Positions 1 to 64,000 of a stretch of 64,000 nt of DNA are shown piece after piece (position 1 is the first letter of the stretch; every line of letters starts with the position of its first letter). The notes under the pieces are model-generated. The model was not told the origin of the DNA, did not search any database, and saw only the letters and a program-made list of their open reading frames with translations. Position numbers and translations under genes: made by a program. This DNA is from a virus, in IMG/VR virus record IMGVR_UViG_3300034104_005002, positions 1 to 64,000 of that record; one strand, 5' to 3'.

Positions 1-174
1 GTTATGTAATACATTTAAAAGGCGGTTCTCTTCCAATGTTAAGGCATATATTGTAGCATCCTGTTCATGGAAAAAGGTAGTCAATTTTTTATCACCATCA
101 TAAACCGCCCAATCATTACATGCACAAGTTTCGGGGTGACAATTGCAATAGTTTTGTTTGACTGTAAACTTCAT
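1..174 (-). CDS. Small Cys-rich phage protein, C-terminus cut by window edge
   Basis: An open frame starts at ATG 174-172 and runs off the left edge of the window after 58 codons. Its start overlaps the stop of the downstream-numbered Thg1-like gene as ATGA, so it is the next gene of the same leftward operon. The N-terminal part carries a Cys/His cluster (YCNCH, then TCAC), which could bind a metal. I do not recognise the family. The coupling and the clean frame make it a likely real gene, but the C-terminus is not visible. Confidence 0.65.
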   Translation of the reverse strand, partial: MKFTVKQNYCNCHPETCACNDWAVYDGDKKLTTFFHEQDATIYALTLEENRLLNVLHN

Positions 175-929
175 AAAATAAACCATTCGGGTGAGATTGT
201 TTCAGGCGGGTTCCAGACAGAAACAGTAGTTCTAATAATAGGCTCAAGTGGTCTGTATTTTTCTGGAACATCTAAGCATTGGGATGGATCAAGCAAGATC
301 CGTTTTCTTTTTATGTAGGTTCCGGATTTAAAGAACTCTGGTAAATCTTCCCAAGGATTTGCAATTTCTTTTAGCATTTCTTTCATTTCATTTCCAGTTT
401 TATTCTGTAACTTTTTATGAGAAAAGAAGTGCCTTGCATACATTGAAACGGAGTTCTTTTGGGCATCCTTAAACCGCCAAAGAAAGTTTTTATAAACATG
501 CTCTAAATCAGGAACAGACCAAACCCTTGCATCGAAAGTCGGATATTGACCCACTTTTTCAGGAAGAAATTTTTGAAGATTTGCAACAAAAAATGAGGTC
601 GCGGTTGATGCAAGAACAGAAGTTAACTTTTGGAACTTACCTGAAAACCAGAATTCCCTATTAGAATAATTCTCTTTATCAAGATACCAATAAAGAGTAA
701 TTTCGTCTGATTGACAATAACCCAAAAGAGCCTCGCTTTCATTTACCAAATGTTTGGTTGTTTCGATCATTAACTCTACAAATTTCGCATCAAAAGGTCT
801 TTTGAGTCCTTTGGTAAATTTGCTGAAGCATTTACCATCAATCCTTGCCATAAGGGGAAGAAAGGGATCGGCTTTTCTTCCGGCCTCAATTTGTTCTTGG
901 GATTTTAGAAGATCTCCTAAACTGTCCAT
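171..929 (-). CDS. Thg1-like tRNA 3'-5' nucleotidyltransferase
   Basis: Product of 252 aa. Thg1 and Thg1-like proteins add nucleotides to tRNA 5' ends in the reverse (3'-5') direction; the Thg1-like branch repairs 5'-truncated tRNAs. The family signatures are present: LGDLLKSQE at the N-terminus, ARIDGK around residues 28-33 with the first metal-binding Asp, and YCQSDEITLYW at residues 71-81 with the second metal-binding SDE triad. An upstream in-frame GTG at 944 would add five residues; ATG 929 is preferred because family members begin at the MDSLG-like segment. It heads a leftward pair with the gene ending at the window edge. A degenerate tRNA-Pro-like element lies 295 bp upstream, which fits a tRNA-repair role by inference. 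Substrate is not predictable from sequence. Confidence 0.85.
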   Translation of the reverse strand: MDSLGDLLKSQEQIEAGRKADPFLPLMARIDGKCFSKFTKGLKRPFDAKFVELMIETTKHLVNESEALLGYCQSDEITLYWYLDKENYSNREFWFSGKFQKLTSVLASTATSFFVANLQKFLPEKVGQYPTFDARVWSVPDLEHVYKNFLWRFKDAQKNSVSMYARHFFSHKKLQNKTGNEMKEMLKEIANPWEDLPEFFKSGTYIKRKRILLDPSQCLDVPEKYRPLEPIIRTTVSVWNPPETISPEWFIL

Positions 930-1005
930 AAAAATTTGTCTCACTTGAATGAGTATAAGACAGATTTGATTGGAAATCCAATTTCATGGACAGTTCAAAA
1001 ATTGT

Positions 1006-1179
1006 CTACTTCTCTTCGACAAAGTTCTTGATCTGATCAGCCAGGGCCTGAATTTCTTGTGTTGATGGGAATGGTATATATTTACCATCCTTAGAATATT
1101 CTCTTCTATTGCAAAAATCTTCAGTGGCAATTAGTCTGGCTTCTTTAAAAATCTCAAACCGTAATTCGTAAGGCGTCAT
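1006..1179 (-). CDS. Conserved small phage protein (57 aa)
   Basis: ATG at 1179-1177, TAG at 1008-1006. The 57-aa product starts MTPYELRFEIFKEA and ends FVEEK; it is charged, probably helical, with no membrane segment. I recall very similar short proteins in T4-like cyanophages, without a known function. A weak purine-rich site (AGAAG) lies about 7 nt before the start. It sits between the Thg1-like gene and the tRNA-like element on the same strand. Confidence 0.7.
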   Translation of the reverse strand: MTPYELRFEIFKEARLIATEDFCNRREYSKDGKYIPFPSTQEIQALADQIKNFVEEK

Positions 1180-1205
1180 AAAATTCTTCTGTGTTTGTGT
1201 GTATT

Positions 1206-1222
1206 TTGGACTTTTTGTCCAA
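1206..1222 (-). terminator. Hairpin 3' of the tRNA-like element
   Basis: A 6-bp stem TTGGAC/GTCCAA with a five-base loop of A on the minus strand begins one base after the 3' end of the tRNA-like element. There is no T-run after it, so it may be a processing or stabilising hairpin rather than a true intrinsic terminator. Confidence 0.35.
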
Positions 1223-1223
1223 T

Positions 1224-1293
1224 CGGGATGGAAGGTACTGCCCCCTCTTTTTCACTTCCCAAAAGTGAAGTTATACTTTTCTACTACATCCCG
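1224..1293 (-). tRNA. Degenerate tRNA-Pro(UGG)-like element
   Basis: Read on the minus strand, 70 nt fold into a tRNA-like shape. The acceptor is a perfect 7-bp stem CGGGATG/CATCCCG followed by A as discriminator, the same acceptor I recall for cyanobacterial tRNA-Pro. The anticodon arm TCACT-TTTGGGA-AGTGA has a 7-nt loop with anticodon TGG and G37, typical of tRNA-Pro. A 5-bp T-stem GAGGG/CCTTC (one G-U) is present, but its loop is GGCAGTA instead of TTCRANY. The D-arm is poor, with one mismatch and no GG in its loop. CCA is not encoded. It may be a decayed tRNA, a decoy or a tRNA mimic; normal function in translation is doubtful. Confidence 0.5.
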
Positions 1294-1332
1294 TTACAGT
1301 CTATATAGGTCAGAACTCCCAATAAAAACCAA

Positions 1333-2037
1333 ATGATTTACGACACCATTTTTGTTTCTGATGTCCATCTTGGAACGAACAGATGTAATTCTAAAAAATT
1401 CCTAAACTTCCTAAAAACCATAAAAACCAAAAAACTCATAATGGTTGGTGACATAATTGACATATACTGTATGGAGAAGCATGGGACACCATGGGAAAAA
1501 GAGCACACTGAATGTATTCATGAAATCCTAAATCACCTAAAAAATGGAACCGAACTTATTTACATTTTAGGTAACCACGAAGGAGAAATCCGGAGATATT
1601 GTAATTTTGAGCATAAAAACTTTCAAATGGTTGATGAGTACAACCACATTGATTCTAAAGGTAAAAAGTTTTTATGTGTTCATGGCGACAAATACTCCCA
1701 ATACTCGTCTGGTTCATGGAAACAATTAATTTTCAATAAAGGGTATGAATTTATAACTCCCTTAAGTGTATGGTTAAATCGATTTTTTAGATTCTCCTTG
1801 GTGTACTTTTTAAAAAATACCATAAACGGCAAAAAATACATAGACAAATATGAAAACGATATTACAAATTATTGCAGACAAAGAAAAGAAAATTTTGATG
1901 GTGTAATTTGTGGACATATTCACCACAACAACATAAGAAAATTTGATGACATTACTTACATGTGTTGTGGAGATTTTGTCGATACCTGTTCGGCAATTGT
2001 CGAACGAGATGGTGATTATTATAGCATTTACTTTTGA
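1333..2037 (+). CDS. Metallophosphoesterase, LpxH-like
   Basis: Product of 234 aa of the calcineurin-like phosphoesterase superfamily. All metal-site motifs are visible in order: SDVHLG (D10, H12), GDIID (D40), GNHEG (N81-H82), CVHGD (H117) and CGHIHH near residue 195. The arrangement, with HGD before GHIHH, resembles UDP-2,3-diacylglucosamine hydrolase (LpxH) and related phosphoesterases; the real substrate is unknown. It is one of the few plus-strand genes in this part and its end overlaps the end of the opposing gene by 10 bp. It is AT-rich and stands alone, so it looks like an accessory cargo gene. Confidence 0.8.
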   Translation: MIYDTIFVSDVHLGTNRCNSKKFLNFLKTIKTKKLIMVGDIIDIYCMEKHGTPWEKEHTECIHEILNHLKNGTELIYILGNHEGEIRRYCNFEHKNFQMVDEYNHIDSKGKKFLCVHGDKYSQYSSGSWKQLIFNKGYEFITPLSVWLNRFFRFSLVYFLKNTINGKKYIDKYENDITNYCRQRKENFDGVICGHIHHNNIRKFDDITYMCCGDFVDTCSAIVERDGDYYSIYF

Positions 2038-2480
2038 TCCGGATTGACCCACGGGGCCTTTATGCCCATTTCCCCACCTAAAAGACCTTGGGCATTGCTT
2101 CCATCAGGCTCCTTATCATAAAAAACAGCACCCTTAACAATTTTCTTTTGTTCTTCAGAATAATCACCAGACTCAATCTCTGTTAAGATAGTCTCATTGA
2201 ACATATTAACCGGTTCGGGTTCTTCTAATTTCTCATATTTTTCTATGGCCTTATCCACATCTCTCTCAACCCTTTGATCAAGAAGTTCTGGAGTTTTGAT
2301 AATATACTCATTGAGCGTATCATCAATCCAGCCCCTTTTTAAAAATTCCCTTTGAATTTCATCAATCAATGGCCATAATTTATCCTTGGGGATCTTAAAG
2401 ACCCTAGAAATAAACTCAATAATAGCCTCAATAATAAGACTAATTTTTGCCCAGTCAAAGATAGTTCTTTTGGTTTTCAT
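2028..2480 (-). CDS. Phage protein of unknown function (150 aa)
   Basis: The N-terminal third (IFDWAKISLIIEAIIEFISRVF) is amphipathic to hydrophobic, the rest is acidic and helical, and the C-terminus is Gly-rich. I do not recognise the family. It is the last gene of a leftward run of small genes (2455-3107), and its start lies inside the preceding 47-aa frame. It converges on the metallophosphoesterase gene. Confidence 0.65.
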   Translation of the reverse strand: MKTKRTIFDWAKISLIIEAIIEFISRVFKIPKDKLWPLIDEIQREFLKRGWIDDTLNEYIIKTPELLDQRVERDVDKAIEKYEKLEEPEPVNMFNETILTEIESGDYSEEQKKIVKGAVFYDKEPDGSNAQGLLGGEMGIKAPWVNPDQK

Positions 2481-2598
2481 GGGTCCAAAAATCGTCGTGG
2501 ATCATGTCATCATCATAAGGCTCATGCATAAGTTCTTGCACTTTTAAATGCCAGACTCTCTCAAACAAATCCCTATAATCTTCTTCTTCAATCATCAT
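2455..2598 (-). CDS. Small acidic phage protein (46-47 aa)
   Basis: Tandem start codons at 2598 and 2595 overlap the stop of the upstream 48-aa gene (ATGATGATTGA), suggesting translational coupling. The product begins with MIEEEDYRDLFERVWHLK and is rich in Asp, Glu and His. Its end overlaps the next gene by 26 bp. No family recognised; accepted because of the coupled starts in a continuous leftward operon. Confidence 0.55.
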   Translation of the reverse strand: MMIEEEDYRDLFERVWHLKVQELMHEPYDDDMIHDDFWTHENQKNYL

Positions 2599-2734
2599 TT
2601 AATAATTTCTCTAATGGATCACCACCGCCTTTTAATATCTGACAGGCCCGTTTGTAATACATGTTATTCGTATTTCCGGATGCCTCCATGGCTTCTTTTA
2701 CTTTCTTCCAATTGTCTCTGGTTGTTTGATCCAT
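2588..2734 (-). CDS. Small phage protein (48 aa)
   Basis: ATG 2734-2732 to TGA 2590-2588. The product (MDQTTRDNWKKVKEAM...) looks helical, with a GGGDPLEKLL segment near its end. It starts 1 bp after the metallopeptidase gene stops and overlaps the next start. Function unknown. Confidence 0.6.
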   Translation of the reverse strand: MDQTTRDNWKKVKEAMEASGNTNNMYYKRACQILKGGGDPLEKLLNDD

Positions 2735-2735
2735 T

Positions 2736-3107
2736 CTAGTACCCGTGGTTTTCGATGGTTTTTGTATAATGTCTCATAATTTCACCAGCAACGGAATTGG
2801 CCTCATTTTCGCAATTTGATCCAGATGTTGGATCTAATTCTGCCCCTGAAATTTTCTGTTTGTAATGAACCATCTCATGGGATAGGGTCCGAAAGACGTC
2901 TAGAGGATGGCGATTGGCCACCTGGATCTTTATAATATCATTTTCAAGATCAAAGCACCCAAAAGTTTTGTTGTTTATAGAAAATTGTGGATCGTTAATT
3001 ACAACAATTTCAGGTAAAGAATCCAGGTCAAGATAATTCTTTACAAATTTTGCAAAAGACATAATTTGTTTTTCTTTAGATTCTAACAGAAATTGTTTAT
3101 AGAGCAT
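2736..3107 (-). CDS. Small zinc metallopeptidase-like protein (HExxH)
   Basis: Product of 123 aa with the motif TLSHEMVHYKQ at about residues 78-88; the HEMVH is a classical HExxH zinc site, followed about 20 residues on by the acidic NCENEANSVAGEIM segment that could provide the third ligand (E in ENEAN). This layout matches small phage metallopeptidases of the SprT-like or gluzincin kind. The target is unknown. It lies 12 bp after the zinc-ribbon gene in the same leftward unit. Confidence 0.7.
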   Translation of the reverse strand: MLYKQFLLESKEKQIMSFAKFVKNYLDLDSLPEIVVINDPQFSINNKTFGCFDLENDIIKIQVANRHPLDVFRTLSHEMVHYKQKISGAELDPTSGSNCENEANSVAGEIMRHYTKTIENHGY

Positions 3108-3119
3108 TTTTAATTCTAT

Positions 3120-3356
3120 TTATCGAACCTCAAAGTCCAGTCTTTTTACTCCTCGTTGTTTCCTTTCCTCTTGCCACATAAGATCCGAATTGGTCAGATG
3201 CTTATTTGAGGCCTTTTCATAAGTCTCAAGCATAACCACCTGAGACAGATCCAGGGCCGTGATTTTATCGTTGCGGATAGATGCCATATTTGGACACCCG
3301 CAGGTTCCAGAACCATGTACCTCATTTCCACACATTCTACATCTAATTTTAAGCAT
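3120..3356 (-). CDS. Small zinc-finger protein (78 aa)
   Basis: The N-terminus has a four-Cys pattern: CRMC at residues 6-9 and CGC around residues 19-21, consistent with a zinc knuckle. The rest is charged. I recall similar short proteins in cyanophages, of unknown role. A terminator hairpin with a T-run directly abuts the start codon and a TATAAATA motif sits 31 nt upstream, so it probably begins a new, late transcript after the nadV operon ends. Confidence 0.65.
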   Translation of the reverse strand: MLKIRCRMCGNEVHGSGTCGCPNMASIRNDKITALDLSQVVMLETYEKASNKHLTNSDLMWQEERKQRGVKRLDFEVR

Positions 3357-3391
3357 AAAAAATACCTCAAGTTATTTAAACCTGAGGTATT
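3357..3391 (-). terminator. Intrinsic terminator after nadV
   Basis: On the minus strand a 9-bp stem AATACCTCA/TGAGGTATT is followed by a T-run ending at the next start codon. The upstream arm overlaps the TATAAATA motif at 3388-3395. Confidence 0.7.
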
Positions 3392-3395
3392 TATA
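3388..3395 (-). promoter_or_regulatory. Late promoter-like TATAAATA
   Basis: Perfect T4-type late promoter octamer on the minus strand, 31 nt before the zinc-finger gene start. It overlaps the 5' arm of the terminator, so transcripts starting here lack that arm and should not be terminated. Confidence 0.5.
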
Positions 3396-5735
3396 TCACT
3401 CTGCTTTAGCGAAGAAATTGTGCAAGCATTGGCTTGCATTAATTCTTACATGCTCAAGAGTATAATCAACCAAAAGTTGACCATTCTCATAAATAGTTAC
3501 TAACTCGTCTTTATTCCAGGGTCTTTCTGGAACAGTCTGATATTCTCCTTGTTCATTTTTGATGAGCTGAAGTCTACCTTTTTTAGATGTTTTGCCTGGG
3601 TCGGTTACAGGGTCTTTATAAACGTCACGCCAGGTTCCGTTTACATTTACCGAACTGCACTTCATTGCGAATTTAAAATCATCACGATTTACGTGTTGAA
3701 GCAATCCGCCACCTTGACCGAAGGCAATGTTATCCGAACTGTATCCATTTGCTTCTAGAACGTGAAGAACCCGGTCAATAGTTTCATAATTCACACCGTC
3801 CCCTTGAATGAGTCTGACGTGATTTAGAACCTTATAACCCTTAGAGTTCATAGTACTTCCAAAGTGATTATCCAAAAGTTGGGCGCACTTTAGATTGACT
3901 TCTACTGGGTCCCCAGAATTACCAGAAACCGCGATTCCCCTATTCCTTTTTACTAGAACCATTCCACTAGGAACTTTAACGCAATGTATAGTTCCTTTAT
4001 AATTTACTTTAGTTTTAGTAATAGATTGCCCACCAGCATAGGGAGTATCTAATATGTGGGTAGTATAGACTGTAGAGAAATGTGGTTTTCTATTGTCCTC
4101 CGCTACTGAAATTAAAACCCCCTTCCCAGCTGAAATAGAAATGTATTCTACTACATCCACGTTAGATTTGATAGTGGTATCATACTTAAATCTACCATCG
4201 TTTCTAATGGACGAATCCCAATGCTTCAATTCTTCGATGAATTGTTCACACCAATTGCCATCTAAATTAGAAATGTCAACCCAATCAAATGTTTTAGATA
4301 CTAAATTATCTATGGGAACTGAAATAGTTATAGTAGATTGACCTTTTCTACTAGTAAGATAATACACATTAAATTTATAATCTAGATTATTAAGTATATT
4401 AAGTAATCTGTTGTGCTTTCGTTCCTTTTGAAAATTAAATTCTATTTTATAATTCATTGAAGATGCTTTTTTAATACATCCATCTGCTTGTAGAGCGATT
4501 AAAAATCTCTCATGCCAAGTTAGTTGTTTTCCGGATGTCTTTGCTTTTGCTGAACGCAATTTTCTATAAGCCCAATTTCCTGGTTTATAATCTTGAGCCT
4601 CTTGTATACGAATTTTATCATTTCGATCAATAGTTACCACCCTATGATTGGGTGTAACTAATAGATCAATTTTACCATGAAAATCACGAATTTCATACAT
4701 ATCCCCCTCATATTGTTCATTTACAATTTTAAGAGGTTTAACAAATTCATAAGTCATGTCATCATTAACTTGTGCAACTAGATCGTTCTCTGTTAGGTTA
4801 GAAAAATATTTCCATCCACTAGGAGTCAAAATCTGCGTCTGATCGTCGTAGCAATCAGGCCTGACCACCAAGGTAGCCCCAGATTCAATTACTTGTTCTT
4901 TAAGTTCTTCTCCCCAAAGTTTATCGCAAGCATTGTAGATGTCATAACTATCACTTACACAAGCAATAATAGCACCCGGCCTCGCATAAAGATTCAACAT
5001 ATTACGATATGCCTCTACTTCATTTTCCTTACCCCAACTCGTGATAGTACTATGTTCTGATGCTGGAATACTGTAGCCCGCCATATCTTCGTGATAAAAT
5101 TCTTTACCATAAAGAAGCGCCGCAACAGTGTCGGTGCCCTTAAAATTAACTAGGTGAGCTAGTCCACCAATTCCTGCTGATTCATAAGAACTCACTCCGC
5201 GAAATCCAAAGTCTTGCATCTTAAAATCAATGAGATTCGGGTCTCCATTGCGGATAAGATAATTGAGAATAAGTTTCTTAGAATTATAAGAATTACTTGC
5301 AACAGTCGTTGGATACCAAATTGCGCGAAGTAGAGCAGTCTCTAAGAAACTAGTTAACCAATAGCAATTTGGGTCGGTATTTTCAATTGTAAGCAAAACA
5401 TTCTTGACAGGAATTACCATTCCTTCTGGAACAGCCTTGATTCTTACGGGGAGATATCCACCGTGCTTTTTGACAATGTATTCCCAACCACCGCGGTAGA
5501 AAGGTTCACCGTGAGCCTGAATAATTGCCTCGGCAATATCAATATCTTCCATCCTAATTGGTTTCATCAGATAGTCTTTTAGAAACATCTGAAGGCCAAA
5601 GAATAGCGTTTCATCGTGATGACCACCACGACTTTCAATGTAAGAAAATACACCTTCCGTCTGTGTGGGATATTGTGGAAACTGAGAATACTTATAGGAA
5701 TCCGAGTTGAGCAGTAAATTTTTGTTTAGGTCCAT
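3396..5735 (-). CDS. nadV: Nicotinamide phosphoribosyltransferase with in-frame intein
   Basis: NadV/NAMPT makes nicotinamide mononucleotide from nicotinamide and PRPP. The 779-aa precursor holds a 467-aa NAMPT (residues 1-294 and 607-779) interrupted by a 312-aa intein. NAMPT signatures are FLETALLRAIWYPT, the catalytic His in PASEHSTITSWG (H228), and VVRPD/SGDP, which is exactly where the intein sits (RPD|C...N|SGDP). After splicing the active-site loop RPDSGDP is restored. The gene is followed upstream by a macro-domain gene and nadM, giving a complete nicotinamide-to-NAD route. The start lies in a hairpin that exposes its Shine-Dalgarno GGAG. Confidence 0.93.
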   Translation of the reverse strand: MDLNKNLLLNSDSYKYSQFPQYPTQTEGVFSYIESRGGHHDETLFFGLQMFLKDYLMKPIRMEDIDIAEAIIQAHGEPFYRGGWEYIVKKHGGYLPVRIKAVPEGMVIPVKNVLLTIENTDPNCYWLTSFLETALLRAIWYPTTVASNSYNSKKLILNYLIRNGDPNLIDFKMQDFGFRGVSSYESAGIGGLAHLVNFKGTDTVAALLYGKEFYHEDMAGYSIPASEHSTITSWGKENEVEAYRNMLNLYARPGAIIACVSDSYDIYNACDKLWGEELKEQVIESGATLVVRPDCYDDQTQILTPSGWKYFSNLTENDLVAQVNDDMTYEFVKPLKIVNEQYEGDMYEIRDFHGKIDLLVTPNHRVVTIDRNDKIRIQEAQDYKPGNWAYRKLRSAKAKTSGKQLTWHERFLIALQADGCIKKASSMNYKIEFNFQKERKHNRLLNILNNLDYKFNVYYLTSRKGQSTITISVPIDNLVSKTFDWVDISNLDGNWCEQFIEELKHWDSSIRNDGRFKYDTTIKSNVDVVEYISISAGKGVLISVAEDNRKPHFSTVYTTHILDTPYAGGQSITKTKVNYKGTIHCVKVPSGMVLVKRNRGIAVSGNSGDPVEVNLKCAQLLDNHFGSTMNSKGYKVLNHVRLIQGDGVNYETIDRVLHVLEANGYSSDNIAFGQGGGLLQHVNRDDFKFAMKCSSVNVNGTWRDVYKDPVTDPGKTSKKGRLQLIKNEQGEYQTVPERPWNKDELVTIYENGQLLVDYTLEHVRINASQCLHNFFAKAE
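3918..4853 (-). mobile_element. LAGLIDADG-type intein in NadV
   Basis: Intein of 312 aa, residues 295-606 of the NadV precursor. Block A starts at Cys295 (CYDDQTQILTPSG), block B is LVTPNHRVV with the TxxH, and two dodecapeptide-like motifs (FLIALQADGCIKK and FIEELKHWDSS) mark a LAGLIDADG homing endonuclease. Block G is GIAVSGN followed by Ser607. The penultimate residue is Gly rather than the usual His, a known but less common variant. Insertion is in the catalytic loop, the most conserved spot of the host protein. Confidence 0.9.
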
Positions 5736-5753
5736 TTTAAACTCCTTAAAATG
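5733..5753 (-). promoter_or_regulatory. Hairpin with Shine-Dalgarno in loop at nadV start
   Basis: Perfect 8-bp inverted repeat CATTTTAA/TTAAAATG on the minus strand encloses the loop GGAGT. The Shine-Dalgarno core is in the loop and the ATG is in the 3' arm. Confidence 0.65.
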
Positions 5754-5812
5754 ATAGGTTTAATTTCGGCGTCTATCGCCTAGTTGTGTTTTTATGACTT
5801 TAACACCTGTCA

Positions 5813-6304
5813 TTAGGGTTGATATTCAACCACAGTTACGTCAGCATAATCAGAAACATCTTCTGAAAACTGTTCAATCATTTTGGAAATTCTACTCCAA
5901 TCGCCACCAGCAAGTCCAGCGCCAATTTGAGGGAATCCAATGCTTACTTTTCTATGTGGTCCCTGTGTATAATCAGGGACACATTTAGAAAATAACTCTA
6001 AGAATTTTTCAAAGGCACCATATTCAAATACATCTTTAGTATTACTCATTTCATACTGAGTGTAGGCATTTATCACAGTAAAAATTGTTTTTCCTGTGTT
6101 TATTTGAGCCGTAGTAAACCTACCCAACTTTAATTTATCCCCCCTAGTTGTACACATATCCGCTTGTTTTACTTTGGGATATCGGTCTGCAAGTTGTTTT
6201 GCCAACCCCCCACCCATAACATTATAGCAGTTACAACCTTGAATAATAATATCAAAATTACCTTTTTCGGCAAGTTTAATTAGATCTCCTTTGATTGTTT
6301 TCAT
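5813..6304 (-). CDS. Macro-domain protein (ADP-ribose binding/processing)
   Basis: Product of 163 aa, a stand-alone macro domain. Visible features are GDLIKLAEKGNFDIIIQGCNCYNVMGGGLAKQL, i.e. the N-terminal strand, the catalytic Asn region and the Gly-rich loop, and GFPQIGAGLAGGDW for the second phosphate-binding loop. Family members hydrolyse ADP-ribose-1''-phosphate or remove ADP-ribose from proteins or nucleic acids. It sits between nadM and nadV, so it probably recycles ADP-ribose derivatives in the NAD pathway or reverses ADP-ribosylation by host defence; this is inference. It overlaps neither neighbour (9 bp to nadM). Confidence 0.88.
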   Translation of the reverse strand: MKTIKGDLIKLAEKGNFDIIIQGCNCYNVMGGGLAKQLADRYPKVKQADMCTTRGDKLKLGRFTTAQINTGKTIFTVINAYTQYEMSNTKDVFEYGAFEKFLELFSKCVPDYTQGPHRKVSIGFPQIGAGLAGGDWSRISKMIEQFSEDVSDYADVTVVEYQP

Positions 6305-6313
6305 AAGTTTACC

Positions 6314-7360
6314 TCAGATAAAATATCGAATAATTTGATAATGGTCTTCAAAGCACTCTCTTGGGTCAAGTTCAGAGAAAGGAATCCAGAATGCCTTATC
6401 AGCATCAGAACCACCTTTTACTCTTGGAAGTTCTCCATCAGGAAGAACAATATTAAAGGCATGAGTAATTGTTCGCCCTCGGCTGCTTCTATAAATATCA
6501 TCAAATACATGAGTATTTTTAATACATCCACGAAGAACCGGAGAAGGAACCTTAAGTCCGGTTTCCTCTCGGAGTTCTCGAATCATAGCATCTTCTAGGG
6601 AGGAATCGGTGTTTGCGTCTAGAAAACCGCCTGGCAAGGCAATCAGGCCCTTTCCAGGATAGGCATTTCTACGGACCATCAAGACATGACCAGATTGAAA
6701 CACTACAGAATCTACTGTAACAAAAATTGGTGGCCAGGGCAAGGAAGCATACTGAGACTTATATTTCTCGACAAATCTACGCTCATTTACGATATGATTA
6801 TGCCATTCAGAACTCTTCATACTATCAAGATAGTTAAAGATTTTTTCTGGAACAACACTCTTTACAAAATCCATATTAGGTTCTTCGACAAAGTAGAGTT
6901 CCCTGATCTGAGTTGCACTTAGATTTTGCTCAAGAGGAACCTCAATTAGTTCCCATTGTGGGAACATCTTCAGGTAATAAGAAGTCTCGTCTTTTTCACA
7001 ACCGATGATACCAACATTAGCAGATGGTGAAATAGTCTCAAGACAATATTTTACCTTTTCTTGAACTTCATTACACCACTTGGTATCACCATAAATATCT
7101 TCTTGAATTTCAATTTCTAGTGGAGCTTCTTCTGAAGTCACTTCTAAAATGGATTGCCTCAAGGCAGACCAGTAACTATGAGTATTCAGGTGCTCAAGAG
7201 AAATTTGAAATGGATTTTTGTAGGTTACTGGTTTATACTGAGAACCAATAATCATAATGAGATTATCAGTCAGTTCATATGCTCTTTTTACAATTTCTAG
7301 ATGAGCATTATGAAAAGGCTGAAATCTTCCAATAAAAACAATTGCGTCGTATTTTTTCAT
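6314..7360 (-). CDS. nadM: Bifunctional NMN adenylyltransferase / Nudix hydrolase
   Basis: The 348-aa protein joins NMN and ATP into NAD and carries a Nudix domain. The N-terminal nucleotidyltransferase has GRFQPFHNAH at residues 11-20 and NLSATQIRE near 147-154 (the ISSTxxR-type motif). The C-terminal Nudix box starts at GGFLDAN (residues 244-250) and contains RELREETGL (261-269), matching GX5EX7REUXEEXGU. The fusion is the usual NadM-Nudix type; the Nudix half probably cleaves ADP-ribose or NAD-like nucleotides. With nadV it forms a two-step nicotinamide salvage route. Its long leader holds several hairpins and the ribosome site lies in a hairpin loop. Confidence 0.93.
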   Translation of the reverse strand: MKKYDAIVFIGRFQPFHNAHLEIVKRAYELTDNLIMIIGSQYKPVTYKNPFQISLEHLNTHSYWSALRQSILEVTSEEAPLEIEIQEDIYGDTKWCNEVQEKVKYCLETISPSANVGIIGCEKDETSYYLKMFPQWELIEVPLEQNLSATQIRELYFVEEPNMDFVKSVVPEKIFNYLDSMKSSEWHNHIVNERRFVEKYKSQYASLPWPPIFVTVDSVVFQSGHVLMVRRNAYPGKGLIALPGGFLDANTDSSLEDAMIRELREETGLKVPSPVLRGCIKNTHVFDDIYRSSRGRTITHAFNIVLPDGELPRVKGGSDADKAFWIPFSELDPRECFEDHYQIIRYFI

Positions 7361-7361
7361 G

Positions 7362-7380
7362 ATTCTAAACTCCTTAGAAT
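7362..7380 (-). promoter_or_regulatory. Hairpin with Shine-Dalgarno in loop at nadM start
   Basis: ATTCTAA/TTAGAAT (7 bp) encloses the loop GGAGT, one base before the nadM ATG. The same loop, flanked by AA and TT, occurs at nadV. Confidence 0.65.
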
Positions 7381-7465
7381 TAATTTGGTTTTTAGGAAAT
7401 CTATTTTCCTAAGGTGCCTCTTTTTGAGGACCCTCCTAGTATATAGGAGGGATTTTCTGAATTTG
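7381..7465 (-). promoter_or_regulatory. Structured leader of nadM
   Basis: On the minus strand two strong hairpins precede the ribosome-site hairpin: CCCTCCTA/TAGGAGGG (7431-7451) and TTAGGAAA/TTTCCTAA (7392-7412), with a weaker CCTC/GAGG stem between. A TATATACT in the first hairpin could be a -10 element with a poor -35. I do not recognise a known riboswitch. Confidence 0.45.
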
Positions 7466-7481
7466 TCGGGTTATGTGCCAG

Positions 7482-7640
7482 TTATTGAGGTGGCTGTTTT
7501 TTATTATACTCTAATATAACCCAATTCCGTAATGCATTGATTTCCATTTTTTCTTGTGGCGTAAAATCGTCATCCGAGTCCAAATAAAAATATAGTGCAT
7601 TGATGACAAGTTTTCTATCCTGCTGTGAAATAAGTGACAT
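7482..7640 (-). CDS. Small phage protein (52 aa)
   Basis: Starts MSLISQQDRKLVINALYFYL and ends KKQPPQ. A longer frame exists to 7730, but ATG 7640 has a strong Shine-Dalgarno (GGGGAG, 7 nt before) and lies just after the deaminase stop, so the short form is chosen. Likely helical; function unknown. Confidence 0.6.
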   Translation of the reverse strand: MSLISQQDRKLVINALYFYLDSDDDFTPQEKMEINALRNWVILEYNKKQPPQ

Positions 7641-7642
7641 GA

Positions 7643-8071
7643 TTAATCTCCCCAGTATTCGTATAAAAATCCATAATTTGTTGAATAGTGAACATGAAAA
7701 ATTCCATGTTGAATAAGAAACCCTGAACAAATTCTACATGGTCTGGCATCTCGGATCTCTTTTCCACCGTGCCCGCCGACCCGGCAAACAACAATAGTAT
7801 CAGATAATTCTCCTTTGGCCTTAATAATCGCACTAATTTCACAATGCAAATATTGCTTCATACTATAATCTTTTTGATTATAAAGCCTGGCAGTTCTCTC
7901 GGCGGCCCATTTTTGAATGGGATGGGTCTTTGTATAACTATTGGTTGCGGCAGAAACAATTTTATTCCTCTTCAGAAGAATCGCACCCATTCGTTTCGGA
8001 GGATCAGATGCTATGGCAACCGCAATTGCCTGATCTAGAATGTTCTTTTTTAGATGACTTTTTTGTATCAC
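7643..8071 (-). CDS. Cytidine/deoxycytidylate deaminase-family protein
   Basis: Product of 142 aa with the zinc-site motifs of the cytidine deaminase superfamily: HCEISAI (H76, catalytic E78) and PCRIC (C112, C115). T4-like phages use dCMP deaminase to feed dTMP synthesis; this protein is shorter than T4 Cd (193 aa) and may act on another cytidine or nucleoside, so substrate is uncertain. It overlaps the upstream small membrane protein gene by 4 bp (ATGA) and precedes the 52-aa gene by 2 bp. Confidence 0.75.
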   Translation of the reverse strand: MIQKSHLKKNILDQAIAVAIASDPPKRMGAILLKRNKIVSAATNSYTKTHPIQKWAAERTARLYNQKDYSMKQYLHCEISAIIKAKGELSDTIVVCRVGGHGGKEIRDARPCRICSGFLIQHGIFHVHYSTNYGFLYEYWGD

Positions 8072-8274
8072 GATTTACCGTTCAACACATAATAAAAATA
8101 TTCCCTAGTCGCTGAGTCATTTATGACCATAAGCTGCTTCCAATATTGAAAAGGAAGACCGAGTTGTGAAAACCTAAAACGTAATTCTGACATGGCAATA
8201 AAACTAACGAAACCCAACAATAACACAAAAAAAGCAAAGTTGTGTAAAGAGTGGACAGTTTTACGATTGGCCAT
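8068..8274 (-). CDS. Small single-pass membrane protein (68 aa)
   Basis: ATG 8274 overlaps the TAA of the upstream 32-aa gene (TAATG), so this start is preferred over a longer frame reaching 8355. The product has one hydrophobic segment, HNFAFFVLLLGFVSFIAM at about residues 11-28, then a charged C-terminal half. No family recognised. Confidence 0.6.
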   Translation of the reverse strand: MANRKTVHSLHNFAFFVLLLGFVSFIAMSELRFRFSQLGLPFQYWKQLMVINDSATREYFYYVLNGKS

Positions 8275-8372
8275 TAGAGAAGAACCAGAAGTGGTATAAG
8301 AAGAGTAAGATAACCAATAATTGCCCCAGAAACTCCTTGAAGAATCTGGAGCCACGTACTATATTCGTCCAT
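8274..8372 (-). CDS. Very small membrane protein (32 aa)
   Basis: ATG 8372-8370 to TAA 8276-8274. MDEYSTWLQILQG is followed by a continuous hydrophobic stretch to the end (AIIGYLTLLIPLLVLL). It starts inside the 3' end of the HNH gene and its stop is coupled to the next start. The layout of two coupled tiny membrane proteins is typical of phages, but Shine-Dalgarno support is weak. Confidence 0.5.
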   Translation of the reverse strand: MDEYSTWLQILQGVSGAIIGYLTLLIPLLVLL

Positions 8373-8679
8373 TTTGCCAGTTAATAATTTGCGAAAGTCG
8401 CTCGGTTGTAAAAAAGTCTTGTTTTAAGTACCAGTCTGCCCAGAATTGATGGCCCTTAGAATGATTACATTCACTACAGGCACAAACAATATTAGTGATT
8501 CGATCAGATCCCCCCTTAATTCGGGGAGTAATGTGATCTAAAGTTAGATTGTCTTCAGATCCGCAATATGCACACTCATAATTCCAATGTTCTTTAATCG
8601 AGTTTTTCCATTTTCTTTTGGCCTCTGAACTTGATGTTGCCTCTAAATTAAACATCAGGTCTTGATATGTTTCGTGCAT
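8359..8679 (-). CDS. HNH endonuclease
   Basis: Product of 106 aa. The HNH core is complete: CAYC (C36, C39), LTLDHITPR (D48-H49), TNIVCACSECNHSKG (N63, CxxC at 68-71, H73). Such small free-standing HNH proteins are common homing or packaging-linked nucleases in phages. It sits between a virion-type gene and small membrane protein genes with no sign of an interrupted host gene, so a homing role is probable but not shown. Confidence 0.85.
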   Translation of the reverse strand: MHETYQDLMFNLEATSSSEAKRKWKNSIKEHWNYECAYCGSEDNLTLDHITPRIKGGSDRITNIVCACSECNHSKGHQFWADWYLKQDFFTTERLSQIINWQNGRI

Positions 8680-8685
8680 TTGGGA

Positions 8686-9024
8686 TTAATTTTCAGTTGT
8701 TTCTCTTACAAGAATTGTTCCTACCACAGAAGGAAGCGTCTTATTATTAGAAACAACAAATATATCAAAATAATTTCTACCAGATTCTAAGGAAGAAGTT
8801 TGTGTCTTATTTAAAATAAGTTTTATTGACCCTTGAGGCCTATTTAAATATTCAACTGCAAAAGAAGTAGAAATTCCAGCACCAGGAAACTTTTGAATTT
8901 TTGCTACTATTGTTTTTGTAGTTAGATCATTAGCAGATCCATCTGAATTTTTAAGTTTAAATTCACTTTCAAAATCAGTCCCTTTAAAAATTGAACGATC
9001 AACTATTTCTAGTGGAACCGTCAT
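8686..9024 (-). CDS. Probable virion protein, beta-rich (112 aa)
   Basis: Starts MTVPLEIVDRSIFKGTDF and has alternating hydrophobic patterns typical of an immunoglobulin-like or baseplate-type beta domain. A CTAAATA late-type motif lies 25 nt upstream of the start. No enzyme motif. The call as structural is inference from promoter type and composition. Confidence 0.55.
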   Translation of the reverse strand: MTVPLEIVDRSIFKGTDFESEFKLKNSDGSANDLTTKTIVAKIQKFPGAGISTSFAVEYLNRPQGSIKLILNKTQTSSLESGRNYFDIFVVSNNKTLPSVVGTILVRETTEN

Positions 9025-9049
9025 ACAATTAAATTCTAAGTTCTTAAGT

Positions 9050-9056
9050 TATTTAG
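9050..9056 (-). promoter_or_regulatory. Late promoter-like CTAAATA (leftward)
   Basis: CTAAATA on the minus strand, 25 nt before the 112-aa gene; divergent from a second copy at 9062-9068. Confidence 0.5.
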
Positions 9057-9061
9057 GTTTT

Positions 9062-9068
9062 CTAAATA
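9062..9068 (+). promoter_or_regulatory. Late promoter-like CTAAATA (rightward)
   Basis: CTAAATA on the plus strand, 18 nt before the gene at 9087. The back-to-back pair between divergent genes supports the motif as a promoter. Confidence 0.5.
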
Positions 9069-9086
9069 GTTAAAAGAGTTCCTACC

Positions 9087-9341
9087 ATGGACGACCGCAA
9101 AAAAGTCATAACTAATTTGATCTTTATTATTTGTGTGTCCATTATTTCCTTTATTGGAATAAATTTTCTTTCTTGTAATTTTTTGATTCCTGGATCTATC
9201 AACCGGGCCAATTTTTTAGGTGGACTAGTTAATCCTCCAGTGCTAGATTGTCAGGAATCAGAAAGAAGAGGATATGAAACTCTTATGATGTTACTGACTA
9301 CCGTGATTGCGTTGAAGACCAAAATAGATGAGGACAACTAA
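9087..9341 (+). CDS. Small membrane protein, possible lysis protein (84 aa)
   Basis: One hydrophobic N-terminal segment (LIFIICVSIISFIGINFLSC, residues 11-30) is followed by a soluble tail with a second moderately hydrophobic helix. The Leu-Ser-Cys at the end of the segment is only weakly lipobox-like. First gene of a three-gene rightward unit that converges on the lysin gene, so a holin or spanin role is possible but unproven. Confidence 0.5.
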   Translation: MDDRKKVITNLIFIICVSIISFIGINFLSCNFLIPGSINRANFLGGLVNPPVLDCQESERRGYETLMMLLTTVIALKTKIDEDN

Positions 9342-9386
9342 TGCCTGACTATTGGAATAAATACATAAGCTAGGCATACTTTACTA

Positions 9387-9581
9387 ATGTCTTCTCGCAC
9401 CTTCAATACTCCTCATCGTGAGAACTGGAACTCTCCGATACATAATATTCTAAAGGCAATAGATAATCACACTCAAGAATATCTTAAGAGTGGTGATATC
9501 TGGCATTTACAAAAAGCACAACTGCTCAGAGAATACGTCTCAGAACTTAAAACTTGGATTCATAGGGAAGAACAAAAATGA
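9387..9581 (+). CDS. Small conserved phage protein (64 aa)
   Basis: Product begins MSSRTFNTPHRENWNSP and is helical and charged, without membrane segments. I recall similar proteins in cyanophages with no function. Its TGA overlaps the next ATG (ATGA). Confidence 0.6.
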   Translation: MSSRTFNTPHRENWNSPIHNILKAIDNHTQEYLKSGDIWHLQKAQLLREYVSELKTWIHREEQK

Positions 9582-9673
9582 CAGAAGTAGTATGGTCAGT
9601 AAATATTTTAATTGGAATTGGCCTAATTGGGGTGGCCTGGGTTATTTTTAAAATCCTGTTAGAGGATTTCTAG
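9578..9673 (+). CDS. Tiny membrane protein (31 aa)
   Basis: ATG overlaps the preceding stop. MTEVVWSVN is followed by a hydrophobic helix ([18 protein letters not shown]) and a short acidic tail. It runs 15 bp into the 3' end of the opposing lysin gene. Candidate holin-like or accessory lysis protein by position only. Confidence 0.5.
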
Positions 9674-10885
9674 GCACCGCTTATAGTACATCTGCCTATC
9701 AGCAAGACCATTAGTCCCACCATTGACTCTTCTGGTAACCTGCTCTACCGATGGATTAGTGTCACAAAGGGCATTCATTTTGTTATTCATCCACCAATAT
9801 CCAGCACTTGTACCTGAATACTTATCGGCAACATAATCAACCCCCTCCATAATTCGGGGATCTTTCATAAAGTTTGCAAATTGTTGATAATTAAATCTTC
9901 CAGTAAGTTGAATATACCCGGCTCCTTTGAATCGTCTTCCGTCTCCGGGTTGAGTGTTTCCTAAATCTTTTCTTCCTTCATAGGCATCACCAGAAGCAAG
10001 TTCTTTCATCCATTTTCCACCACCAGATTCATGAGAAATTTGAGAAATAAAATGGGCAAGTCTTGATTTTGTAGTGATATCGAATCTCTGTAGGGCCTCA
10101 TTAAGTTCTTTTACTTGGGCATCAGTAGGGGTTCTTTGCCATACATGCTGTAGCTGGGCCTTTGTGAAGATTTCTTTTGGTTGAGAGGAATTCCTATATC
10201 TTACGGCGAATTCTTTTTTAACGTCATCAGGAGTTTTGCTTTCAAGATAGTTAAAGGCATCTACTTGTTGAGGCTCCTCTTTATAAAACTTGGCTGCATC
10301 AGTGAACTTAATCGGCTGTTTAGATGGGATAGTAGTTTCTGGTTTAGAAACAACTGGGGGTTTAATTGCTAGATTTGCTTCTTGATAAACAGAAATATAA
10401 ACGGTTCCTTTATTATAAAGAGGAAGAATCTTGTCTCTTAGATCAATATTATAGATTCTCACACAACCATGAGTAGCGAATAGTGGTTGTTTCGGTGCCC
10501 AGGCCCCAGGCCAACCTGCGGCTGATCCACCACCATGAAGCATAATTCCAGATCTACCATATTTGGAAACCTGGCCCTCTAGTTCATTCATGTCAAAAGA
10601 ATACCAACCATAAGCCGCAAGAGTTCTATCAAAAGCCGGATTTGCTCCGACTCTTTCAAAATCTTTATAAACGATCCCTAGTTTATAGAGACCAGGAGGA
10701 GTATCTGTTCTTACAACTCTAAATTCAATATCAGATCCTTGACCTCTTGCAAGAGCCGGAATTTCCCAAAGAAGTTTACCAGAAAAATCATAAGCCTTTG
10801 CAGTTTCAACAATATCATTGACTACAATATGAGTATCACCTTGTTTAAATCCAAAATCTTGAGGTCTTTTTGTAGGTCCGATCAT
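9659..10885 (-). CDS. L,D-transpeptidase (YkuD) / GH19 endolysin fusion
   Basis: Product of 408 aa with two peptidoglycan-acting domains. Residues about 1-170 are YkuD-like: IMLHGGGS (H117) and [10 protein letters not shown] (catalytic C141, R143). Residues about 235-408 are a GH19 (chitinase-like) lysozyme domain: [10 protein letters not shown] with catalytic E286, [18 protein letters not shown], and SAGYWW. A Pro/Lys-rich linker joins them. GH19 domains are common in cyanophage lysins; the L,D-transpeptidase partner would edit or anchor peptidoglycan cross-links, or act as a carboxypeptidase. No signal peptide, so release needs a holin, for which the convergent small membrane proteins are candidates. 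A CTAAATA motif is 26 nt upstream. Confidence 0.88.
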
Positions 10886-10890
10886 TGTAT

Positions 10891-10898
10891 TATAAATA
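10891..10898 (+). promoter_or_regulatory. Late promoter-like TATAAATA (rightward)
   Basis: Perfect TATAAATA on the plus strand, 25 nt before the GIY-YIG gene start. Confidence 0.5.
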
Positions 10899-10911
10899 AA
10901 GATTACAATGC

Positions 10912-10918
10912 TATTTAG
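10912..10918 (-). promoter_or_regulatory. Late promoter-like CTAAATA (leftward)
   Basis: CTAAATA on the minus strand 26 nt before the lysin start. Confidence 0.5.
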
Positions 10919-10923
10919 TTTTT

Positions 10924-11361
10924 GTGTGGTATTTTAACGGTCAAGAATTTAATGAGGTCGATAAAAAGTATGAGGGATTTGTTTACTTAATAACAAACCT
11001 AGAAAACGGGATGAAGTACATTGGAAAGAAACACTTCTGGGAAAGAAGAAAAAACGCAAAGACTGGAAGAAGACAGACAAAAGAAAGTGATTGGAGAAAA
11101 TATTTCGGTAGTTGCGACCAACTAAAAGAAGACGTTAAATCTTTAGGTGAAAACAAGTTCAAAAGAGAAATTTTGTATTTATGCCCTCATAAAAAAAGTA
11201 TGTCCTATTATGAGACATGCGAGCAGTTTAAAAGAAATGTTTTATTAGATGAGGCCTATTATAATACTAATATTGAAGGAAAATTTTATTCTAGCGAAGT
11301 AGAAAGAATCTATGGGCTGGTTATTTCAGGAGAGAATCCACAAGGAAAAGAACCTCATTGA
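10924..11361 (+). CDS. GIY-YIG-type endonuclease
   Basis: GTG start; 145 aa. The N-terminal region reads [20 protein letters not shown], the GIY-YIG core with Y-L-I in place of GIY and YIG intact. [24 protein letters not shown] supplies the conserved Arg region. It resembles free-standing phage GIY-YIG (Seg-like) proteins. It lies alone on the plus strand between the lysin and an internal-type protein gene, as mobile endonucleases often do. Its end overlaps a convergent 50-aa gene by 41 bp. Confidence 0.75.
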
Positions 11362-11473
11362 GGTAATCATCAGCGAGGTTCTTTTCGTTTTGTGGATTTT
11401 GTTCTCTTTGGAGTTTATTTTTAAGGCCGTTTAATTTGGCCTTAAGAGCATAAACATCAGTAGAGTGGATCAT
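11321..11473 (-). CDS. Small helical protein (50 aa)
   Basis: ATG 11473 overlaps the TGA of the upstream 425-aa gene, suggesting coupling. The product (MIHSTDVYALKAKLNGLKNK...) is predicted helical and charged. Function unknown. Confidence 0.6.
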   Translation of the reverse strand: MIHSTDVYALKAKLNGLKNKLQREQNPQNEKNLADDYLNEVLFLVDSLLK

Positions 11474-12750
11474 CAGTCGTTAAAATAATCAAGTGCAATA
11501 TCAATTACGCTATCTTCGGTCAATGATTCAAATAGATCAAGAGCTTCTAGTACATCAGAAGCATAACCTTCTGAAATCATGTCCTCAAGAATATAATCAA
11601 CTAGAGTGTTATAATCTTGCTCGGATAGTTGAGATGCAAACTTGGCAAGACGCTCTTTATAACCAGTCTTGGTTCTTTGGCTAGAAAGACGAGCCCCTGG
11701 ACCAGAAAATCGAGTTCCCCTAGCAGTTGAACCTTCTGCGGCCTTGGCAATTTTCTTGGCGGCCTCTTGTTTACGAGCCGAAACTGTTCTTTGGACAGCA
11801 GGCTGGCCAGAGGTTTTTGCTGGAAGAGCAAGCATTGGTTTTGGCTTTGCAAATGCATCACCCACTTCTTTCTTGGCAGATGTAGTTCTTTCGGACTTAC
11901 GAGACTCATAATCAGCCCGACTCATTTTGGGTTCATCTTTCTTACCCGCCTTTCTTTGAAGCGCAACACCTACTTTACGAACAGCCCGACCAACAGCCTG
12001 CCTTTTACTACCACCAGGCTCTGTGGTAGTGGTAACAGTGGTGCGACCAACCTTGGCGGTTCTAGTGGTTGCTGGAGCAGCGGATGCCGCTCTACCACTA
12101 CCCTCAATTGCCTTTCCAGCACCATAGATGGCCTTACCACCACGACGAAGAATCGATTTTAACATGGCCTTACCTTTTTCTACTACTTTACCACCCATAG
12201 CCTTAGTGGCACGGCCTAGACCACCAGCAGAACCTGAGATAGACTGTTTTACAGAAGAAATAGGACCACTGAGTTTGGATTTAACCTTAGAAATAGCATT
12301 ACCAACTCGTGCGGCGCGAGCTGACATTCTTTGCTTTGATTCTGCATCCAGGCCAGCCGCAACCGCCTTACCAGACTTTCTGGCTAGTTTTTTAGCAGCA
12401 GATTGTTGGGCCATAATATCACCACGACCAGAAGTCACTCTATCCTGAGCAGAGCCAGCATATTGAGAACGCTGGGATCCTTTGGTAACAGTTGCCTCGG
12501 TGAGAATATCTTCAATAAGCTCATCGTAAGACTCACAAATTACCTCATCGGTCGAGGCAAATGAGAGCATTTCAAATGATTCGTCTAAGGTATTACCATA
12601 ATCACGGAATTCCCAAACGAGTTCTTCGACTACTTGTTCAATATCTCCATCTTGCATGTAATCAACAAATCGAAGATTATCAAACAGATCTTCGACCTTT
12701 CGGTGATCGTAAATTTCTGAATAGGCTTCTGTTAGACTATAAAGTGACAT
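11473..12750 (-). CDS. Basic, Ala/Lys/Arg-rich virion-internal-type protein (425 aa)
   Basis: An acidic N-terminus (residues 1-90) and an acidic helical C-terminus (about 370-425) flank a long low-complexity basic centre rich in Lys, Arg, Ala, Gly and Ser. The C-terminal piece LVDYILEDMISEGYASDVLEALDLF resembles a motif repeated in at least four other proteins here (22569, 25123, 32881, 35797). The layout suits DNA-binding internal head proteins, but that is inference. A CTAAATA motif is 27 nt upstream. Confidence 0.6.
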   Translation of the reverse strand: MSLYSLTEAYSEIYDHRKVEDLFDNLRFVDYMQDGDIEQVVEELVWEFRDYGNTLDESFEMLSFASTDEVICESYDELIEDILTEATVTKGSQRSQYAGSAQDRVTSGRGDIMAQQSAAKKLARKSGKAVAAGLDAESKQRMSARAARVGNAISKVKSKLSGPISSVKQSISGSAGGLGRATKAMGGKVVEKGKAMLKSILRRGGKAIYGAGKAIEGSGRAASAAPATTRTAKVGRTTVTTTTEPGGSKRQAVGRAVRKVGVALQRKAGKKDEPKMSRADYESRKSERTTSAKKEVGDAFAKPKPMLALPAKTSGQPAVQRTVSARKQEAAKKIAKAAEGSTARGTRFSGPGARLSSQRTKTGYKERLAKFASQLSEQDYNTLVDYILEDMISEGYASDVLEALDLFESLTEDSVIDIALDYFND

Positions 12751-12777
12751 ATTTTTTAGAAATAGGTTTTCTTTTAG

Positions 12778-12784
12778 TATTTAG
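12778..12784 (-). promoter_or_regulatory. Late promoter-like CTAAATA
   Basis: 27 nt before the 425-aa gene start, minus strand. Confidence 0.5.
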
Positions 12785-12931
12785 TAAAAAGACCCTTAAA
12801 GGGGCCGGGGTTATTTAATTCTTATTCGATTTGATTTATCTATTCCTCTATTTCTCTGATACAAAGTAATTTTATATGTATAAATTCTCGGATTTAATTT
12901 AGTCATTTATATTCTGTTAGTACGACATTAA

Positions 12932-12939
12932 TATTTATA
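12932..12939 (-). promoter_or_regulatory. Late promoter-like TATAAATA
   Basis: Minus-strand TATAAATA continuing directly from the T-run of the nrdB terminator. It is 182 nt upstream of the next gene, so less certain than the proximal CTAAATA. Confidence 0.4.
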
Positions 12940-12964
12940 AAAAAAGGTGCTCATATGAGCACCT
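12939..12964 (-). terminator. Intrinsic terminator after nrdB
   Basis: Minus strand: GGTGCTCATATGAGCACC (a 9-bp palindrome) followed by seven T. It lies about 50 bp after the nrdB stop. Confidence 0.8.
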
Positions 12965-13011
12965 AATCCTGTCTGTGGAGTATTGTCGTACTAACAGACT
13001 AATATATTTAG

Positions 13012-14160
13012 TCAAAGTTTGAAGTTGGCGAAACTATCTGGTTTAATGTCCTGATTAAGACCCCCTACTAGATAAGAAGTAATCTGAACCTCTTGAGGTG
13101 CAACCTGCACCCCCTTTGAACTGAGCCAGTTATCCGTCCATGGAAGAGGATTATTATTGGCCGGAATATCATAAAGAGGTTTAAAACCAATAGCCTTCAT
13201 ACGTCTATTACAAACCCACTCAACATATTGACAAAGAAGAGCGGAGTTTAACCCTATAAGTGAGCCGTCTTTAAAAATATATTCGGCCCATCTTTTTTCT
13301 TGATTAACTGCTTCTTCAAATGTCTTATAAACCCATTGCTCTTCTTCTTTTGCAATTTTAATCATATCAGGATCGTCGCCTGATTTCCATTTTGAAAGAA
13401 TATTTTGAGTTATATTTAAATGAACGGCTTCATCGCGGCTAATTAGCGAAATAATCTTCGCACTTCCTTCCATTAACTTCAGCTCACCAAAGGCAAAAGA
13501 ACAAGCAAAGGAAACATAAAAGCGAATTCCTTCTAGGATATTCACTGCCATTATGGCTCGATAAAGTTTTCTCTTTACCTCATAAAGCTCATTTTTACCT
13601 AAATCTACACCCTCATTATTAAATTGCCAAAGATTTGAAGAAGAGTATTGTTGAGCATGTTGAATATATTCATCGTAATTATCAGTAATACTCTTGGCTC
13701 TCTCTAAAATTCTCTCATCTCCAATAATAGTATCAAATATTTCGGATGGATTAGCATAGATATTTTTTATAATATAAGTATATGATCGACTATGGATCAT
13801 TTCCATGAATCCCCAGGCTTCTATACATGATTCAAGTTCTGGTAAAGAACAATATGGCAGAAAAGCAATTGAAGTTCCTCGACCCTGAACAGAATCAAGC
13901 ATAATCTGATACTTTAAATTAGAAGTATAAATGTGTTTTTGCTCTGAGCGAAGAGTCTGATAATCTGCCCTATCTTTTTGAAGATTTATTTCTTCTGGAC
14001 GCCAAAAGAAACTGAGCTGCTGTTGTGTGAGTTTTTCAAAAATTGGGTATTTATACTCATCATATCGTTGGATCCCCAATGGAGCACTAAAAAACATTTT
14101 TTGCTTTTTAGTGTTAATTTCTTCTGTATTAAAAACTGTCATTCCTTTTACTTTAGACAT
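13012..14160 (-). CDS. nrdB: Ribonucleotide reductase class Ia, beta subunit
   Basis: Product of 382 aa that carries the diiron-tyrosyl radical for ribonucleotide reduction. Radical-site residues are seen: IMLDS (D89), GFMEMIHSRSYTYI (E120, H123, radical Tyr127), and the second ligand set in SRDEAVHLN. It pairs with the split nrdA genes directly upstream (12 bp from the last piece), so one transcript makes the whole enzyme. Full length. A strong terminator follows. Confidence 0.95.
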   Translation of the reverse strand: MSKVKGMTVFNTEEINTKKQKMFFSAPLGIQRYDEYKYPIFEKLTQQQLSFFWRPEEINLQKDRADYQTLRSEQKHIYTSNLKYQIMLDSVQGRGTSIAFLPYCSLPELESCIEAWGFMEMIHSRSYTYIIKNIYANPSEIFDTIIGDERILERAKSITDNYDEYIQHAQQYSSSNLWQFNNEGVDLGKNELYEVKRKLYRAIMAVNILEGIRFYVSFACSFAFGELKLMEGSAKIISLISRDEAVHLNITQNILSKWKSGDDPDMIKIAKEEEQWVYKTFEEAVNQEKRWAEYIFKDGSLIGLNSALLCQYVEWVCNRRMKAIGFKPLYDIPANNNPLPWTDNWLSSKGVQVAPQEVQITSYLVGGLNQDIKPDSFANFKL

Positions 14161-14172
14161 AAATTTCCTAGA

Positions 14173-14715
14173 TTAAACGTTACATGCGATACATTCTTCT
14201 TCTTCTGATGATAATATTTCAGATATTAAATCATCATTTTTAATTTCTTCGGCGGAAACATCATCGGTTTTGCCGTCATATGTGTTATGATAATATGCAG
14301 TTTTTGCACCATATTTGTATAGTAAAAGAATATTATTGACTATAACAGTGATCGGTACTTCATTATTTGGATAATTCTGAGGATTATAACTATCATTTAC
14401 ACTAATTCCCTGGTCAACGAACTTTTGCATAATAGAGACACAATTAATATATCCTTCATTTGAAGGCATTTCCCAGAGAAGTGTATAATTATTCTTTAGT
14501 TTATTATACTGAGGTACAATCTGTTTGAGAGTTCCCTTTTTAGATTGTTTAATGGAAAGATAATCCCTAGGAGGTTCTATTCCATTTGTTGCATTACACG
14601 AAACTGAACTATTATGAGATACTAGTCCTTCACAGTTGTAATGATGTACTTCCGGAACTTCAATGTCATAAGTTGGAAGAATTTCTCCTTCAAATTGAAT
14701 CGTTTTTACTTTCAT
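14173..14715 (-). CDS. nrdA: NrdA C-terminal piece with C-intein (split intein b)
   Basis: The first 35 residues are a C-terminal intein half (YDIEVPEVHHYNCEGLVSHN; blocks F and G with the HN end), followed by the C-extein starting SSVSCNATNGIEPP. The extein (145 aa) is the end of class Ia NrdA: the NATNGIEPPR loop and the C-terminal redox pair CIAC. A Shine-Dalgarno AAGGAG precedes the ATG. Trans-splicing with the N-intein at the end of 15818-17518 would restore PTES|SSVSCNATN, matching the conserved PSETSSQxSNATNG of NrdA. Confidence 0.93.
   Translation of the reverse strand: MKVKTIQFEGEILPTYDIEVPEVHHYNCEGLVSHNSSVSCNATNGIEPPRDYLSIKQSKKGTLKQIVPQYNKLKNNYTLLWEMPSNEGYINCVSIMQKFVDQGISVNDSYNPQNYPNNEVPITVIVNNILLLYKYGAKTAYYHNTYDGKTDDVSAEEIKNDDLISEILSSEEEECIACNV
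14611..14715 (-). mobile_element. Split intein b, C-terminal half (35 aa)
   Basis: Ends in His34-Asn35 before Ser; canonical split position, like other 35-aa IntC halves. Confidence 0.9.
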
Positions 14716-15766
14716 GTGTCTCCTTAAATTTTTTGTACTCGGTTAAAAGGTGGGTTTTAGTAATAGAACATTTATGTTGTTTTGAGCCATTAATACTCGC
14801 TGGAAGTATCTCTAAATTTACTATTGATCCAATTATTTCAGCTGGAATATTATTTATAAATCCCATTTTAATTGAATATTTGTGATCTAATTGAAAGTCT
14901 TTAGATCTCAATTCTAAATTCTCAATCAATTCTCCATAAAATAATAAACTCTGATTAGTATATCTAATTACAAGCGTTTTATATTTTTTAAAGTCGTCAG
15001 CAATGTCATTTTCAATCCATACTCCTAACTCCTCCATTCTTTTTCTATATTTTTCAGATACTTCAAGATAAATCTCTTGCCAAGTATCGGGGTATTTTTC
15101 ACGGAGATAATTGGTGTTTCTTTTATGATTGGGTTTTTTCTTATCTATTTCATTAAAAATAACAGCAATTTCATCTTCACTATATCCTCTTTGTCTATAA
15201 TATTCTCTATGAACACCAGAGGTTGATCTTTGATATTTACTAACTTCAATTTTAGCTTCTTCTAAACTATATCCACGATGGGTCCAATATTCTACAGTTC
15301 GTTTAGATTTTCTTTTCATAGCATATGCTTTTTCTTCTTCCCATGTTTCCCCATATTTTTCTTTGAACCATTCATCGGAAGACGGATATGCGCTGGTTAA
15401 TCTAAATTTTTCATACATTTCTAATCCTTTTTCTTCTCCATATCTTTTTATAAAAGCCTCTTTTGTTTGACCATTATCTATTTTATTTTGTTTAATAAGC
15501 TCAACAGCTTCATTATAAGAAAGGTTCCTTCTGTACATCCAATATTCTGGTTCATATTGAAGTTTTCTTTTATTTGGGTATAGAAAAACATAACTAACAT
15601 ATTTTTTAATAACCTCAAGATCAAATCTCTCTGGCGGGGTTTCTTCAAATGGCTTTCTTAATGACCTATAGTCAATTTTTCCGATTTGTTTCAATTCTGT
15701 TAAGAGTTCGTGCGGGGTTAAAATGTTAAATCTGGTTTTCATTAGAGTAACTAGTTTTGTCTTCAT
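14690..15766 (-). CDS. Free-standing homing endonuclease in the second nrdA break
   Basis: Product of 358 aa, the same family as 17508-18503. Repeated helical modules of the form YWxxRGxSxxEAxxxVxxxQ occur (EYWTHRGYSLEEAKIEVSKYQ, EYYRQRGYSEDEI), typical of DNA-binding repeats in phage homing enzymes. The C-terminal catalytic-looking region is DHKYSIKMGF, followed by IIGSIVNLEILP, KQHKCSI; the D-H, N and H/K pattern suggests an HNH-like fold. It occupies exactly the gap where an endonuclease domain would sit in a normal intein and overlaps the next start by 26 bp. Confidence 0.8.
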   Translation of the reverse strand: MKTKLVTLMKTRFNILTPHELLTELKQIGKIDYRSLRKPFEETPPERFDLEVIKKYVSYVFLYPNKRKLQYEPEYWMYRRNLSYNEAVELIKQNKIDNGQTKEAFIKRYGEEKGLEMYEKFRLTSAYPSSDEWFKEKYGETWEEEKAYAMKRKSKRTVEYWTHRGYSLEEAKIEVSKYQRSTSGVHREYYRQRGYSEDEIAVIFNEIDKKKPNHKRNTNYLREKYPDTWQEIYLEVSEKYRKRMEELGVWIENDIADDFKKYKTLVIRYTNQSLLFYGELIENLELRSKDFQLDHKYSIKMGFINNIPAEIIGSIVNLEILPASINGSKQHKCSITKTHLLTEYKKFKETHESKNDSI

Positions 15767-15817
15767 TGATGCCTTTACTAAACTATTATTATTTAGTAAA
15801 GTGAAGGCATCAACGCA

Positions 15818-17518
15818 TTAAATCTCAACTACTTCGTCATCTTCATTCAATTCATAAACTCGCTTCCAGATAGTGGAACCATTTTCTAGTCGAACCAAAA
15901 ACTTATGATTGGGTGTACACTTAATCACTTTACCATTTTCAAAGGTAATAGTCGCAACTTCTTTATTTCCATTGAAATAAAGTTTATCAACTTCTTTGTA
16001 TCCATCTTGAGTTTCAACTGTAATAGTCTTGTTCAGGTCATACCAGCCGATTGCATCATTTTCCTCAATCCCTCTCCAATCAAGTCCACCATATTCGGCA
16101 ATTTGATGGAAGTCCATTTCCCCGGTAGAAGTTTTAATCTTATGTTCCCAAAAAAGGCAACTCTCCGTTGGGGGTTGAGAGGAGAGTGTAGTATGGCGAA
16201 GACCATGTTCTAAAATATCCTGACGAAGTTGTTCCCAGTCATGAGTATATTCTACATCACAAATTTCATCAACTTCTTTCTTATAAGTATCAATTGGAAG
16301 AATTCCATCAGAATACTTAGTGTGTTTAAAGTTGTCACATGCACCCTTTTCTTTTGCTAGATTATTGGATGATTTTAGAAGATAATACTGAAAACTTTCA
16401 GTTAATTTGTGGACGGCTTCCCAGGCGCCAGGATCAGAATATTTAAATCCCAATTTAGCAAGATAATGAGCCAGACCAATATAACCAATACCTAGAGAAC
16501 GACTAGCCTTGGTTGTTAATTCGGCGGCCTTAACAGGATATTCCTGGTGGTCAATTAGCTCATCTAAAAATCTAACGGAAAGATCACAACATTCTTCAAG
16601 TTCTTTATCAGACTTAATTGTACCTACATTAACACAAGAAAGAATACAAAGAGCAATAGATCCATCTACATCATCAATATGTTCAATCGGGGTAGTTTTC
16701 AGCAAAATTTCCATACAAAGATTACTCATTGTAATCTGATCCTTAAAAGGACCGTGCGAATTACAATGATCAATATTCATAAGATAAATTCGACCGGTCT
16801 CCGCACGCTCTTTCAAGATATCAATAATAAGCTCTTGGGCCTTTACTTTTTTCTTTGGAATAGAAGGATCATTTTCATACTTTACATAAAGTTCATCAAA
16901 TCCATCTAAACCAAATTTTTCATAAAGACCTGGAACATTATGCGGTGAAAACAGAGTAATTTCTCCATCCTGAATAAATCGCTCATAAAAAATTTTACTC
17001 AGCTGAATGGCATAATCAAGGTTGCGAACACGATTATCTTCTGAGCCTTTATTATTTTTTAATACAATAATATCCTCGATTTCTTGGTGCCACACAGGAA
17101 AAAATACTGTGGATGAATTATGAGTTAAAGTAAATTTTCCATTTTTGCCGACAAAATAGTTGTGATATTTATCAACAGTAAAATCATAAAAAGTTTTATC
17201 ACAATTAGATTTATAATTATGATCATTTAAAATGTCAATATAATCACCATAAACCCCTAATCCAAAAATGTTGTCGATTTCCCGTGAGTCCACCCATTTC
17301 TTATTAAGTCCATCATAAAAAGGATGAATACTAGAAGTATAAACAACCTCCCCACCAATAAGAATTTCTTCCTGATATTCTTTTTTTATTGTTGGAGTAA
17401 ATAAATTTGTTACATTTCCAACACAAAATTTATCATCAAATTCGTTATAACAATAGACTCTATCTCCAACGGAGACATCTGAAATTCTTTTCTTTGCCAG
17501 ATTAATTTTAATTTCCAT
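15818..17518 (-). CDS. nrdA: NrdA middle piece flanked by C-intein (a) and N-intein (b)
   Basis: A 566-aa precursor in three parts. Residues 1-134 are a C-intein half ending FTLTHN before Ser135; it includes block B (TSSIHPF) as well as blocks F and G. Residues 135-453 are NrdA: STVFFPVWHQEIE, VLKNNKG, the radical-site MSNLCMEIL (N-x-C-x-E) and LCILSCVNVG. Residues 454-566 are the N-half of a second intein (CLFWEHKIKT, block B CTPNHKFL). Two trans-splicing events, one on each side, are needed to yield functional enzyme. It has no independent activity as written. Confidence 0.93.
   Translation of the reverse strand: MEIKINLAKKRISDVSVGDRVYCYNEFDDKFCVGNVTNLFTPTIKKEYQEEILIGGEVVYTSSIHPFYDGLNKKWVDSREIDNIFGLGVYGDYIDILNDHNYKSNCDKTFYDFTVDKYHNYFVGKNGKFTLTHNSSTVFFPVWHQEIEDIIVLKNNKGSEDNRVRNLDYAIQLSKIFYERFIQDGEITLFSPHNVPGLYEKFGLDGFDELYVKYENDPSIPKKKVKAQELIIDILKERAETGRIYLMNIDHCNSHGPFKDQITMSNLCMEILLKTTPIEHIDDVDGSIALCILSCVNVGTIKSDKELEECCDLSVRFLDELIDHQEYPVKAAELTTKASRSLGIGYIGLAHYLAKLGFKYSDPGAWEAVHKLTESFQYYLLKSSNNLAKEKGACDNFKHTKYSDGILPIDTYKKEVDEICDVEYTHDWEQLRQDILEHGLRHTTLSSQPPTESCLFWEHKIKTSTGEMDFHQIAEYGGLDWRGIEENDAIGWYDLNKTITVETQDGYKEVDKLYFNGNKEVATITFENGKVIKCTPNHKFLVRLENGSTIWKRVYELNEDDEVVEI
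15821..16159 (-). mobile_element. Split intein b, N-terminal half (113 aa)
   Basis: Begins at Cys454 of the middle NrdA precursor and contains blocks A and B; canonical length for IntN. Confidence 0.9.
17117..17518 (-). mobile_element. Split intein a, C-terminal half (134 aa)
   Basis: Carries ISDVSVGDRVY, block B (TSSIHPF), and the FTLTHN end. It is unusually long because the break lies between blocks A and B. Confidence 0.88.
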
Positions 17519-18503
17519 TTTCGTACTTTTCTAATAAGGTTTCGAGTGTTATTGAGCAATTAGATTGTTTTTTTGAGTTTTCTGATTGAGAAACATATCT
17601 AAGATTATAAATAGATCCAATTATTTTTGGAGGAACATCATTATAAAAACCCCAAAAAACGCTATACATATGATCTAGAGTTTGACTTTTATCAGTTTTG
17701 ACAAAAGTATCTTTATACAATCTTAGAGTTTTTTTTGTTTCGCGTTGAACCTCCTTTTTATAAACGAAAAAAGCATATTCATCACCAATTTCGACACTCT
17801 TTTTATTTTGAATATTAGTTTTTTTGGTTTTTTCAAGTATAGATTCTTGTATATCAAGAGCCTCAAATTTATCGCACCCATATCGTTTCATTATGGCACT
17901 TATAGAATTGTTATCTTGATATTCAGAAACTTTTAATTTTGCTTCTTCTTCGGTATAACCAATTCTAATCCAATAATATATGCTTCTTGGGCTACTTTCT
18001 TTTGAAAATTTTGATACTAATTTTTTTGCATCCTCTAATGAGTGACCCCTATTTAACCAATAATCCACTGTTCTAGGAGAACAACTTCTCCTTCTTTGAC
18101 AACAATATTCATATGCCTCATCATAACTACAATTTAATTTTTGTTGAACATTTTTAATCTCAACATCAAATCTATTTTGAAGATTTTCTTTTCTTTTATT
18201 AAACTTAGCTAGACCCTCCTCCTCTCCGTACTTCTCAATATAAATTTCCAAATCTAAAGGCTTAGATTGAAATTCCCTAACCTTTATTATGGCTTCTTCT
18301 TCGCTAAATCCTCGGGTCATCCAATACTCTTTTGCATTGGGTCTATTATGTTTTTCTTTAAATGGTACATTTTTATCCAAAAATTCCCTGTAAAGTTTCT
18401 GAGCTTCCTCTTGATTTCCATTGGTTTTTTTAAGATAAAAGTAGATACTAAAAGGAGATCTACTTTTTCTAATCGTTTCTTCGTTCCAAATTAAGTCTTC
18501 CAT
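17508..18503 (-). CDS. Free-standing homing endonuclease in the first nrdA break
   Basis: Product of 331 aa. Three modules of the YWxxRGxSxEEAxxxVxxxQ type (EYWMTRGFSEEEAIIKVREF, DYWLNRGHSLEDAKKLVSKF, YYWIRIGYTEEEAKLKVSEY) precede a C-terminal domain with TLDHMYSVFWGF, PPKIIGSIYNL and KQSNCSI. The C-terminal block aligns by eye with that of 14690-15766. Probably promotes spread of the split intein a. It overlaps the next start by 11 bp and follows the N-piece of nrdA by 3 bp. Confidence 0.8.
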   Translation of the reverse strand: MEDLIWNEETIRKSRSPFSIYFYLKKTNGNQEEAQKLYREFLDKNVPFKEKHNRPNAKEYWMTRGFSEEEAIIKVREFQSKPLDLEIYIEKYGEEEGLAKFNKRKENLQNRFDVEIKNVQQKLNCSYDEAYEYCCQRRRSCSPRTVDYWLNRGHSLEDAKKLVSKFSKESSPRSIYYWIRIGYTEEEAKLKVSEYQDNNSISAIMKRYGCDKFEALDIQESILEKTKKTNIQNKKSVEIGDEYAFFVYKKEVQRETKKTLRLYKDTFVKTDKSQTLDHMYSVFWGFYNDVPPKIIGSIYNLRYVSQSENSKKQSNCSITLETLLEKYENGN

Positions 18504-18506
18504 TTT

Positions 18507-19559
18507 TTACTCCAATAACATAACGGTTTTATTTCCGTTATGACTATTTATAATTTCAGACACTTTAACCCCATCAATTTCATCATCGAGTGTATAAATT
18601 TTACCATCAATTTCTACACTATCAATTAATAAAACTTCAGAATCAGAATCAAAACAACCCCCGCGAATTCCATTTTGCGTACAACTTTTTACAGTGGCCT
18701 CAAACTTTTTCAGATAAGGAATAACTCCAGTGTGGACAACCTCACCGCCACGAATTTTACTATTTATTCCTCTAATACGCCCAGCATTAATACCTAGACC
18801 GGCTCGCTGTGCGACATATCTAAAAACCGCAGCATCACTGGCCTCAATGCTAGAAAGACTATCTCCCACGTCAACAAGAACACAACTACTATATTGCCTC
18901 AATCTAGTTCTGACTCCAGCAAGAATTGGTGTAGGAATATTAATTTTATGTTTACTAATTGCATCATAATAACGCTTCACATAAGACATTCTTTTGTCTT
19001 TAGGGTATTTTGCAAAGCCCGTAAGAGCAATTAATAAGTACATAAACTGCGGAGTCTCATAAAGAACGTTATCCACTCGGTCTTGCACAAGATACTTATC
19101 AACTACCTGCCGAAGGCCAGCATAAGTAAACAAAAGATCCCGGTCATGGTCAATAAAAGAATTGACCAAATCTAGTTCTTCTTCAGAATAGTTCTCATAA
19201 ATGGAGGCATCATAAACACCAAGGTCTACACACTTTTTAATGTGCTCACTCAGATGAGGTAGATCAATTCGACCACCATAGATCTTCTTCCGAATTGAAA
19301 ACAGAAGAAGTCTTGCGGCCACGTATTGATAATTAGGATTATCTAGAGAAATAAGATCAGATGCGGCCTTGATCAAGATTTCTTGAATTTCATTGGTTGA
19401 AATACCATCATAAAATTGAATCCCAGATGCCATTTCTACCTGAGATACTGAAACTCCAGAAAGGCCCTCACATGCGCAGGCGACCATCTCATGGAGTTTA
19501 GAAAGTTGCAATGGCTCAATAGTGCCATTGCGTTTTTTGACTTTGATTTCTTCGCTCAT
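18507..19559 (-). CDS. nrdA: NrdA N-terminal piece with N-intein (split intein a)
   Basis: Residues 1-301 are the N-terminal NrdA: an ATP-cone (KKRNGTIEPLQLSKLHEMV), then the core including the substrate-site Cys in SSCVLVDVGDS and the EATVKSCTQNGIRGG segment. Residues 302-350 begin at Cys302 (CFDSDSEVLLIDS) and are a very short N-intein. Joined to 15818-17518 the sequence becomes RGG|SSTVFFP, matching the NrdA consensus RGGAATLFYP. The three exteins add up to 765 aa, the size of a normal NrdA. The start overlaps the primase gene by 44 bp. Confidence 0.93.
   Translation of the reverse strand: MSEEIKVKKRNGTIEPLQLSKLHEMVACACEGLSGVSVSQVEMASGIQFYDGISTNEIQEILIKAASDLISLDNPNYQYVAARLLLFSIRKKIYGGRIDLPHLSEHIKKCVDLGVYDASIYENYSEEELDLVNSFIDHDRDLLFTYAGLRQVVDKYLVQDRVDNVLYETPQFMYLLIALTGFAKYPKDKRMSYVKRYYDAISKHKINIPTPILAGVRTRLRQYSSCVLVDVGDSLSSIEASDAAVFRYVAQRAGLGINAGRIRGINSKIRGGEVVHTGVIPYLKKFEATVKSCTQNGIRGGCFDSDSEVLLIDSVEIDGKIYTLDDEIDGVKVSEIINSHNGNKTVMLLE
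18510..18656 (-). mobile_element. Split intein a, N-terminal half (49 aa)
   Basis: Only block A is present; block B is on the partner. Atypically early split. Confidence 0.85.
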
Positions 19560-20517
19560 TTTTCTTCCAATAGTTGAATTTAAGTTGTGCTTCTAGGTCT
19601 TTGTAAATATTTTTGGACAAAACGTCCTCAACATCAATTCCCGCAAGAACTGCATCATTAACGTCTTTTTGTTTTATTGTATCTGGCCATATGACTATTG
19701 AATAACCCTCTTTGATTACCTTTGACATTCTAGAATGTATTTCTTGGTTGCGAGGTTCGTTGTCATAAACATATACCGGGTAATAGATATTTAGACTTTT
19801 TAGATCTAAATCGGCCCCGCACATGGCGACCGAATTTTTAATAAAGTAAGAATCAAAAGGTCCTTCTAGGACATAAACAAATTCTTTTTTATTAACATTA
19901 TCATAATTATAAATCTTCGGAGAATGCTCATCAAACATGATTGTGATGTATTTTACCGAAGAAGAATTAAGGGCTCGGCCTTGTACTCCTATTAATTTCT
20001 TATTATAGTACAAAGGTATTACTATTCTGGGCTCTTCTAAAAGATTTGGCTCATAAGTAATTTCATTGATCCATTGTTTGAAGTTTTCGGTATAATAAAA
20101 CTTATCCGGATCAATTTTTCTTTTTAAGAGATATTGTCTTGCAACATCATTTTTAGATGCAGCCGGAAGCCCAACTCTTTCTCTAAAATTTGGTTTTGAT
20201 ATTTCAAATTTAGGAGCCTCAACAACAAAATTCTTTCCAGTAAAGCCAGCCTTATATTTTTCAATTGTAAACTCTTTATAAAGAGGTGGGTCTATTTCTT
20301 TTAAAAAGTTATTAAGAGAAATACTGATTCCGCAGTTATGGCACTTATAATTCGTGTTATTATCTACCGGATAGAGATATCCTCTGGCCTTTTTTTTAGA
20401 TCTAGAAGAGTCGCCACAATAGGGACATCGAAAATTATAAAGTTTAGGTTTTACTTTCTTGAAGTTTTGTAGTCTAGGTGCAACACGTTCAATAAAGGTT
20501 TCATCAATAAAATCCAA
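19516..20517 (-). CDS. 61: DNA primase, T4 gp61-like
   Basis: Product of 333 aa (T4 gp61 is 342). It makes RNA primers with the gp41 helicase. A zinc ribbon is seen at CPYC (C31, C34) and CHNC (C59, C62); the TOPRIM core shows YVLEGPFDSYF (catalytic Glu) and YVYDNEPRN (DxD-like). Its 3' end overlaps the start of nrdA. Confident from the motif order and the T4-like context. Confidence 0.93.
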   Translation of the reverse strand: MDFIDETFIERVAPRLQNFKKVKPKLYNFRCPYCGDSSRSKKKARGYLYPVDNNTNYKCHNCGISISLNNFLKEIDPPLYKEFTIEKYKAGFTGKNFVVEAPKFEISKPNFRERVGLPAASKNDVARQYLLKRKIDPDKFYYTENFKQWINEITYEPNLLEEPRIVIPLYYNKKLIGVQGRALNSSSVKYITIMFDEHSPKIYNYDNVNKKEFVYVLEGPFDSYFIKNSVAMCGADLDLKSLNIYYPVYVYDNEPRNQEIHSRMSKVIKEGYSIVIWPDTIKQKDVNDAVLAGIDVEDVLSKNIYKDLEAQLKFNYWKKNERRNQSQKTQWHY

Positions 20518-20523
20518 TTCACA

Positions 20524-20979
20524 TCACTTCTGGACTGGGGCCATTGTAGCATGAGGAACAGGAGTTGTCAAGTGCTGTGGATGTGCCAGGATCTTAACAA
20601 AGAACCCAGAGTTCTGAATGACAAATCCAAGAAATGTACCGATGCCTAGAACCACAGCGATTTTTAGATTAATTTTATTTTGACCTTTTTCTACATCAGT
20701 TAGACGCTTATCAATATTAGTACTTAGTGTCTTTATTTCAGTAAGAACATTTTTATGATCTTCCTGCATTTGTGTATAGATTGTGTCTATTTTTTCATTA
20801 AGACTCTTTTCGGCTCTTTCTCTAGTGTCAATTTTTTCTTCATGGACCGCAATCATTTTTGTCAGGCTGACATTTACCTGGCTTATTTTTTCGATTGCTT
20901 CATCAACCTTAAGAACAAATTCTTTAAGGTCTTGAACTCGTTGCTCTAGAACAGCAACTTTGATTAAATCTTCTGACAT
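20524..20979 (-). CDS. Coiled-coil protein with C-terminal membrane segment (151 aa)
   Basis: Residues 5-95 are a long heptad-like coiled coil, then a single membrane helix (IAVVLGIGTFLGFVIQ, about 107-122) and a His/Pro-rich tail. This layout recalls XhlA-type membrane proteins linked to lysis, but no family is certain. It lies 6 bp after the primase gene in order of transcription upstream of it. Confidence 0.65.
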   Translation of the reverse strand: MSEDLIKVAVLEQRVQDLKEFVLKVDEAIEKISQVNVSLTKMIAVHEEKIDTRERAEKSLNEKIDTIYTQMQEDHKNVLTEIKTLSTNIDKRLTDVEKGQNKINLKIAVVLGIGTFLGFVIQNSGFFVKILAHPQHLTTPVPHATMAPVQK

Positions 20980-21034
20980 GGGCTTTAAGTGAGAATGGTT
21001 GTATTTTCACCTAAAACATTAAGATTATAACTAT

Positions 21035-21262
21035 TTATGCAAGTCCTAATGACTGGAGAAGCATCTTATACTTCTTAATAAACGGATTTCTCTTGTCTAA
21101 TTTGCCACTTTTATTTCTTCTTAGACCAAACATTGGCTGTGAATATCCCGCAGTCGGTCCTTCTTTAGGTGAATTTTCCCCGAAACCACCAGACTGACCA
21201 GGGGCATTTGCCACTGTCATTTCCTCTCTTACCATCTGAATGATTTCGTCAATTTTTTTCAT
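21035..21262 (-). CDS. Small protein with capsid-arm-like segment (75 aa)
   Basis: Start at ATG 21262 (MKKIDEIIQMVREEM) is chosen over an upstream in-frame ATG because it starts a clean helix. The middle contains VANAPGQSGGFGEN and GPTAGYSQPMFG, close to IANAPGASGGFSGS and GPVAGFDPI in the major capsid protein at its arm region. The C-terminus is basic. Possibly a capsid-associated protein or a fragment of related origin; function unknown. Confidence 0.6.
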   Translation of the reverse strand: MKKIDEIIQMVREEMTVANAPGQSGGFGENSPKEGPTAGYSQPMFGLRRNKSGKLDKRNPFIKKYKMLLQSLGLA

Positions 21263-21635
21263 TTGAGAGATCCTTGAGTTTCTGCATACAATATTCATCC
21301 ATCTCAATCTGATGAATATAACAAATAGGATATTCGGGAAGACGATTCAAAAAAACAATAAAAGTTTTAATTAAACTCCAAAGCTCTTGGGGCATTTTAA
21401 AGAAGAGCATTGGGGTTGCTGCATCACCAAAAATATTATAGATAATAATCAAATGCTTTAATAAAAGATTAATTTTTAATTCCCCACAAGTGACATATTT
21501 GTTTAGATGTCTTTTGACATATCTAAAATGAGTCAGATCTTTATAAAAATCCTTTTCGGTTAGCCCTTGTGGGTTATTATAATTTTTTATTGCAAAGAGA
21601 AGAAAATTATCTTCGTTCAGTTCATCAAAAAACAT
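21249..21635 (-). CDS. Conserved T4-like cyanophage protein (128 aa)
   Basis: Starts MFFDELNEDNFLLFAIKNYNNPQ. Helical, with many aromatic and basic residues; no catalytic motif seen. I recall a conserved family of this form beside virion genes of cyanophages, without function. Overlaps the following gene by 14 bp. Confidence 0.7.
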   Translation of the reverse strand: MFFDELNEDNFLLFAIKNYNNPQGLTEKDFYKDLTHFRYVKRHLNKYVTCGELKINLLLKHLIIIYNIFGDAATPMLFFKMPQELWSLIKTFIVFLNRLPEYPICYIHQIEMDEYCMQKLKDLSNEKN

Positions 21636-21645
21636 ATTAAATTAT

Positions 21646-22170
21646 TCAGGCGGGAGGATAAACAGGTACATTACCCGTTTCAATTCCAGACATTGCAACC
21701 AGAGTTTCGGTCTTTACCCTGAGTTGACCATCACACATATAAGTAGTAACACCAACCCAACCAGCATGAGTCAGATCATATCGGGTATTTTCAGCGGCAT
21801 TTGCTCCTTGCTGAGCAACACCATAAACAAGAGCATCATAAGTAGTATTAATACCAGTCCTCTTAGTATAGTGGGGATCGTGAATAGTGTATTTTGGTAG
21901 TTGGCTTACTTCAAATGCCGTACTTGCAATACCCACCCCACTTAGACCAGAAGTACTTGCGATGGATAGTTGAGTAGTGCTTGCAATACCAACAATTACA
22001 GCATCACCAAAATAGGTTCCAGAGCGACTACCGAAGCGAATCACATCTCCAGTAGACGCGGCTCCTGTTCGTCCAAAAGTAGTTCCGGTTCCTGTGACAA
22101 CTAGAGTTGAATAATTAAGTGATACTAGACCACCAGAACCAACATTGTCTTTTACGCCCCAAAGAGACAT
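21646..22170 (-). CDS. Virion structural protein (174 aa)
   Basis: Begins MSLWGVKDNVGSGG and is rich in Gly, Ser, Thr and Val with beta-repeat character (TGTGTTFGRTG, SIASTSGLSGVG). Matches, from memory, a conserved cyanophage structural family. CTAAATA lies 32 nt upstream. Confidence 0.7.
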   Translation of the reverse strand: MSLWGVKDNVGSGGLVSLNYSTLVVTGTGTTFGRTGAASTGDVIRFGSRSGTYFGDAVIVGIASTTQLSIASTSGLSGVGIASTAFEVSQLPKYTIHDPHYTKRTGINTTYDALVYGVAQQGANAAENTRYDLTHAGWVGVTTYMCDGQLRVKTETLVAMSGIETGNVPVYPPA

Positions 22171-22201
22171 GGTTATCTTTCCTAATTTAACTTTATGATA
22201 C

Positions 22202-22208
22202 TATTTAG
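22202..22208 (-). promoter_or_regulatory. Late promoter-like CTAAATA
   Basis: Upstream (31 nt) of the 174-aa virion gene. Confidence 0.5.
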
Positions 22209-22213
22209 TAATT

Positions 22214-22354
22214 TTATTCATCAGCAACAAAATCTATAAAAATCCACAAAAATGGTGTAATTAAAAGTGCAAACAAAATTGTCGGTAGTGGGACAATTCC
22301 TGTTAGCCAAATAAGACCAGGAGGAAGTCCCACCAGCAACGACAATGTTCTCAT
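22214..22354 (-). CDS. Small two-helix membrane protein (46 aa)
   Basis: ATG 22354 overlaps the TGA of the preceding 58-aa gene. The product is hydrophobic nearly throughout (LSLLVGLPPGLIWLTGIV, then ILFALLITPFLWIFIDFV). Holin-like size, but there is no lysis context here. Confidence 0.6.
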   Translation of the reverse strand: MRTLSLLVGLPPGLIWLTGIVPLPTILFALLITPFLWIFIDFVADE

Positions 22355-22530
22355 CAACCTAGAAGTTTTGTACGAACAAGATCCACTACCATATTGTCAA
22401 TATCGGTATCAGTAGACTTTGCATAACGCTCTAGAAGATGTACAACAAATTCCTTGACCTCACGGGATTGCCAGAAAAAATCAACTACTTTTTCTGCAGC
22501 AACAAGAATTAGATTCCAGCTAAATGACAT
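22354..22530 (-). CDS. Small phage protein (58 aa)
   Basis: MSFSWNLILVAAEKVVDFFW... with an AAAGGA ribosome site 8 nt before the ATG and a CTAAATA motif 28 nt upstream. Amphipathic N-terminus, then acidic. Function unknown; coupled to the membrane protein after it. Confidence 0.65.
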   Translation of the reverse strand: MSFSWNLILVAAEKVVDFFWQSREVKEFVVHLLERYAKSTDTDIDNMVVDLVRTKLLG

Positions 22531-22558
22531 TGTTTTATCCTTTAATGGGGGACATAAC

Positions 22559-22565
22559 TATTTAG
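22559..22565 (-). promoter_or_regulatory. Late promoter-like CTAAATA
   Basis: Minus strand, 28 nt before the 58-aa gene. Confidence 0.5.
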
Positions 22566-22568
22566 AAA

Positions 22569-23888
22569 TTAGCTGTTTTGTCTAACAAATTGAATAACTT
22601 TCTCTGCAAGCTCTTTCTTTTCGGGAACATCCTCATGTTGAGTTGCGGCATATTTGCGAATTTCTGCCTCGCTCATGGTATTCACAATTTTTAGAACTTC
22701 TGGACTCACTTTATCTCTTGAGGTTTCACCCCTTTTTACAGAAAGAGCCAACCCAAAGAGTTTTTGTTGTTGTTCAGAAACCGCTTTTTCTTGAAGTTTA
22801 TACTCTTCATACAGTTCGTCCCAGGTGTATTCGGAAAGATCATAACCTTCTCCTAGAAGGCTGTCTACCCATTCTCTAAATTGAGCAGTTCCTTTTTTAA
22901 AGAAACTCCCGAGAGCAGCCCCAGCTCCACCACCAAGTTGTTGGGCAAGAGAACCACCTTTCTTTTTAATTTCCATTGCTCTTTGATGACCTTTGGCAGC
23001 AGAAAGGGCTCCTCTGGAAACAGTATCAAGAGCACCTCTCACTGTAGTCCTAATATTTTCAGGAGAACCTGCCGATTGTGCAATACTTTTAGCACCTTTA
23101 ATAATTCGTTCTTGACCAGGGGGGCGAGAAGATTTGGGCGCTGGCGTTGCTGCTTTTGAAGAAACAGTTGTTGGTTTTTTAGAGGCGGCTTTTTTAGCGG
23201 CTGCTGCCTTTTCTCTAGAATCGATTTCGGCCTTAATTTGCTCTACTGTTTTTTTTGGTTTTGCCCTTTTGGCTGTTCTTTCTTCATCAAGAAGTGTCTC
23301 ATAACCAAGTTGCATAACCCACTCACTAAATTCTTCAACCCCAAGTTCATCAATAAGATCCTCAACATCCTCAACAGAAAGACCTTCTTCACAAAGATAT
23401 TCGGTTGCAATGTCAATGGATTCTTCAATAAAATCTTCATTGAGTTCTTCAGAATCAATCAGAACTGATTCAGTTTTCATTTCAGGATTTATGGTAACCA
23501 CAGGGGTTTTACCTGAATAATTATCAACTTTCTTTTCTTTTACAATCTTATTGTCCGAAACGTCATTGATTTCATGAAGAAGAGATTCTTCTACAGTGTC
23601 TCTCCAGCTATAAAAAATATTTTCAGCTACTGGTGGTTTAATATTCTTATTTATTTGCCTAGTTCTTACGGCTCTTCGTTTTAGAAGATATCTATCAGTT
23701 TTATCAGTATCACCATCATTATCAATGTCACTATCTTCTTGCCCAACTGGATCTAGTTTATTTTTTTTATATTCAGTAACCTGTTGCATTTTTTCTTCTA
23801 GAACTCTTTGTTGAGGATCATTGTCACGAACCTGCTCAACATAAAGCTCTTTCATCTTGGCAAGAGCACCTACAATTCTTTCAGACAT
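22569..23888 (-). CDS. Basic Ala/Lys-rich virion-internal-type protein (439 aa)
   Basis: Acidic ends and a basic low-complexity centre (residues about 205-330). The motif ATEYLCEEGLSVEDVEDLID, followed by EEFSEWVMQLG, resembles the YLVSEGF motif of 32881 and 35797. A calcium-loop-like DSDIDNDGDTDKTD occurs near residue 55. Probably packaged or head-associated; inference from composition and late promoter. Confidence 0.6.
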   Translation of the reverse strand: MSERIVGALAKMKELYVEQVRDNDPQQRVLEEKMQQVTEYKKNKLDPVGQEDSDIDNDGDTDKTDRYLLKRRAVRTRQINKNIKPPVAENIFYSWRDTVEESLLHEINDVSDNKIVKEKKVDNYSGKTPVVTINPEMKTESVLIDSEELNEDFIEESIDIATEYLCEEGLSVEDVEDLIDELGVEEFSEWVMQLGYETLLDEERTAKRAKPKKTVEQIKAEIDSREKAAAAKKAASKKPTTVSSKAATPAPKSSRPPGQERIIKGAKSIAQSAGSPENIRTTVRGALDTVSRGALSAAKGHQRAMEIKKKGGSLAQQLGGGAGAALGSFFKKGTAQFREWVDSLLGEGYDLSEYTWDELYEEYKLQEKAVSEQQQKLFGLALSVKRGETSRDKVSPEVLKIVNTMSEAEIRKYAATQHEDVPEKKELAEKVIQFVRQNS

Positions 23889-23911
23889 AAGAAATTATTT
23901 GCGATTTATTA

Positions 23912-25120
23912 CTATTTAGAACTTTTTCTCTTCTTAATGAAATTTTGAATTACTTTCATTCCAGTCATCTTCATAGCATATTCCCTGTAAGCGTCAGTAC
24001 CCACCTCTCTCTGTTCGGCAGGAACACCAGAAACATCGGTCCATTCTTTAATATCCTCGATCCAAGACTTAAACATAATATTCAAATCCTCATTTACACA
24101 AATGACGTAGTTAGGACCTCTTCTTATAATTTTACCAGTTAGCCCAGTATTGAGATTTTCAATAAGGTCCCCGGTTTTATAAATGTTTTCTTTATAATAT
24201 TCTTCTTTAAGAATCTCATAATTTGAAGATGGATCTATTTTCCAGGATTCCTTTTTCTCACCTGAAAGAGCCCTCTGAACAGCAAAAAATAGGGCCTGCT
24301 GTTGCTTTGCATTTAATGTTTTTGGGAGACCTCTTTGGAATGCAAAGAAATCATCTTCTAGGGCTGCCTTTCTGAGTCTTGCAGAAGAAGATGGATTAGG
24401 GCTATTTTCTAGATCTGGATCCTCACTAGGAAGGGCAATTACATTAATATCTGCAAGATTATAAATTTCTCCATTGTATTGATTTGCTAGACGATCAAAT
24501 TCCGATCTTCTCTTTGCACCGGTTACAAGATTAACAGTTTCATAGCCTTCTTCATCGGCCAATTTAAGAACATCAAAAATTGTTTTCATATCATCATCAT
24601 TGATGATATTATCAGCAAATTTTGGAAAGGCCTTTCTCATATAATAAATCTTATCAGAAGGACTTAAAGGGTTGGAAGGATCTCCATATGACCTTGAAGG
24701 ATAGATCTTTAGATCACCCGATTGGGCTATTTCTTTAGCCTTCTTTAATAGCCTTTCATGACCAATTGTTGGTGGATTAAATCTCCCAAAAACAACTGTG
24801 AGAACTTCTTGAGTTTCTGGTTCTGGGGCCTTTTCTTGTTCTTTTGGTGGCGAGACTTGTCTTTCGGGTGGTTGCCTTTTTGTGAGAGGTGTGGCGGTTC
24901 TTGCGGAAGGTTTCATTGATGCAGAAGGTGGGGCGGCCTTTTCGGCTGCTGGGGATTTTCCTTTTATAAAAACCAATTGACCACCTTCGGTTTTTGCAAC
25001 CTTACGACCGGATCTATCTACCCAATATCCGTGACCGTCAGATGCAAGACCTAGATTTAGGGCCTTTTCTGAGGCTTGGGAACCTCTGGCCTCATATAGA
25101 AATTCAAAGTACTTTTTCAT
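23912..25120 (-). CDS. Nucleotidyltransferase-domain protein in the virion gene cluster (402 aa)
   Basis: Residues 1-105 are a basic, Pro-rich tail; residues about 105-270 form an HIGH-type nucleotidyltransferase: VVFGRFNPPTIGH (HxGH as TIGH), VTGAKRRSEF and NPSSSARLRKAA as the ISSTxxR equivalent. The C-terminal part reads SGLTGKIIRRGPNYV-like KOW/beta segments. The nearest relatives I recall are cyanophage proteins annotated as cytidylyltransferase in virion clusters. It lies between two basic internal-type genes, so it may be delivered with the DNA. Substrate unknown. Confidence 0.7.
   Translation of the reverse strand: MKKYFEFLYEARGSQASEKALNLGLASDGHGYWVDRSGRKVAKTEGGQLVFIKGKSPAAEKAAPPSASMKPSARTATPLTKRQPPERQVSPPKEQEKAPEPETQEVLTVVFGRFNPPTIGHERLLKKAKEIAQSGDLKIYPSRSYGDPSNPLSPSDKIYYMRKAFPKFADNIINDDDMKTIFDVLKLADEEGYETVNLVTGAKRRSEFDRLANQYNGEIYNLADINVIALPSEDPDLENSPNPSSSARLRKAALEDDFFAFQRGLPKTLNAKQQQALFFAVQRALSGEKKESWKIDPSSNYEILKEEYYKENIYKTGDLIENLNTGLTGKIIRRGPNYVICVNEDLNIMFKSWIEDIKEWTDVSGVPAEQREVGTDAYREYAMKMTGMKVIQNFIKKRKSSK
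23913..23919 (-). promoter_or_regulatory. Late promoter-like CTAAATA
   Basis: 24 nt before the 439-aa gene start, inside the end of the preceding gene. Confidence 0.45.
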
Positions 25121-25122
25121 AA

Positions 25123-25737
25123 TTATCCACGTTGCCTAGGGAATCTGGCTCCAGTTCTAGATTGACCAAGATTCGGTAGTGCGGAGGTTGCTCCACCTGC
25201 TGACATGCTTGTATATTTACCTGTTCTTCTCACACCGGTAGATTGTCTAGATGCAAATCCGGCTCTATCTACTTCTGGTGAAGTATTTGTTTGCCTAGAT
25301 ACTTCTCTCTCTGCTGCAGCAGCAAACCGAGGATCATTAAGTCTTGATCCTGTCATGGGACGATCAGTTCTAGATGCGGCGGTTCTGGTTGTTGCAATAT
25401 CACTAGTTTGGGCTCTTTCTCCTCTTGGACCAGTTGGAGTTTTTTGGGAACTTTTACTTCCACTTCTTTGAGCCAATTCTGTAGCAACAGGTCCCTTTAG
25501 TCCGGTTATTTTTTTTCTAAGATGACTTACTTTTTTTGGATTAAAGGTGGGGGATGCTGCTCTTCGCATTTCAGCATCCATCTCTTTTCTTGCCTTGGCA
25601 GTTGCATTAATAGCAGATATTTGAGCCTCAATAAGATACTCATAAAAACTATCACTTACTGATTCTAGAATCTTTACGGCCTCTAATTCACTGTTACAAT
25701 ATCTTTCTTCGATAAGAAAGTCTACTAGTTCTTGCAT
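25123..25737 (-). CDS. Basic Arg/Ser/Thr-rich internal-type protein (204 aa)
   Basis: The N-terminus LVDFLIEERYCNSELEAVKILESVSDSFYEYLIEA matches the pattern of the motif in 32881 and 35797; the rest is basic and low complexity. Starts the three-gene block 22569-25737. CTAAATA lies 20 nt upstream. Confidence 0.6.
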   Translation of the reverse strand: MQELVDFLIEERYCNSELEAVKILESVSDSFYEYLIEAQISAINATAKARKEMDAEMRRAASPTFNPKKVSHLRKKITGLKGPVATELAQRSGSKSSQKTPTGPRGERAQTSDIATTRTAASRTDRPMTGSRLNDPRFAAAAEREVSRQTNTSPEVDRAGFASRQSTGVRRTGKYTSMSAGGATSALPNLGQSRTGARFPRQRG

Positions 25738-25757
25738 TTTACTACAATTGTTTTAGT

Positions 25758-25764
25758 TATTTAG
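25758..25764 (-). promoter_or_regulatory. Late promoter-like CTAAATA
   Basis: Four bases after the T-run of the terminator at 25769-25791, 20 nt before the 204-aa gene. Confidence 0.5.
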
Positions 25765-25768
25765 TAAC

Positions 25769-25791
25769 AAAAAAGCGCCTAGATGGCGCTT
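25769..25791 (-). terminator. Intrinsic terminator of the polymerase operon
   Basis: Minus strand AAGCGCC/GGCGCTT with a five-base loop and a T6 run. It ends the leftward operon that starts near 32.15 kb. Confidence 0.85.
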
Positions 25792-25826
25792 AAAATTGAT
25801 AGACTATTTACCTTTTAGAGTCATAA

Positions 25827-25982
25827 TTAATCATACTCTACACCATAAAGAATTTCATTTTTAGCATAATAACCAAGTTTTTTTTGGATATTATAAATTT
25901 CATGGTGTAATTCTTTTTGTCTTTCGTTTACTTTTTCTAACTCACTTCTAAGAGATTTAAGAGTGTTTTTTAATTCAACCAT
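25827..25982 (-). CDS. Small coiled-coil protein (51 aa)
   Basis: ATG 25982, with an AAGGAG site 9 nt before it. Heptad-like Leu/Ile/Lys/Glu pattern (LKNTLKSLRSELEKVNERQK). Last gene before the terminator. Function unknown. Confidence 0.65.
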   Translation of the reverse strand: MVELKNTLKSLRSELEKVNERQKELHHEIYNIQKKLGYYAKNEILYGVEYD

Positions 25983-25983
25983 T

Positions 25984-26397
25984 TCAAATATCTCCTTCTC
26001 GTCGGTTTTCGGAGCGTTCGACAGTAAAATGGCCTTCTGGATATCGTGCGGAAAGTTTATCGAAATTTATCTGCATAATATCCTCAAAATCTACACCCAT
26101 TGCAATGCAAAACTGAGCAAAATACCAGTGGCAGTCAGAAATTTCTTTTAAACAATGGATTTGAGCCTCTTTATCGAATTTTTTACCTTGTAAGAGACAT
26201 TTTTTAATAATTTCAACCGCTTCTCCTAGTTCAGCAGATGCTCCTAAAGCAAATGTAAGTAGATGAGTCAGCTTAACACCCTCACCATCAAGTTCACGAA
26301 TTCGATCAATAAGAACATCAACATCCGAACTTGCAGGACTCGTTGTTTTCTTTACAAACTCAATATATTCTGTGCTGTTAATTTTTTGGTTAGTCAT
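25984..26397 (-). CDS. mazG: MazG-like nucleotide pyrophosphohydrolase
   Basis: Product of 137 aa. Family features are ASAELGEAVEIIKK (ExxE), then KEISDCHWYFAQFCIAMG (ExxD) and NFDKLSARYPEGHF. MazG-type enzymes hydrolyse nucleoside triphosphates; in cyanophages they are thought to affect (p)ppGpp or nucleotide pools. It lies next to gene 41. Confidence 0.85.
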   Translation of the reverse strand: MTNQKINSTEYIEFVKKTTSPASSDVDVLIDRIRELDGEGVKLTHLLTFALGASAELGEAVEIIKKCLLQGKKFDKEAQIHCLKEISDCHWYFAQFCIAMGVDFEDIMQINFDKLSARYPEGHFTVERSENRREGDI

Positions 26398-26402
26398 AAT
26401 AA

Positions 26403-27773
26403 TTAATCAAAGTTAATAGTTTTAAATTTGGATTTTAAATCTGGTGAATCATTATTTGATATTCTATTTTCAATCAGTTCCTCTTGGGCCGACTGATCCA
26501 CATCATACACCCTCATCTTGGATCTGTCAACCCCCACCACAAATTTACGATACCGATCCAAAGGAGCATAACGATTTTTTAATTGTTTGACAAGAAGTTG
26601 ATTCATCTGTTCTAGTTCTTCTGTTGAAATAAGAGCCAACAATAAATCAGCAGTAAATGCAATACCATAAGAATCTGATACATTTTCCATGGAAGAATCG
26701 CTTGTGGAGCTACCTTCACGATTAAATTGTGCCGCCGAGACTGTTGGTATATTATATTCCACGCCCAATCCCCTCAATTCTTCTGCAATAGATTTTACAT
26801 AAGTGTAAGAATTGGAAGTGCTTGTTTTATATTTAGATGAAGAACAGAGATTTAAATAATCAATTACAATTGCATCAGGAATAAAATTCTTTTTCATTTC
26901 AAGTTCTTTCAATAATACTTTAAAATGATTTGCACTTGCAGTTCCGGGTGGATACTCCTTAATGATAAGTTTACCTTGAGTCTTTTTACTCAATTGAGTT
27001 GTCTTACTTAAAAACTGCTCTTTTGATAATTTTGAAATATCTTGAACCGGTACATCAAGAAGATTGGCATCAATTCGTTCTGCAATTCTCTCCTCGGCCA
27101 TTTCAAGAGTGATGTATAAGACATTCTTTCCTTGAAGAAGAGTTGCCGCTGAAAAATGGCAAAGAAAAAGACTTTTACCAACACCAGGCGGTGCCACAAA
27201 AAGATTTAAAGTTTTGGGTGATAAACCACCATCTGTAATTCTGTTAAGATAATCAACATCAAAAGGAATTTTAAGATCTTTTTTATGATAAAACTCATAA
27301 CGAGCCTCAACGTCTTCGATATAGTCATGCCCAATTGATATATCAAATGAAACAGAAAGTGCCTCTTGTAAGATAGAAGGAATAGCATCTCGATTTCTTT
27401 TCGAGTCACCGCCATCCGCAATATGGATAGATTCCATAAGGGCCAGATAAATCGCCCGATCTTTACACCACTTTTCGGTGGTCGCAAAAAGCCATTCACT
27501 TTCTACTGGATTGTAATCAAGCCCAGAAGTAATCTCCATACAATCCTTAAAGGACTGTTCAGTTAAATCAGTCCTGTTCTCAATTTCAATCTCAATTGCT
27601 TCTTTGGTTGGTAGTTGATTATAAGAAGAAAAGAATTCTTGAATTTCTTCAAAAATCACTTTTTCTGAATAATTCTGAAAATATTCAGATTTTAGGTAAG
27701 GTAGAATTTTTCGTACAAATTCTTCATTATATATTAAGTTTTTTAAAATCAGTAGTTCGACTTTATCCATCAT
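26403..27773 (-). CDS. 41: Replicative DNA helicase, T4 gp41-like
   Basis: Product of 456 aa of the DnaB/RecA-like helicase family. Walker A is APPGVGKS, Walker B is DAIVIDYLNLC, and the arginine-region SMENVSDSYGIAFTADLLLAL follows. It unwinds the fork with primase gp61. Its start overlaps the 2OG-oxygenase stop by 4 bp (ATGA). Confidence 0.95.
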   Translation of the reverse strand: MMDKVELLILKNLIYNEEFVRKILPYLKSEYFQNYSEKVIFEEIQEFFSSYNQLPTKEAIEIEIENRTDLTEQSFKDCMEITSGLDYNPVESEWLFATTEKWCKDRAIYLALMESIHIADGGDSKRNRDAIPSILQEALSVSFDISIGHDYIEDVEARYEFYHKKDLKIPFDVDYLNRITDGGLSPKTLNLFVAPPGVGKSLFLCHFSAATLLQGKNVLYITLEMAEERIAERIDANLLDVPVQDISKLSKEQFLSKTTQLSKKTQGKLIIKEYPPGTASANHFKVLLKELEMKKNFIPDAIVIDYLNLCSSSKYKTSTSNSYTYVKSIAEELRGLGVEYNIPTVSAAQFNREGSSTSDSSMENVSDSYGIAFTADLLLALISTEELEQMNQLLVKQLKNRYAPLDRYRKFVVGVDRSKMRVYDVDQSAQEELIENRISNNDSPDLKSKFKTINFD

Positions 27774-28327
27774 TTATAATGTAAGTATCCTGTTAGGATG
27801 TATTTGTCATTGGTCACTGGGACTTCTCCTTTATGGGGGAACATCCACATGGGAGGAAATATTAGTAGAGAACCCTTGGTGGGATTGGCTCTAAAATTGG
27901 TAAAAGATGTCTCTCCACCAAGCTCCACAGTGTTAAGATAATAAGTAAAAGATAAAAATCTTCTAGCAGAATTATAATCGAGAACGTCTACATGCGTATT
28001 AAAGAATTCATCTCCATTATTTTTATATCTTTTAATTCTAAACTGCTCAAAATTGTGTTTTTCAGGAAAGCACCGATCATCAACATATTCATAATACTTA
28101 TTTTTATACTCAAAAGTTTTTGAGATTATGTATTTATGAACAGTATTGACTTCATCGGTGATTTTGCAATTTTCTGTAAGATTAACTTGAGTGAAATTTG
28201 GAGTCCCATCATTTTCAATTTTTTCTTGAAGATGGTACTGGGACTCAAAAAAGTTAATTAAGAAATCACAAACATTATCTTCAATTGCATTGGGATATAG
28301 CTGAATTAGATCATTTAGTTCAATCAT
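27770..28327 (-). CDS. 2-oxoglutarate/Fe(II) oxygenase (prolyl 4-hydroxylase-like)
   Basis: Product of 185 aa from ATG 28327, which overlaps the uvsX stop by 8 bp; a start 24 bp further upstream is less likely. The iron site is THVDVLD (HxD) with distal His in MFPHKGEVP; RRFLSFTYYLN and GGETSF are typical of this fold. Such oxygenases are frequent in cyanophages, and their targets (proteins, bases or metabolites) are unknown. Confidence 0.85.
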   Translation of the reverse strand: MIELNDLIQLYPNAIEDNVCDFLINFFESQYHLQEKIENDGTPNFTQVNLTENCKITDEVNTVHKYIISKTFEYKNKYYEYVDDRCFPEKHNFEQFRIKRYKNNGDEFFNTHVDVLDYNSARRFLSFTYYLNTVELGGETSFTNFRANPTKGSLLIFPPMWMFPHKGEVPVTNDKYILTGYLHYK

Positions 28328-29375
28328 CAATTGGTTCCGGTTCTTGTTCAACTACCAGATCTTCGGTTAAAGAAGAGCCATACTTGAATTTCTTCTGGGC
28401 ATAAGCATCTAGTTGTTCAAGAAGTTCTGGGGTGAAATATTCTTCTGGATTTGCATAAATGACGTTTTTACCAATCTTTTTACCGTTGATCTCATAACGG
28501 TTGCCGACCCTGGGAATTATACCAGATTCCTCACCGATGTCCAAAAGTCCGTAGTAACGGTCGAGTCCGCGATGATCATAGTATAAACGTACTGATACTT
28601 CTTGATTCTCTCTACTTAAACGAGACTTAAATGTTTTGGCCTTAATAATACTACCAACGATTTCGGTTCCGTCTTTTTCTTTAGATTTGGTTAATTCAAC
28701 AATTGTAGAAGCCGAATATTGCATTCCAGAACCAGAACTTTGAACAAATGCCGGACCATAACCTCCCACATTTGCATAAATGTGATTGGTCACAATCATT
28801 GGAATGTTTGCCTTACCAAGTTTAAGTGTAAGCATTCTAAACGCCGCCTTTGTAAGTTGGGCTCTTGTCATATCACGTTTTTCTTCACCAGCAAGGGTAT
28901 CATTAATCTCCTTATTAGTCGAAAGCATCCCAAGAGAATCAAGAACAAACATACATGGTCTTCTTTCTTCCTCTGGCTTCTTCATATAAATGTCAACCGC
29001 CTTAAGAGCCTTAGTTCTAAATTCTTCCACAGTAACCACGTTTAAAACTACTACCCTTGAAAGGTCAATTCCCTTTTCCGATAGCATTTTTCTAGTAACG
29101 GCAGCCTCAGTGTCAAAATAAAGACAATATCCTTCTGGATTCATTTCTAAGTAATTCTTGACTACAGCAAGAGAGAAGAAAGTTTTTCCCGATGCGTTCG
29201 CCCCAGAAAATGTAGTAATTTTATTACCAGAAACTCCCCCGAAAAGAGAACCACTGACAAGGGCATTAAGCATAAATGACCCAGTATCTACATAAATTTC
29301 GTCTTCACTAATATCTTCGGCTAGTTGAGCATATTCTGAGCCGACTTCCTTAATAAGATTTTCTAAAAATTCCAT
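28320..29375 (-). CDS. uvsX: RecA-like recombinase UvsX
   Basis: Product of 351 aa from ATG 29375 (MEFLENLIKEV). A longer frame reaches 29426 but would overlap the polymerase gene and lacks family similarity. Walker A is SGANASGKT (residues 57-65), Walker B is CMFVLDSLGML, and the L2-type region is GGYGPAFVQSSGSGM. It drives strand exchange in recombination-dependent replication with UvsY. Confidence 0.95.
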   Translation of the reverse strand: MEFLENLIKEVGSEYAQLAEDISEDEIYVDTGSFMLNALVSGSLFGGVSGNKITTFSGANASGKTFFSLAVVKNYLEMNPEGYCLYFDTEAAVTRKMLSEKGIDLSRVVVLNVVTVEEFRTKALKAVDIYMKKPEEERRPCMFVLDSLGMLSTNKEINDTLAGEEKRDMTRAQLTKAAFRMLTLKLGKANIPMIVTNHIYANVGGYGPAFVQSSGSGMQYSASTIVELTKSKEKDGTEIVGSIIKAKTFKSRLSRENQEVSVRLYYDHRGLDRYYGLLDIGEESGIIPRVGNRYEINGKKIGKNVIYANPEEYFTPELLEQLDAYAQKKFKYGSSLTEDLVVEQEPEPIDD

Positions 29376-29380
29376 AAGTT

Positions 29381-31879
29381 TTAAATGAAAAATTGATCGA
29401 GTGTAATTGTTTCTTCTGTTTTCCAACCAATAATATCCAATATTGCCTTTAACGGTTGCACAAAAGTTTTATCGAACTGGGTCTCATAATCCACGTAAGC
29501 ATGTAGACCGAATTCTTTTGGTAGAGTCTGTATAAATCCAATCACATTTTCCATGATCGGATTGGGCATCTTCAAGTAGCAATATTTTATCTTTTCGCCG
29601 TTGGATATAAAGTTGTATTTGTTCTCCAGGCCATGTTTTTTGAGGCTGTTGTTGTATAGGATGGAACCTCGTACATGGATAGGTGTTCCCTTTTTATATA
29701 GGGAGGTTGTTGACGAAAATTTGGTCACGTCTGATACACCTTTTGGAAATGCCACTTCTTCTGGGTCAAGTTTGAAGAATTCTTTCTTCGTTTCCTCAAC
29801 AAAGTTAATCATGTCCTCTTCGGTATAATTCATAAGAACCTTAAAAGCCGCATTGAGTTTGTTTCTACAAAATGCCGGAGTAGAAGACTTGACCGCCTCA
29901 ATCCCAGTAACAGAAATCTTTGGCTCAGAATACCTTACCCCCTCATTATCCCAAACATTAATAATGTAATGCTTTTTGCCTGTAATAAGAAACTTATCGG
30001 CAATTTTTTCTCTCTTCATGTGTAGCTTGTTTTTATAAGCATGAAGATAATTGGCTAGTTCAGTATAAGACTCATTGATGTATTCTTGAATCTTGGTTGA
30101 AAATATAGTGTTAATAAAATTAACAATCTTTTCTTTTGAGGCGTCTTTTCCTTCAAATATTTTATTGACTAGTGGATCAACATTGAGCATCACCGAATCA
30201 GTATCACCATAAATGCAGTAGTCAACTTTTTCAGTCTTAAGGAGTTTATTGAAATAAATGTTTAGTTTATTCTCGATCCATTTGAGGGCAAGTTGACCTG
30301 ATGAGGTAATGGCCTCGGCATTTCTTAGTTCATAAAACCTAAAATATGGAGATCCAAGAGCCCCGTAACCACTGTTTAGACAGACCTTAAGACTCAATTG
30401 CTTTACCTTATAATTAGAGATTTTATATCTTAAGGAATTGTCTTTAGATTTTTCGTATTCCTTTTCGGCGGCGATCTGGAGATTCTTGTATTGCTTTCTT
30501 TTTTCATACATGTCCTCAAGAATGGCCGGAATAAAACCCTGACGTTCTTTTGAATACATTGAACCATTAGGGCAAATTGAATACTCTGGATAGATTGATG
30601 TATCTACTTGTTTTTTAACAATCTTATCAACAGATATTGAAGGAAATGGTTGGTCTATAAGAGTCTCAGGGCTCACGTTGTGTTGCATCATAATATGTGG
30701 GTAGAGTGACGTAAGGTCAAGAGTCACTGTCCAACCATAAAGACCTGGAATTGGCTCCTTTACATAAGCACCCGCAAACTTTTCTGACTTGTTTGACTCT
30801 TTTTTGAGTGGGATGGCGATCTTCTTTTTATTGAGGTAATTGAAGATAATGTTGTCCCACATTCGCACCTGATAAAAAACGTCTTCGTAATTAGACCTAG
30901 ATTGATAAGCAAGATCAATCGCCATGTTAATCAGTTGGAGTTTTTCTTCTAGACGATCAACTAGTTCTACGTCAATCTTGTTATATTTGACGTAAGTATC
31001 CCAACCATAAGTATAAAAGTCCTTAAAGGTCTCATACTGAGAGTGATCCAGTTTATTCTGACCTAGTTCATTATAGGCAATTGTATCCAGTCTATAATTT
31101 TCTGGGTTCTTAAAGGAATACTTTTTATAAAGCTCCATGTAGTCAAGAAGACTTACCCCATAAATTTCGTATTGGGTTTCTACTTTATTGTTCTTTTGGA
31201 TCTGACGATCACGAATAAATTTCCAAGGAGAAAGCCTTTTTGCATCGGCAGTTCCAAGGACTCTTTTGATTCGGTTGATTATGTATGGGATATCGAAGCC
31301 ACTCCCGTTCCAGCTAGTCACAACATCCGGGTAATTAGACTCCCAGAAGGTCAAGAACTTATTAAGAAGATCGACCTCATTGGCACATTCTTGATAAACA
31401 TAATTATCCATTACCTCAGAAAAAGGCCGACTTCCCCAGGTATAAATTTTCTTGGTTGAATAATCCTGAATAGTAATCAGGAGAATTTCTTCCTGGGCGA
31501 TATCTGGTTCAGGAAATCCTCCAAGTTCGGCGGCAGTTTCAATATCAAGTGTATAAAGCCTGATTTTATTGATATTAAAATCTTCAATCTCTTCTGGATA
31601 CTTTTCGGAAAGGTACTGATAAATCGCAGTTTCATGACCATAGACAGAAATTCCGTCAACGTCTTTGTACTTTTCAAGCCATTCCCTACATTCATACATT
31701 GATCCGGGGTTGATCGCGGCAACGTTTTTTCCATCCAATGTTTTCCAATTGGATTCTTTGTTAGAGGAAATATAAAAAGTGGGTCTGAAGGCTACCTTGT
31801 CTTGAAAGGGTACTCCTTCATTATCATAACCTCGTTCATAAACATAGCTTCCAATTTGTTTAACACTTGTATAAAACAT
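29381..31879 (-). CDS. 43: Family B DNA polymerase, T4 gp43-like
   Basis: Product of 832 aa. Exonuclease motif I is YTLDIETAAE (D112, E114); polymerase motifs are TVTLDLTSLYPHIM (motif A), KVCLNSGYGALGSPYF (motif B) and YGDTDSVML (motif C). It is intact, with no intein. It overlaps the upstream 83-aa gene by one base. Driven from a consensus sigma-70 promoter about 280 bp upstream. Confidence 0.97.
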   Translation of the reverse strand: MFYTSVKQIGSYVYERGYDNEGVPFQDKVAFRPTFYISSNKESNWKTLDGKNVAAINPGSMYECREWLEKYKDVDGISVYGHETAIYQYLSEKYPEEIEDFNINKIRLYTLDIETAAELGGFPEPDIAQEEILLITIQDYSTKKIYTWGSRPFSEVMDNYVYQECANEVDLLNKFLTFWESNYPDVVTSWNGSGFDIPYIINRIKRVLGTADAKRLSPWKFIRDRQIQKNNKVETQYEIYGVSLLDYMELYKKYSFKNPENYRLDTIAYNELGQNKLDHSQYETFKDFYTYGWDTYVKYNKIDVELVDRLEEKLQLINMAIDLAYQSRSNYEDVFYQVRMWDNIIFNYLNKKKIAIPLKKESNKSEKFAGAYVKEPIPGLYGWTVTLDLTSLYPHIMMQHNVSPETLIDQPFPSISVDKIVKKQVDTSIYPEYSICPNGSMYSKERQGFIPAILEDMYEKRKQYKNLQIAAEKEYEKSKDNSLRYKISNYKVKQLSLKVCLNSGYGALGSPYFRFYELRNAEAITSSGQLALKWIENKLNIYFNKLLKTEKVDYCIYGDTDSVMLNVDPLVNKIFEGKDASKEKIVNFINTIFSTKIQEYINESYTELANYLHAYKNKLHMKREKIADKFLITGKKHYIINVWDNEGVRYSEPKISVTGIEAVKSSTPAFCRNKLNAAFKVLMNYTEEDMINFVEETKKEFFKLDPEEVAFPKGVSDVTKFSSTTSLYKKGTPIHVRGSILYNNSLKKHGLENKYNFISNGEKIKYCYLKMPNPIMENVIGFIQTLPKEFGLHAYVDYETQFDKTFVQPLKAILDIIGWKTEETITLDQFFI

Positions 31880-32130
31880 TACTTAATAAGTTCTTGATAT
31901 TTTTCAAGTAGTGGAGAATTTGGATCAGCAATAGTCAGGAATTTATCCGAATGCATCATAAAAGTATTTTGTGTAGAGTAATTTATCAACCAGGGTTCTA
32001 AAAAGTCACCTTTAATCTCAAAAGGTTCAATGATCTTACAGTCTGGTTGTCCAATATCTTCTGGGACAACTTCCATAATCTGAGAAATAAGAATCAGAGA
32101 ATTTGGAAATAAAATTAGTTTAATGTTCAT
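31879..32130 (-). CDS. Small Sm-like protein beside DNA polymerase (83 aa)
   Basis: A conserved small protein of T4-like cyanophages (MNIKLILFPNSLILISQIMEV...). The strand pattern and the PWL...F.M.SD..LTI order parallel the 129-aa plus-strand protein at 40352, suggesting two diverged copies with an LSm-like barrel. RNA binding would be inference. First gene of the polymerase operon, coupled to gene 43. Confidence 0.65.
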   Translation of the reverse strand: MNIKLILFPNSLILISQIMEVVPEDIGQPDCKIIEPFEIKGDFLEPWLINYSTQNTFMMHSDKFLTIADPNSPLLEKYQELIK

Positions 32131-32131
32131 G

Positions 32132-32156
32132 AAAAAGAGGGCCTCTGTGGACCCTC
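32132..32156 (-). terminator. Terminator hairpin at the start of the polymerase operon
   Basis: Minus strand GAGGG/CCCTC stem (with partial extension) and five T just before the 83-aa gene. Its 5' arm lies at or before the expected start of transcripts from the promoter at 32159-32186. Confidence 0.55.
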
Positions 32157-32158
32157 GT

Positions 32159-32186
32159 ATTATAGCACCTCTTGGGCTTTTGTCAA
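32159..32186 (-). promoter_or_regulatory. Consensus sigma-70 promoter of the polymerase operon
   Basis: Minus strand TTGACA (32186-32181), 16 bp, TATAAT (32164-32159): both hexamers are perfect. It should drive the 83-aa gene, 43, uvsX, the oxygenase, 41 and mazG early in infection. Confidence 0.85.
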
Positions 32187-32292
32187 GAGGTCTTGTTGCG
32201 CCGACGTTATGGGGTGGGTAGCCAGAAGTATTTATATCTAATGTATTAAATTACTACAAGAGGGATCCAGTTTATTATGTAATAAGTGGTGA

Positions 32293-32736
32293 TTACCGTA
32301 CTTGAGGAGTCTCCTTTTTTTTACCCAAAGAATATTTTTCAACCAAATTCCAGTTCGTTTTATCCGCAAAAGAAATAATTTTTATCTGGTTTAATGGCGC
32401 TCGATCCTCCACCTGTGCAGGGTTTTTGATTTTTACGAGACCCCACTGCTCCAAAAGCGCCGAAATCGTGTGAAGCCTTTCCAAATCGTTTACAGTGATT
32501 GTGGCCTGACGATTATCCAGTGCAAACCCAAATTTATAATGAATAATATAATATTTTGCAGATTTATATAAAATATGTGCCGTCTGAAAAAGCTCTTTCT
32601 TATACCTAGAAGCCACCCCAATTCGGGTTAGTGTTTCTTTTGCAAGTAGAAAAGAATCTGGAGTTTCCAGTTCTACTTCTACCATAAGGTCTGGACTCCA
32701 ACGCACATATTGTCCATCCATTTCATAATTAGCCAT
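32293..32736 (-). CDS. regA: RegA-like translational repressor
   Basis: Product of 147 aa (T4 RegA 122). Similar blocks are LETPDSFLLAKETLTRIGVA, FQTAHILYKSAKYYIIHYKF, and LLEQWGLVKI. RegA binds mRNA around early start codons and blocks initiation. It follows the clamp and clamp-loader genes, as in T4 (44-62-regA), though here two small internal-type genes intervene. Confidence 0.92.
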   Translation of the reverse strand: MANYEMDGQYVRWSPDLMVEVELETPDSFLLAKETLTRIGVASRYKKELFQTAHILYKSAKYYIIHYKFGFALDNRQATITVNDLERLHTISALLEQWGLVKIKNPAQVEDRAPLNQIKIISFADKTNWNLVEKYSLGKKKETPQVR

Positions 32737-32767
32737 AAAAATTCCTCAAAATAAAGTAATTATCAAT

Positions 32768-32774
32768 TATTTAG
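32768..32774 (-). promoter_or_regulatory. Late promoter-like CTAAATA
   Basis: 31 nt before regA. Confidence 0.4.
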
Positions 32775-32776
32775 TT

Positions 32777-32881
32777 TTAACGTAATGCAACTCTCGCCTG
32801 TCTTGCTCTCCGTTCCGGATCAGTTGTCGAATCTACATCCATTCTTCCCGGCTTAAGGGCCGCTTTTTTTTGTGGAGTCAT
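32777..32881 (-). CDS. Tiny basic protein (34 aa)
   Basis: ATG 32881 overlaps the preceding TGA. MTPQKKAALKPGRMDVD...; Arg-rich C-terminus. Probably translated with the 155-aa internal-type protein. Function unknown. Confidence 0.55.
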   Translation of the reverse strand: MTPQKKAALKPGRMDVDSTTDPERRARQARVALR

Positions 32882-33348
32882 CACCATTCCAGATTTTTTG
32901 GAGATCTGCCGGATTGACCTTTACGAAATCTTATTTGTCCACTACCAGTCACCTCATCTAAAATACCATCGCGCCATTCTTCCGACATGTTTGCCATAAT
33001 TACACCAGCGTCCTCATAAGAATCACAGAACCCTTCAGAGACAAGATACTCGGAAACGATGTCGTAGAGGTCTAATTCTTCATTATAGGGGCCACCAACA
33101 TGTCTCATAGTACCAAAAGCACTTTTAGCACCCTTTTCTTTTTTCTCTCCCCTTCCAGCTTTATGATACGATCTACGTTCACTAGTTTGATCGCCAACAG
33201 GCATTACTAAATTTCCTTCTTTATTCCTTTTTCTAATTTTCTGAAGAGGAGTTAGACCTTCATCAGCTTTTGCCTCAGAAAGAGTTTTCTCGGCATAAAC
33301 CTCGTTGCGATAAATTTCGTTTATCTGCATTAAAATTTTGGGGTCCAT
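32881..33348 (-). CDS. Internal-type protein with YLVSEGF motif (155 aa)
   Basis: The N-terminus MDPKILMQINEIYRNEVYAE parallels that of 35797-36600. The motif LYDIVSEYLVSEGFCDSYED, then VIMANMSEEWRDGI, is nearly identical in 35797-36600 and has weaker versions in 11473, 22569 and 25123. The rest is basic. A CTAAATA motif 22 nt upstream inserts a late unit inside the replication operon. Probably head-associated; unproven. Confidence 0.65.
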   Translation of the reverse strand: MDPKILMQINEIYRNEVYAEKTLSEAKADEGLTPLQKIRKRNKEGNLVMPVGDQTSERRSYHKAGRGEKKEKGAKSAFGTMRHVGGPYNEELDLYDIVSEYLVSEGFCDSYEDAGVIMANMSEEWRDGILDEVTGSGQIRFRKGQSGRSPKNLEW

Positions 33349-33370
33349 TTTTAAATAGTAAATTATTAAC

Positions 33371-33377
33371 TATTTAG
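33371..33377 (-). promoter_or_regulatory. Late promoter-like CTAAATA
   Basis: Overlaps the gene 62 stop, 22 nt before the 155-aa gene. Confidence 0.45.
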
Positions 33378-33748
33378 ATCCCGCCAACATTTAACTTCTC
33401 TTTGATATAATCAATCTGTTCTTTGGATAATAGTTTCAATGCCTCGATTGCCTTTTCATTATTATAACCATAATAAGACTTAACTAATTCTAGATCTTCT
33501 AATGAATTCTTTTTTAAATAATTAGAAAATCTTTTTCTTTTAGGAACTGCATAGAGAAGAAACTTGTATTGCATTTCCTTGTCCATCGTGAACCTTTCAT
33601 TCAGCTCACTTGCAAAAAGAGCCGTATCGATATTTCCTGATAACATTCGATTGACAATAAAGGCTGGATATTGATTGGGATTATCAACCTCTTCTAATAA
33701 GTTTTTCTTGCTAAAATAAATTGAATTCAGCCAGTCTTTTAATTCCAT
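33374..33748 (-). CDS. 62: Clamp-loader small subunit, gp62-like
   Basis: Product of 124 aa; MELKDWLNSI..., VNRMLSGNIDTALFASELN and YYGYNNEKAIEAL match cyanophage gp62 as I recall it. Works with gp44 to load the gp45 clamp. Start overlaps the gene 44 end by 10 bp, typical of the 44-62 pair. Confidence 0.9.
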   Translation of the reverse strand: MELKDWLNSIYFSKKNLLEEVDNPNQYPAFIVNRMLSGNIDTALFASELNERFTMDKEMQYKFLLYAVPKRKRFSNYLKKNSLEDLELVKSYYGYNNEKAIEALKLLSKEQIDYIKEKLNVGGI

Positions 33749-34671
33749 TCACACTCGACCATCAATTTAATAAAACAGGCAATCAGATTAATTTCATTAT
33801 CCACAACATTCTTACTCATATGATCATGAATAATCAAAATGGCCTGTGGAATTGAAGGCTTGGGCATAACATTCTCTAGACCATCAAAGACCTTTCTTAG
33901 GATAACATTTGGATCACTGTCTAGGTTATTAATCACCCACTTTCGAGTTTCTGTAAAGTTTTTCTCTTTAAGATACTTATAAAGATCAGAAATCTTGACA
34001 TCAGAAGACTGGGCCAGAACAGAAGAATCAATCACACCAGAATTAGAATATTTCTGAAGGACATTCAGAACTCGTCTAAAATCTGGAAAATGTTTAATCA
34101 GAAGTTTGACAATAATCTTATCATCTTCACATTTAATTCCTTCTTGATCTAGGATATAAAGAATTCGATCATTAAACTGCTTGGCTAGAGCAGGCCTTTC
34201 TTTTGAAGGAATTGTGAAATCAATTACCGGGCATCTTGATTGCAGGGCCGGGTCAATTCGGTTTTTATAATTACAGGTAAACACAAAGGAACAATTAGAC
34301 TGTAGATCCTCAATAATGGCCCTGAGAGCCAGTTGAGAATCATTGGTCAGATTATCTCCCTCGTCAATCAGAAGAATCTTCTTTCCAGAAGAACAGAGTG
34401 AAACCGTAGAGGCGTAATTCTTGACCTTATTACGAATCACATCAATGGATCTTTCATCAGAGCCATTAATAATCAAAAAGTCTCGGTCAAGACTTTTTGC
34501 AAGAGCCTTAATTACATTTGTTTTTCCAATTCCTGGCGGACCAGAAAGAATCATGTTCGGAACATTTCCTGATTGTTCGATCTCAAGAAAGACTTTTTTA
34601 ATAGATTGTGGGAGAATACATTCCTCCACATTTTTAGAAGCATATTTTTCGACAAAAAGGAAATTACTCAT
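33739..34671 (-). CDS. 44: Clamp-loader large subunit, gp44-like AAA+ ATPase
   Basis: Product of 310 aa. Walker A is SGPPGIGKTNV, Walker B ILLIDEGDNL, sensor FTCNYKNRIDPALQSRCPV with the SRC arginine finger. Loads gp45. Lies 6 bp after gene 45. Confidence 0.95.
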   Translation of the reverse strand: MSNFLFVEKYASKNVEECILPQSIKKVFLEIEQSGNVPNMILSGPPGIGKTNVIKALAKSLDRDFLIINGSDERSIDVIRNKVKNYASTVSLCSSGKKILLIDEGDNLTNDSQLALRAIIEDLQSNCSFVFTCNYKNRIDPALQSRCPVIDFTIPSKERPALAKQFNDRILYILDQEGIKCEDDKIIVKLLIKHFPDFRRVLNVLQKYSNSGVIDSSVLAQSSDVKISDLYKYLKEKNFTETRKWVINNLDSDPNVILRKVFDGLENVMPKPSIPQAILIIHDHMSKNVVDNEINLIACFIKLMVECEWN

Positions 34672-34677
34672 AATAAA

Positions 34678-35343
34678 TTATTCAAAGGTGGAATCAGGCT
34701 CCATTGCAACCCAATATGTCAATGGAATTTTTTTGTTTGTAAACTTGGAAATACCCTTCCTTGAAATCACCACATCATAAGACCCTGGATAGAACTGCAG
34801 ATTCTCATTTTTGATGTGCATACAGAACTTTTCGGTGGTTGATCCAACTTCAATAGAATATTCATTTGAGGTGTCGTTCTTTTTATCGTGAACGATCAAT
34901 TGAATAGTCTCTCCATCACCAACCACCGAGAGGTCATCCAAGGAATAAATCTGCCTGGCCTTTACAATCTTATCAAGAAAGGCCTGTTCCATAATGAAGC
35001 AAATGTCCTGAGAAGGCATTTTGATTTGCTTGTCTGGAAGATTTGGAATTGTTGAAAGACTTGCATAAAAATACTTGATCTTTCTTTTTCCTTCACTTAG
35101 AACGACGTACTTATCACTAGAAAAATCTAGATCTGGATCATCTAAGAGATTAAAGCTATTGAGAAATTGATTGAGATTGTAAATTCCAAATTCCTTTTCA
35201 AATTTCTCTGGGATGGTTGCTTCTCCATAAACGGCCCTGGATCCTTTAACTGTTTTTAGAGAATTTCCGGGTTTAATATGAATTGATTGACTGATTGATG
35301 CGAAGTTCTTTAGAAGAGCAAGAGTTTCTGGTGAAAGTTTCAT
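34678..35343 (-). CDS. 45: Sliding clamp, gp45-like
   Basis: Product of 221 aa (T4 gp45 228). The order 45-44-62-regA and blocks MKLSPETLALLKNFASI, LDDPDLDFS and the C-terminal YWVAMEPDSTFE identify the clamp. It tethers gp43 and, in T4, also activates late transcription with gp55. Its ATG overlaps the upstream TGA. Confidence 0.93.
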   Translation of the reverse strand: MKLSPETLALLKNFASISQSIHIKPGNSLKTVKGSRAVYGEATIPEKFEKEFGIYNLNQFLNSFNLLDDPDLDFSSDKYVVLSEGKRKIKYFYASLSTIPNLPDKQIKMPSQDICFIMEQAFLDKIVKARQIYSLDDLSVVGDGETIQLIVHDKKNDTSNEYSIEVGSTTEKFCMHIKNENLQFYPGSYDVVISRKGISKFTNKKIPLTYWVAMEPDSTFE

Positions 35344-35627
35344 TTATTTTCAATTAGGTCAAGATGATTAATAAGAAGCATAGTATAATGTAGAACCTTA
35401 AAGAGATCTGCTCGGGGAGTTCCCTTGCAATCATATCTGTCGATATATTTTGTGACATTTCCAGCGCAGAATCCTTCTCTTCGGGAATACTTAATTTTAT
35501 CTATTGTTTGATCATTACTCCCAGAAGACCTATCAACATAATGTTGATTATATGTAGTTTTCAGATATTCTTCTAGTTGTTTGAGAATCCTGTCCTCATT
35601 ATATTTCCAAAAGTGTTCGTTACTCAT
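35340..35627 (-). CDS. DUF3310-like small protein (95 aa)
   Basis: The region FCAGNVTKYIDRYDCKGT, followed by DLFKVLHYTMLLI, resembles DUF3310 (nucleotide-kinase-like) proteins that are common in phages. First gene of the 45-44-62 operon; coupled to gene 45 by a 4-bp overlap. Function not known. Confidence 0.6.
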   Translation of the reverse strand: MSNEHFWKYNEDRILKQLEEYLKTTYNQHYVDRSSGSNDQTIDKIKYSRREGFCAGNVTKYIDRYDCKGTPRADLFKVLHYTMLLINHLDLIENK

Positions 35628-35640
35628 AATATTACAATAA

Positions 35641-35672
35641 AAAATCGGCTCTCTTGTGGGAGAGAACCGATT
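35641..35672 (-). terminator. Terminator hairpin before the clamp operon
   Basis: Minus strand AATCGG-TT-CTCTC / GAGAG-CCGATT with a six-base loop and T-run. Its 5' arm overlaps the -10 element at 35670-35675, so only readthrough transcripts can fold it fully. Confidence 0.65.
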
Positions 35673-35699
35673 TTAGCACGTTAATGGGGAATTTGTCAA
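35670..35699 (-). promoter_or_regulatory. Sigma-70 promoter of the clamp operon
   Basis: Minus strand TTGACA (35699-35694), 18 bp, TAAAAT (35675-35670). Drives the 95-aa gene, 45, 44 and 62. Confidence 0.75.
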
Positions 35700-35800
35700 G
35701 TAGTCAGGAGATCAGGGCACCTAGGGCCGTGTTTTTTACAAAGTATCGCATCTGGTGTTTGTGCATAATTTTCTTCTATTAAGAAGTTTATTGGGTTCAT
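35696..35800 (-). CDS. Tiny protein (34 aa)
   Basis: ATG 35800 overlaps the TGA of the 267-aa gene; MNPINFLIEENYAQ..., with CKKHGPRC as a possible Cys/His cluster. Its end overlaps the -35 of the clamp promoter. Accepted on coupling only. Confidence 0.5.
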   Translation of the reverse strand: MNPINFLIEENYAQTPDAILCKKHGPRCPDLLTT

Positions 35801-36600
35801 CGACCACTTGCTCTACGACGACGGGCGCGATAGTTTGTTGGAACTGTTCTATATCCAGACAAAGAGTTTGTTGATACTGTTTCTACATCATCATTACCAT
35901 CATAATCATGTTTCACTTCAACATTCTTTTCAGCATTCATGCGTTCTACACTTGCTTTTGCTTGTTTAGTTGCTCCTGAGCCATATTGATATGGATTTTT
36001 ATGTCCTTCCTTACCCATATCACGTCTAACGCCAGTTTCTACTCTATCTTGCCATTTTGGTTTTTTATATATGGTTGAACCTCCACGCCTTACCTGACGA
36101 ATATCATTCCCAGTGATTCTATTTCCAAGAGATCTTTGAGAACCTTTAACTGCTTCATCAAGAACCTCTTCAACAATGCCTTCGCGCCATTCTTCGGACA
36201 TGTTAGCCATAATTACATCAGCGTCTTCGTAAGAATCACAGAAGCCTTCTGACACCAGATATTCAGAGACTAGATCATATAGGTCTAGTTCTTCTTTTTG
36301 CTCTTTTCTTTTATTATTCTCCACTTTGCTAGGATTATGAACTCTAGCGGGTCCAGCATTTTTCATCAGTAGTGGATTTTTAGAGGATTTTATAATTCTT
36401 TTTGGCGCTTCTTCATCAAGAGCACTTAAATAAGCCTTATAAAGTTCTTCATCACTGTATTGATCAAGATCGTAACCCTCTTCAATAAGGGCCTCAACCC
36501 ATTCTTCAATGGAAAGCATTTCTTCTTCAGAAAGGGTTTCTTCATTATAAACACCGTGGCGATAAGCCTCGTTCAAAAGTGCGAGAGTATTTGGATTCAT
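35797..36600 (-). CDS. Internal-type protein with YLVSEGF motif (267 aa)
   Basis: MNPNTLALLNEAYRHGVYNE start, an acidic EEWVEALIEEGYDLDQYSDEEL segment, then LYDLVSEYLVSEGFCDSYED and MSEEWREGIV, and a basic Arg/Lys tail. Shares the motif nearly exactly with 32881-33348. CTAAATA 24 nt upstream. Head-associated role inferred. Confidence 0.65.
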   Translation of the reverse strand: MNPNTLALLNEAYRHGVYNEETLSEEEMLSIEEWVEALIEEGYDLDQYSDEELYKAYLSALDEEAPKRIIKSSKNPLLMKNAGPARVHNPSKVENNKRKEQKEELDLYDLVSEYLVSEGFCDSYEDADVIMANMSEEWREGIVEEVLDEAVKGSQRSLGNRITGNDIRQVRRGGSTIYKKPKWQDRVETGVRRDMGKEGHKNPYQYGSGATKQAKASVERMNAEKNVEVKHDYDGNDDVETVSTNSLSGYRTVPTNYRARRRRASGR

Positions 36601-36624
36601 TTGTAAATTACTAAAACTATTAAG

Positions 36625-36631
36625 TATTTAG
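36625..36631 (-). promoter_or_regulatory. Late promoter-like CTAAATA
   Basis: 24 nt before the 267-aa gene; lies at the end of gene 46. Confidence 0.45.
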
Positions 36632-38343
36632 GAAATGTCCTCTTTAAAAGTAAAATGTCCTCTCTTTTCAAACTTAATAATTTTATCGAACTTACTGTCC
36701 AAATTATCCCTATGTGAAATCATAAAGATATTCTTGTTCTTCATGTCTTGGCGAATAATATTCAAAAATAATGAAATTCCCTCAGCATCCATCGAGCCAT
36801 CTAGGATTTCATCGAGAATCAAGAGGTTCGTGTTGACCGAGTTCTTAAGAGCCGCAACACTCATAAGACCAAAGGTAAGGGCCAGATTGATCCGTTGCTT
36901 TTGTCCTTCTGAGAAATTACCATAAGAAAAGTTCTCAAAAGTGGGAGTTAAAATAGTCTCATTAAATTCCCCGTCTAAAGTAAAATTCACATAAAGCTCC
37001 ATCATCTTCAGATATTCATTGATCTTTTGATTAATCAAAGGAAGATATTTATTGATAATTACGGTCTTAACCCCGCCATCTTTAAGAATATTTCCAACAA
37101 ACTCATAGTATTCTGAGGCTTCTTTGGTCTGAATAATTTCATTCTTGACTGCATGAAGCTCTTCATAAAAGAATTCTAATTTGGCATTTTCTTCTTGTAG
37201 ATCATCAACTTTTTGTAAGTCATTAATCTCATTTTGAATCTCGGAGATCAGTCCAGAATATTGATTCATTCTTGATTGATTCTGAGAAATTGTCTGATTT
37301 AAAGAACTAATCTCCTGAGAAATCTCAAGAAACTTCTTTTCCTTTCTCTGTTCAGATCGAATCGTATTCAAAAGATCCGAATAACCAGAAGATACTTCTT
37401 CAATAGTTTCTTCGGATTCTTTGAGTCTTTTTTCTTTAATCTCTGATGAGATATCCTGAGAACAAGTCGGACAAACATCATTATGTTCAAAGACGGAATG
37501 GTTCTCTTTTAATGATTCAATTCTTTGAGAAATCTTTCCTTTAAGAGATCCGAGTTTTTTTAGCTGGGCAGAGGCCTTGGAATAATCCTGCAATTTATCC
37601 TGAAGTGTTTTGACTTCTTCTTCGTGTTCTTTGGTCTGAGTAAATAATTCCGAAATAAGATCCTGATACTTTTTAATCTTGTCTTTTTTATCCTGAAGAT
37701 TCGCAGAGTCCTTTTGTTTGATCTGTTCAATAAACTGCTTTTGAAGTTCTAGCTTTTCTTCAAGCCCAACTTCCTTAACGCGAAGTAGCTTGATGGCATC
37801 TCTAGAGGCCTTTATGTTGTCTTTAACCAACACGTTCATTGAAGAGAATACTTTTATGTCAAGAAGCTCTTCTATAATTTCTCTTCTGTCCCCGGTGGTG
37901 AGCTGCATGAAAGGAATAAAGTTTGATGTCCCAAGAACAATGATCTGGGTAAACGTCTTAAAGTTCATCCTTAGGACATTTTGCTCAAACCATTTTTGCT
38001 GCTCAATTACTGATGAATGTTGATCAAGCAGTTCGCCATTTTTATAAATCTCAAACACAGCCGGGGCCAGACCTCTTACAACTTTCCATTCGGTTTTATT
38101 GATTTGAAATTCCAGTTCTGCAACACAATCTTTTTTGTTTATATTATTAATTAGTTGCGGGAGATTTACTTGTCTATAGGCCTTTTTAAATAAGCAAAAA
38201 GTTAATATGTCTGCTATGGTTGATTTTGATACACCATTAGCTCCCCTTATGAGAGTTAAATGATCAGCATTTAACTCATATTCAAGAAAAGAATTTCCAA
38301 TAGAAAGAAAATTCTTGGCTCTGGCTTTTTTAAAGATCAGCAT
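36628..38343 (-). CDS. 46: Recombination nuclease ATPase subunit, gp46 (Rad50/SbcC-like)
   Basis: Product of 571 aa. Walker A is GANGVSKST, with Ser in place of the usual Gly before Lys. Coiled coils flank a zinc hook CPTC (about residue 292), the signature region FSEGQKQRINLALTFG follows, and Walker B is LLILDEILDG. Partner of gp47 in end resection. Overlaps the 90-aa gene by 14 bp. Confidence 0.95.
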   Translation of the reverse strand: MLIFKKARAKNFLSIGNSFLEYELNADHLTLIRGANGVSKSTIADILTFCLFKKAYRQVNLPQLINNINKKDCVAELEFQINKTEWKVVRGLAPAVFEIYKNGELLDQHSSVIEQQKWFEQNVLRMNFKTFTQIIVLGTSNFIPFMQLTTGDRREIIEELLDIKVFSSMNVLVKDNIKASRDAIKLLRVKEVGLEEKLELQKQFIEQIKQKDSANLQDKKDKIKKYQDLISELFTQTKEHEEEVKTLQDKLQDYSKASAQLKKLGSLKGKISQRIESLKENHSVFEHNDVCPTCSQDISSEIKEKRLKESEETIEEVSSGYSDLLNTIRSEQRKEKKFLEISQEISSLNQTISQNQSRMNQYSGLISEIQNEINDLQKVDDLQEENAKLEFFYEELHAVKNEIIQTKEASEYYEFVGNILKDGGVKTVIINKYLPLINQKINEYLKMMELYVNFTLDGEFNETILTPTFENFSYGNFSEGQKQRINLALTFGLMSVAALKNSVNTNLLILDEILDGSMDAEGISLFLNIIRQDMKNKNIFMISHRDNLDSKFDKIIKFEKRGHFTFKEDIS

Positions 38344-38602
38344 TACTATATCCTGGTGGCACTACAAAATCATTTCGACTAATTTTAGTATACTTAAATC
38401 CGACTAGTTTACAGGTTTTTATGAGAAGTTCCTCTTCATATTCTGCGATTCCTAGATTATCCACATCCATTTCTTCAAGCATCATCATGTAACGATGAGC
38501 ATCATCAAAATCCTCAAAGAATAAAATAACCTTTTCGTCCAATTCATTAATAACCGAAAAGGCTCCTTTTTCTCGACCCTCAGTAGAAACGATAACGTAC
38601 AT
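38330..38602 (-). CDS. DUF3110-like protein (90 aa)
   Basis: ILFFEDFDDAHRYMMMLEEMD and EELLIKTCKLVGFKY resemble DUF3110, a family known from cyanobacteria and cyanophages. It lies between 46 and 47, a position I recall for such genes in cyanophages. Function unknown; useful as a host clue. Confidence 0.65.
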   Translation of the reverse strand: MYVIVSTEGREKGAFSVINELDEKVILFFEDFDDAHRYMMMLEEMDVDNLGIAEYEEELLIKTCKLVGFKYTKISRNDFVVPPGYSNADL

Positions 38603-39636
38603 CAGACAGCATCCATTGAAGAAACGTACAATTGATTAATAATATTTTTAATCTTAGATTTATCCAGAGTGATATCGCATTCATCAACATAAGAATGAAG
38701 AATACTCATAGTATCTTCTGATTCGATTTGCTCAATAGCCGAAGAATCAATAATATTCTCCAGACTTTCAATAATCTTCAGTTCAAATGGTCCTTGATCA
38801 TTGATCTTTTGAATAAATCGCTCAAAGAGCTTGACTGACTTTTTATTTCTGACCACAACCCGAACCAGCTTTCCTTCTAGGTCTTTAGGGACCCGAATTC
38901 GATCCTCATCATAAACAATCTGGTAATGAAGTTTATAAGGATTATCAACGTGATAATGCTCTAGGGTTTCCGTGTCAAGAATCGTGAAGCCTCTAACATC
39001 GTCCACATCATTGAAATATATTTCATAAGGATTTCCCAGGTAAAAGATCTTTCCATTATCAGACCGGGTGTGATAATGTCCTGAAAAAACCTTTTCAAAT
39101 TTAAAGAACGGATCAGCATCCCTAGAATCTTCCATGACATGTCCTCTATGGGCCACAAAGCCATTGAGTTCTAGATGTCCTACAGCCAGTCTACATTTGG
39201 ACTTCTCAATCGTCCGATAAACAATCTCTTCATTTTCACTTGTGATCCAGGGAATAAAGAGAACATCCAGGCCCTCAATATTAACCTCTACTGGTTCTGA
39301 ATAAACATGAATATTCGGGTATCCTTGTAAAAGAAGAGAAGGAGAATTAATACGATTAGAATTTCTTAGAAAAATATCATGATTTCCCACGATCATGTGA
39401 GTCTCATAATTTTTTAGTGGATCTAGAACAACTCTTTGAGTCCAATCAAGACCATCATATTCAATAATTCTTCGATTGTCAAAGGCATCACCCAAATGAA
39501 GAACCGTTTTAATTCCTTCTTCCTCTAAAGTGGGAAAAAAGACGTTTTTATAAAACAGCTCAAAATAATCCTGGAAGAGTTTAGATGACTTCCTCGCGCA
39601 GTAATGTGTGTCGGTAATACAAGCCACCTTAGCCAT
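38602..39636 (-). CDS. 47: Recombination nuclease subunit, gp47 (Mre11/SbcD-like)
   Basis: Product of 344 aa from ATG 39636 (MAKVACITDTHY), preferred to a start 15 bp upstream. Phosphoesterase motifs: DTHY, HLGDAFDNRR, VGNHD, VGHLELNG, SGHYHTRSD. Forms the resection nuclease with gp46. Overlaps the preceding 49-aa gene by 8 bp. Confidence 0.95.
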   Translation of the reverse strand: MAKVACITDTHYCARKSSKLFQDYFELFYKNVFFPTLEEEGIKTVLHLGDAFDNRRIIEYDGLDWTQRVVLDPLKNYETHMIVGNHDIFLRNSNRINSPSLLLQGYPNIHVYSEPVEVNIEGLDVLFIPWITSENEEIVYRTIEKSKCRLAVGHLELNGFVAHRGHVMEDSRDADPFFKFEKVFSGHYHTRSDNGKIFYLGNPYEIYFNDVDDVRGFTILDTETLEHYHVDNPYKLHYQIVYDEDRIRVPKDLEGKLVRVVVRNKKSVKLFERFIQKINDQGPFELKIIESLENIIDSSAIEQIESEDTMSILHSYVDECDITLDKSKIKNIINQLYVSSMDAV

Positions 39637-39778
39637 TGATCTCATCCTCAAAAGACTGCACCAATAGTAATAGCAGTGCCCGATCCTCAGACTTTTCTAG
39701 CTTTTCAAACAATTTTTCCATCATTACTTTTCTTTTGTCTTTTCTCACCTTAAATTGTTTAGATTCACTAAATCCCAT
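39629..39778 (-). CDS. Small charged protein between 55 and 47 (49 aa)
   Basis: ATG 39778 overlaps the gene 55 stop; end overlaps gene 47 start. Basic N-terminal half (KQFKVRKDKRKV), acidic and Leu-rich C-terminal half. The position recalls late-transcription co-activator genes near 55, but I see no gp33 match. Function unknown. Confidence 0.6.
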   Translation of the reverse strand: MGFSESKQFKVRKDKRKVMMEKLFEKLEKSEDRALLLLLVQSFEDEING

Positions 39779-40272
39779 CAGAGTCGATTCTTAAAGTGTA
39801 CATTATCACGAATAGAAGAATAATCTGAATAATTATCCATGTAGTCTCCATCATCTACCATCACTTCGCTGAAGTTCAGTCTTTCAATGATGAGAGACTT
39901 TTTCTCCGATTCTCTTTTTTCAATTTTAATTCTTCTTAAGAAAGCATAGTAAGTAATTTGAGTAAAATAAGCAAAGGGGTTGGTTGATTTTTCTGGATCA
40001 AAGTTGAGAATATACCTAGACATATTTTCAACAGCATCAGAAATTAGTTCTTCTTTGTAAGAATAATTTGCATAATTTCCTTGAAAACCAAATCGGGTGG
40101 CTATTTGTAAAAAACATTCTCCGATATATCTGGGAATTTGTGGTCTTTGTTCTCCTTTTTCTTTGGCAGTTGCACAGTCTAATTTATACTGAACCAAAGC
40201 ATCTAGAAACTCTTTATTATTTACATAATGAACTGGTCTTTTCTTTTTTGTCATTAATGATGTTGTAATCAT
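39778..40272 (-). CDS. 55: Late-transcription sigma factor, gp55-like
   Basis: Product of 164 aa from ATG 40272 (another start at 40254 is possible). The sigma-2-like region SYKEELISDAVENMSRYI, then PFAYFTQITYYAFLRRIK, is clear. In T4 this factor directs RNA polymerase to TATAAATA, which fits the CTAAATA/TATAAATA motifs here. A TTGACA-17-TACAAT promoter is 28 bp upstream. Confidence 0.92.
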   Translation of the reverse strand: MITTSLMTKKKRPVHYVNNKEFLDALVQYKLDCATAKEKGEQRPQIPRYIGECFLQIATRFGFQGNYANYSYKEELISDAVENMSRYILNFDPEKSTNPFAYFTQITYYAFLRRIKIEKRESEKKSLIIERLNFSEVMVDDGDYMDNYSDYSSIRDNVHFKNRL

Positions 40273-40299
40273 ATTAGCTCTTAACTGATATTTATCCAA

Positions 40300-40328
40300 A
40301 TTGTAGCATGAAAAGCAACTTCTGTCAA
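40300..40328 (-). promoter_or_regulatory. Sigma-70 promoter of gene 55
   Basis: Minus strand TTGACA (40328-40323), 17 bp, TACAAT (40305-40300). Should drive 55, the 49-aa gene, 47, the DUF3110-like gene and 46. Confidence 0.8.
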
Positions 40329-40351
40329 GCCCCCTAAATAAGACAAGATGC

Positions 40352-40741
40352 ATGGGACAGATGGAGTTTTCAGCAACTATTAAGCTAATTTCCGGAGAAG
40401 AGATTTTTGCTAAAGTAACTCCGTGTGAAGAGGACAACAAAGATCTTCTTCTTCTTTATGAGCCGGTAATTATCAGTACAATTAATACAGTCAATGGTTA
40501 TGGATACAAAATTGAACCCTGGCTAAAAACTGCTGATGATGATATGTTTATTATCCAAAAAGATCGTATTATTACAATAAGTGAATGTAGAGATCAAGAT
40601 CTAATTTCTTATCATGAAAAATTCATTAGACAAAAGAACAAATTGAGTTATTCTAATCCTTATGAAGAGAAATTAGGAAAAGAACAGGGTTATGTTGATA
40701 CAGTAAAAGAGATGAGAGAGAAACTAGAGAAACTTCTTTAA
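40352..40741 (+). CDS. Conserved Sm-like phage protein (129 aa)
   Basis: ATIKLISGEEIFAKVTPCEED, YEPVIIS, IEPWLK and MFIIQKDRIITISE give a strand pattern like LSm proteins and parallel the 83-aa protein at 31879. ATG 40352 is listed; ATG 40361 (MEFSATIK) is an alternative. Divergent from gene 55, with no convincing promoter of its own apart from a CTAAATA 13 nt before the start. Confidence 0.65.
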   Translation: MGQMEFSATIKLISGEEIFAKVTPCEEDNKDLLLLYEPVIISTINTVNGYGYKIEPWLKTADDDMFIIQKDRIITISECRDQDLISYHEKFIRQKNKLSYSNPYEEKLGKEQGYVDTVKEMREKLEKLL

Positions 40742-40799
40742 ATCTTTATTGTTTATTAATTAATATAGAATATAGCTCCCGCATCTTCGGAACAAACCA

Positions 40800-40828
40800 A
40801 CTCTACTAGAAGTCCAAATAAAAGTCAA
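40800..40828 (-). promoter_or_regulatory. Leftward promoter-like pair, copy 1
   Basis: TTGACT (40828-40823), 17 bp, TAGAGT (40805-40800). Would read antisense to the 129-aa gene and on toward gene 55. Confidence 0.45.
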
Positions 40829-40870
40829 GTGCCTATGTGACAATCTCTAGACTGTCATAATACAAAGCAT

Positions 40871-40986
40871 TAAAAAGAAGCAATTGAAAGTCCTTCGGAC
40901 TTTATTCCCCGAAGGGGAATTGCTTCTATATTATTTAAATATTTATTGTTTATTTAATATTAATATACTAGTCCTATCAAACCGAC
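40871..40986 (-). ncRNA. Possible small structured RNA
   Basis: From the promoter-like pair at 40993-41021 a transcript of about 115 nt would end in a branched structure: outer stem AGAAGCAATT/AATTGCTTCT (40876-40885/40918-40927) enclosing TTCCCC/GGGGAA and AAAGTCC/GGACTTT hairpins, followed by TTTTT. This is promoter, short body and terminator with no frame inside. Existence needs RNA data; it could simply be a terminator. Confidence 0.45.
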
Positions 40987-40992
40987 AAACCG

Positions 40993-41021
40993 ATTCTAGG
41001 CTCGATTCGAGAGAAAGTCAA
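40993..41021 (-). promoter_or_regulatory. Leftward promoter-like pair, copy 2
   Basis: TTGACT (41021-41016), 17 bp, TAGAAT (40998-40993), preceded by the same GATTGTCACATA box as copy 1. Confidence 0.55.
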
Positions 41022-41059
41022 GTGGGTATGTGACAATCAAGGAATTGTAACAAGGGTGG

Positions 41060-41088
41060 TTGACAGATTTGGATATAGGGTGTATTAT
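41060..41088 (+). promoter_or_regulatory. Sigma-70 promoter of the rightward accessory cluster
   Basis: TTGACA (41060-41065), 17 bp, TATTAT (41083-41088), 25 bp before the first gene. Confidence 0.8.
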
Positions 41089-41112
41089 ACGCAAGTTCAA
41101 TAAATTTTTATA

Positions 41113-41415
41113 ATGTCTAATCTTAAAAGCCTTTTTCATGTAAGCAACCATGTCGATAAGTCCACTCGGATTTCTTATGAGGAATCCCAGGCCATAGTTG
41201 CACTAGCCAATGCAGTAGTAGAAAACGCCAGGGCTATTTCGGCTATTTGTGATTTGGCCAGTGTATCTGGTCCAGTGGCCAATGTTTCTAATTGTAATTT
41301 CTACAATAATGCCTCTGATACCTCCGCAATGAGTGTTGGTTCCGAGGATCCTGAAGAAATGGAAGATCCAGTGGAGGTAGAAGAATCTGAGGATCTGGAA
41401 GACTCTGAAGTGTAG
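41113..41415 (+). CDS. Unknown protein with acidic tail (100 aa)
   Basis: N-terminal 70 residues are mixed helical (SYEESQAIVALANAVVENAR), followed by a strongly acidic C-terminus rich in Glu, Asp and Pro. First gene after the rightward promoter, so probably expressed early. Acidic tails of this kind occur in host-takeover and DNA-mimic proteins, but that is only a suggestion. Confidence 0.65.
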   Translation: MSNLKSLFHVSNHVDKSTRISYEESQAIVALANAVVENARAISAICDLASVSGPVANVSNCNFYNNASDTSAMSVGSEDPEEMEDPVEVEESEDLEDSEV

Positions 41416-41416
41416 A

Positions 41417-41545
41417 ATGGAAGACTTTAATGGAATGTCCCTCGCGTTAGAAGAACTAAGATTCCATATTAAACTTAATGGAGAAATTAGCGCATCAACA
41501 CATTCGATGCTTATAAAATGTATATCAGTACAAAACCCTGGGTAA
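41417..41545 (+). CDS. Tiny protein (42 aa)
   Basis: ATG one base after the previous stop; MEDFNGMSLALEELRFHIKL... TAA at 41543. Tight spacing supports it. Function unknown. Confidence 0.55.
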   Translation: MEDFNGMSLALEELRFHIKLNGEISASTHSMLIKCISVQNPG

Positions 41546-41595
41546 AAAAATAATTACCTCAAAATTCCTTCTAGAAAACCCGATTGGATTTAATT

Positions 41596-41889
41596 ATGCT
41601 CGATTCAGAATTTATTGATCAGTTTTTTGATGGTCCTGAACTTAATGAGGACCAAAAAGGTGCTTTTAATGTCTTGGATGTAAGGCTAACCGACTTTGAC
41701 CATAGATCAGAATTGTCAGAATTGGATGTTTATAATTCTTGTATGTTCTTCACTAGACTTTTAACAAAAATCCAAAAAATGGAAAACCGAATACAAGAAC
41801 TAGAAGAACAGCTAGAAAGTACTTTTTATAATCTTGGAGAACTAGAAGATCGGGTAGAAAAAAAAGGTGTCTACATGGAGGATTGGTGA
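41596..41889 (+). CDS. Coiled-coil protein (97 aa)
   Basis: Begins MLDSEFIDQFFDG at ATG 41596; a TTG at 41584 is an alternative. The C-terminal half is a heptad coiled coil (KIQKMENRIQELEEQLES). Stop overlaps the next ATG (TGATG). Unknown function. Confidence 0.6.
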   Translation: MLDSEFIDQFFDGPELNEDQKGAFNVLDVRLTDFDHRSELSELDVYNSCMFFTRLLTKIQKMENRIQELEEQLESTFYNLGELEDRVEKKGVYMEDW

Positions 41890-42071
41890 TGCTTATAGGT
41901 TATTATTGTATTTGCATACATGATTTTCCAGAGGACGAGGGCATCGTGTACTTTTATGAAACTCCAAAAGTTGGTGACGAGTTTGAATTACCATCAAGTG
42001 ACTATAAAGAAACCTGGAAAATAAGTTCAGTTAATGAAGAAGACTTAGTAATTCATGCAGTAGAAATCTAA
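41889..42071 (+). CDS. Small acidic protein (60 aa)
   Basis: MLIGYYCICIHDFPEDEG...; beta-rich pattern ending VIHAVEI. Start coupled to the preceding stop; next gene begins directly at 42072. Unknown. Confidence 0.6.
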   Translation: MLIGYYCICIHDFPEDEGIVYFYETPKVGDEFELPSSDYKETWKISSVNEEDLVIHAVEI

Positions 42072-42548
42072 ATGAAACCAGTAAATATTTTCAGACTAAC
42101 ACATGAAGTTGCATATAGTTATAGTGATTATGAAATGCAATTTCTTTATTTTGATAGACCAGAACCAATAAAATTTTTAAAATTTGACGAAGATACAAAT
42201 CTTGAAATTAATAAATCAAAAATTTACTCACAAAAAATAAAGAAATTAAGTTTCAATAGTGAAACTCTTTTAAATTTCTTCAACAGAAATAATTTCAATA
42301 TTCAGGGAAATAGTTTTTATTTTGTAGTAGATCCATTTCTTGAAAAAGTGTTGGACACACCTTACAGAGAACAAATAATTTCTCTAAATTATTCAATATC
42401 AGAAGTAGAACAAGAAAACGAAAAACTAAAAGAAAAACAAAAACAATTAGAGAATACTAATCTTAATCTTCTAAAAGAGATTAAAAAGTTTGAACGTTTT
42501 CCATTATGGAAAAGATTATATTTAGCATTTATAGGAAGAACTAAGTGA
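42072..42548 (+). CDS. Unknown protein with coiled coil (158 aa)
   Basis: The first 100 residues are globular, with many Phe, Lys and Asn; residues about 105-140 form a Lys/Glu/Leu coiled coil and the C-terminus is basic (LWKRLYLAFIGRTK). More AT-rich than its neighbours, suggesting recent acquisition. No family recognised. Confidence 0.65.
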   Translation: MKPVNIFRLTHEVAYSYSDYEMQFLYFDRPEPIKFLKFDEDTNLEINKSKIYSQKIKKLSFNSETLLNFFNRNNFNIQGNSFYFVVDPFLEKVLDTPYREQIISLNYSISEVEQENEKLKEKQKQLENTNLNLLKEIKKFERFPLWKRLYLAFIGRTK

Positions 42549-42844
42549 CAAAATTTACAGTAAATCGAGCAGATGGATCTACTTATGAAATCGAATGGCC
42601 TCCAGAATTTCATAAAGAGCCCTACAATGAGATTTCGATCCAATGTGAGGATCCAGAGGCCCTTGTAGCGTCTCTGATAGCCAAATACGAGGCAATCAGG
42701 GCTGATGCCCATCAGGACCTCATAAACTTCCCAGGAGACACAAATTTTATTGGCAATGCTATTTTCTCGGTTCAAGAATCACTTGACAGTCTCCTTTATT
42801 TTTTAAAAATGATTGAGTACAGAAAAGAACATGGAACATTTTGA
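42545..42844 (+). CDS. Unknown protein (99 aa)
   Basis: GTG start overlapping the preceding TGA (GTGA). TKFTVNRADGSTYEIEWP at the N-terminus suggests a small beta hairpin, followed by helices. No family recognised. Confidence 0.65.
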   Translation: MTKFTVNRADGSTYEIEWPPEFHKEPYNEISIQCEDPEALVASLIAKYEAIRADAHQDLINFPGDTNFIGNAIFSVQESLDSLLYFLKMIEYRKEHGTF

Positions 42845-42983
42845 GTTTTATAAAGTTGGTTATATTTACATGGAAAAACAAATGTTTTCGGTCCATTTCT
42901 CTTTAGCAATTGCCCAGGCCGCCATGAGAAACATGATTGATAGAGGGGTTCAAGTAACCGGGTTAGAGTCTCAGACACTTTAA
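42831..42983 (+). CDS. Small protein (50 aa)
   Basis: ATG 42831 inside the end of the previous gene (14-bp overlap) to TAA 42981-42983; MEHFEFYKVGYIYMEKQMF... Helical C-terminus. Unknown. Confidence 0.5.
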   Translation: MEHFEFYKVGYIYMEKQMFSVHFSLAIAQAAMRNMIDRGVQVTGLESQTL

Positions 42984-43050
42984 AAACTGACCACTCATAA
43001 GACCAAGAGAACAAAAGTCTGATATACTTAGTAAGTTCAAAAACAACATT

Positions 43051-43671
43051 ATGAAAAAAACCATCAACGGAAAAGAGTACACTATTGAACCGGGCGCCAA
43101 TCTTCGGAACGCCAATCTTCTGGGCGCCAATCTTTGGGGCGCCAATCTTTGGGGCGCCAATCTTCGGAACGCCGATCTTCAGTACGCCAATCTTGTGGAC
43201 GCCGATCTTCGGGGCGCCAATCTTGTGGATGTCGATCTTCGGGGCGCCGATCTTCGGGGCGCCAATCTTGAGGGCGCCAATCTTCGGGGCGCCAATCTTG
43301 TGGGCGCCAATCTTGTGGGTGCCGATCTTGGGGGTGCCGATCTTGAAAATGCAAAACTTCCTGATTTCCAACTCCCTCCAGAAGAAGGTTCTTTTATTGC
43401 CTATAAAAAGGTAACCACTGGAGTCATCAAACTTCTAATTCCAGAAGATGCTAAGAGGACTTCATCGCTAGTTTCTCGCAAGTGTCGGGCTTCTCATGTT
43501 AGGGTTCTTGAAGGCTCTGGATTTTCCCCGACACATACTGAAAAGAAATTAGAATATAAAGAAGGAGAAGTTGTTTATGCCGATGCCTTTAATGACGACA
43601 TTAGGGTTGATTGTACTTCAGGAATTCATTTCTTTATGACAAAAAAAGAAGCCGAGGAGTGGTATTCATAG
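43051..43671 (+). CDS. Pentapeptide-repeat protein with DUF5758-like C-terminus
   Basis: Product of 206 aa. Residues about 15-100 are A(N/D)LxG/x pentapeptide repeats forming a right-handed beta helix; residues about 108-206 ([40 protein letters not shown]) match the domain often found after phage pentapeptide repeats. Members can mimic DNA and bind topoisomerases, but the function here is unknown. The repeats arise from an underlying 15-bp DNA repeat. Confidence 0.8.
43093..43350 (+). repeat. 15-bp tandem repeat coding pentapeptides
   Basis: About 17 near-copies of a unit like GGCGCCAATCTTCGG. The unit is in phase with the five-codon repeat, so copy number can change without a frameshift. 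Confidence 0.85.
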
Positions 43672-45132
43672 AGTAATATTATAAATATCATACTCAAACT
43701 CTTCTTCATTGTATAATTTCACTCTTTCTATAAAGTGGTTTAAAGTATAATTCTTCCCACAATCATCCGCAATATCATAAAGAATACATTTATCTTTGGT
43801 TTTTGACTTTCTTAATCCTCGACCAATTGTTTGCAATACTCTAATCTTTCCTTTACTTGGAAATCCAAAGATGATGTTGTTAAGATTCTTAATTGAAATT
43901 CCGGTGCTAAAAACTCCATAAGATGCAACAATAATCGCATTATTTTCTCTCTCTACAATACCGCGAACTTCTTCTCTTTCTTTTGCCTCTACTCCACCAT
44001 GAACAAAGAATATCTTTCTTTTATCATCTGCGGCATTCTTAATTAAATTGTAAAGAACTTCCCCATGAGTCTCTACTCTTGAGAAAATCAAAAGAGTGTT
44101 TCCTTTTAAATTCAATGCAAGATTTTTTAAGTAATTATTTCTCTTCTCACTAGTAATCAGAAACTGAACTTCTTCTTCATAATTCGCAAACTTTTGTTCT
44201 TTGTGCTTTAATACCAAACACTTAATATCTAATTTTGCGGCTCTACCCTTTTCAATCAATTCTTTGGTATTAATGGCCCGATAAGGGGGACCAAATAGAC
44301 CAGTAATTGTCAATTCATTACAGGCTTTTCCATCATCATTGTTACTGAGAGTACCAGTAAAACCAAAACGGTATTTGATCTCATGGCAGTTTTTCATAAT
44401 ATTGATGAGACTCTTGGACTTTACTCCGTGACATTCATCAACCATGATAACGTCATAATTATCATAAAAGGACCTTGGATTCTCGTAAATCCCCTGCCAA
44501 GTACTGTAGGTTACTGATTTATCTGTCTTATGATTTTGCCCAGCATAAATCATATGAATGTTTGATTCGGAATCATATCCATACTCAATCCAGTCATTAT
44601 ACATCTGATGTATCAGTGATGTGGTAGGAAATACACAAAGAATTCTCAAACCCTTCATCAAGTAATATCTTGCGATACAGTAAATCATAAAAGATTTACC
44701 AGAAGAAGTAGCCGAAACAATTGTTTTTCTATTGTATCTTAAACATTCATAAACAGTTCCAATCTGATAATCATAAGGATCCAGACCTGATTTTTTTCCT
44801 AGGGCCTTAACAAACTCGGCCACACCTTCTTTGGTGATTTGTTCATTAACCTCAAAAGGACAGCCAAAGAACTTACTATTTTTAAATTCATAAGAATAGC
44901 CATAAGCCTTAATTTTTTCAATAATCTTATCAATTAAACCACAATAGATTTCTCCATTGGTCTTGGACAAAAGACTAATCTGGCCATTCCAACCACCTCT
45001 TTTATATGCCGGGGAAAACTTGGCCCCCGGAACCTCAAAGGTAAAATAGGGAGCCAATTCGTATAGAACATGCGGTTCGCAAATGAGGCGATTATAGACC
45101 TCATTTTTCTTTTCAATAATTACGTCTGACAT
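43666..45132 (-). CDS. uvsW: UvsW-like recombination helicase
   Basis: Product of 488 aa, superfamily 2. Motif I is SATSSGKSF (K146), motif II VDECHG, motif [12 protein letters not shown], motif [12 protein letters not shown]. UvsW unwinds R-loops and branched DNA and ends origin-driven replication in T4. Its start is directly preceded by uvsY. Confidence 0.95.
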
Positions 45133-45558
45133 TTACTGTCCTGCGATAAATTTACTCCATTCAATTGAATCACGAATTTGAAATGATCGATTATGAATCA
45201 TTTTCAAAATGTCTGTTAGGTAAGACATCACAAAACCCAAGTATTCAACCTGAGTCTTAAGTTTGACTAGCTCTTCGTCTGAGTTTAAGTAGATCGGAAG
45301 ATCTGCCTTTATAATTCGATGACCAAGAGGTTTTTCTATGTAGACATGAGGATCGGACTTCCCCAAGTAATAATGAGTCTTTTCTGCATATAGATTATTA
45401 TATTCAGACTCTTTGAGTTTCTTTTTTATATACGTCTTATTCTGCATTTCATGATACCTACCATGTAACTGTGGAATTCTCAGGGCCTCTTCATGAAGAT
45501 TATCCGGATCAATTTGAGAATCAATTTTCCACATTTCTTCAATTTCATTTATGTTCAT
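45133..45558 (-). CDS. uvsY: UvsY-like recombination mediator
   Basis: Product of 141 aa; EEMWKIDSQIDPDNLHEEAL, IPQLHGRY and YLTDILKMIHNRSFQIRDSIEW match T4-like UvsY as I recall. It loads UvsX on SSB-coated DNA. Its ATG overlaps the upstream stop by 4 bp. Confidence 0.9.
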   Translation of the reverse strand: MNINEIEEMWKIDSQIDPDNLHEEALRIPQLHGRYHEMQNKTYIKKKLKESEYNNLYAEKTHYYLGKSDPHVYIEKPLGHRIIKADLPIYLNSDEELVKLKTQVEYLGFVMSYLTDILKMIHNRSFQIRDSIEWSKFIAGQ

Positions 45559-46127
45559 AGGGGGTTTCCTTTATTATCAGTAATAATGTAGTGTGAATAC
45601 TTGAATTTAACTTCTGCTGTAAATGGATCGGAATCAGTCAGAGTGGCATCAAACAGCAAAGTGGTGAGACCATAGGGGAAGAGATTAAAATACTTCACCA
45701 AGAAATTAGGTCTCTGACTGCTATTTAGTACCTGAAGAGTACCGTCCGAATAAATTCCTAGCCCTGGATTGATACTTCCATAACCACTTTCTACATTGTC
45801 TCTTTGTAAATCATAAATTTGATGAAGATCTTCTGGATATCCAAGACCTTTAATCCACTTATGAATCTCTAAATAATTTTCTAGATTTTCATCCACCAAG
45901 AACTGAAGATTCAGGTCCTCAAAGGTAATCTTGTCCCCAGGTTCTTGTAGGTCTCTGAAGGGAGTGGGGAAATCCGCAATTCCCAAATTCATTGAGGGGA
46001 TGTTTGCTCTGTTAGAATAAAAAGAAACTTTGGGAGTTCTTGATAGAGTAAATAAGAACTGAGTGGGCTGAAGAAAATTTCGGTTCTCTATTTGTCTATC
46101 TGGCTTCAAATAAGGAAATTCAGGCAT
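45555..46127 (-). CDS. Tail-tube-family virion protein (190 aa)
   Basis: FTLSRTPKVSFYSNRANIPS, then DLNLQFLVDENLENYLEIHK, parallels the order of strands and helix in the gp19 tube protein here (DATSMPAS, SVTVINDEDFRLRSAFELW). It may be a second tube-like protein or a tube-cap/baseplate protein such as gp48/54. An ATAAATA motif (46146-46152) is 18 nt upstream. Confidence 0.6.
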   Translation of the reverse strand: MPEFPYLKPDRQIENRNFLQPTQFLFTLSRTPKVSFYSNRANIPSMNLGIADFPTPFRDLQEPGDKITFEDLNLQFLVDENLENYLEIHKWIKGLGYPEDLHQIYDLQRDNVESGYGSINPGLGIYSDGTLQVLNSSQRPNFLVKYFNLFPYGLTTLLFDATLTDSDPFTAEVKFKYSHYIITDNKGNPL

Positions 46128-46145
46128 TTCATAAACTCTTTTAAC

Positions 46146-46152
46146 TATTTAT
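46146..46152 (-). promoter_or_regulatory. Late promoter-like ATAAATA
   Basis: Minus strand, 18 nt before the 190-aa virion gene; overlaps the start of the divergent endonuclease gene. Confidence 0.4.
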
Positions 46153-47650
46153 GGACAATTTCAAAGAATTGGTTAAAGCCTCATGGAGTGATAAAAGTCT
46201 CTTTGCGTCGCTTGTAAAGAACAAAGAATTTGTTTCTGAATTAAGAAATCAAACTTTCTTTATGGATAAACAGTATGAAAAGATTCAAAACAAGCACCGG
46301 GCCTATGTTGTTCTGAATGACATCAAAAAAGTTCCTTTATGTGAATGTGGTTGTGGCCTAGCAGCCAACCTTAACTATACCTATCCAGAACAAGGATTTA
46401 GAAGATTTTATAATAATGACCACTCTTTAAAAGTAAAATCTCCAATCATTACAAAAGAGACTCTATATAATGAAAGAATTGTTGCTCAAAAATCAGTAGA
46501 CCAGATTGCAAGTGATCTAAAAACAAGTCCGGTCACGATCCGAAACAAACTTAAAGAATATGGCCTAGATAATCTTTTTGACGCAAGACAAAGAAATCTA
46601 AATGCCAATCGAATTCTTCAGTCCAAGGAAGAACTATCTGCTCTTTATAGTTCGGGTCTTAAAGTAGAAGAAGTTGCCGAACAATTAAATACCACAAAAG
46701 GAACCGTTTCTAGATGGATGCAGGTTCATGGAATTGAAACCAGAAGTTCAAATTCTTATGAAAGAAAAATCAAAAAGATTAGTAAAGAAGAAAATGAGAT
46801 TTATAATTGGTTGAAAACAATCTACAATAAAGAAATTCAACAATCTAATCGTTCTGTTCTTAATGGGAAAGAATTAGATCTTTATTTACCAGAAGATAAT
46901 CTGGCAATTGAGTATAATGGGTTATACTCTCATCTTTATCGTCCTTGGGAAGAAAAAGAATGTTTAATTAAAGGTCCTTCTTATCATTTACAGAAAACAA
47001 TAGAGTGTAGTAAAAATGAAATACAACTATTACAGTTTTATAGTGATGAGTGGAAATTTAAAAAAGAAATCGTTCAAAATATTATCAAAAGTAAATTGGG
47101 TCTAAATAAGAGACTTTATGCACGAAAATGTATTGTCAAAGAAATCGACGTTTCATTAAAGAATTCTTTTTTAAACCAAAATCATATTCAAAGAGAAGAC
47201 AAAAGTAAAATTAAACTGGGTCTTTTTTATGAGAATAAACTAGTTTGTGTAATGACTTTTTGTAATTCTAGATTTAATCGAAATTATCAGTGGGAACTTT
47301 CTAGGTTTGCCTGTCTCGGTGGAATTACTGTTGTTGGTGGATTTTCTAAGATGTTGAAGAATTTTATTGATTCTTATGGTGGTTCTATTGTAAGTTATGC
47401 TGATCGAAGAATTTCTAATGGTGATGTTTATAAGAAAAACGGTTTCAATTTAATTCATGTTAATGGGCCTTCTTATTTTTATGTCGATAAGAATTGTTTA
47501 GAGCGGCACAATCGAATGAAGTTTCAAAAGAAATTGATAGGGGCGTATGATTGTTCAGAGTATGAGAAGGCCAGAGAAATGGGATTTGAGAAAATTTGGG
47601 ACTGTGGGAGTCTTACTTATGGGTTGGGACCTTTCGGCCCTATAAATTAG
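46151..47650 (+). CDS. Hef-like (Vsr-type) homing endonuclease with HTH domain
   Basis: Product of 499 aa. Residues about 110-200 contain two helix-turn-helix-like segments (SVDQIASDLKTSPVTIRNKL and KVEEVAEQLNTTKGTVSRWM). The nuclease core follows: ELDLYLPEDNLAIEYNGLYSH, then YHLQKTIECSKNEIQLLQFY, the D..E/H pattern of the Vsr-like EDxHD homing family described with fractured genes in marine phages. It lies between a tail gene and the major capsid gene on the opposite strand, next to an endonuclease relic. Confidence 0.85.
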   Translation: MDNFKELVKASWSDKSLFASLVKNKEFVSELRNQTFFMDKQYEKIQNKHRAYVVLNDIKKVPLCECGCGLAANLNYTYPEQGFRRFYNNDHSLKVKSPIITKETLYNERIVAQKSVDQIASDLKTSPVTIRNKLKEYGLDNLFDARQRNLNANRILQSKEELSALYSSGLKVEEVAEQLNTTKGTVSRWMQVHGIETRSSNSYERKIKKISKEENEIYNWLKTIYNKEIQQSNRSVLNGKELDLYLPEDNLAIEYNGLYSHLYRPWEEKECLIKGPSYHLQKTIECSKNEIQLLQFYSDEWKFKKEIVQNIIKSKLGLNKRLYARKCIVKEIDVSLKNSFLNQNHIQREDKSKIKLGLFYENKLVCVMTFCNSRFNRNYQWELSRFACLGGITVVGGFSKMLKNFIDSYGGSIVSYADRRISNGDVYKKNGFNLIHVNGPSYFYVDKNCLERHNRMKFQKKLIGAYDCSEYEKAREMGFEKIWDCGSLTYGLGPFGPIN

Positions 47651-47848
47651 TCTAGTTTTTTTTACTCTATAGCCTTTATAATCGTCCTGTTTACCATAAG
47701 CAACTAATCTCATAGAACTATTATTTAATTCTCGTTCTCTACAATATTTTGAAAGATTTACAATAATTTCTTCAGTTCCATCTGGAGCAATAATAAGCCA
47801 ACATTTACTGTTTGCTTCTTCTGCTCGTTTCTTTTGTAAAAACTTTAG
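47651..47848 (-). pseudogene. Relic of a homing endonuclease C-terminus
   Basis: About 66 codons are open on the minus strand without a start codon: KRAEEANSKCWLIIAPDGTE, then NLSKYCRERELNNSSM and YKGYRVKK. This W-L-I-x-x-P-D-G / NLxxxCRExxLNxSxM / YKGY pattern is the usual C-terminal DNA-binding domain of phage GIY-YIG and HNH endonucleases. A TGA stands directly upstream and the catalytic part is missing. Confidence 0.65.
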
Positions 47849-47867
47849 TCATAATTTTATTGCAAAT

Positions 47868-47895
47868 GAAAAAGAGGTGGTTTCCCACCTCTTTA
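47868..47895 (-). terminator. Intrinsic terminator after major capsid gene
   Basis: GAGGTGG/CCACCTC stem with a 4-base loop; five T follow on the minus strand and a shorter T-run on the plus strand, so it may also stop rightward transcripts. Confidence 0.8.
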
Positions 47896-47926
47896 TATTG
47901 GCTAGTTTTAGCTAAGGTTTTAGATA

Positions 47927-49336
47927 TTAAGATAAGTTTCGGATGGAAACTCTACGATAATAGCGGTTGCTATTGATTTTCAGACGGCCCAGGCCTTGAT
48001 CCAAGCCCTCAGCGAAGGGGTTTGCGACCATGCCATAACGAGTCTTAAATCCGATAGCAGGCTGGAAAGTCTTAGGATCTACAGCACGAACCATTTGCAG
48101 TGGCAAATATGGAGCATAGAAAATCCCCGCATCATAAGGTGAAGAACCCTTGTAACCAACAACATAATACTGATTAGCACTTACGTTGGCAGAATAAGGA
48201 TCAATGTATACACGGTACTTACCCATAAGAACGCCAGCAAAAGTATTGCCAGTATCGTCTACGTTTAGGTTAGCATTTAGAGCAGGAGTATAATCAAGTA
48301 CACCAGCCATGGTTAGCGCGGAGGCTACGTCAGCAGAGCACATGATTACGTTACCCTTCCCTCTACGAGTACGCTGGGCGATAGCGTTTGCATCACGCTC
48401 AATCTGGAAGATTAGACCCTTAAACTTCTCAACTGACCAACGACCGTTGGAGTCAATATCAAGGTCAAAAATACCAGGAGTAGAAGTGTTTACGGCTGCA
48501 CCTTGTTCGGCTACCTTATAAATGGTACGAATAACCTCGCGGTTAATTTCGGCAAGAATTTCGGTAGACAGAATGTTAGCCAGCTCGGCTTCGGCAGAAA
48601 GACCATGAATCGCCTTGAGATCCTGGGCCATTTCTAGAGTGTACTGAGCCCGGAGAGCGCGGCTCTTAGCCTCAACAAGAACTTTCTCAATCGAGAAGCT
48701 CATTTCGTTGAACTGATTATTATCACCATTGCCAAGATTCTCAGCATCACCGGTTACCATACCCTGACCTAGGTTATATGCAGCCTGATTGGCTGAACCG
48801 GTTGGGTTAAGTAGACCAGGATTGGTGCCAAGTTGACCAGCAGTAGTACCCATACCAGAGATGGCAGAGGTGATACCGGCAGTCAGGCTACGACCACTGT
48901 TTTGAGCAGAGAATGAGGTGTCTACTTCATCGAAGAAGGTCTCATCACCACTTTGGCCTTCATAGCGAGAGCGCATGGCGAAGATTAGACCAGTAGGACC
49001 AGTCATGGGCTGTACACCAGCCAGATCATAGGCCACAAGATTAGGCATAGCACGACGAATCATGCTGATTAGAATTGGGTCAAAACCGGCTACTGGACCA
49101 GCAGCATCGGCTGAGCCGCTAAAACCACCAGATGCACCAGGGGCATTAGCAATAGTAGGACTTTCTAGAAGAAGTCCATTGTTGAAAGAATTGGTTTCCC
49201 GAAGATCATGTTCGGCGTTTTCTAGCAGGATAGCGGTGATCTTTCTGCGATGAGCATCCTTGATGGGATCAAGGCCGTCAAAGTTCAGAAGCGGAGCCCA
49301 CTTTTCCTGCAATTGGCTTTCGTTAAGTTGAAGCAT
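47927..49336 (-). CDS. 23: Major capsid protein, gp23-like
   Basis: Product of 469 aa. Conserved blocks: RRAMPNLVAYDLAGVQPMTG, PTGLIFAMRSRY and, near the end, FKTRYGMVANPFAE. The N-terminal 60-65 residues up to the ANAPGASGGF region probably form the pro-arm removed by the gp21 protease. Preceded by genes 21 and 22, as in T4. Confidence 0.96.
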   Translation of the reverse strand: MLQLNESQLQEKWAPLLNFDGLDPIKDAHRRKITAILLENAEHDLRETNSFNNGLLLESPTIANAPGASGGFSGSADAAGPVAGFDPILISMIRRAMPNLVAYDLAGVQPMTGPTGLIFAMRSRYEGQSGDETFFDEVDTSFSAQNSGRSLTAGITSAISGMGTTAGQLGTNPGLLNPTGSANQAAYNLGQGMVTGDAENLGNGDNNQFNEMSFSIEKVLVEAKSRALRAQYTLEMAQDLKAIHGLSAEAELANILSTEILAEINREVIRTIYKVAEQGAAVNTSTPGIFDLDIDSNGRWSVEKFKGLIFQIERDANAIAQRTRRGKGNVIMCSADVASALTMAGVLDYTPALNANLNVDDTGNTFAGVLMGKYRVYIDPYSANVSANQYYVVGYKGSSPYDAGIFYAPYLPLQMVRAVDPKTFQPAIGFKTRYGMVANPFAEGLDQGLGRLKINSNRYYRRVSIRNLS

Positions 49337-49390
49337 TTTGCGTTTACCTCTTTAGAGTTTAAAAGTTTGGGTTTGATTTAAATATTGAAA

Positions 49391-50557
49391 TCAATTTTTA
49401 GCTATCATTGAAGCCATTCTGAGATAACGATCCATTGAATTTGAGTAAGACTCAGGTGCAACAAATTCGGTATCTTCGGTTAGTACTTCAGAGTGAGCGA
49501 TTGGAGAGACATAATTCGCGGGGAAATAAGATTCCCGTAGAGTCTCTAGTTTTTCACGATAAAGATCTTCACCTTCAAACTCAACACTTTCGGCAAGTGA
49601 AGCGAGCTTTTCTTTCTGAGTTTCGGCTAGGCCCTCAGCAACATCATCAAAGATTCCATCAGCAACAGCCTCACAGAGACGCTTGCTAAGTTGAATATTT
49701 TTCTCAATTTGCTCGTTGAGTTTATCTTCCATTTCATCTAGTTTAGTCACCATGTTCTCAAGAACATCATATTTCTCATCAGGCATGGACACATAATGTT
49801 GCTCAAAAAGATTCTTGAGATTGACAAGGAATGACTCGGTGAGTTCTTCCTTGATTCCGCGAGTGATTACTAGCTGATTCTCATGCATCCACTCGTCTGC
49901 AACATATTCTAGGTAGGAATCAGCACGTTCCTGTAGTTCTTCGGCAATAGCCTGAACTTCTTCTTGAAGAGCCTGGGTATAGCTCTCTTCCAGAGATTCT
50001 TTGATCTCGGAGACTTTAGAACGAAGTGCGGCCTCAAAGATGGTCTTGGCCTTTTCTTTGAATTCTTCGGAAAGATCTTCGCCACCTACAAGAGCCTCGA
50101 CATCTTTATCAATGTCGAAGTCTTCTTTCATTTCATCTTCATCTTCGTCATCTTCTTTTTTCTTTTTCTTATCATGCTTTTCTTCATCTTCATCTTTTTC
50201 TTCATCATCTTCGCATGATTCCTCAGTTACGAGATCCTCTTCGTCATGCTCATCCTCTTCAGGAAGAGACATTTTTGACATTGCCACATCACCTTCTTGT
50301 GAACCTTTACGACCGCGAATAATCTCGGCAACTCGCTTAATGTTTGAAGCGGGATCCTTGAGTTTTGCGCTGTCGTCATCAGGCTTGGCATTTTCTGGAG
50401 TTGGGCCACCAAGATCTTCCCAGCTGCCTGTTTGACCATCAGGAATACCAGTGGTGAGTTTGGGCATTGGATCGCCTGGCTTGGCATTTGCATTCACCGC
50501 AGTCTTAGACTGGGGATTCTTTGCTTCCATTTCATCTAGTTGTTGCTTGCGAGCCAT
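49391..50557 (-). CDS. 22: Prohead scaffold protein, gp22-like
   Basis: Product of 388 aa, highly acidic and helical, with a long Glu/Asp/Lys run at residues about 105-145. Position between the protease (21) and capsid (23) genes and this composition identify the scaffold core. It is digested during maturation. AAGGAG site before the ATG. Confidence 0.85.
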   Translation of the reverse strand: MARKQQLDEMEAKNPQSKTAVNANAKPGDPMPKLTTGIPDGQTGSWEDLGGPTPENAKPDDDSAKLKDPASNIKRVAEIIRGRKGSQEGDVAMSKMSLPEEDEHDEEDLVTEESCEDDEEKDEDEEKHDKKKKKEDDEDEDEMKEDFDIDKDVEALVGGEDLSEEFKEKAKTIFEAALRSKVSEIKESLEESYTQALQEEVQAIAEELQERADSYLEYVADEWMHENQLVITRGIKEELTESFLVNLKNLFEQHYVSMPDEKYDVLENMVTKLDEMEDKLNEQIEKNIQLSKRLCEAVADGIFDDVAEGLAETQKEKLASLAESVEFEGEDLYREKLETLRESYFPANYVSPIAHSEVLTEDTEFVAPESYSNSMDRYLRMASMIAKN

Positions 50558-50595
50558 TTAAAAAGTCTCCTTAACAGTTGTATTTAATCTATTAT

Positions 50596-50602
50596 TATTT
50601 AG
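50596..50602 (-). promoter_or_regulatory. Late promoter-like CTAAATA
   Basis: 38 nt before gene 22. Confidence 0.45.
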
Positions 50603-50634
50603 AAAAGTTGACACTTTAATAGAGTTATTTAGCA

Positions 50635-51285
50635 TCAGAGCATGTTCAAGTAGTTCTCAAAATGCATAATCATACGCTCTTCACTCAATCTTTTGCTTAC
50701 TACGTCACGTTCAATCTTGTTTTTAATATTCATTGCGACATATTCTTGCTTTGCGGAGTCATAAATCCATTCTTTTCCTTCATAAATGCCATTGACAAAT
50801 GCGGCGGCACCAACAGAAGGATCATGAACAATGTCCACACAATTAATAACAAGATCCGGACCAACTACGGAATATCCTTCGTTAGTTTGTTTAACACTAC
50901 CCAGAGCCCGTGAACTGACTCCAAGAACTACCCCCTCATCAATCAGACCCTGAGCAATTTTACCCATTGGGGTGTTTAGAATTCGGGCCTTACCATAAAA
51001 ATAATTACCATTCTCTTTAAGAGAGGTAATCATATGAGATACTTTTGTTAGATCTACTCCTGGAATGGAATTATGATTAAGTTCACCTAGAGATCTTTTT
51101 GATTCAATAAAATTCTTAGTATAGGTATTCACTGCATCTCTAAGAATTTTCATTGGATATACTCGATTATTTCTATTTGGCTCATTGGCCATAAGAAAAT
51201 TTCCTTCAATACAAAGAGCCTTTTTACCGTTAATTTCTTCGGTAATGTATTTTACTGATTCTGCTTCTTCGATGATTAGTTTCAT
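50635..51285 (-). CDS. 21: Prohead protease, gp21-like
   Basis: Product of 216 aa. KRSLGELNHNSIP (catalytic-His region) and GVVLGVSSRALGSV (catalytic-Ser region) match the T4 gp21 / herpesvirus-type protease pattern. Cleaves scaffold and capsid pro-arm. Two bp after the 188-aa gene. Confidence 0.92.
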   Translation of the reverse strand: MKLIIEEAESVKYITEEINGKKALCIEGNFLMANEPNRNNRVYPMKILRDAVNTYTKNFIESKRSLGELNHNSIPGVDLTKVSHMITSLKENGNYFYGKARILNTPMGKIAQGLIDEGVVLGVSSRALGSVKQTNEGYSVVGPDLVINCVDIVHDPSVGAAAFVNGIYEGKEWIYDSAKQEYVAMNIKNKIERDVVSKRLSEERMIMHFENYLNML

Positions 51286-51287
51286 TT

Positions 51288-51854
51288 TTATGCCTCTGAT
51301 GCGATTTGAATTTCTGTAATATGAACTTTGTTGGGGCCAAAACCACCATCAAGAGCCGATACCTTAACGGCTTTCCTAATTTCTGCAGAATCAGTAGCCG
51401 TTATGACTCCAGTGACAGAAGATGTATTCCAGTCCAATGCAATACGAGTAGAATAATATCCACCAACACCGGATGATGTATAAATATTTGATACTCTTGC
51501 ATAATTAGTATTAATTCCAACTGGTTGAATCCCAGAAAGGCTCACATAATCATTGACCTCTACTGGAGAACCAGTTCCTTGTGGAAAGTCGATTAGTGTA
51601 TTAGTTCCAGTAATAACACCTACCACTCTTTGTGATGCTATGTTTTCTTTAAGGACTAAGGTTTCGGCCCTATCAATCCAAAGACTAGATATTGTATTAA
51701 TACCGACTGGTGTATATCCAACTTCAAGATAACAATCAGATTCGGCCCTGATTCTTAAATATCCACTTTTTAGAGAAATGGGATTACTAGTTTGTACACC
51801 GCTCAGGGGTAAAATAAGTGAATTCACTTCTTGTACTATTTTGAATGCAGCCAT
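51288..51854 (-). CDS. Virion protein upstream of the protease (188 aa)
   Basis: Starts MAAFKIVQEVNSLILPLSGVQ; beta-rich, with many Gly, Val, Ser and Thr. The position before gene 21 and a CTAAATA 22 nt upstream suggest a structural protein. No family named. Confidence 0.6.
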   Translation of the reverse strand: MAAFKIVQEVNSLILPLSGVQTSNPISLKSGYLRIRAESDCYLEVGYTPVGINTISSLWIDRAETLVLKENIASQRVVGVITGTNTLIDFPQGTGSPVEVNDYVSLSGIQPVGINTNYARVSNIYTSSGVGGYYSTRIALDWNTSSVTGVITATDSAEIRKAVKVSALDGGFGPNKVHITEIQIASEA

Positions 51855-51876
51855 GATTTCATTTAGGGTATAAACC

Positions 51877-51883
51877 TATTTAG
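51877..51883 (-). promoter_or_regulatory. Late promoter-like CTAAATA
   Basis: 22 nt before the 188-aa virion gene and just after the island terminator. Confidence 0.5.
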
Positions 51884-51896
51884 AAAAAATAGACAT

Positions 51897-51919
51897 TAAA
51901 AAGGTCCCTTAGGGGCCTG
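51897..51919 (-). terminator. Intrinsic terminator at the left edge of the GC-rich island
   Basis: Minus strand AGGCCCC/GGGACCT (one G-U) with a 3-nt loop and T5. Closes the leftward island transcript. Confidence 0.7.
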
Positions 51920-51990
51920 TCGTTTATAATTCAGGCATTTCAACCAGCGCCATATTCATGAGTATGGCCGCAGGGCTGTAGCTCAGCCCC

Positions 51991-52062
51991 CTACGGCTGC
52001 ACCAGATCAAACACCACCCAGCCGCAGACGACCGCGACGCCCAGCGCCACCGGTAGGGGCAC
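51991..52062 (-). CDS. Possible tiny membrane peptide (23 aa)
   Basis: GTG start; PLPVALGVAVVCGWVVFDL is one hydrophobic segment. Close to the preceding 50-aa frame. Weak support. Confidence 0.25.
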   Translation of the reverse strand: MPLPVALGVAVVCGWVVFDLVQP

Positions 52063-52067
52063 GGCAC

Positions 52068-52220
52068 TCAGCAGCCGTGCAACTGCAGCAGGCTGGCCAC
52101 CAGTGCAACGGCGGCGGTGAAGCGGATTAGGTGGGGCATGGGGTGGGCTCCAGCAGCACCGCAACGGCAACGCTGGCCGGGGGGTATCATCGCGGCGATC
52201 ATTGCGACATCACAGGTCAT
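52068..52220 (-). CDS. Possible small protein with C-terminal hydrophobic segment (50 aa)
   Basis: ATG 52220 overlaps the stop of the gene above it (ATGA). Cys-rich start, and FTAAVALVASLLQLHGC at the end. Could be real by coupling, but GC-rich DNA gives chance frames easily. Confidence 0.35.
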   Translation of the reverse strand: MTCDVAMIAAMIPPGQRCRCGAAGAHPMPHLIRFTAAVALVASLLQLHGC

Positions 52221-52996
52221 GGGATAGCAGCTCCGAACGCGTTGATTAGCGTGGTGACGCGGGCATTCAGCAGGGCGAGGTTGAGGGATTCGCCTATGCT
52301 GTAGAAGGCGAGGCGGGATGCTGACCTAGCGCTCGCAGCAGTATCCGAACCAAACACGCCAACATTTAGGCCCGTAGGAGTCTGCGAGACCCGCGAGTAA
52401 GTGGTGCTTGTGCCGCCGGTGCGGCCGACAAATGTCGAAGAACTGCTGCGACTGGCCCCCGTAAGGCCGGATGCAGGAGTCCCGATAACATTGTTGGTGT
52501 TGCCGTTTCGGCTTCTAAAAAACGTAGAGCTACTAGGAGTCTCATATCCTAATGTGTTCGCGCCTGAACTAAACTGCCCGGCACCTATCAAGTATGCCGT
52601 GGATGCCGCAAAACTGGTGGCATAAAACGACAAGTGGTAGTTGTCTTGCGGGTCAGCGTTGTCGGCCCTGTTGCTATTCAAATACTTCGTACTTCCATTC
52701 CCCACCAGCCCAGTCTTCCTGTTGTAATCCCCCGCCACAAAGTTAAAATTCGTCGGCGCAGGCCCCACCAACGGCACCAACGCACCATTCAGCGTGCGGG
52801 CGCCGGCCATGATGCAACTCGCCTTGATAGCGCTCCAGATGCCGTCCGCCTTGCACCCCACCACAAACGCCTCGATGGCAAGAGCCACAGCAGGTTCCAG
52901 TGTTTGGCCTTCTGCGTTGTGAACCCTTTCCAAGTAGTCCCTAGCATCAACATCCGCGATGTAGCCATAGAACGACGACGTAATAATCCAGCTCAT
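52217..52996 (-). CDS. Modular fibre-like protein 1 (259 aa)
   Basis: Paralogue set member. The conserved N-terminal block (about residues 40-115) has GCKADGIWSAIKASCIMAGA, LVPLVGPAPTNFNF and YNRKTGLVGNGSTKYL; the C-terminal block has RLAFYSIGESLNLALLNA and TLINAFGAAIP. The centre (about 120-220) is unlike its paralogues. This matches, from memory, a family in cyanophages and cyanobacteria of unknown function that looks like a lectin/concanavalin-like fibre domain. Adhesion is inference. Confidence 0.65.
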   Translation of the reverse strand: MSWIITSSFYGYIADVDARDYLERVHNAEGQTLEPAVALAIEAFVVGCKADGIWSAIKASCIMAGARTLNGALVPLVGPAPTNFNFVAGDYNRKTGLVGNGSTKYLNSNRADNADPQDNYHLSFYATSFAASTAYLIGAGQFSSGANTLGYETPSSSTFFRSRNGNTNNVIGTPASGLTGASRSSSSTFVGRTGGTSTTYSRVSQTPTGLNVGVFGSDTAASARSASRLAFYSIGESLNLALLNARVTTLINAFGAAIP

Positions 52997-53042
52997 CGCA
53001 CTATCCTCCGAAACTCATTAGTGGCAGTGTCTAGTGTGTAGG

Positions 53043-53846
53043 TCATGTGATAGCAGCTCCGAACGCGTTGATTAGTGTGGTGACGCGGGCGTCAAGTAGG
53101 GTGAGGTTTAGGCTTTCGCCTATGCTGTAGAAAGCTAGGCGGGCATTGGTATAAAAACCTGGAGACCCATTATTGTTGTAGGCAAAAATGAAGTAATTCA
53201 ATGGTGTTGTATTTGTAGACGTGTTTGCCTGTGTTGCTGTTTGGTTGTTGACAATCGTATTACTCTGCCCTGCCGTAGATCTGGAAATGCCCAATAAAGT
53301 TGAATTTTGAGGCACTGCCAAAATAATTTGAGCTGTAGATTGTAAGTAAAATCTTGAGGATTGACTGGATCCCAGTCCTACTAAGGATACAGTGGTAGTA
53401 GGGGCATTAAATAAGCCGATGTAACCACCTTGCGCGCTACCATGTGTTGACGCAAAAGATGACAAGTGGGCGTTGTTTAGCATCTCATTGGCGCTGCTCC
53501 TATTGCTATTCAGATATTTTGTACTCCCATTCCCCACCAACCCCGTCTTGCGGTTGTAATCCCCCGCCACAAAATTAAAATTCGTCGGCGCAGGCCCCAC
53601 CAGCGGCACCAACGCACCAGCCAGCGTGCGGGCACCGGCCATGATGCAGGAGGCTTTGATCGCTGGCCAGATGCCGTCCGCCTTGCAGCCTTTTACAAAA
53701 GTATGAATTGCCACCCGAACCTCAATCTCCAAGGGCTGACCATCTGCAATCTCGACCGCTGTGATGTATGCCGCAGCGTCAGGGTCGTCCAGGCCAATAT
53801 ACGTCCGGCGAAGTATTAACTTTCCTGGAGTGTAAATTGGGCTCAT
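53043..53846 (-). CDS. Modular fibre-like protein 2 (267 aa)
   Basis: N-terminal about 110 residues are identical to those of protein 3, encoded by a perfect DNA repeat. The central variable region differs (HLSSFASTHGSAQGGY..., many Asn, Thr and Gln), and the C-terminal block RLAFYSIGESLNLTLLDA is shared. Start overlaps the stop of protein 3 by 4 bp. Confidence 0.65.
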   Translation of the reverse strand: MSPIYTPGKLILRRTYIGLDDPDAAAYITAVEIADGQPLEIEVRVAIHTFVKGCKADGIWPAIKASCIMAGARTLAGALVPLVGPAPTNFNFVAGDYNRKTGLVGNGSTKYLNSNRSSANEMLNNAHLSSFASTHGSAQGGYIGLFNAPTTTVSLVGLGSSQSSRFYLQSTAQIILAVPQNSTLLGISRSTAGQSNTIVNNQTATQANTSTNTTPLNYFIFAYNNNGSPGFYTNARLAFYSIGESLNLTLLDARVTTLINAFGAAIT

Positions 53847-53906
53847 GGTATTACGACTGCGAATCTGTTGATTAGGGTGGTGATGCGGGCGTCGAGTAGG
53901 GCGAGG
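53572..53906. repeat. Direct repeat, copy A (about 335 bp)
   Basis: Identical by eye to 54333-54667 (spacing 761 bp). Covers the N-terminal half of one paralogue, the gene junction and the C-terminal end of the next. Confidence 0.85.
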
Positions 53907-54607
53907 TCTAGGGATTCGCCGATGGAGTAGTAGGCGAGGCGGTGAGCACTAAAAGCGTCTACGCCACGTCTTGAAAAAATAAATATATTTCCAGCGGATG
54001 GAGCTACTGACACTAACGTGTTAGCTGTTGAGCTTCCTCCTGCTCTAAACACAAAGCCTGCAGACGCAGATCTATTGGTGCCCTGAAAGCCGCCAGCGCC
54101 TGAGCCCGGTATTGCAAGACCTGTGCGGTTCCTGTTTGTACTGCGGCTTATCAAGTTAACACCGCCTGAATCCCCCCCGCCCATCATTGCCTGTGTTCCA
54201 CTATTAAAAGACACAAATACAGCGTTGTGGTTGTTATCCTGCGGGTCTGCATTATTTGCTCTGCCAGAGTCAATGGTCTTATTGCTCCCATTCCCCACCA
54301 ACCCCGTCTTCCTGTTGTAGTCACCAGCCACGAAATTAAAATTCGTCGGCGCAGGCCCCACCAGCGGCACCAACGCACCAGCCAGCGTGCGGGCACCGGC
54401 CATGATGCAGGAGGCTTTGATCGCTGGCCAGATGCCGTCCGCCTTGCAGCCTTTTACAAAAGTATGAATTGCCACCCGAACCTCAATCTCCAAGGGCTGA
54501 CCATCTGCAATCTCGACCGCTGTGATGTATGCCGCAGCGTCAGGGTCGTCCAGGCCAATATACGTCCGGCGAAGTATTAACTTTCCTGGAGTGTAAATTG
54601 GGCTCAT
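53843..54607 (-). CDS. Modular fibre-like protein 3 (254 aa)
   Basis: Shares its N-terminus with protein 2 and its C-terminal TTLINRFAVVIP with protein 4, so it looks like a recombinant of the two. Central region (AVFVSFNSGTQAMMGGGDSG...) unique. Coupled to protein 4 by a 4-bp overlap. Confidence 0.65.
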   Translation of the reverse strand: MSPIYTPGKLILRRTYIGLDDPDAAAYITAVEIADGQPLEIEVRVAIHTFVKGCKADGIWPAIKASCIMAGARTLAGALVPLVGPAPTNFNFVAGDYNRKTGLVGNGSNKTIDSGRANNADPQDNNHNAVFVSFNSGTQAMMGGGDSGGVNLISRSTNRNRTGLAIPGSGAGGFQGTNRSASAGFVFRAGGSSTANTLVSVAPSAGNIFIFSRRGVDAFSAHRLAYYSIGESLDLALLDARITTLINRFAVVIP

Positions 54608-54667
54608 GGTATTACGACTGCGAATCTGTTGATTAGGGTGGTGATGCGGGCGTCGAGTAGGGCGAGG
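54333..54667. repeat. Direct repeat, copy B (about 335 bp)
   Basis: Second copy of the repeat at 53572-53906, offset 761 bp. Confidence 0.85.
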
Positions 54668-55374
54668 TTTAGGGATTCGCCTATGGAGTAGAAGGCGAGG
54701 CGGGCGTCCGAATACTCAGTGATAGTTGCTCCTGAGCGCCTGTATACGAGAAGATTTTGGTTCAATGGGGTCTCCGAAGTTACCCCTGTAAAAGAAACAG
54801 TTTGGTCGTTTCTCCGAAGGTCAAATGTTGCAGATGAATTGCGAGACGCCCCGGCAAGACACGGGGCAACAACGGCAGCAGCAGTGCTGAATGCACTTCT
54901 GTTTACCGCAACTTGAACAGAATCAGTAATAAATGTCCGACCTGTTCCGGCTGCTGTCGCAACAAACGGTCGCCCACCACCGCTGCCAATTGAAACGGCA
55001 TAGGCAGCAACGTGCTTACTATCCCGAGGGTCAGCATTATTATTTCTATTGCTATCCAAATACTTCGTACTCCCATTCCCCACCAGCCCCGTCTTGCGGT
55101 TGTAATCCCCCGCCACAAAGTTAAAATTCGTCGGCGCAGCCCCCACCAGTGGCACCAACGCACCGGCCAGCGTGCGGGCACCAGCAAGGATGCAGCTTGC
55201 TTTGATCGCGTTCCAGATCCCATCAGCCTTACAGCCCCTAATAAACTCATCAATCGCCACCGCTACGGGGTATTCCAATCCCTGATTATCGGCCTCCTCT
55301 ACCCTTGTCAAATACGACTGAACATCAGGATCGGCAAATGTTGTTATGTAGCCTGGGCGCCATATCAACGTCAT
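54604..55374 (-). CDS. Modular fibre-like protein 4 (256 aa)
   Basis: N-terminus differs (MTLIWRPGYITTFADPD) but the shared block GCKADGIWNAIKASCILAGA and the C-terminal block are present. Central region unique. Coupled to the 134-aa gene by a 4-bp overlap. Confidence 0.65.
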   Translation of the reverse strand: MTLIWRPGYITTFADPDVQSYLTRVEEADNQGLEYPVAVAIDEFIRGCKADGIWNAIKASCILAGARTLAGALVPLVGAAPTNFNFVAGDYNRKTGLVGNGSTKYLDSNRNNNADPRDSKHVAAYAVSIGSGGGRPFVATAAGTGRTFITDSVQVAVNRSAFSTAAAVVAPCLAGASRNSSATFDLRRNDQTVSFTGVTSETPLNQNLLVYRRSGATITEYSDARLAFYSIGESLNLALLDARITTLINRFAVVIP

Positions 55375-55775
55375 CCGTCGCCACCTCCATCCGTCTGCAC
55401 CCAGGCCAGAGACTCGCGCTCGGGCGTTTCAGGATCATCTGCAGCAAACGTGCCGTCAGGGTTAATGGCCTGCACCACCGTCCACTCCTGCCCGCTGCCA
55501 TCAATCCATGTCTGACCGACAGTGAGTGCTGCAGGCCGCTCAGGCGGCGGCGCCCAGCCATACGGTGTCCCGTCCTGATTGAACTGCGGGTCAACCGCAC
55601 CGACGAAGTACGGCCCAACTTTGTAGATCTCGGCACGCTGGCGGATGATTTCCACCACGCTCGCCTTGAAATACTCCTCAGGCGTTGCCGCAGGCACCTT
55701 GCCCTGCACCAGACTGAACTCTGCCACCAGGGCCGGAAGCAGATAATCGGGAATCTCGACAGTGAATGAAGCCAT
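55371..55775 (-). CDS. Fibre-associated protein (134 aa)
   Basis: TVEIPDYLLPALVAEFSLV, then PEEYFKASVVEIIRQRAE, form a helical N-terminal half; the C-terminal half (QTWIDGSGQEWTVVQ) resembles a small carbohydrate-binding-type motif. Lies between the 232-aa fibre protein and the paralogue array. Role in attachment inferred. Confidence 0.55.
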   Translation of the reverse strand: MASFTVEIPDYLLPALVAEFSLVQGKVPAATPEEYFKASVVEIIRQRAEIYKVGPYFVGAVDPQFNQDGTPYGWAPPPERPAALTVGQTWIDGSGQEWTVVQAINPDGTFAADDPETPERESLAWVQTDGGGDG

Positions 55776-55789
55776 GGGTGGTGATCTCC

Positions 55790-56488
55790 TCAGTTAGTAG
55801 TGGCTTTTACTACTGCAAAAGCGATCACAACCGCTTCGCTCAGCGCCCCAGAAGTCACGTTCCGCACGGTGATCGTGGCCGAACCAGCAGCCGCTCGGGC
55901 ACCGAACATGTACGCCCCGGTCGTGCCGCCTGAAACGTGGTTGATGATGATCAGGTCGGTCGCCGTGATCTGGCTGTTGGTCAGCGTGAACGACACCGCC
56001 GTGTTGGCTGTCAGCTCAGCCGCATTCATCGTTACCTGCCCGCAGCGGGTGTCCAGCGTCACCCCAGTGCTCTTGCTGGTAGCCTGGGTCTGCGTGCCTC
56101 CAGCGCCGATCCCGTAGCCGAATGGCAGCGTGAACCGGGTGCCAGTCGTGGCATCGAAGATAGTGTTAGTGCCAACAAGAGCGCCGTTCAGGTTGTAGAG
56201 AACCTGCCCAGTAGAGCCGCCCACCAAGGCCACAGTCCCCGTCTGATCAGGGAATGAGATGGTGTTGTTCTTGGTCGGCGTTACACGCTGAATTATTGTA
56301 GTGAAGCTGCCGCCGTCATCAAGTTTGATGTCACCCGGAACCTGCAATTCACCAGTGATCCAGCGAAAACCGGAAACAGCACCGAAGGCGCCATCCAGGT
56401 TTAGCTGAATGTCGCCACTGTTTCCAGCAGGGTTGCCGCCGCCAGCCGCATCCAGGGTTCCAGTAAATGGGTTGAACTTATATTGCAT
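55790..56488 (-). CDS. Fibre-like structural protein (232 aa)
   Basis: Begins MQYKFNPFTGTLDAAGGGNP; repeats rich in Gly and Thr, beta-structured, with a C-terminal TITVRNVTSG segment. The N-terminal MQYKFNPFTGxLD form is common in tail-fibre-like proteins of cyanophages and prophages, as I recall. First gene of the island transcript; its start lies right at the composition change. Confidence 0.65.
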   Translation of the reverse strand: MQYKFNPFTGTLDAAGGGNPAGNSGDIQLNLDGAFGAVSGFRWITGELQVPGDIKLDDGGSFTTIIQRVTPTKNNTISFPDQTGTVALVGGSTGQVLYNLNGALVGTNTIFDATTGTRFTLPFGYGIGAGGTQTQATSKSTGVTLDTRCGQVTMNAAELTANTAVSFTLTNSQITATDLIIINHVSGGTTGAYMFGARAAAGSATITVRNVTSGALSEAVVIAFAVVKATTN

Positions 56489-56493
56489 AAAAA

Positions 56494-56829
56494 TCAGCTC
56501 CTAACGACCGAAATAAGGTTATTACTCCCATCATAAGAAAGAGTTAAAGTAGCAACACCGACATTATTAAAACTGTATGCAACACCAACTAAATTAGATC
56601 CCGAATATGCAAGGGATACTCTATTGTGGTTTGGAATATTTAGTCCAGAAATAACCGGAACTGGATTAGAAACGGTATTAGAAACTGTTACTACCCCGAC
56701 AGTTGTAGAACCACCTCCACTACCCCCAAATGAAGTAACTTGATTTCCGTCACTATCAACTACAGCAACTCCCTGAACAAGTTGTCCAGAATTTAATTTT
56801 ACTGAGGATTTTTTATCAAGAAGCGACAT
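56494..56829 (-). CDS. Small structural protein (111 aa)
   Basis: MSLLDKKSSVKLNSGQLVQGV...; Gly/Ser/Val-rich beta pattern with a GGSGGGST linker. AT-rich like the rest of the phage. CTAAATA is 34 nt upstream. Probably virion; exact part unknown. Confidence 0.6.
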   Translation of the reverse strand: MSLLDKKSSVKLNSGQLVQGVAVVDSDGNQVTSFGGSGGGSTTVGVVTVSNTVSNPVPVISGLNIPNHNRVSLAYSGSNLVGVAYSFNNVGVATLTLSYDGSNNLISVVRS

Positions 56830-56863
56830 TTTTAACGGGGTTTCTTTAGTTATTTATTAAAAC

Positions 56864-56870
56864 TATTTAG
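56864..56870 (-). promoter_or_regulatory. Late promoter-like CTAAATA
   Basis: 34 nt before the 111-aa gene. Confidence 0.45.
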
Positions 56871-58127
56871 TCAATAAATCTCTTTCCACCTCAAAGAAAC
56901 ACCAACATTTGTTGAATTAGAACCAATATTGGTAACTATTACAGAAAAAATCTCAGAATTGGTTGAATTATAATTCTGAGACAAGAAATTTTTCTTTGAT
57001 GTGGGGCCAGATTGAATGTTAGAAGAAGTTGCGGCTGGTTTATTTACATTTTGACTGTCACCAGAAGCATATCCACTCATAAAATCCTCAAATAGAGTTG
57101 TTCCAACTCCGGTTGCAGTTTGGTTGTATTCAACAACAGATTCGGGGTGTTCAGAAATCCAGGTCCCGGTTGTACTCAAACCCACGGCACTATTAATTTT
57201 TACTACCTCATACTTTATATTTGATCCAACACTAAAAACTGAAATATCCTCTAATTTTACCGTAGCTCTATTTGGATAACCTTTAAAAGAATTTTTAAGT
57301 TTAATTGCCAGAACAGGAACTGTTGATCCAACACCAACAGATCTTAAAGAAGTTGCATGAGAAAATTCTCTTCCAGCCTCTGTATAACCACCCTCACTCA
57401 TCACAGTAGAGCAAATTTGGATAAAAGACCCCCCAGCACCAACTTGAGTTCCAGTGTTTCTAATTTCACATCTTACTGGGAGATTGGGATTTGACATGTA
57501 AACGGTATCAACATTATTAGAATTATAAAATTCATGTGCAACAATATTCTTACCATCAAGACTAAATCCACAACGAACTCTACCAACACCAAGCCATTCA
57601 AAATCGGTAAAGAAAAGTTGAGTTTTTGTAATGTCTAAATCAAATCCAGAGACGCCACTTCCATCAAGTTGATCTTTGTTCCATTGAGATTGTGGAATTC
57701 TTCTTTCCGAATTACCAATACCGGCATTAACAAAAGAACGAATTACAAAATTAAGATTTCCATTTTGATCCTGTTCAAAATAAATTCCGTCCCTATCATC
57801 AAAATAACCGGTCCTCTTGATTACATTTTGTTGAGGTTGTCCAAAGTTAAAAGAGGAGTAAATCAATTGAGATTTACCTGGCATATAATGATGATATCTT
57901 TTTGTCTGATGAATTGTATAACCATTAGTAGAAATACCAGATTGAAGATTCGCGGCTGCCTGGTTGACGTTAAAAGTCAATGTGGCGCCGATTCCAGAAT
58001 AAACATCAATAAAATCTGGATCAATTGAATAAAGATGTTTATAATCACCTAGGGTAAATGGCTCAGAAACTCTTGCCCTACCAAAAGCATCATCTTGAGG
58101 TTTATATGGTTCATAAAGGTGTGACAT
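56871..58127 (-). CDS. Virion structural protein (418 aa)
   Basis: Begins MSHLYEPYKPQDDAFGRARV and has RYHHYMPGKSQLIYSSFNFG; conserved in T4-like cyanophages as a structural protein in my recollection. Beta-rich, no enzyme motif. One base from the next gene start. Confidence 0.75.
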   Translation of the reverse strand: MSHLYEPYKPQDDAFGRARVSEPFTLGDYKHLYSIDPDFIDVYSGIGATLTFNVNQAAANLQSGISTNGYTIHQTKRYHHYMPGKSQLIYSSFNFGQPQQNVIKRTGYFDDRDGIYFEQDQNGNLNFVIRSFVNAGIGNSERRIPQSQWNKDQLDGSGVSGFDLDITKTQLFFTDFEWLGVGRVRCGFSLDGKNIVAHEFYNSNNVDTVYMSNPNLPVRCEIRNTGTQVGAGGSFIQICSTVMSEGGYTEAGREFSHATSLRSVGVGSTVPVLAIKLKNSFKGYPNRATVKLEDISVFSVGSNIKYEVVKINSAVGLSTTGTWISEHPESVVEYNQTATGVGTTLFEDFMSGYASGDSQNVNKPAATSSNIQSGPTSKKNFLSQNYNSTNSEIFSVIVTNIGSNSTNVGVSLRWKEIY

Positions 58128-58787
58128 TTAGATGACTCTCCAAGAATTATTTCTCCAAATGAAGGTAAGAGATCCAAAATTATAAGCAAGAATTGCCCGA
58201 TCTCTTCCATCAATTAAATCTGAACTTGATGGTAAAATAGTGATGTATCGATTGGTTCCTTTGGATGCTTCTCCTAACTCGTCCTTTACAACAAAAATCT
58301 TCCCCTCTCTTTCGGCTTTAGGAAGTACAATTGTTACTGCACCTGAGAAATTTACTCCAATATAATAGTCTTGTGGAACTATTTGATAAAAAGAAGAAGT
58401 TACGGATGTCATTGGAACATCCATAAAAGTCAGATTAGTTTCACCACCTCCACCTAGGGTAGAGAGCTGTTGTTGAACCCGATCAATAAAGATCTTATAG
58501 TGCTTTTGGAATTCTTCTAGAGTAAGAAAGTTTTGATTAAGAGGAGTTAACGGATCAGAATTATTTGTTTTAATTGGTTCCGCAAGAAGCCCCAGGGATT
58601 TTTGAATGAGAGTTGGTTGACCAAAAGATGTCTCTTCTTTTTTCTTCTTTTTTGGTCTAGATTTCTGTTCGATTAGGGGTTTAACAAAAGATTCTTCAAA
58701 GGAATTGGATATTAATTCATCCAATTCCTCCTTGGCCTTTCTTTTTTCTTCAGATACTAGTTTAAAGAAATCTGAAAGATCACTCAT
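58128..58787 (-). CDS. Virion protein with coiled-coil N-terminus (219 aa)
   Basis: Charged helical N-terminal part with a Lys run (PKKKKKEE), then a beta-rich C-terminal domain (YITILPSSSDLIDGRDRAIL, TFIWRNNSWRV) like small fibre or collar domains. Start overlaps the 49-aa gene stop by 8 bp. Confidence 0.65.
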   Translation of the reverse strand: MSDLSDFFKLVSEEKRKAKEELDELISNSFEESFVKPLIEQKSRPKKKKKEETSFGQPTLIQKSLGLLAEPIKTNNSDPLTPLNQNFLTLEEFQKHYKIFIDRVQQQLSTLGGGGETNLTFMDVPMTSVTSSFYQIVPQDYYIGVNFSGAVTIVLPKAEREGKIFVVKDELGEASKGTNRYITILPSSSDLIDGRDRAILAYNFGSLTFIWRNNSWRVI

Positions 58788-58929
58788 TTACGTTAAACAT
58801 ACTAGCAGCAACTTCTGGTCGGTATTCATCAATTTTTTCTACTGCCTTGACAGAAAGAATATTTTTGATTGCATCGCTGATAGCAGAAGGAGATTCATCC
58901 TCAATAATGGCATTAATTAGTTCTTCCAT
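58780..58929 (-). CDS. Small head-region protein (49 aa)
   Basis: MEELINAIIEDESPSAISDA, then IKNILSVKAVEKIDEYRPEV; acidic helix followed by a short tail. Resembles small prohead-core-like proteins next to gene 20 in cyanophages (gp67 position in T4). CTAAATA is 23 nt upstream. Confidence 0.65.
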   Translation of the reverse strand: MEELINAIIEDESPSAISDAIKNILSVKAVEKIDEYRPEVAASMFNVNE

Positions 58930-58952
58930 GGTTGTTTATAATGAACTGCTAC

Positions 58953-58959
58953 TATTTAG
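58953..58959 (-). promoter_or_regulatory. Late promoter-like CTAAATA
   Basis: Overlaps the gene 20 stop; 23 nt before the 49-aa gene. Confidence 0.45.
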
Positions 58960-60635
58960 ATGTCGCCACCTTTTGGCATTTCTACTGCCTTTGTTTTGAC
59001 TTCTGGTTCTGTTGGAACCTTACCCATATCACCTTCAATTTCCTCTGGTGGTGGTTCTGCGAGAGGCTGCCCGGTTTCTGGATCAATAGGAATAGAAGGA
59101 TCTGGGATAACTCCGGTCTCAATTTCCTTTTGAATCAGAGCATCTTGTTCAACAATTTCTTCATCAGTCTGTCTAAGAACTTTCCTTCTAACATAATCCT
59201 GGGAATAAAATCTTCCAATATAAGGCTCGGCCATTGAGACCATATTCAGTCTTTCGGTGAGAAGCTCAGATTCTTTGAGTTCTGCAAAATGATTATCATA
59301 AAGGAAATCAAATTGAATATGCTCACTCATCTCGGCCCAATCTTCTGGAGTAATAATATTCTTAAGAATCAATTGAGTTCTTAGGAGGTCCACAAACAAC
59401 CTAGAGAATCGTTTTCTAAGTCTCCCCACAAACTTTGAAAACTTAACTTCGTCTCTGAGAATTTCTGAAGACCTACCTAGGTTAAAACCACTTTCACCAT
59501 CAATTCTTGAGGACGGAACATTCAATGACTTATAAAGTTTTCTCTGGAAATAATTAAGGTCAGTTAGTTCTCCAAGATTCTGTGATCCAGGGAGAGTAGT
59601 TACCTCAGTTCCTCTTCCACCTTCTCGTCTTGGAAGCCAATAATCATCCATAAGACTCTGGAATCTTCTGTCGTTTGAAACTTCTCCGGTTTCAATATTA
59701 TAATTCATCTTATTTCGGTATCTCATCATTGTTTCTCTGAGATACTGCTCGGCCTTGACTTTGGGCATATTACCCACATCAATATAGAAAATTCTTCTCT
59801 CGGTCCCTCTAACCATTCGATAAATTACAATACTATCCTCAATCATTCTAAGTTGATTAAGAGATTTAATTGCCTTATTAAGATAAGAAAGAGTAATATT
59901 TTTATTGCGATCAATCAGACCAGAAGTACAAAAAGTTACACTATCTTTGGCTAGTTTAATTTCACCATCATTATCATTTCTTGCTGAAGAAATATTGGTT
60001 CCAGAATTTGGATAAGATGGTCTTGGACTATAAAGAAAATATTCCTCCATTTCGGGGAACTTATAAGTCATTGGATCACTATTTCTAGGATCGTGCTGAA
60101 GAATTCTATTATTACTCTTATCTTGCTTGGCCTTTCGGATATACCTCATCTTCAGGCTGTCAATATACCGAAGTTCTTGAATTCCTAGTTCTGGTTTTTT
60201 AAGATCAATAACCTTATGGTAATAAAGTCTACCATCAACATACCAATTTCTATAAATCTCATGACATTTTTTATCAAAATCAAGAAGTTTTAGAACGTGT
60301 TTAAATTCCTCTCTGATTTTTGTCTTAATACCATCACTAGCATTTAGATTAGACAATTCAATCTGAACCGGACTGTCATAAGTATCAGAAACAATTGCCT
60401 CATTTACAATATCTTCAATGGCCTCGTCCACCTCTGGGTGAAGTGCCATTTCTCGATAACGTTTGATTAATTCAAATTCGTTTCTATAAACACCCTCAAT
60501 ATCAACATAAGAGCCAAAAAACCCAGACGTTAGATAATAATCTGCCCCGTCCTCGGCATTTTGAGGAACGGGGGAGATTGTACTTGGGGTTAATTCGGTG
60601 CGATCATTAATCGAGAAACCAAATAACTTTGCCAT
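58956..60635 (-). CDS. 20: Portal protein, gp20-like
   Basis: Product of 559 aa. VDEAIEDIVNEAIV, NWYVDGRLYYHKVID, MEDSIVIYR-type region (MIEDSIVIYRMVRGTERR) and YRNKMNYNIETGEV are hallmark portal blocks of T4-like phages. Ring through which DNA is packaged. The Glu/Pro-rich C-terminus is typical. Confidence 0.96.
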   Translation of the reverse strand: MAKLFGFSINDRTELTPSTISPVPQNAEDGADYYLTSGFFGSYVDIEGVYRNEFELIKRYREMALHPEVDEAIEDIVNEAIVSDTYDSPVQIELSNLNASDGIKTKIREEFKHVLKLLDFDKKCHEIYRNWYVDGRLYYHKVIDLKKPELGIQELRYIDSLKMRYIRKAKQDKSNNRILQHDPRNSDPMTYKFPEMEEYFLYSPRPSYPNSGTNISSARNDNDGEIKLAKDSVTFCTSGLIDRNKNITLSYLNKAIKSLNQLRMIEDSIVIYRMVRGTERRIFYIDVGNMPKVKAEQYLRETMMRYRNKMNYNIETGEVSNDRRFQSLMDDYWLPRREGGRGTEVTTLPGSQNLGELTDLNYFQRKLYKSLNVPSSRIDGESGFNLGRSSEILRDEVKFSKFVGRLRKRFSRLFVDLLRTQLILKNIITPEDWAEMSEHIQFDFLYDNHFAELKESELLTERLNMVSMAEPYIGRFYSQDYVRRKVLRQTDEEIVEQDALIQKEIETGVIPDPSIPIDPETGQPLAEPPPEEIEGDMGKVPTEPEVKTKAVEMPKGGDI

Positions 60636-60657
60636 AATTTAAATTTTAAGATCACCC

Positions 60658-60664
60658 TATTTAG
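60658..60664 (-). promoter_or_regulatory. Late promoter-like CTAAATA
   Basis: 22 nt before gene 20. Confidence 0.5.
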
Positions 60665-60665
60665 G

Positions 60666-61286
60666 TTACTTAACTGGCCTGTTTGCCTGATCTGCTGGAC
60701 TACCGGCTTCCCACCAGTTTACTTGGAAATCGACAGTAAACCGCTCGATTTCATTGTTGGTTCCATAAGATAGATCAATTGCTGATACATTGGAAGGCCA
60801 AATATCATACATTTTATAGGTTCTTAGTGGAGTAAGAGAACTATTATTTTGGGCAGTACTAGCAGTATCAGAAAAACTAGTAGAACCCCGACCAAGTTGA
60901 TGGACCAAGGCATCAACCATATAAGCATTTGGTGAAGTAGCACCAGTTGCATTTTCAAGTTTGTTGATTAGATTAGCCCAGAGTTCAAATGCAGAACGGA
61001 GCCTGAAGTCCTCATCGTTGATTACGGTTACTGACCAGATATCAATAGTACGGTCTCCGGCCACTTTCATAATACGACCCCTGAAAGGAATATTGATTGG
61101 ATCAATATTTGATGCTGGCATTGAGGTTGCATCACAAAGAAATTTAAAGGATGTTTTTTCCTCTGTTCCCCAAATACCACTAAGGGAATTTGGAAAACTT
61201 GGAATTTCAACCTCAAACAGATTAGGGCGAGCACCACCACCTTTTAGGGCTGATTTAAAACCGTTGATTGTGCGTAAAGTAGACAT
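60666..61286 (-). CDS. 19: Tail tube protein, gp19-like
   Basis: Product of 206 aa. PNLFEVEIPSFP, FLCDATSMPASNID, VTVINDEDFRLRSAFELW and the C-terminal FTVDFQVNWWEAG match gp19. Lies between sheath and portal as in T4. AAGGAGG site before the ATG. Confidence 0.95.
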   Translation of the reverse strand: MSTLRTINGFKSALKGGGARPNLFEVEIPSFPNSLSGIWGTEEKTSFKFLCDATSMPASNIDPINIPFRGRIMKVAGDRTIDIWSVTVINDEDFRLRSAFELWANLINKLENATGATSPNAYMVDALVHQLGRGSTSFSDTASTAQNNSSLTPLRTYKMYDIWPSNVSAIDLSYGTNNEIERFTVDFQVNWWEAGSPADQANRPVK

Positions 61287-61321
61287 TTTAGAAAATCCTC
61301 CTTAAGTTAATGGGTTTATAA

Positions 61322-63502
61322 TTAAACTCGTCCAGTCACTTCTTCAAAGCTAACCCCAGTTCTAGTAGCAACGAATGTAAGAGTTACATAGTTGATAGAC
61401 TTGGTGGGCTTTAGGAAAATGTCTGCTCTAAATTCATTATTATCAATAACATCTGGAGTGTTATTAGTTTCGTCACAGATCACCCGGAAATCAATCAGAC
61501 CTCGTTTTGCCTGAACATCCCTTAGATAGGGCTCAACAATGTTGATAAAGTTTGCTCTGGTAATGGCATCATTCAGCTCAAAGAGTTGAGCCTGAGCAGT
61601 TCTTTCAAGAGCCTGTTCAACAGTAAGGAATAGCTTTCTGACATTGATACGATCAAATGCTGAGGCAAATCCAAGAGCAGTTCTGTCACCAAACAGAAGA
61701 GCCCCGATACCAGGCTGGTTTACAATGGAATTGATCCGTAGAGGATACAAACGATCTCTCTGGGCCTTGTTTGGATTGTAGGCCAGTTTGATAGCATTGT
61801 TTAGGATACCTCTTTGCTGACCAGCAGGAGAGAACCAAGGATAAAGTTCAATCGCGGTTCTTACCATTAGACCTGCAACGTCAGCATTGCAAGGAATGTA
61901 ACGGAACTTGTTATTGAAACGATCAAATGTGTACTTATAACCGCTATCAAAAACAGCATAGGAAGAAGAACTCAATGGGGAGAAGAACTCAATAATCTCA
62001 TCGGTTTGCTGATTTGAGTCACTGATGTCTACTACATCGCCCCGATGAGGAGAAATCACTGCAATACAATCCTTACGATTATTCGCAATTGAAATCAGTT
62101 CTTGGGCCTTTGCCTGTGATTCAAATTTATTACCAAGACCAGGACCCATAATTAGATAATCAACCTCAATTTCATCTCGGTTAGAGAAGAGGCGATATGC
62201 ACTAACAAGACCACCCAGAGTTGCGGTGTAGCCATCAGTTGGTGTGTAGTTCTTACCACCAGAGAGATTGTAAGTAACGTTTCCTAGGGCACTGAAGGTC
62301 TTGTCTTGGGCAGGAAGATTCCATTGACCCTGTGAAGTGGAAAGACCAGTAAAACCAGAGGCAAATCCAGTTTGTACTACTACTTCATTTGGATTAGAAT
62401 TGTCTGAAGGGTTATCGCCAGCATAAACATAATTGGAGAACTGGGCGATGTAAATCTTCCAGAAATTCTTCTGCGCAGGATTTACTGCAGAAATTGCATC
62501 AGATGCCTTGGAGAGGAACAGATGCTTCTCTATCAGATTACCTTGAATTCCGGTTACGCTACCGCTATCGTCAACAATGGCAACATGAATGGAATCATTT
62601 TTGGCACTACGCTCTAGGGCAAACTGAGTAGTGGTTGGTTTAGGAGCAATAGAACTCCATAGAATTCGGCTATTATCCAGCTCAAGGAATTGCTCATCAT
62701 ACCAGTCTTTTACTGAACTAGCAGCAAGAGTATGAGTAGTGGTAGCAGAACCTGAGCTGTTTACAACTGAAATGGTATTGCCAGCCAGAATAGAAGCCGC
62801 CTGATTTCTTTGCTGATAAGTTACTGGGATATCTACAGTAGTACCAGAGGCAACAACCGAGGTGATTTTTACGTCAAGAGTGGAAGCCCCAACTCCGGTA
62901 ATAATACCCTTCAGGTGGCCATTAAAGAGGCTAGTTGACCCGGCTCCGGCAATGACCTGATTAGTAAGAGCAACTGTTACACCAAAACCAACTGATGCGG
63001 CAGATCTGGTAGAAGAGTTTACAGTCAGAATTTGGTCAGCTTTGTCATCAATCACACAAACTTTTAGGCCATTTGCCCAAGTACCAGGAGTCTTGGCAGC
63101 AAAGACGTAGTTGGCCAGATCATCATCATAATTTAGTTCATAATCATCAAAGTTTTTGATTTTTAGAGTCGGTTCTCCGGCAGTAGAAACACCAGCAGCA
63201 TTGCGAATTGCATTCGCAGTAACCAGATTGTCGTCATCAACTCTGGCTACTTTAAGAATACCGCCATAAGATAGATAAGAGGATGCTGAAATCCAATATT
63301 CATATTGAGAGTCTTCATTTTTTGGTTTACCAAAAACGTTGATAAGTTCCTGTTCTGTGGTGATGTCTACTGCTTCTTCGACAGGACCAATTGGAAAAGG
63401 TCCAGCAATAGCGCCAATATTATCTAAAATATTGTCAACACGACCTACTGTGAGATCAACTTCCCTAATTAGAACCCCAGGAGATAATTGAGGTGTAGCC
63501 AT
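61322..63502 (-). CDS. 18: Tail sheath protein, gp18-like
   Basis: Product of 726 aa. N-terminal SPGVLIREVDLTVGRVD, and C-terminal FDRINVRKLFLTVEQAL, DAITRANFINIVEPYLRDVQ are characteristic. The contractile sheath around gp19. CTAAATA 30 nt upstream and a GGGAG site. Confidence 0.96.
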   Translation of the reverse strand: MATPQLSPGVLIREVDLTVGRVDNILDNIGAIAGPFPIGPVEEAVDITTEQELINVFGKPKNEDSQYEYWISASSYLSYGGILKVARVDDDNLVTANAIRNAAGVSTAGEPTLKIKNFDDYELNYDDDLANYVFAAKTPGTWANGLKVCVIDDKADQILTVNSSTRSAASVGFGVTVALTNQVIAGAGSTSLFNGHLKGIITGVGASTLDVKITSVVASGTTVDIPVTYQQRNQAASILAGNTISVVNSSGSATTTHTLAASSVKDWYDEQFLELDNSRILWSSIAPKPTTTQFALERSAKNDSIHVAIVDDSGSVTGIQGNLIEKHLFLSKASDAISAVNPAQKNFWKIYIAQFSNYVYAGDNPSDNSNPNEVVVQTGFASGFTGLSTSQGQWNLPAQDKTFSALGNVTYNLSGGKNYTPTDGYTATLGGLVSAYRLFSNRDEIEVDYLIMGPGLGNKFESQAKAQELISIANNRKDCIAVISPHRGDVVDISDSNQQTDEIIEFFSPLSSSSYAVFDSGYKYTFDRFNNKFRYIPCNADVAGLMVRTAIELYPWFSPAGQQRGILNNAIKLAYNPNKAQRDRLYPLRINSIVNQPGIGALLFGDRTALGFASAFDRINVRKLFLTVEQALERTAQAQLFELNDAITRANFINIVEPYLRDVQAKRGLIDFRVICDETNNTPDVIDNNEFRADIFLKPTKSINYVTLTFVATRTGVSFEEVTGRV

Positions 63503-63532
63503 TTGTACTCCCTTTATATACTTGCTATTAAT

Positions 63533-63539
63533 TATTTAG
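63533..63539 (-). promoter_or_regulatory. Late promoter-like CTAAATA
   Basis: 30 nt before gene 18. Confidence 0.5.
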
Positions 63540-63552
63540 AAAAAAGGAGAGC

Positions 63553-64000
63553 TTAATAACTATAATCCCACAAAGAAACAAGTTCATCCGGAGAAACTAC
63601 ATTCCAGAGTAAATCTTTTTCAACAAAGGTCTCGGGCTCTATTCCGGTTTCTATAAAACCTATTGGTAAAATACTGTCATCTTCTTCACGCTCTTCATTT
63701 TCTTTAAATAATCTTTTTCTTATATCGTCATCAGTGATTTCTCGGAAGTATTCTTGGGTGGAAGCCCAGGAAAAAGTAACAAGACAATCAACCAAGTCGT
63801 CATTTTTCCCTTCTTCGGCCTTAAAGGTATTTGATTTTTGGACAAAGGTGAAGAGTTCGCTGATCGTGTCATAATCTTCAATGATTAATTTATCTGATTC
63901 AAGTAACATTTTTAAATTGAGAGATCCGATTTTCTTCACATTAGCGGACATTTTTACACCATAATCAACTCTGTCTCCACCAAATCCCTGCCCCAAAACC
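63553..64000 (-). CDS. 17: Terminase large subunit C-terminus, gp17-like (partial)
   Basis: About 149 codons to the right edge, N-terminus outside the window. KNDDLVDCLVTFSWAS contains the nuclease-domain Asp pair of gp17, followed by the acidic linker NEEREEDDS and GFIETG. Cuts and packages concatemeric DNA. Position next to 18-19-20 agrees with T4 order. Confidence 0.88.
   Translation of the reverse strand, partial: VLGQGFGGDRVDYGVKMSANVKKIGSLNLKMLLESDKLIIEDYDTISELFTFVQKSNTFKAEEGKNDDLVDCLVTFSWASTQEYFREITDDDIRKRLFKENEEREEDDSILPIGFIETGIEPETFVEKDLLWNVVSPDELVSLWDYSY

What the first reader, a model, noticed from the sequence alone, without database searches (positions are those of the whole stretch)
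14173..19559. NrdA made from three genes joined by two different split inteins
The three NrdA pieces carry intein halves at their broken ends. The N-piece ends at Cys302 with an N-half; the middle piece starts with a C-half (ending in HN before Ser) and ends with another N-half; the C-piece starts with a 35-aa C-half. The exteins total 765 aa, a normal NrdA, and the rejoined junctions RGG|SSTVFFP and PTES|SSVSCNATNG match conserved NrdA sites. Fractured genes with split inteins are known from marine metagenomes, including RNR, but two consecutive breaks in one gene are striking, since both splicing pairs must avoid crossing.
Basis: partly seen in the sequence, partly recalled or inferred. Interest (0 to 1): 0.92.

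Follow-up and report, generated by a model that had tools for sequence, protein, structure and literature searches.

The report
Phage enzyme split by two inteins
A T4-like phage encodes one essential enzyme (the large subunit of ribonucleotide reductase) as three separate proteins that two different split inteins should stitch together, each intein carrying its own homing-endonuclease gene in the gap; single breaks of this kind are known, but two in one gene, built with different split points, is a rare variant that relatives show is real, mobile and recurrent.

Summary
On the minus strand, 14173-19559, NrdA is encoded in three ORFs. Removing four intein halves gives a seamless 765-aa class Ia NrdA (86.6 kDa), the only NrdA in the record. 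So this is a double 'fractured gene'. The inteins are dissimilar and split differently: intein a after block A (49+134 aa, atypical), intein b at the usual place (113+35 aa). The wrong pair N-half a + C-half b should not form an intein. Sequencing error is excluded: four near-identical contigs and a diverged one (L121; exteins 60-74% identical) have the same layout. Relatives supply other states: intein a contiguous (L145), intein b split without an endonuclease (L091) or with a relic (L095), and a third site c. Element b is mobile: 95-98% identical DNA between phages whose adjacent nrdA is 69% identical. The halves and both endonucleases are under purifying selection. Campylobacter phage WX1 already contains an unremarked double fracture at sites c and b. 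Splicing itself is inferred. Verdict: real, a new variant of a known kind.

The parts
18657..19559 (-). NrdA N-extein, residues 1-301 (ATP cone, all-alpha domain, start of barrel)
   Evidence: Pfam/NCBIfam; alignment to solved NrdA
18510..18656 (-). N-half of intein a (49 aa: ~21-aa core with Cys1 plus 28-aa tail); stop codon 18507-18509
   Evidence: core defined by comparison with contiguous intein a of L145
18545..18552 (-). TATAAATA, T4-type late-promoter-like site inside the coding region of the N-half a tail; also present in L121, L143, L152
   Evidence: chance expectation in the window is 5 matches (11 found), so weak by itself
18519..18542 (-). hairpin CATAACGG-N8-CCGTTATG upstream of endonuclease gene A; strong here, weak in relatives
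17508..18503 (-). free-standing HNH-like homing endonuclease gene A (331 aa), between halves of intein a; 11-nt overlap with next ORF
   Evidence: dN/dS 0.14-0.23
17117..17518 (-). C-half of intein a (134 aa, holds block B TSSIH, block F, ends LTHN)
   Evidence: PT-HINT, intein_Cterm; A3
16160..17116 (-). NrdA middle extein, residues 302-620
15821..16159 (-). N-half of intein b (113 aa, Cys1, block B CTPNH); stop codon 15818-15820
   Evidence: Intein_splicing, intein_Nterm
15766..15815 (-). hairpin that buries the AAAGG ribosome-binding site of endonuclease gene B; loop ACTAAATAATA
   Evidence: dG -24.1, z -7.3; kept with different stem sequence in L092, L093, L119
14690..15766 (-). free-standing HNH-like homing endonuclease gene B (358 aa), between halves of intein b; 26-nt overlap with next ORF
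   Evidence: dN/dS 0.14-0.22
14611..14715 (-). C-half of intein b (35 aa, ends SHN)
   Evidence: intein_Cterm
14173..14610 (-). NrdA C-extein, residues 621-765 (end of the phosphate loop to C-terminal cysteines)
13012..14160 (-). nrdB, uninterrupted partner subunit (context)

Best explanation
This nrdA carries two independent 'fractured-gene' elements. Each is a split intein whose halves are fused to the broken ends of NrdA, with a free-standing HNH-like homing endonuclease gene between them. The three NrdA pieces are translated separately. Intein a joins piece 1 to piece 2 (RGG|SSTVFFP) and intein b joins piece 2 to piece 3 (PTES|SSV) by protein trans-splicing, giving one 765-aa NrdA. Order is kept because the inteins are dissimilar and split at different points: N-half a + C-half b lack block B and are too small; the other wrong pair, C-half a + N-half b, sits on one chain and would circularise the middle piece, and is opposed by sequence divergence. 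At the DNA level each endonuclease presumably cuts empty nrdA alleles at its site so that the element is copied in. Endonuclease B is probably made late, when a late transcript lacks the hairpin that hides its ribosome-binding site. Shown from sequence: anatomy, homology, selection, lateral spread of element b. Inferred: splicing, pair specificity, cleavage, late timing.
For: Anatomy and families. Class 1 intein residues in both pairs: Cys1, TxxH block B, HN|Ser. Pairing supported by unsplit homologues: contiguous 150-aa intein a in L145 and 169-aa in Campylobacter phage IBB_35; contiguous 146-aa intein b in IBB_35. Purifying selection on Na, Ca, Nb and both endonucleases, dN/dS 0.09-0.35 in pairs with enough unsaturated change. 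Same double fracture in four near-identical contigs and in diverged L121. 73 of the fetched nrdA loci are empty at all three sites. Lateral spread: L122/L123 adjacent extein DNA 69% vs N-half b 98%; L121/L123 69 vs 95; L095/L097 61 vs 91; endonuclease b of L097/L123 100%; the extein data reject the element's grouping, AU p 0.007. Inteins a and b show no significant similarity. An RBS-burying or RBS-adjacent hairpin is present in window, L092, L093, L097, L119 and L121 (L122 weak) and absent in L091 and L095, which have lost the endonuclease; T4 endonucleases are controlled in this way (PMC2988022).
Against: No biochemical or proteomic data. AlphaFold2 models of endonuclease B (C-terminal domain pLDDT below 50) and of contiguous intein a (mean 36) were uninformative, so the intein fold of pair a and the nuclease fold rest on sequence motifs and profiles. 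The endonucleases match no named Pfam family and no solved structure. Hairpin a is not conserved, so late control of endonuclease A is weak. One study found that atypically split pairs and overlapping halves account for most residual cross-talk (PMC7090010), so split position alone need not guarantee specificity.
Confidence: 0.86

Rival explanations
1. Genes in pieces without splicing: the three NrdA fragments assemble non-covalently into an active enzyme, as in Aeromonas phage Aeh1, and the intein halves are remnants.
For: Precedent in Aeh1, whose nrdA is cut in two by mobE and still works (PMC3653736). No direct splicing data here.
Against: All splicing residues are intact in both pairs, and the halves are under purifying selection. 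The breaks fall next to allosteric loop 2 (a) and inside the phosphate-binding loop (b) (E. coli residue roles from memory, offsets), where a chain end with a 35-134 aa appendage would be hard to tolerate.
Confidence: 0.06
2. Decaying pseudogene: inteins and endonucleases have broken nrdA beyond repair, as proposed for some Campylobacter phages.
For: PMC3653736 argues this for Campylobacter nrdA.
Against: Exteins intact and join without loss; N-extein dN/dS 0.07-0.17 across intein-a carriers where not saturated; nrdB intact; same layout kept in a lineage with 60-74% extein identity (L121); a relic endonuclease is visible in L095 but its intein halves stay intact.
Confidence: 0.04
3. Artefact: frameshifts or chimeric assembly.
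For: The window and its nearest relatives are all metagenomic assemblies.
Against: Five contigs of the same type, plus L121 and, with one fracture each, L143, L152, L097, L122; cultured phages phiKp_21 and WX1 have corresponding single and double fractures.
Confidence: 0.02
4. The intervening DNA is removed as RNA (group I/II introns) instead of as protein.
For: Introns in phage RNR genes are common (PMC3653736).
Against: No Rfam family in 13000-20600 even at E 0.1; the sequences flanking the breaks are intein halves in frame, with their own start and stop codons.
Confidence: 0.02

Closest known systems
Fractured genes of Dassa et al. 2009 (NAR 37:2560; known here through citing papers and memory, paper not held): split intein + free-standing endonuclease gene in phage DNA-metabolism genes, incl. 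7 nrdA and 2 nrdJ cases in GOS data (PMC3653736)
   Same: Conserved enzyme gene broken by a split intein, endonuclease gene in the gap, phage context, nrdA as host gene
   Different: Two fractures in one gene with two dissimilar inteins, one atypically split; the two endonucleases are paralogues; a contiguous allele of intein a and endonuclease-free alleles of b are seen here. Whether the 2009 set contained a double fracture could not be checked
Campylobacter phage vB_CjeM_WX1 nrdA (OP654737; L236)
   Same: Three NrdA CDSs, two split inteins, b-site endonuclease 30% identical to endonuclease B (E 2e-18)
   Different: Fractured at sites c and b, both split canonically; other ORFs in gap c; site a empty; annotated only as three RNR fragments
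Klebsiella phage phiKp_21 nrdA (LC768485; L235)
   Same: Site b fracture with homologous N-half (37%) and endonuclease (28%, E 2e-22)
   Different: Single fracture
[quoted passage not shown]
   Same: Inteins at the same sites a, c, b
   Different: a and b contiguous, only c split; the paper reports two inteins
Atypically split inteins (e.g. PolB16 OarG, 15+168 aa, PMC10189870)
   Same: Short N-half split after block A, long C-half
   Different: Here with an endonuclease gene in the gap and a 28-aa extra tail; Cys1/Ser+1
T4 I-TevI / Aeh1 mobE expression control (PMC2988022)
   Same: Hairpin hides the RBS in read-through mRNA; late-promoter-like sequence at the hairpin
   Different: Here in front of an endonuclease between split-intein halves; untested

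Membership tests
Class Ia ribonucleotide reductase large subunit (NrdA) | ATP cone, all-alpha domain, barrel with catalytic Cys, C-terminal Cys pair | tested here: met
   Pfam domains in order over the three pieces; PRK09103 1-751; alignment to 7mdi/2r1r; SNLC motif and C-x-x-C end by reading
Class 1 intein, pair a | Cys1, block B TxxH, C-terminal HN, nucleophile at +1 | tested here: met
   CFDS..., TSSIH, LTHN|S; same in contiguous L145
Class 1 intein, pair b | Cys1, block B TxxH, C-terminal HN, nucleophile at +1 | tested here: met
   CLFWEH..., CTPNH, SHN|S; TIGR01445/TIGR01443 hits
Split intein | Halves on separate ORFs that splice in trans | not testable with these tools
   Separate ORFs confirmed; splicing needs an experiment
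Atypically split intein (pair a) | Short N-half without block B, long C-half with block B | tested here: met
   49 aa (core ~21) and 134 aa
Fractured gene (Dassa 2009) | Enzyme gene broken by split intein with endonuclease gene in the gap | tested here: met
   Twice in this gene
HNH/His-Me homing endonuclease | D-H ... N ... N-x2-K catalytic motif and nuclease fold | tested here: inconclusive
   Motif DH.....GF.N...N......N..K conserved in 13 homologues; no Pfam/PDB match, fold not predicted; cleavage untested
Vsr-like (EDxHD) endonuclease of fractured genes | Vsr fold, EDxHD motif | tested here: inconclusive
   No Vsr Pfam hit; motif looks HNH-like; the Dassa family profile was not available here
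Aeh1-type genes-in-pieces NrdA | Break without intein or intron | tested here: not met
   Intein halves at all four broken ends

The most novel reading that the evidence does not exclude
In these phages one nrdA acts as a docking array with three intein sites, at which elements switch between empty, contiguous, split-with-endonuclease and split-without-endonuclease states; double fractures were assembled at least twice from separately mobile elements, and the dissimilar, differently split inteins keep the assembly order. A split intein has either arisen from, or been re-fused into, a contiguous one by gain or loss of an endonuclease cassette (L145 versus window, L121, L143, L152).
Probability: 0.6. 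Interest if true: 0.72.

Novelty: new variant of a known kind. Interest (0 to 1): 0.62.

Why it matters
How split inteins arise has been an open question since fractured genes were found. Here, in one gene family, the intermediate states exist side by side: contiguous and fractured intein a, and intein b with endonuclease, with a relic and without one. It also supplies a natural ordered three-fragment assembly by two dissimilar inteins, one with an unusually short N-half core, which is what protein engineers build by hand.

Tried and rejected
AlphaFold2 of endonuclease B with 10 homologues (pLDDT 64; the nuclease domain below 50) and of contiguous intein a from L145 (mean 36): too weak to search with Foldseek. 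Profile search of the endonuclease family against PDB: nothing. Group I/II intron reading: no Rfam hit. Late control of endonuclease A: TATAAATA is kept in four lineages but the hairpin is not, so only suggestive. Electrostatic complementarity as a pairing code: all four halves are net negative, so not supported. 'Cyanophage' label: nearest records are Synechococcus phages but no psbA was found, so I say T4-like only. Direction of change between split and contiguous intein a: L145 groups with L152 and L121 in C-half identity, which fits re-fusion, but repeated insertion of the endonuclease cannot be excluded.
Full report
OBSERVATION. Cutting at the motifs GG|CFDS, THN|SST, TES|CLF and SHN|SSV gives exteins of 301, 319 and 145 aa and halves of 49 (Na), 134 (Ca), 113 (Nb) and 35 (Cb) aa. 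Pfam and NCBIfam find ATP cone, all-alpha and barrel domains of NrdA in order over the three pieces, a HINT domain in Ca, the intein N-terminal model in Nb and the intein C-terminal model at the ends of Ca and Cb. The joined 765-aa protein aligns to solved class Ia NrdA through both junctions with no gap there. It is the only NrdA in the 161,054-bp record.

Each gap (1540 and 1549 nt from extein to extein) holds one free-standing gene: endonuclease A, 331 aa, and endonuclease B, 358 aa. They are paralogues (33% over 281 aa, E 1e-28). Both have repeats of the type 'YWxxRGYSxEEAxxxVSxYQ' and a C-terminal domain with a conserved DH..S..GF.N....II.S..N......N..K motif, of the kind seen in HNH/His-Me nucleases. 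No Pfam family or solved structure matches, and AlphaFold2 could not place that domain. Relatives sit at site b of Klebsiella phage phiKp_21 and Campylobacter phage WX1 nrdA. So the layout is a fractured gene, twice.

TWO DIFFERENT SPLITS. Intein a is split after block A: its C-half holds block B (TSSIH). Intein b is split at the usual place: its N-half holds block B (CTPNH). The pairing is supported by unsplit homologues. L145 has a contiguous 150-aa intein at site a, in frame, with its C-terminal part 89% identical to that of fractured L152. IBB_35 has contiguous inteins at a (169 aa) and b (146 aa) that align along their whole length. Against L145, the split form has a 28-aa tail on Na and about six extra residues at the start of Ca; the Campylobacter intein has a roughly 20-aa insertion at the same point, so this point tolerates insertions.

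WHY CROSSING IS UNLIKELY. Na + Cb (84 aa) would lack block B. Ca + Nb would duplicate it; that pair flanks the middle extein in the order C-half, extein, N-half, the topology used to circularise proteins, so mispairing would make a dead circle. Inteins a and b share no significant similarity (best E 0.33), whereas b and c are related (30%, E 4e-8). A published matrix of split inteins found most residual cross-talk in atypically split pairs and where halves of the same intein overlap (PMC7090010), so the argument is good but not proof.

SITES. With offsets read from the alignment to solved NrdA and E. coli residue roles from memory: site a follows allosteric loop 2, site c precedes the radical cysteine (C439), site b lies inside the phosphate-binding loop. 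An unspliced piece could hardly be active.

RELATIVES. Among about 180 classified nrdA loci (some contigs occur more than once) 73 are empty at all three sites. Site c is broken in 73 loci, 71 of them with an N-half of 100-147 aa (Cc 33 aa in those read); a GIY-YIG endonuclease was identified in the one gap examined, L123. Site a is fractured in the window type (five contigs), L121, L143 and L152. Site b is fractured with endonuclease in the window type, L092, L093, L097, L121, L122, L123, without it in L091, and with a frame-shifted relic in L095. L085, nearly identical to the window phage, adds a contiguous intein at site c, making three inteins in one nrdA. Double fractures: a+b in the window type and in L121; c+b in L123 and in cultured phage WX1. 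In the N-half b tree the window groups with L091-L093 and L121 with L122, L123, L095 and L097 (100/100), so the two a+b combinations took their b elements from different clades.

MOBILITY AND SELECTION. In the DNA next to site b, L122 and L123 are 69% identical in the extein but 98% in N-half b; L121/L123 69 and 95; L095/L097 61 and 91; endonuclease b of L097 and L123 is 100% identical and so is the downstream extein compared, while the upstream extein is 69%. Extein data reject the grouping seen in the element (AU p 0.007). This is what homing with co-conversion would leave; chimeric assembly is a caveat for any single pair. dN/dS is 0.19-0.35 for Na, 0.09-0.30 for Ca, mostly 0.11-0.27 for Nb, 0.14-0.23 for the endonucleases; one very close Nb pair gave 0.51 on few changes.

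CONTROL OF THE ENDONUCLEASES. Upstream of endonuclease B a hairpin (dG -24.1 kcal/mol, z -7.3) buries the ribosome-binding site and abuts the start codon; it recurs with a different stem in L092 and L093 and nearly identical in L119, and as different hairpins in L097 (loop with a perfect TATAAATA) and L121; it is absent in L091 and L095, which have lost the gene; L122 is weak. A transcript starting in the loop would fold at only -2.7 kcal/mol. T4 endonucleases I-TevI, I-TevII, I-TevIII, segB and Aeh1 mobE are regulated this way (PMC2988022). For endonuclease A, TATAAATA within the Na tail is kept in four lineages but the hairpin is not.

KNOWN OR NEW. Fractured genes with split inteins and endonucleases, including nrdA, were described in 2009 (Dassa et al., not held here; cited in PMC3653736). 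Searches of the held library found no report of two fractures in one gene; IBB_35 nrdA was reported to have two inteins (PMC3322345). WX1 shows that a double fracture already lies in a public phage genome, annotated only as three RNR fragments. I therefore rate this a new variant of a known kind. The most interesting part is the set of intermediate states and the repeated assembly of double fractures.

Noticed in passing
window 3396-5735 (-): A 779-aa ORF that reads as a nicotinamide phosphoribosyltransferase interrupted by a contiguous intein (PF14890 E 6.8e-5).
   Followed up: partly
L085 6802-7257: Near-identical sister of the window phage (249.8-kb contig) has a third, contiguous intein of 152 aa at site c directly before the radical cysteine.
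   Followed up: yes
L145 1429-1878: Contiguous 150-aa version of intein a without endonuclease, nested by identity among the fractured ones.
   Followed up: yes
L123 2822-4033: Site c intein split by a GIY-YIG endonuclease gene in the same nrdA that is also fractured at site b.
   Followed up: partly
L095 3500-5440; L145 2300-3280: A further insertion after 'QHID' of NrdA (about 15 residues past site c) with NUMOD/GIY-YIG-like ORFs; no intein or Rfam intron found; may be a non-spliced break or an unknown intron.
   Followed up: no
L091 6906-9044: nrdB next to a fractured nrdA also has a contiguous intein.
   Followed up: no
L236 (Campylobacter phage WX1) 266-5423; L234 (IBB_35): Three-piece NrdA with two split inteins in a cultured phage; gap c holds two ORFs (113 and 217 aa) of unknown function.
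   Followed up: partly
L126-L136: Distant members of the endonuclease family near intein-half-like sequences in other large phages; the host genes were not identified.
   Followed up: no
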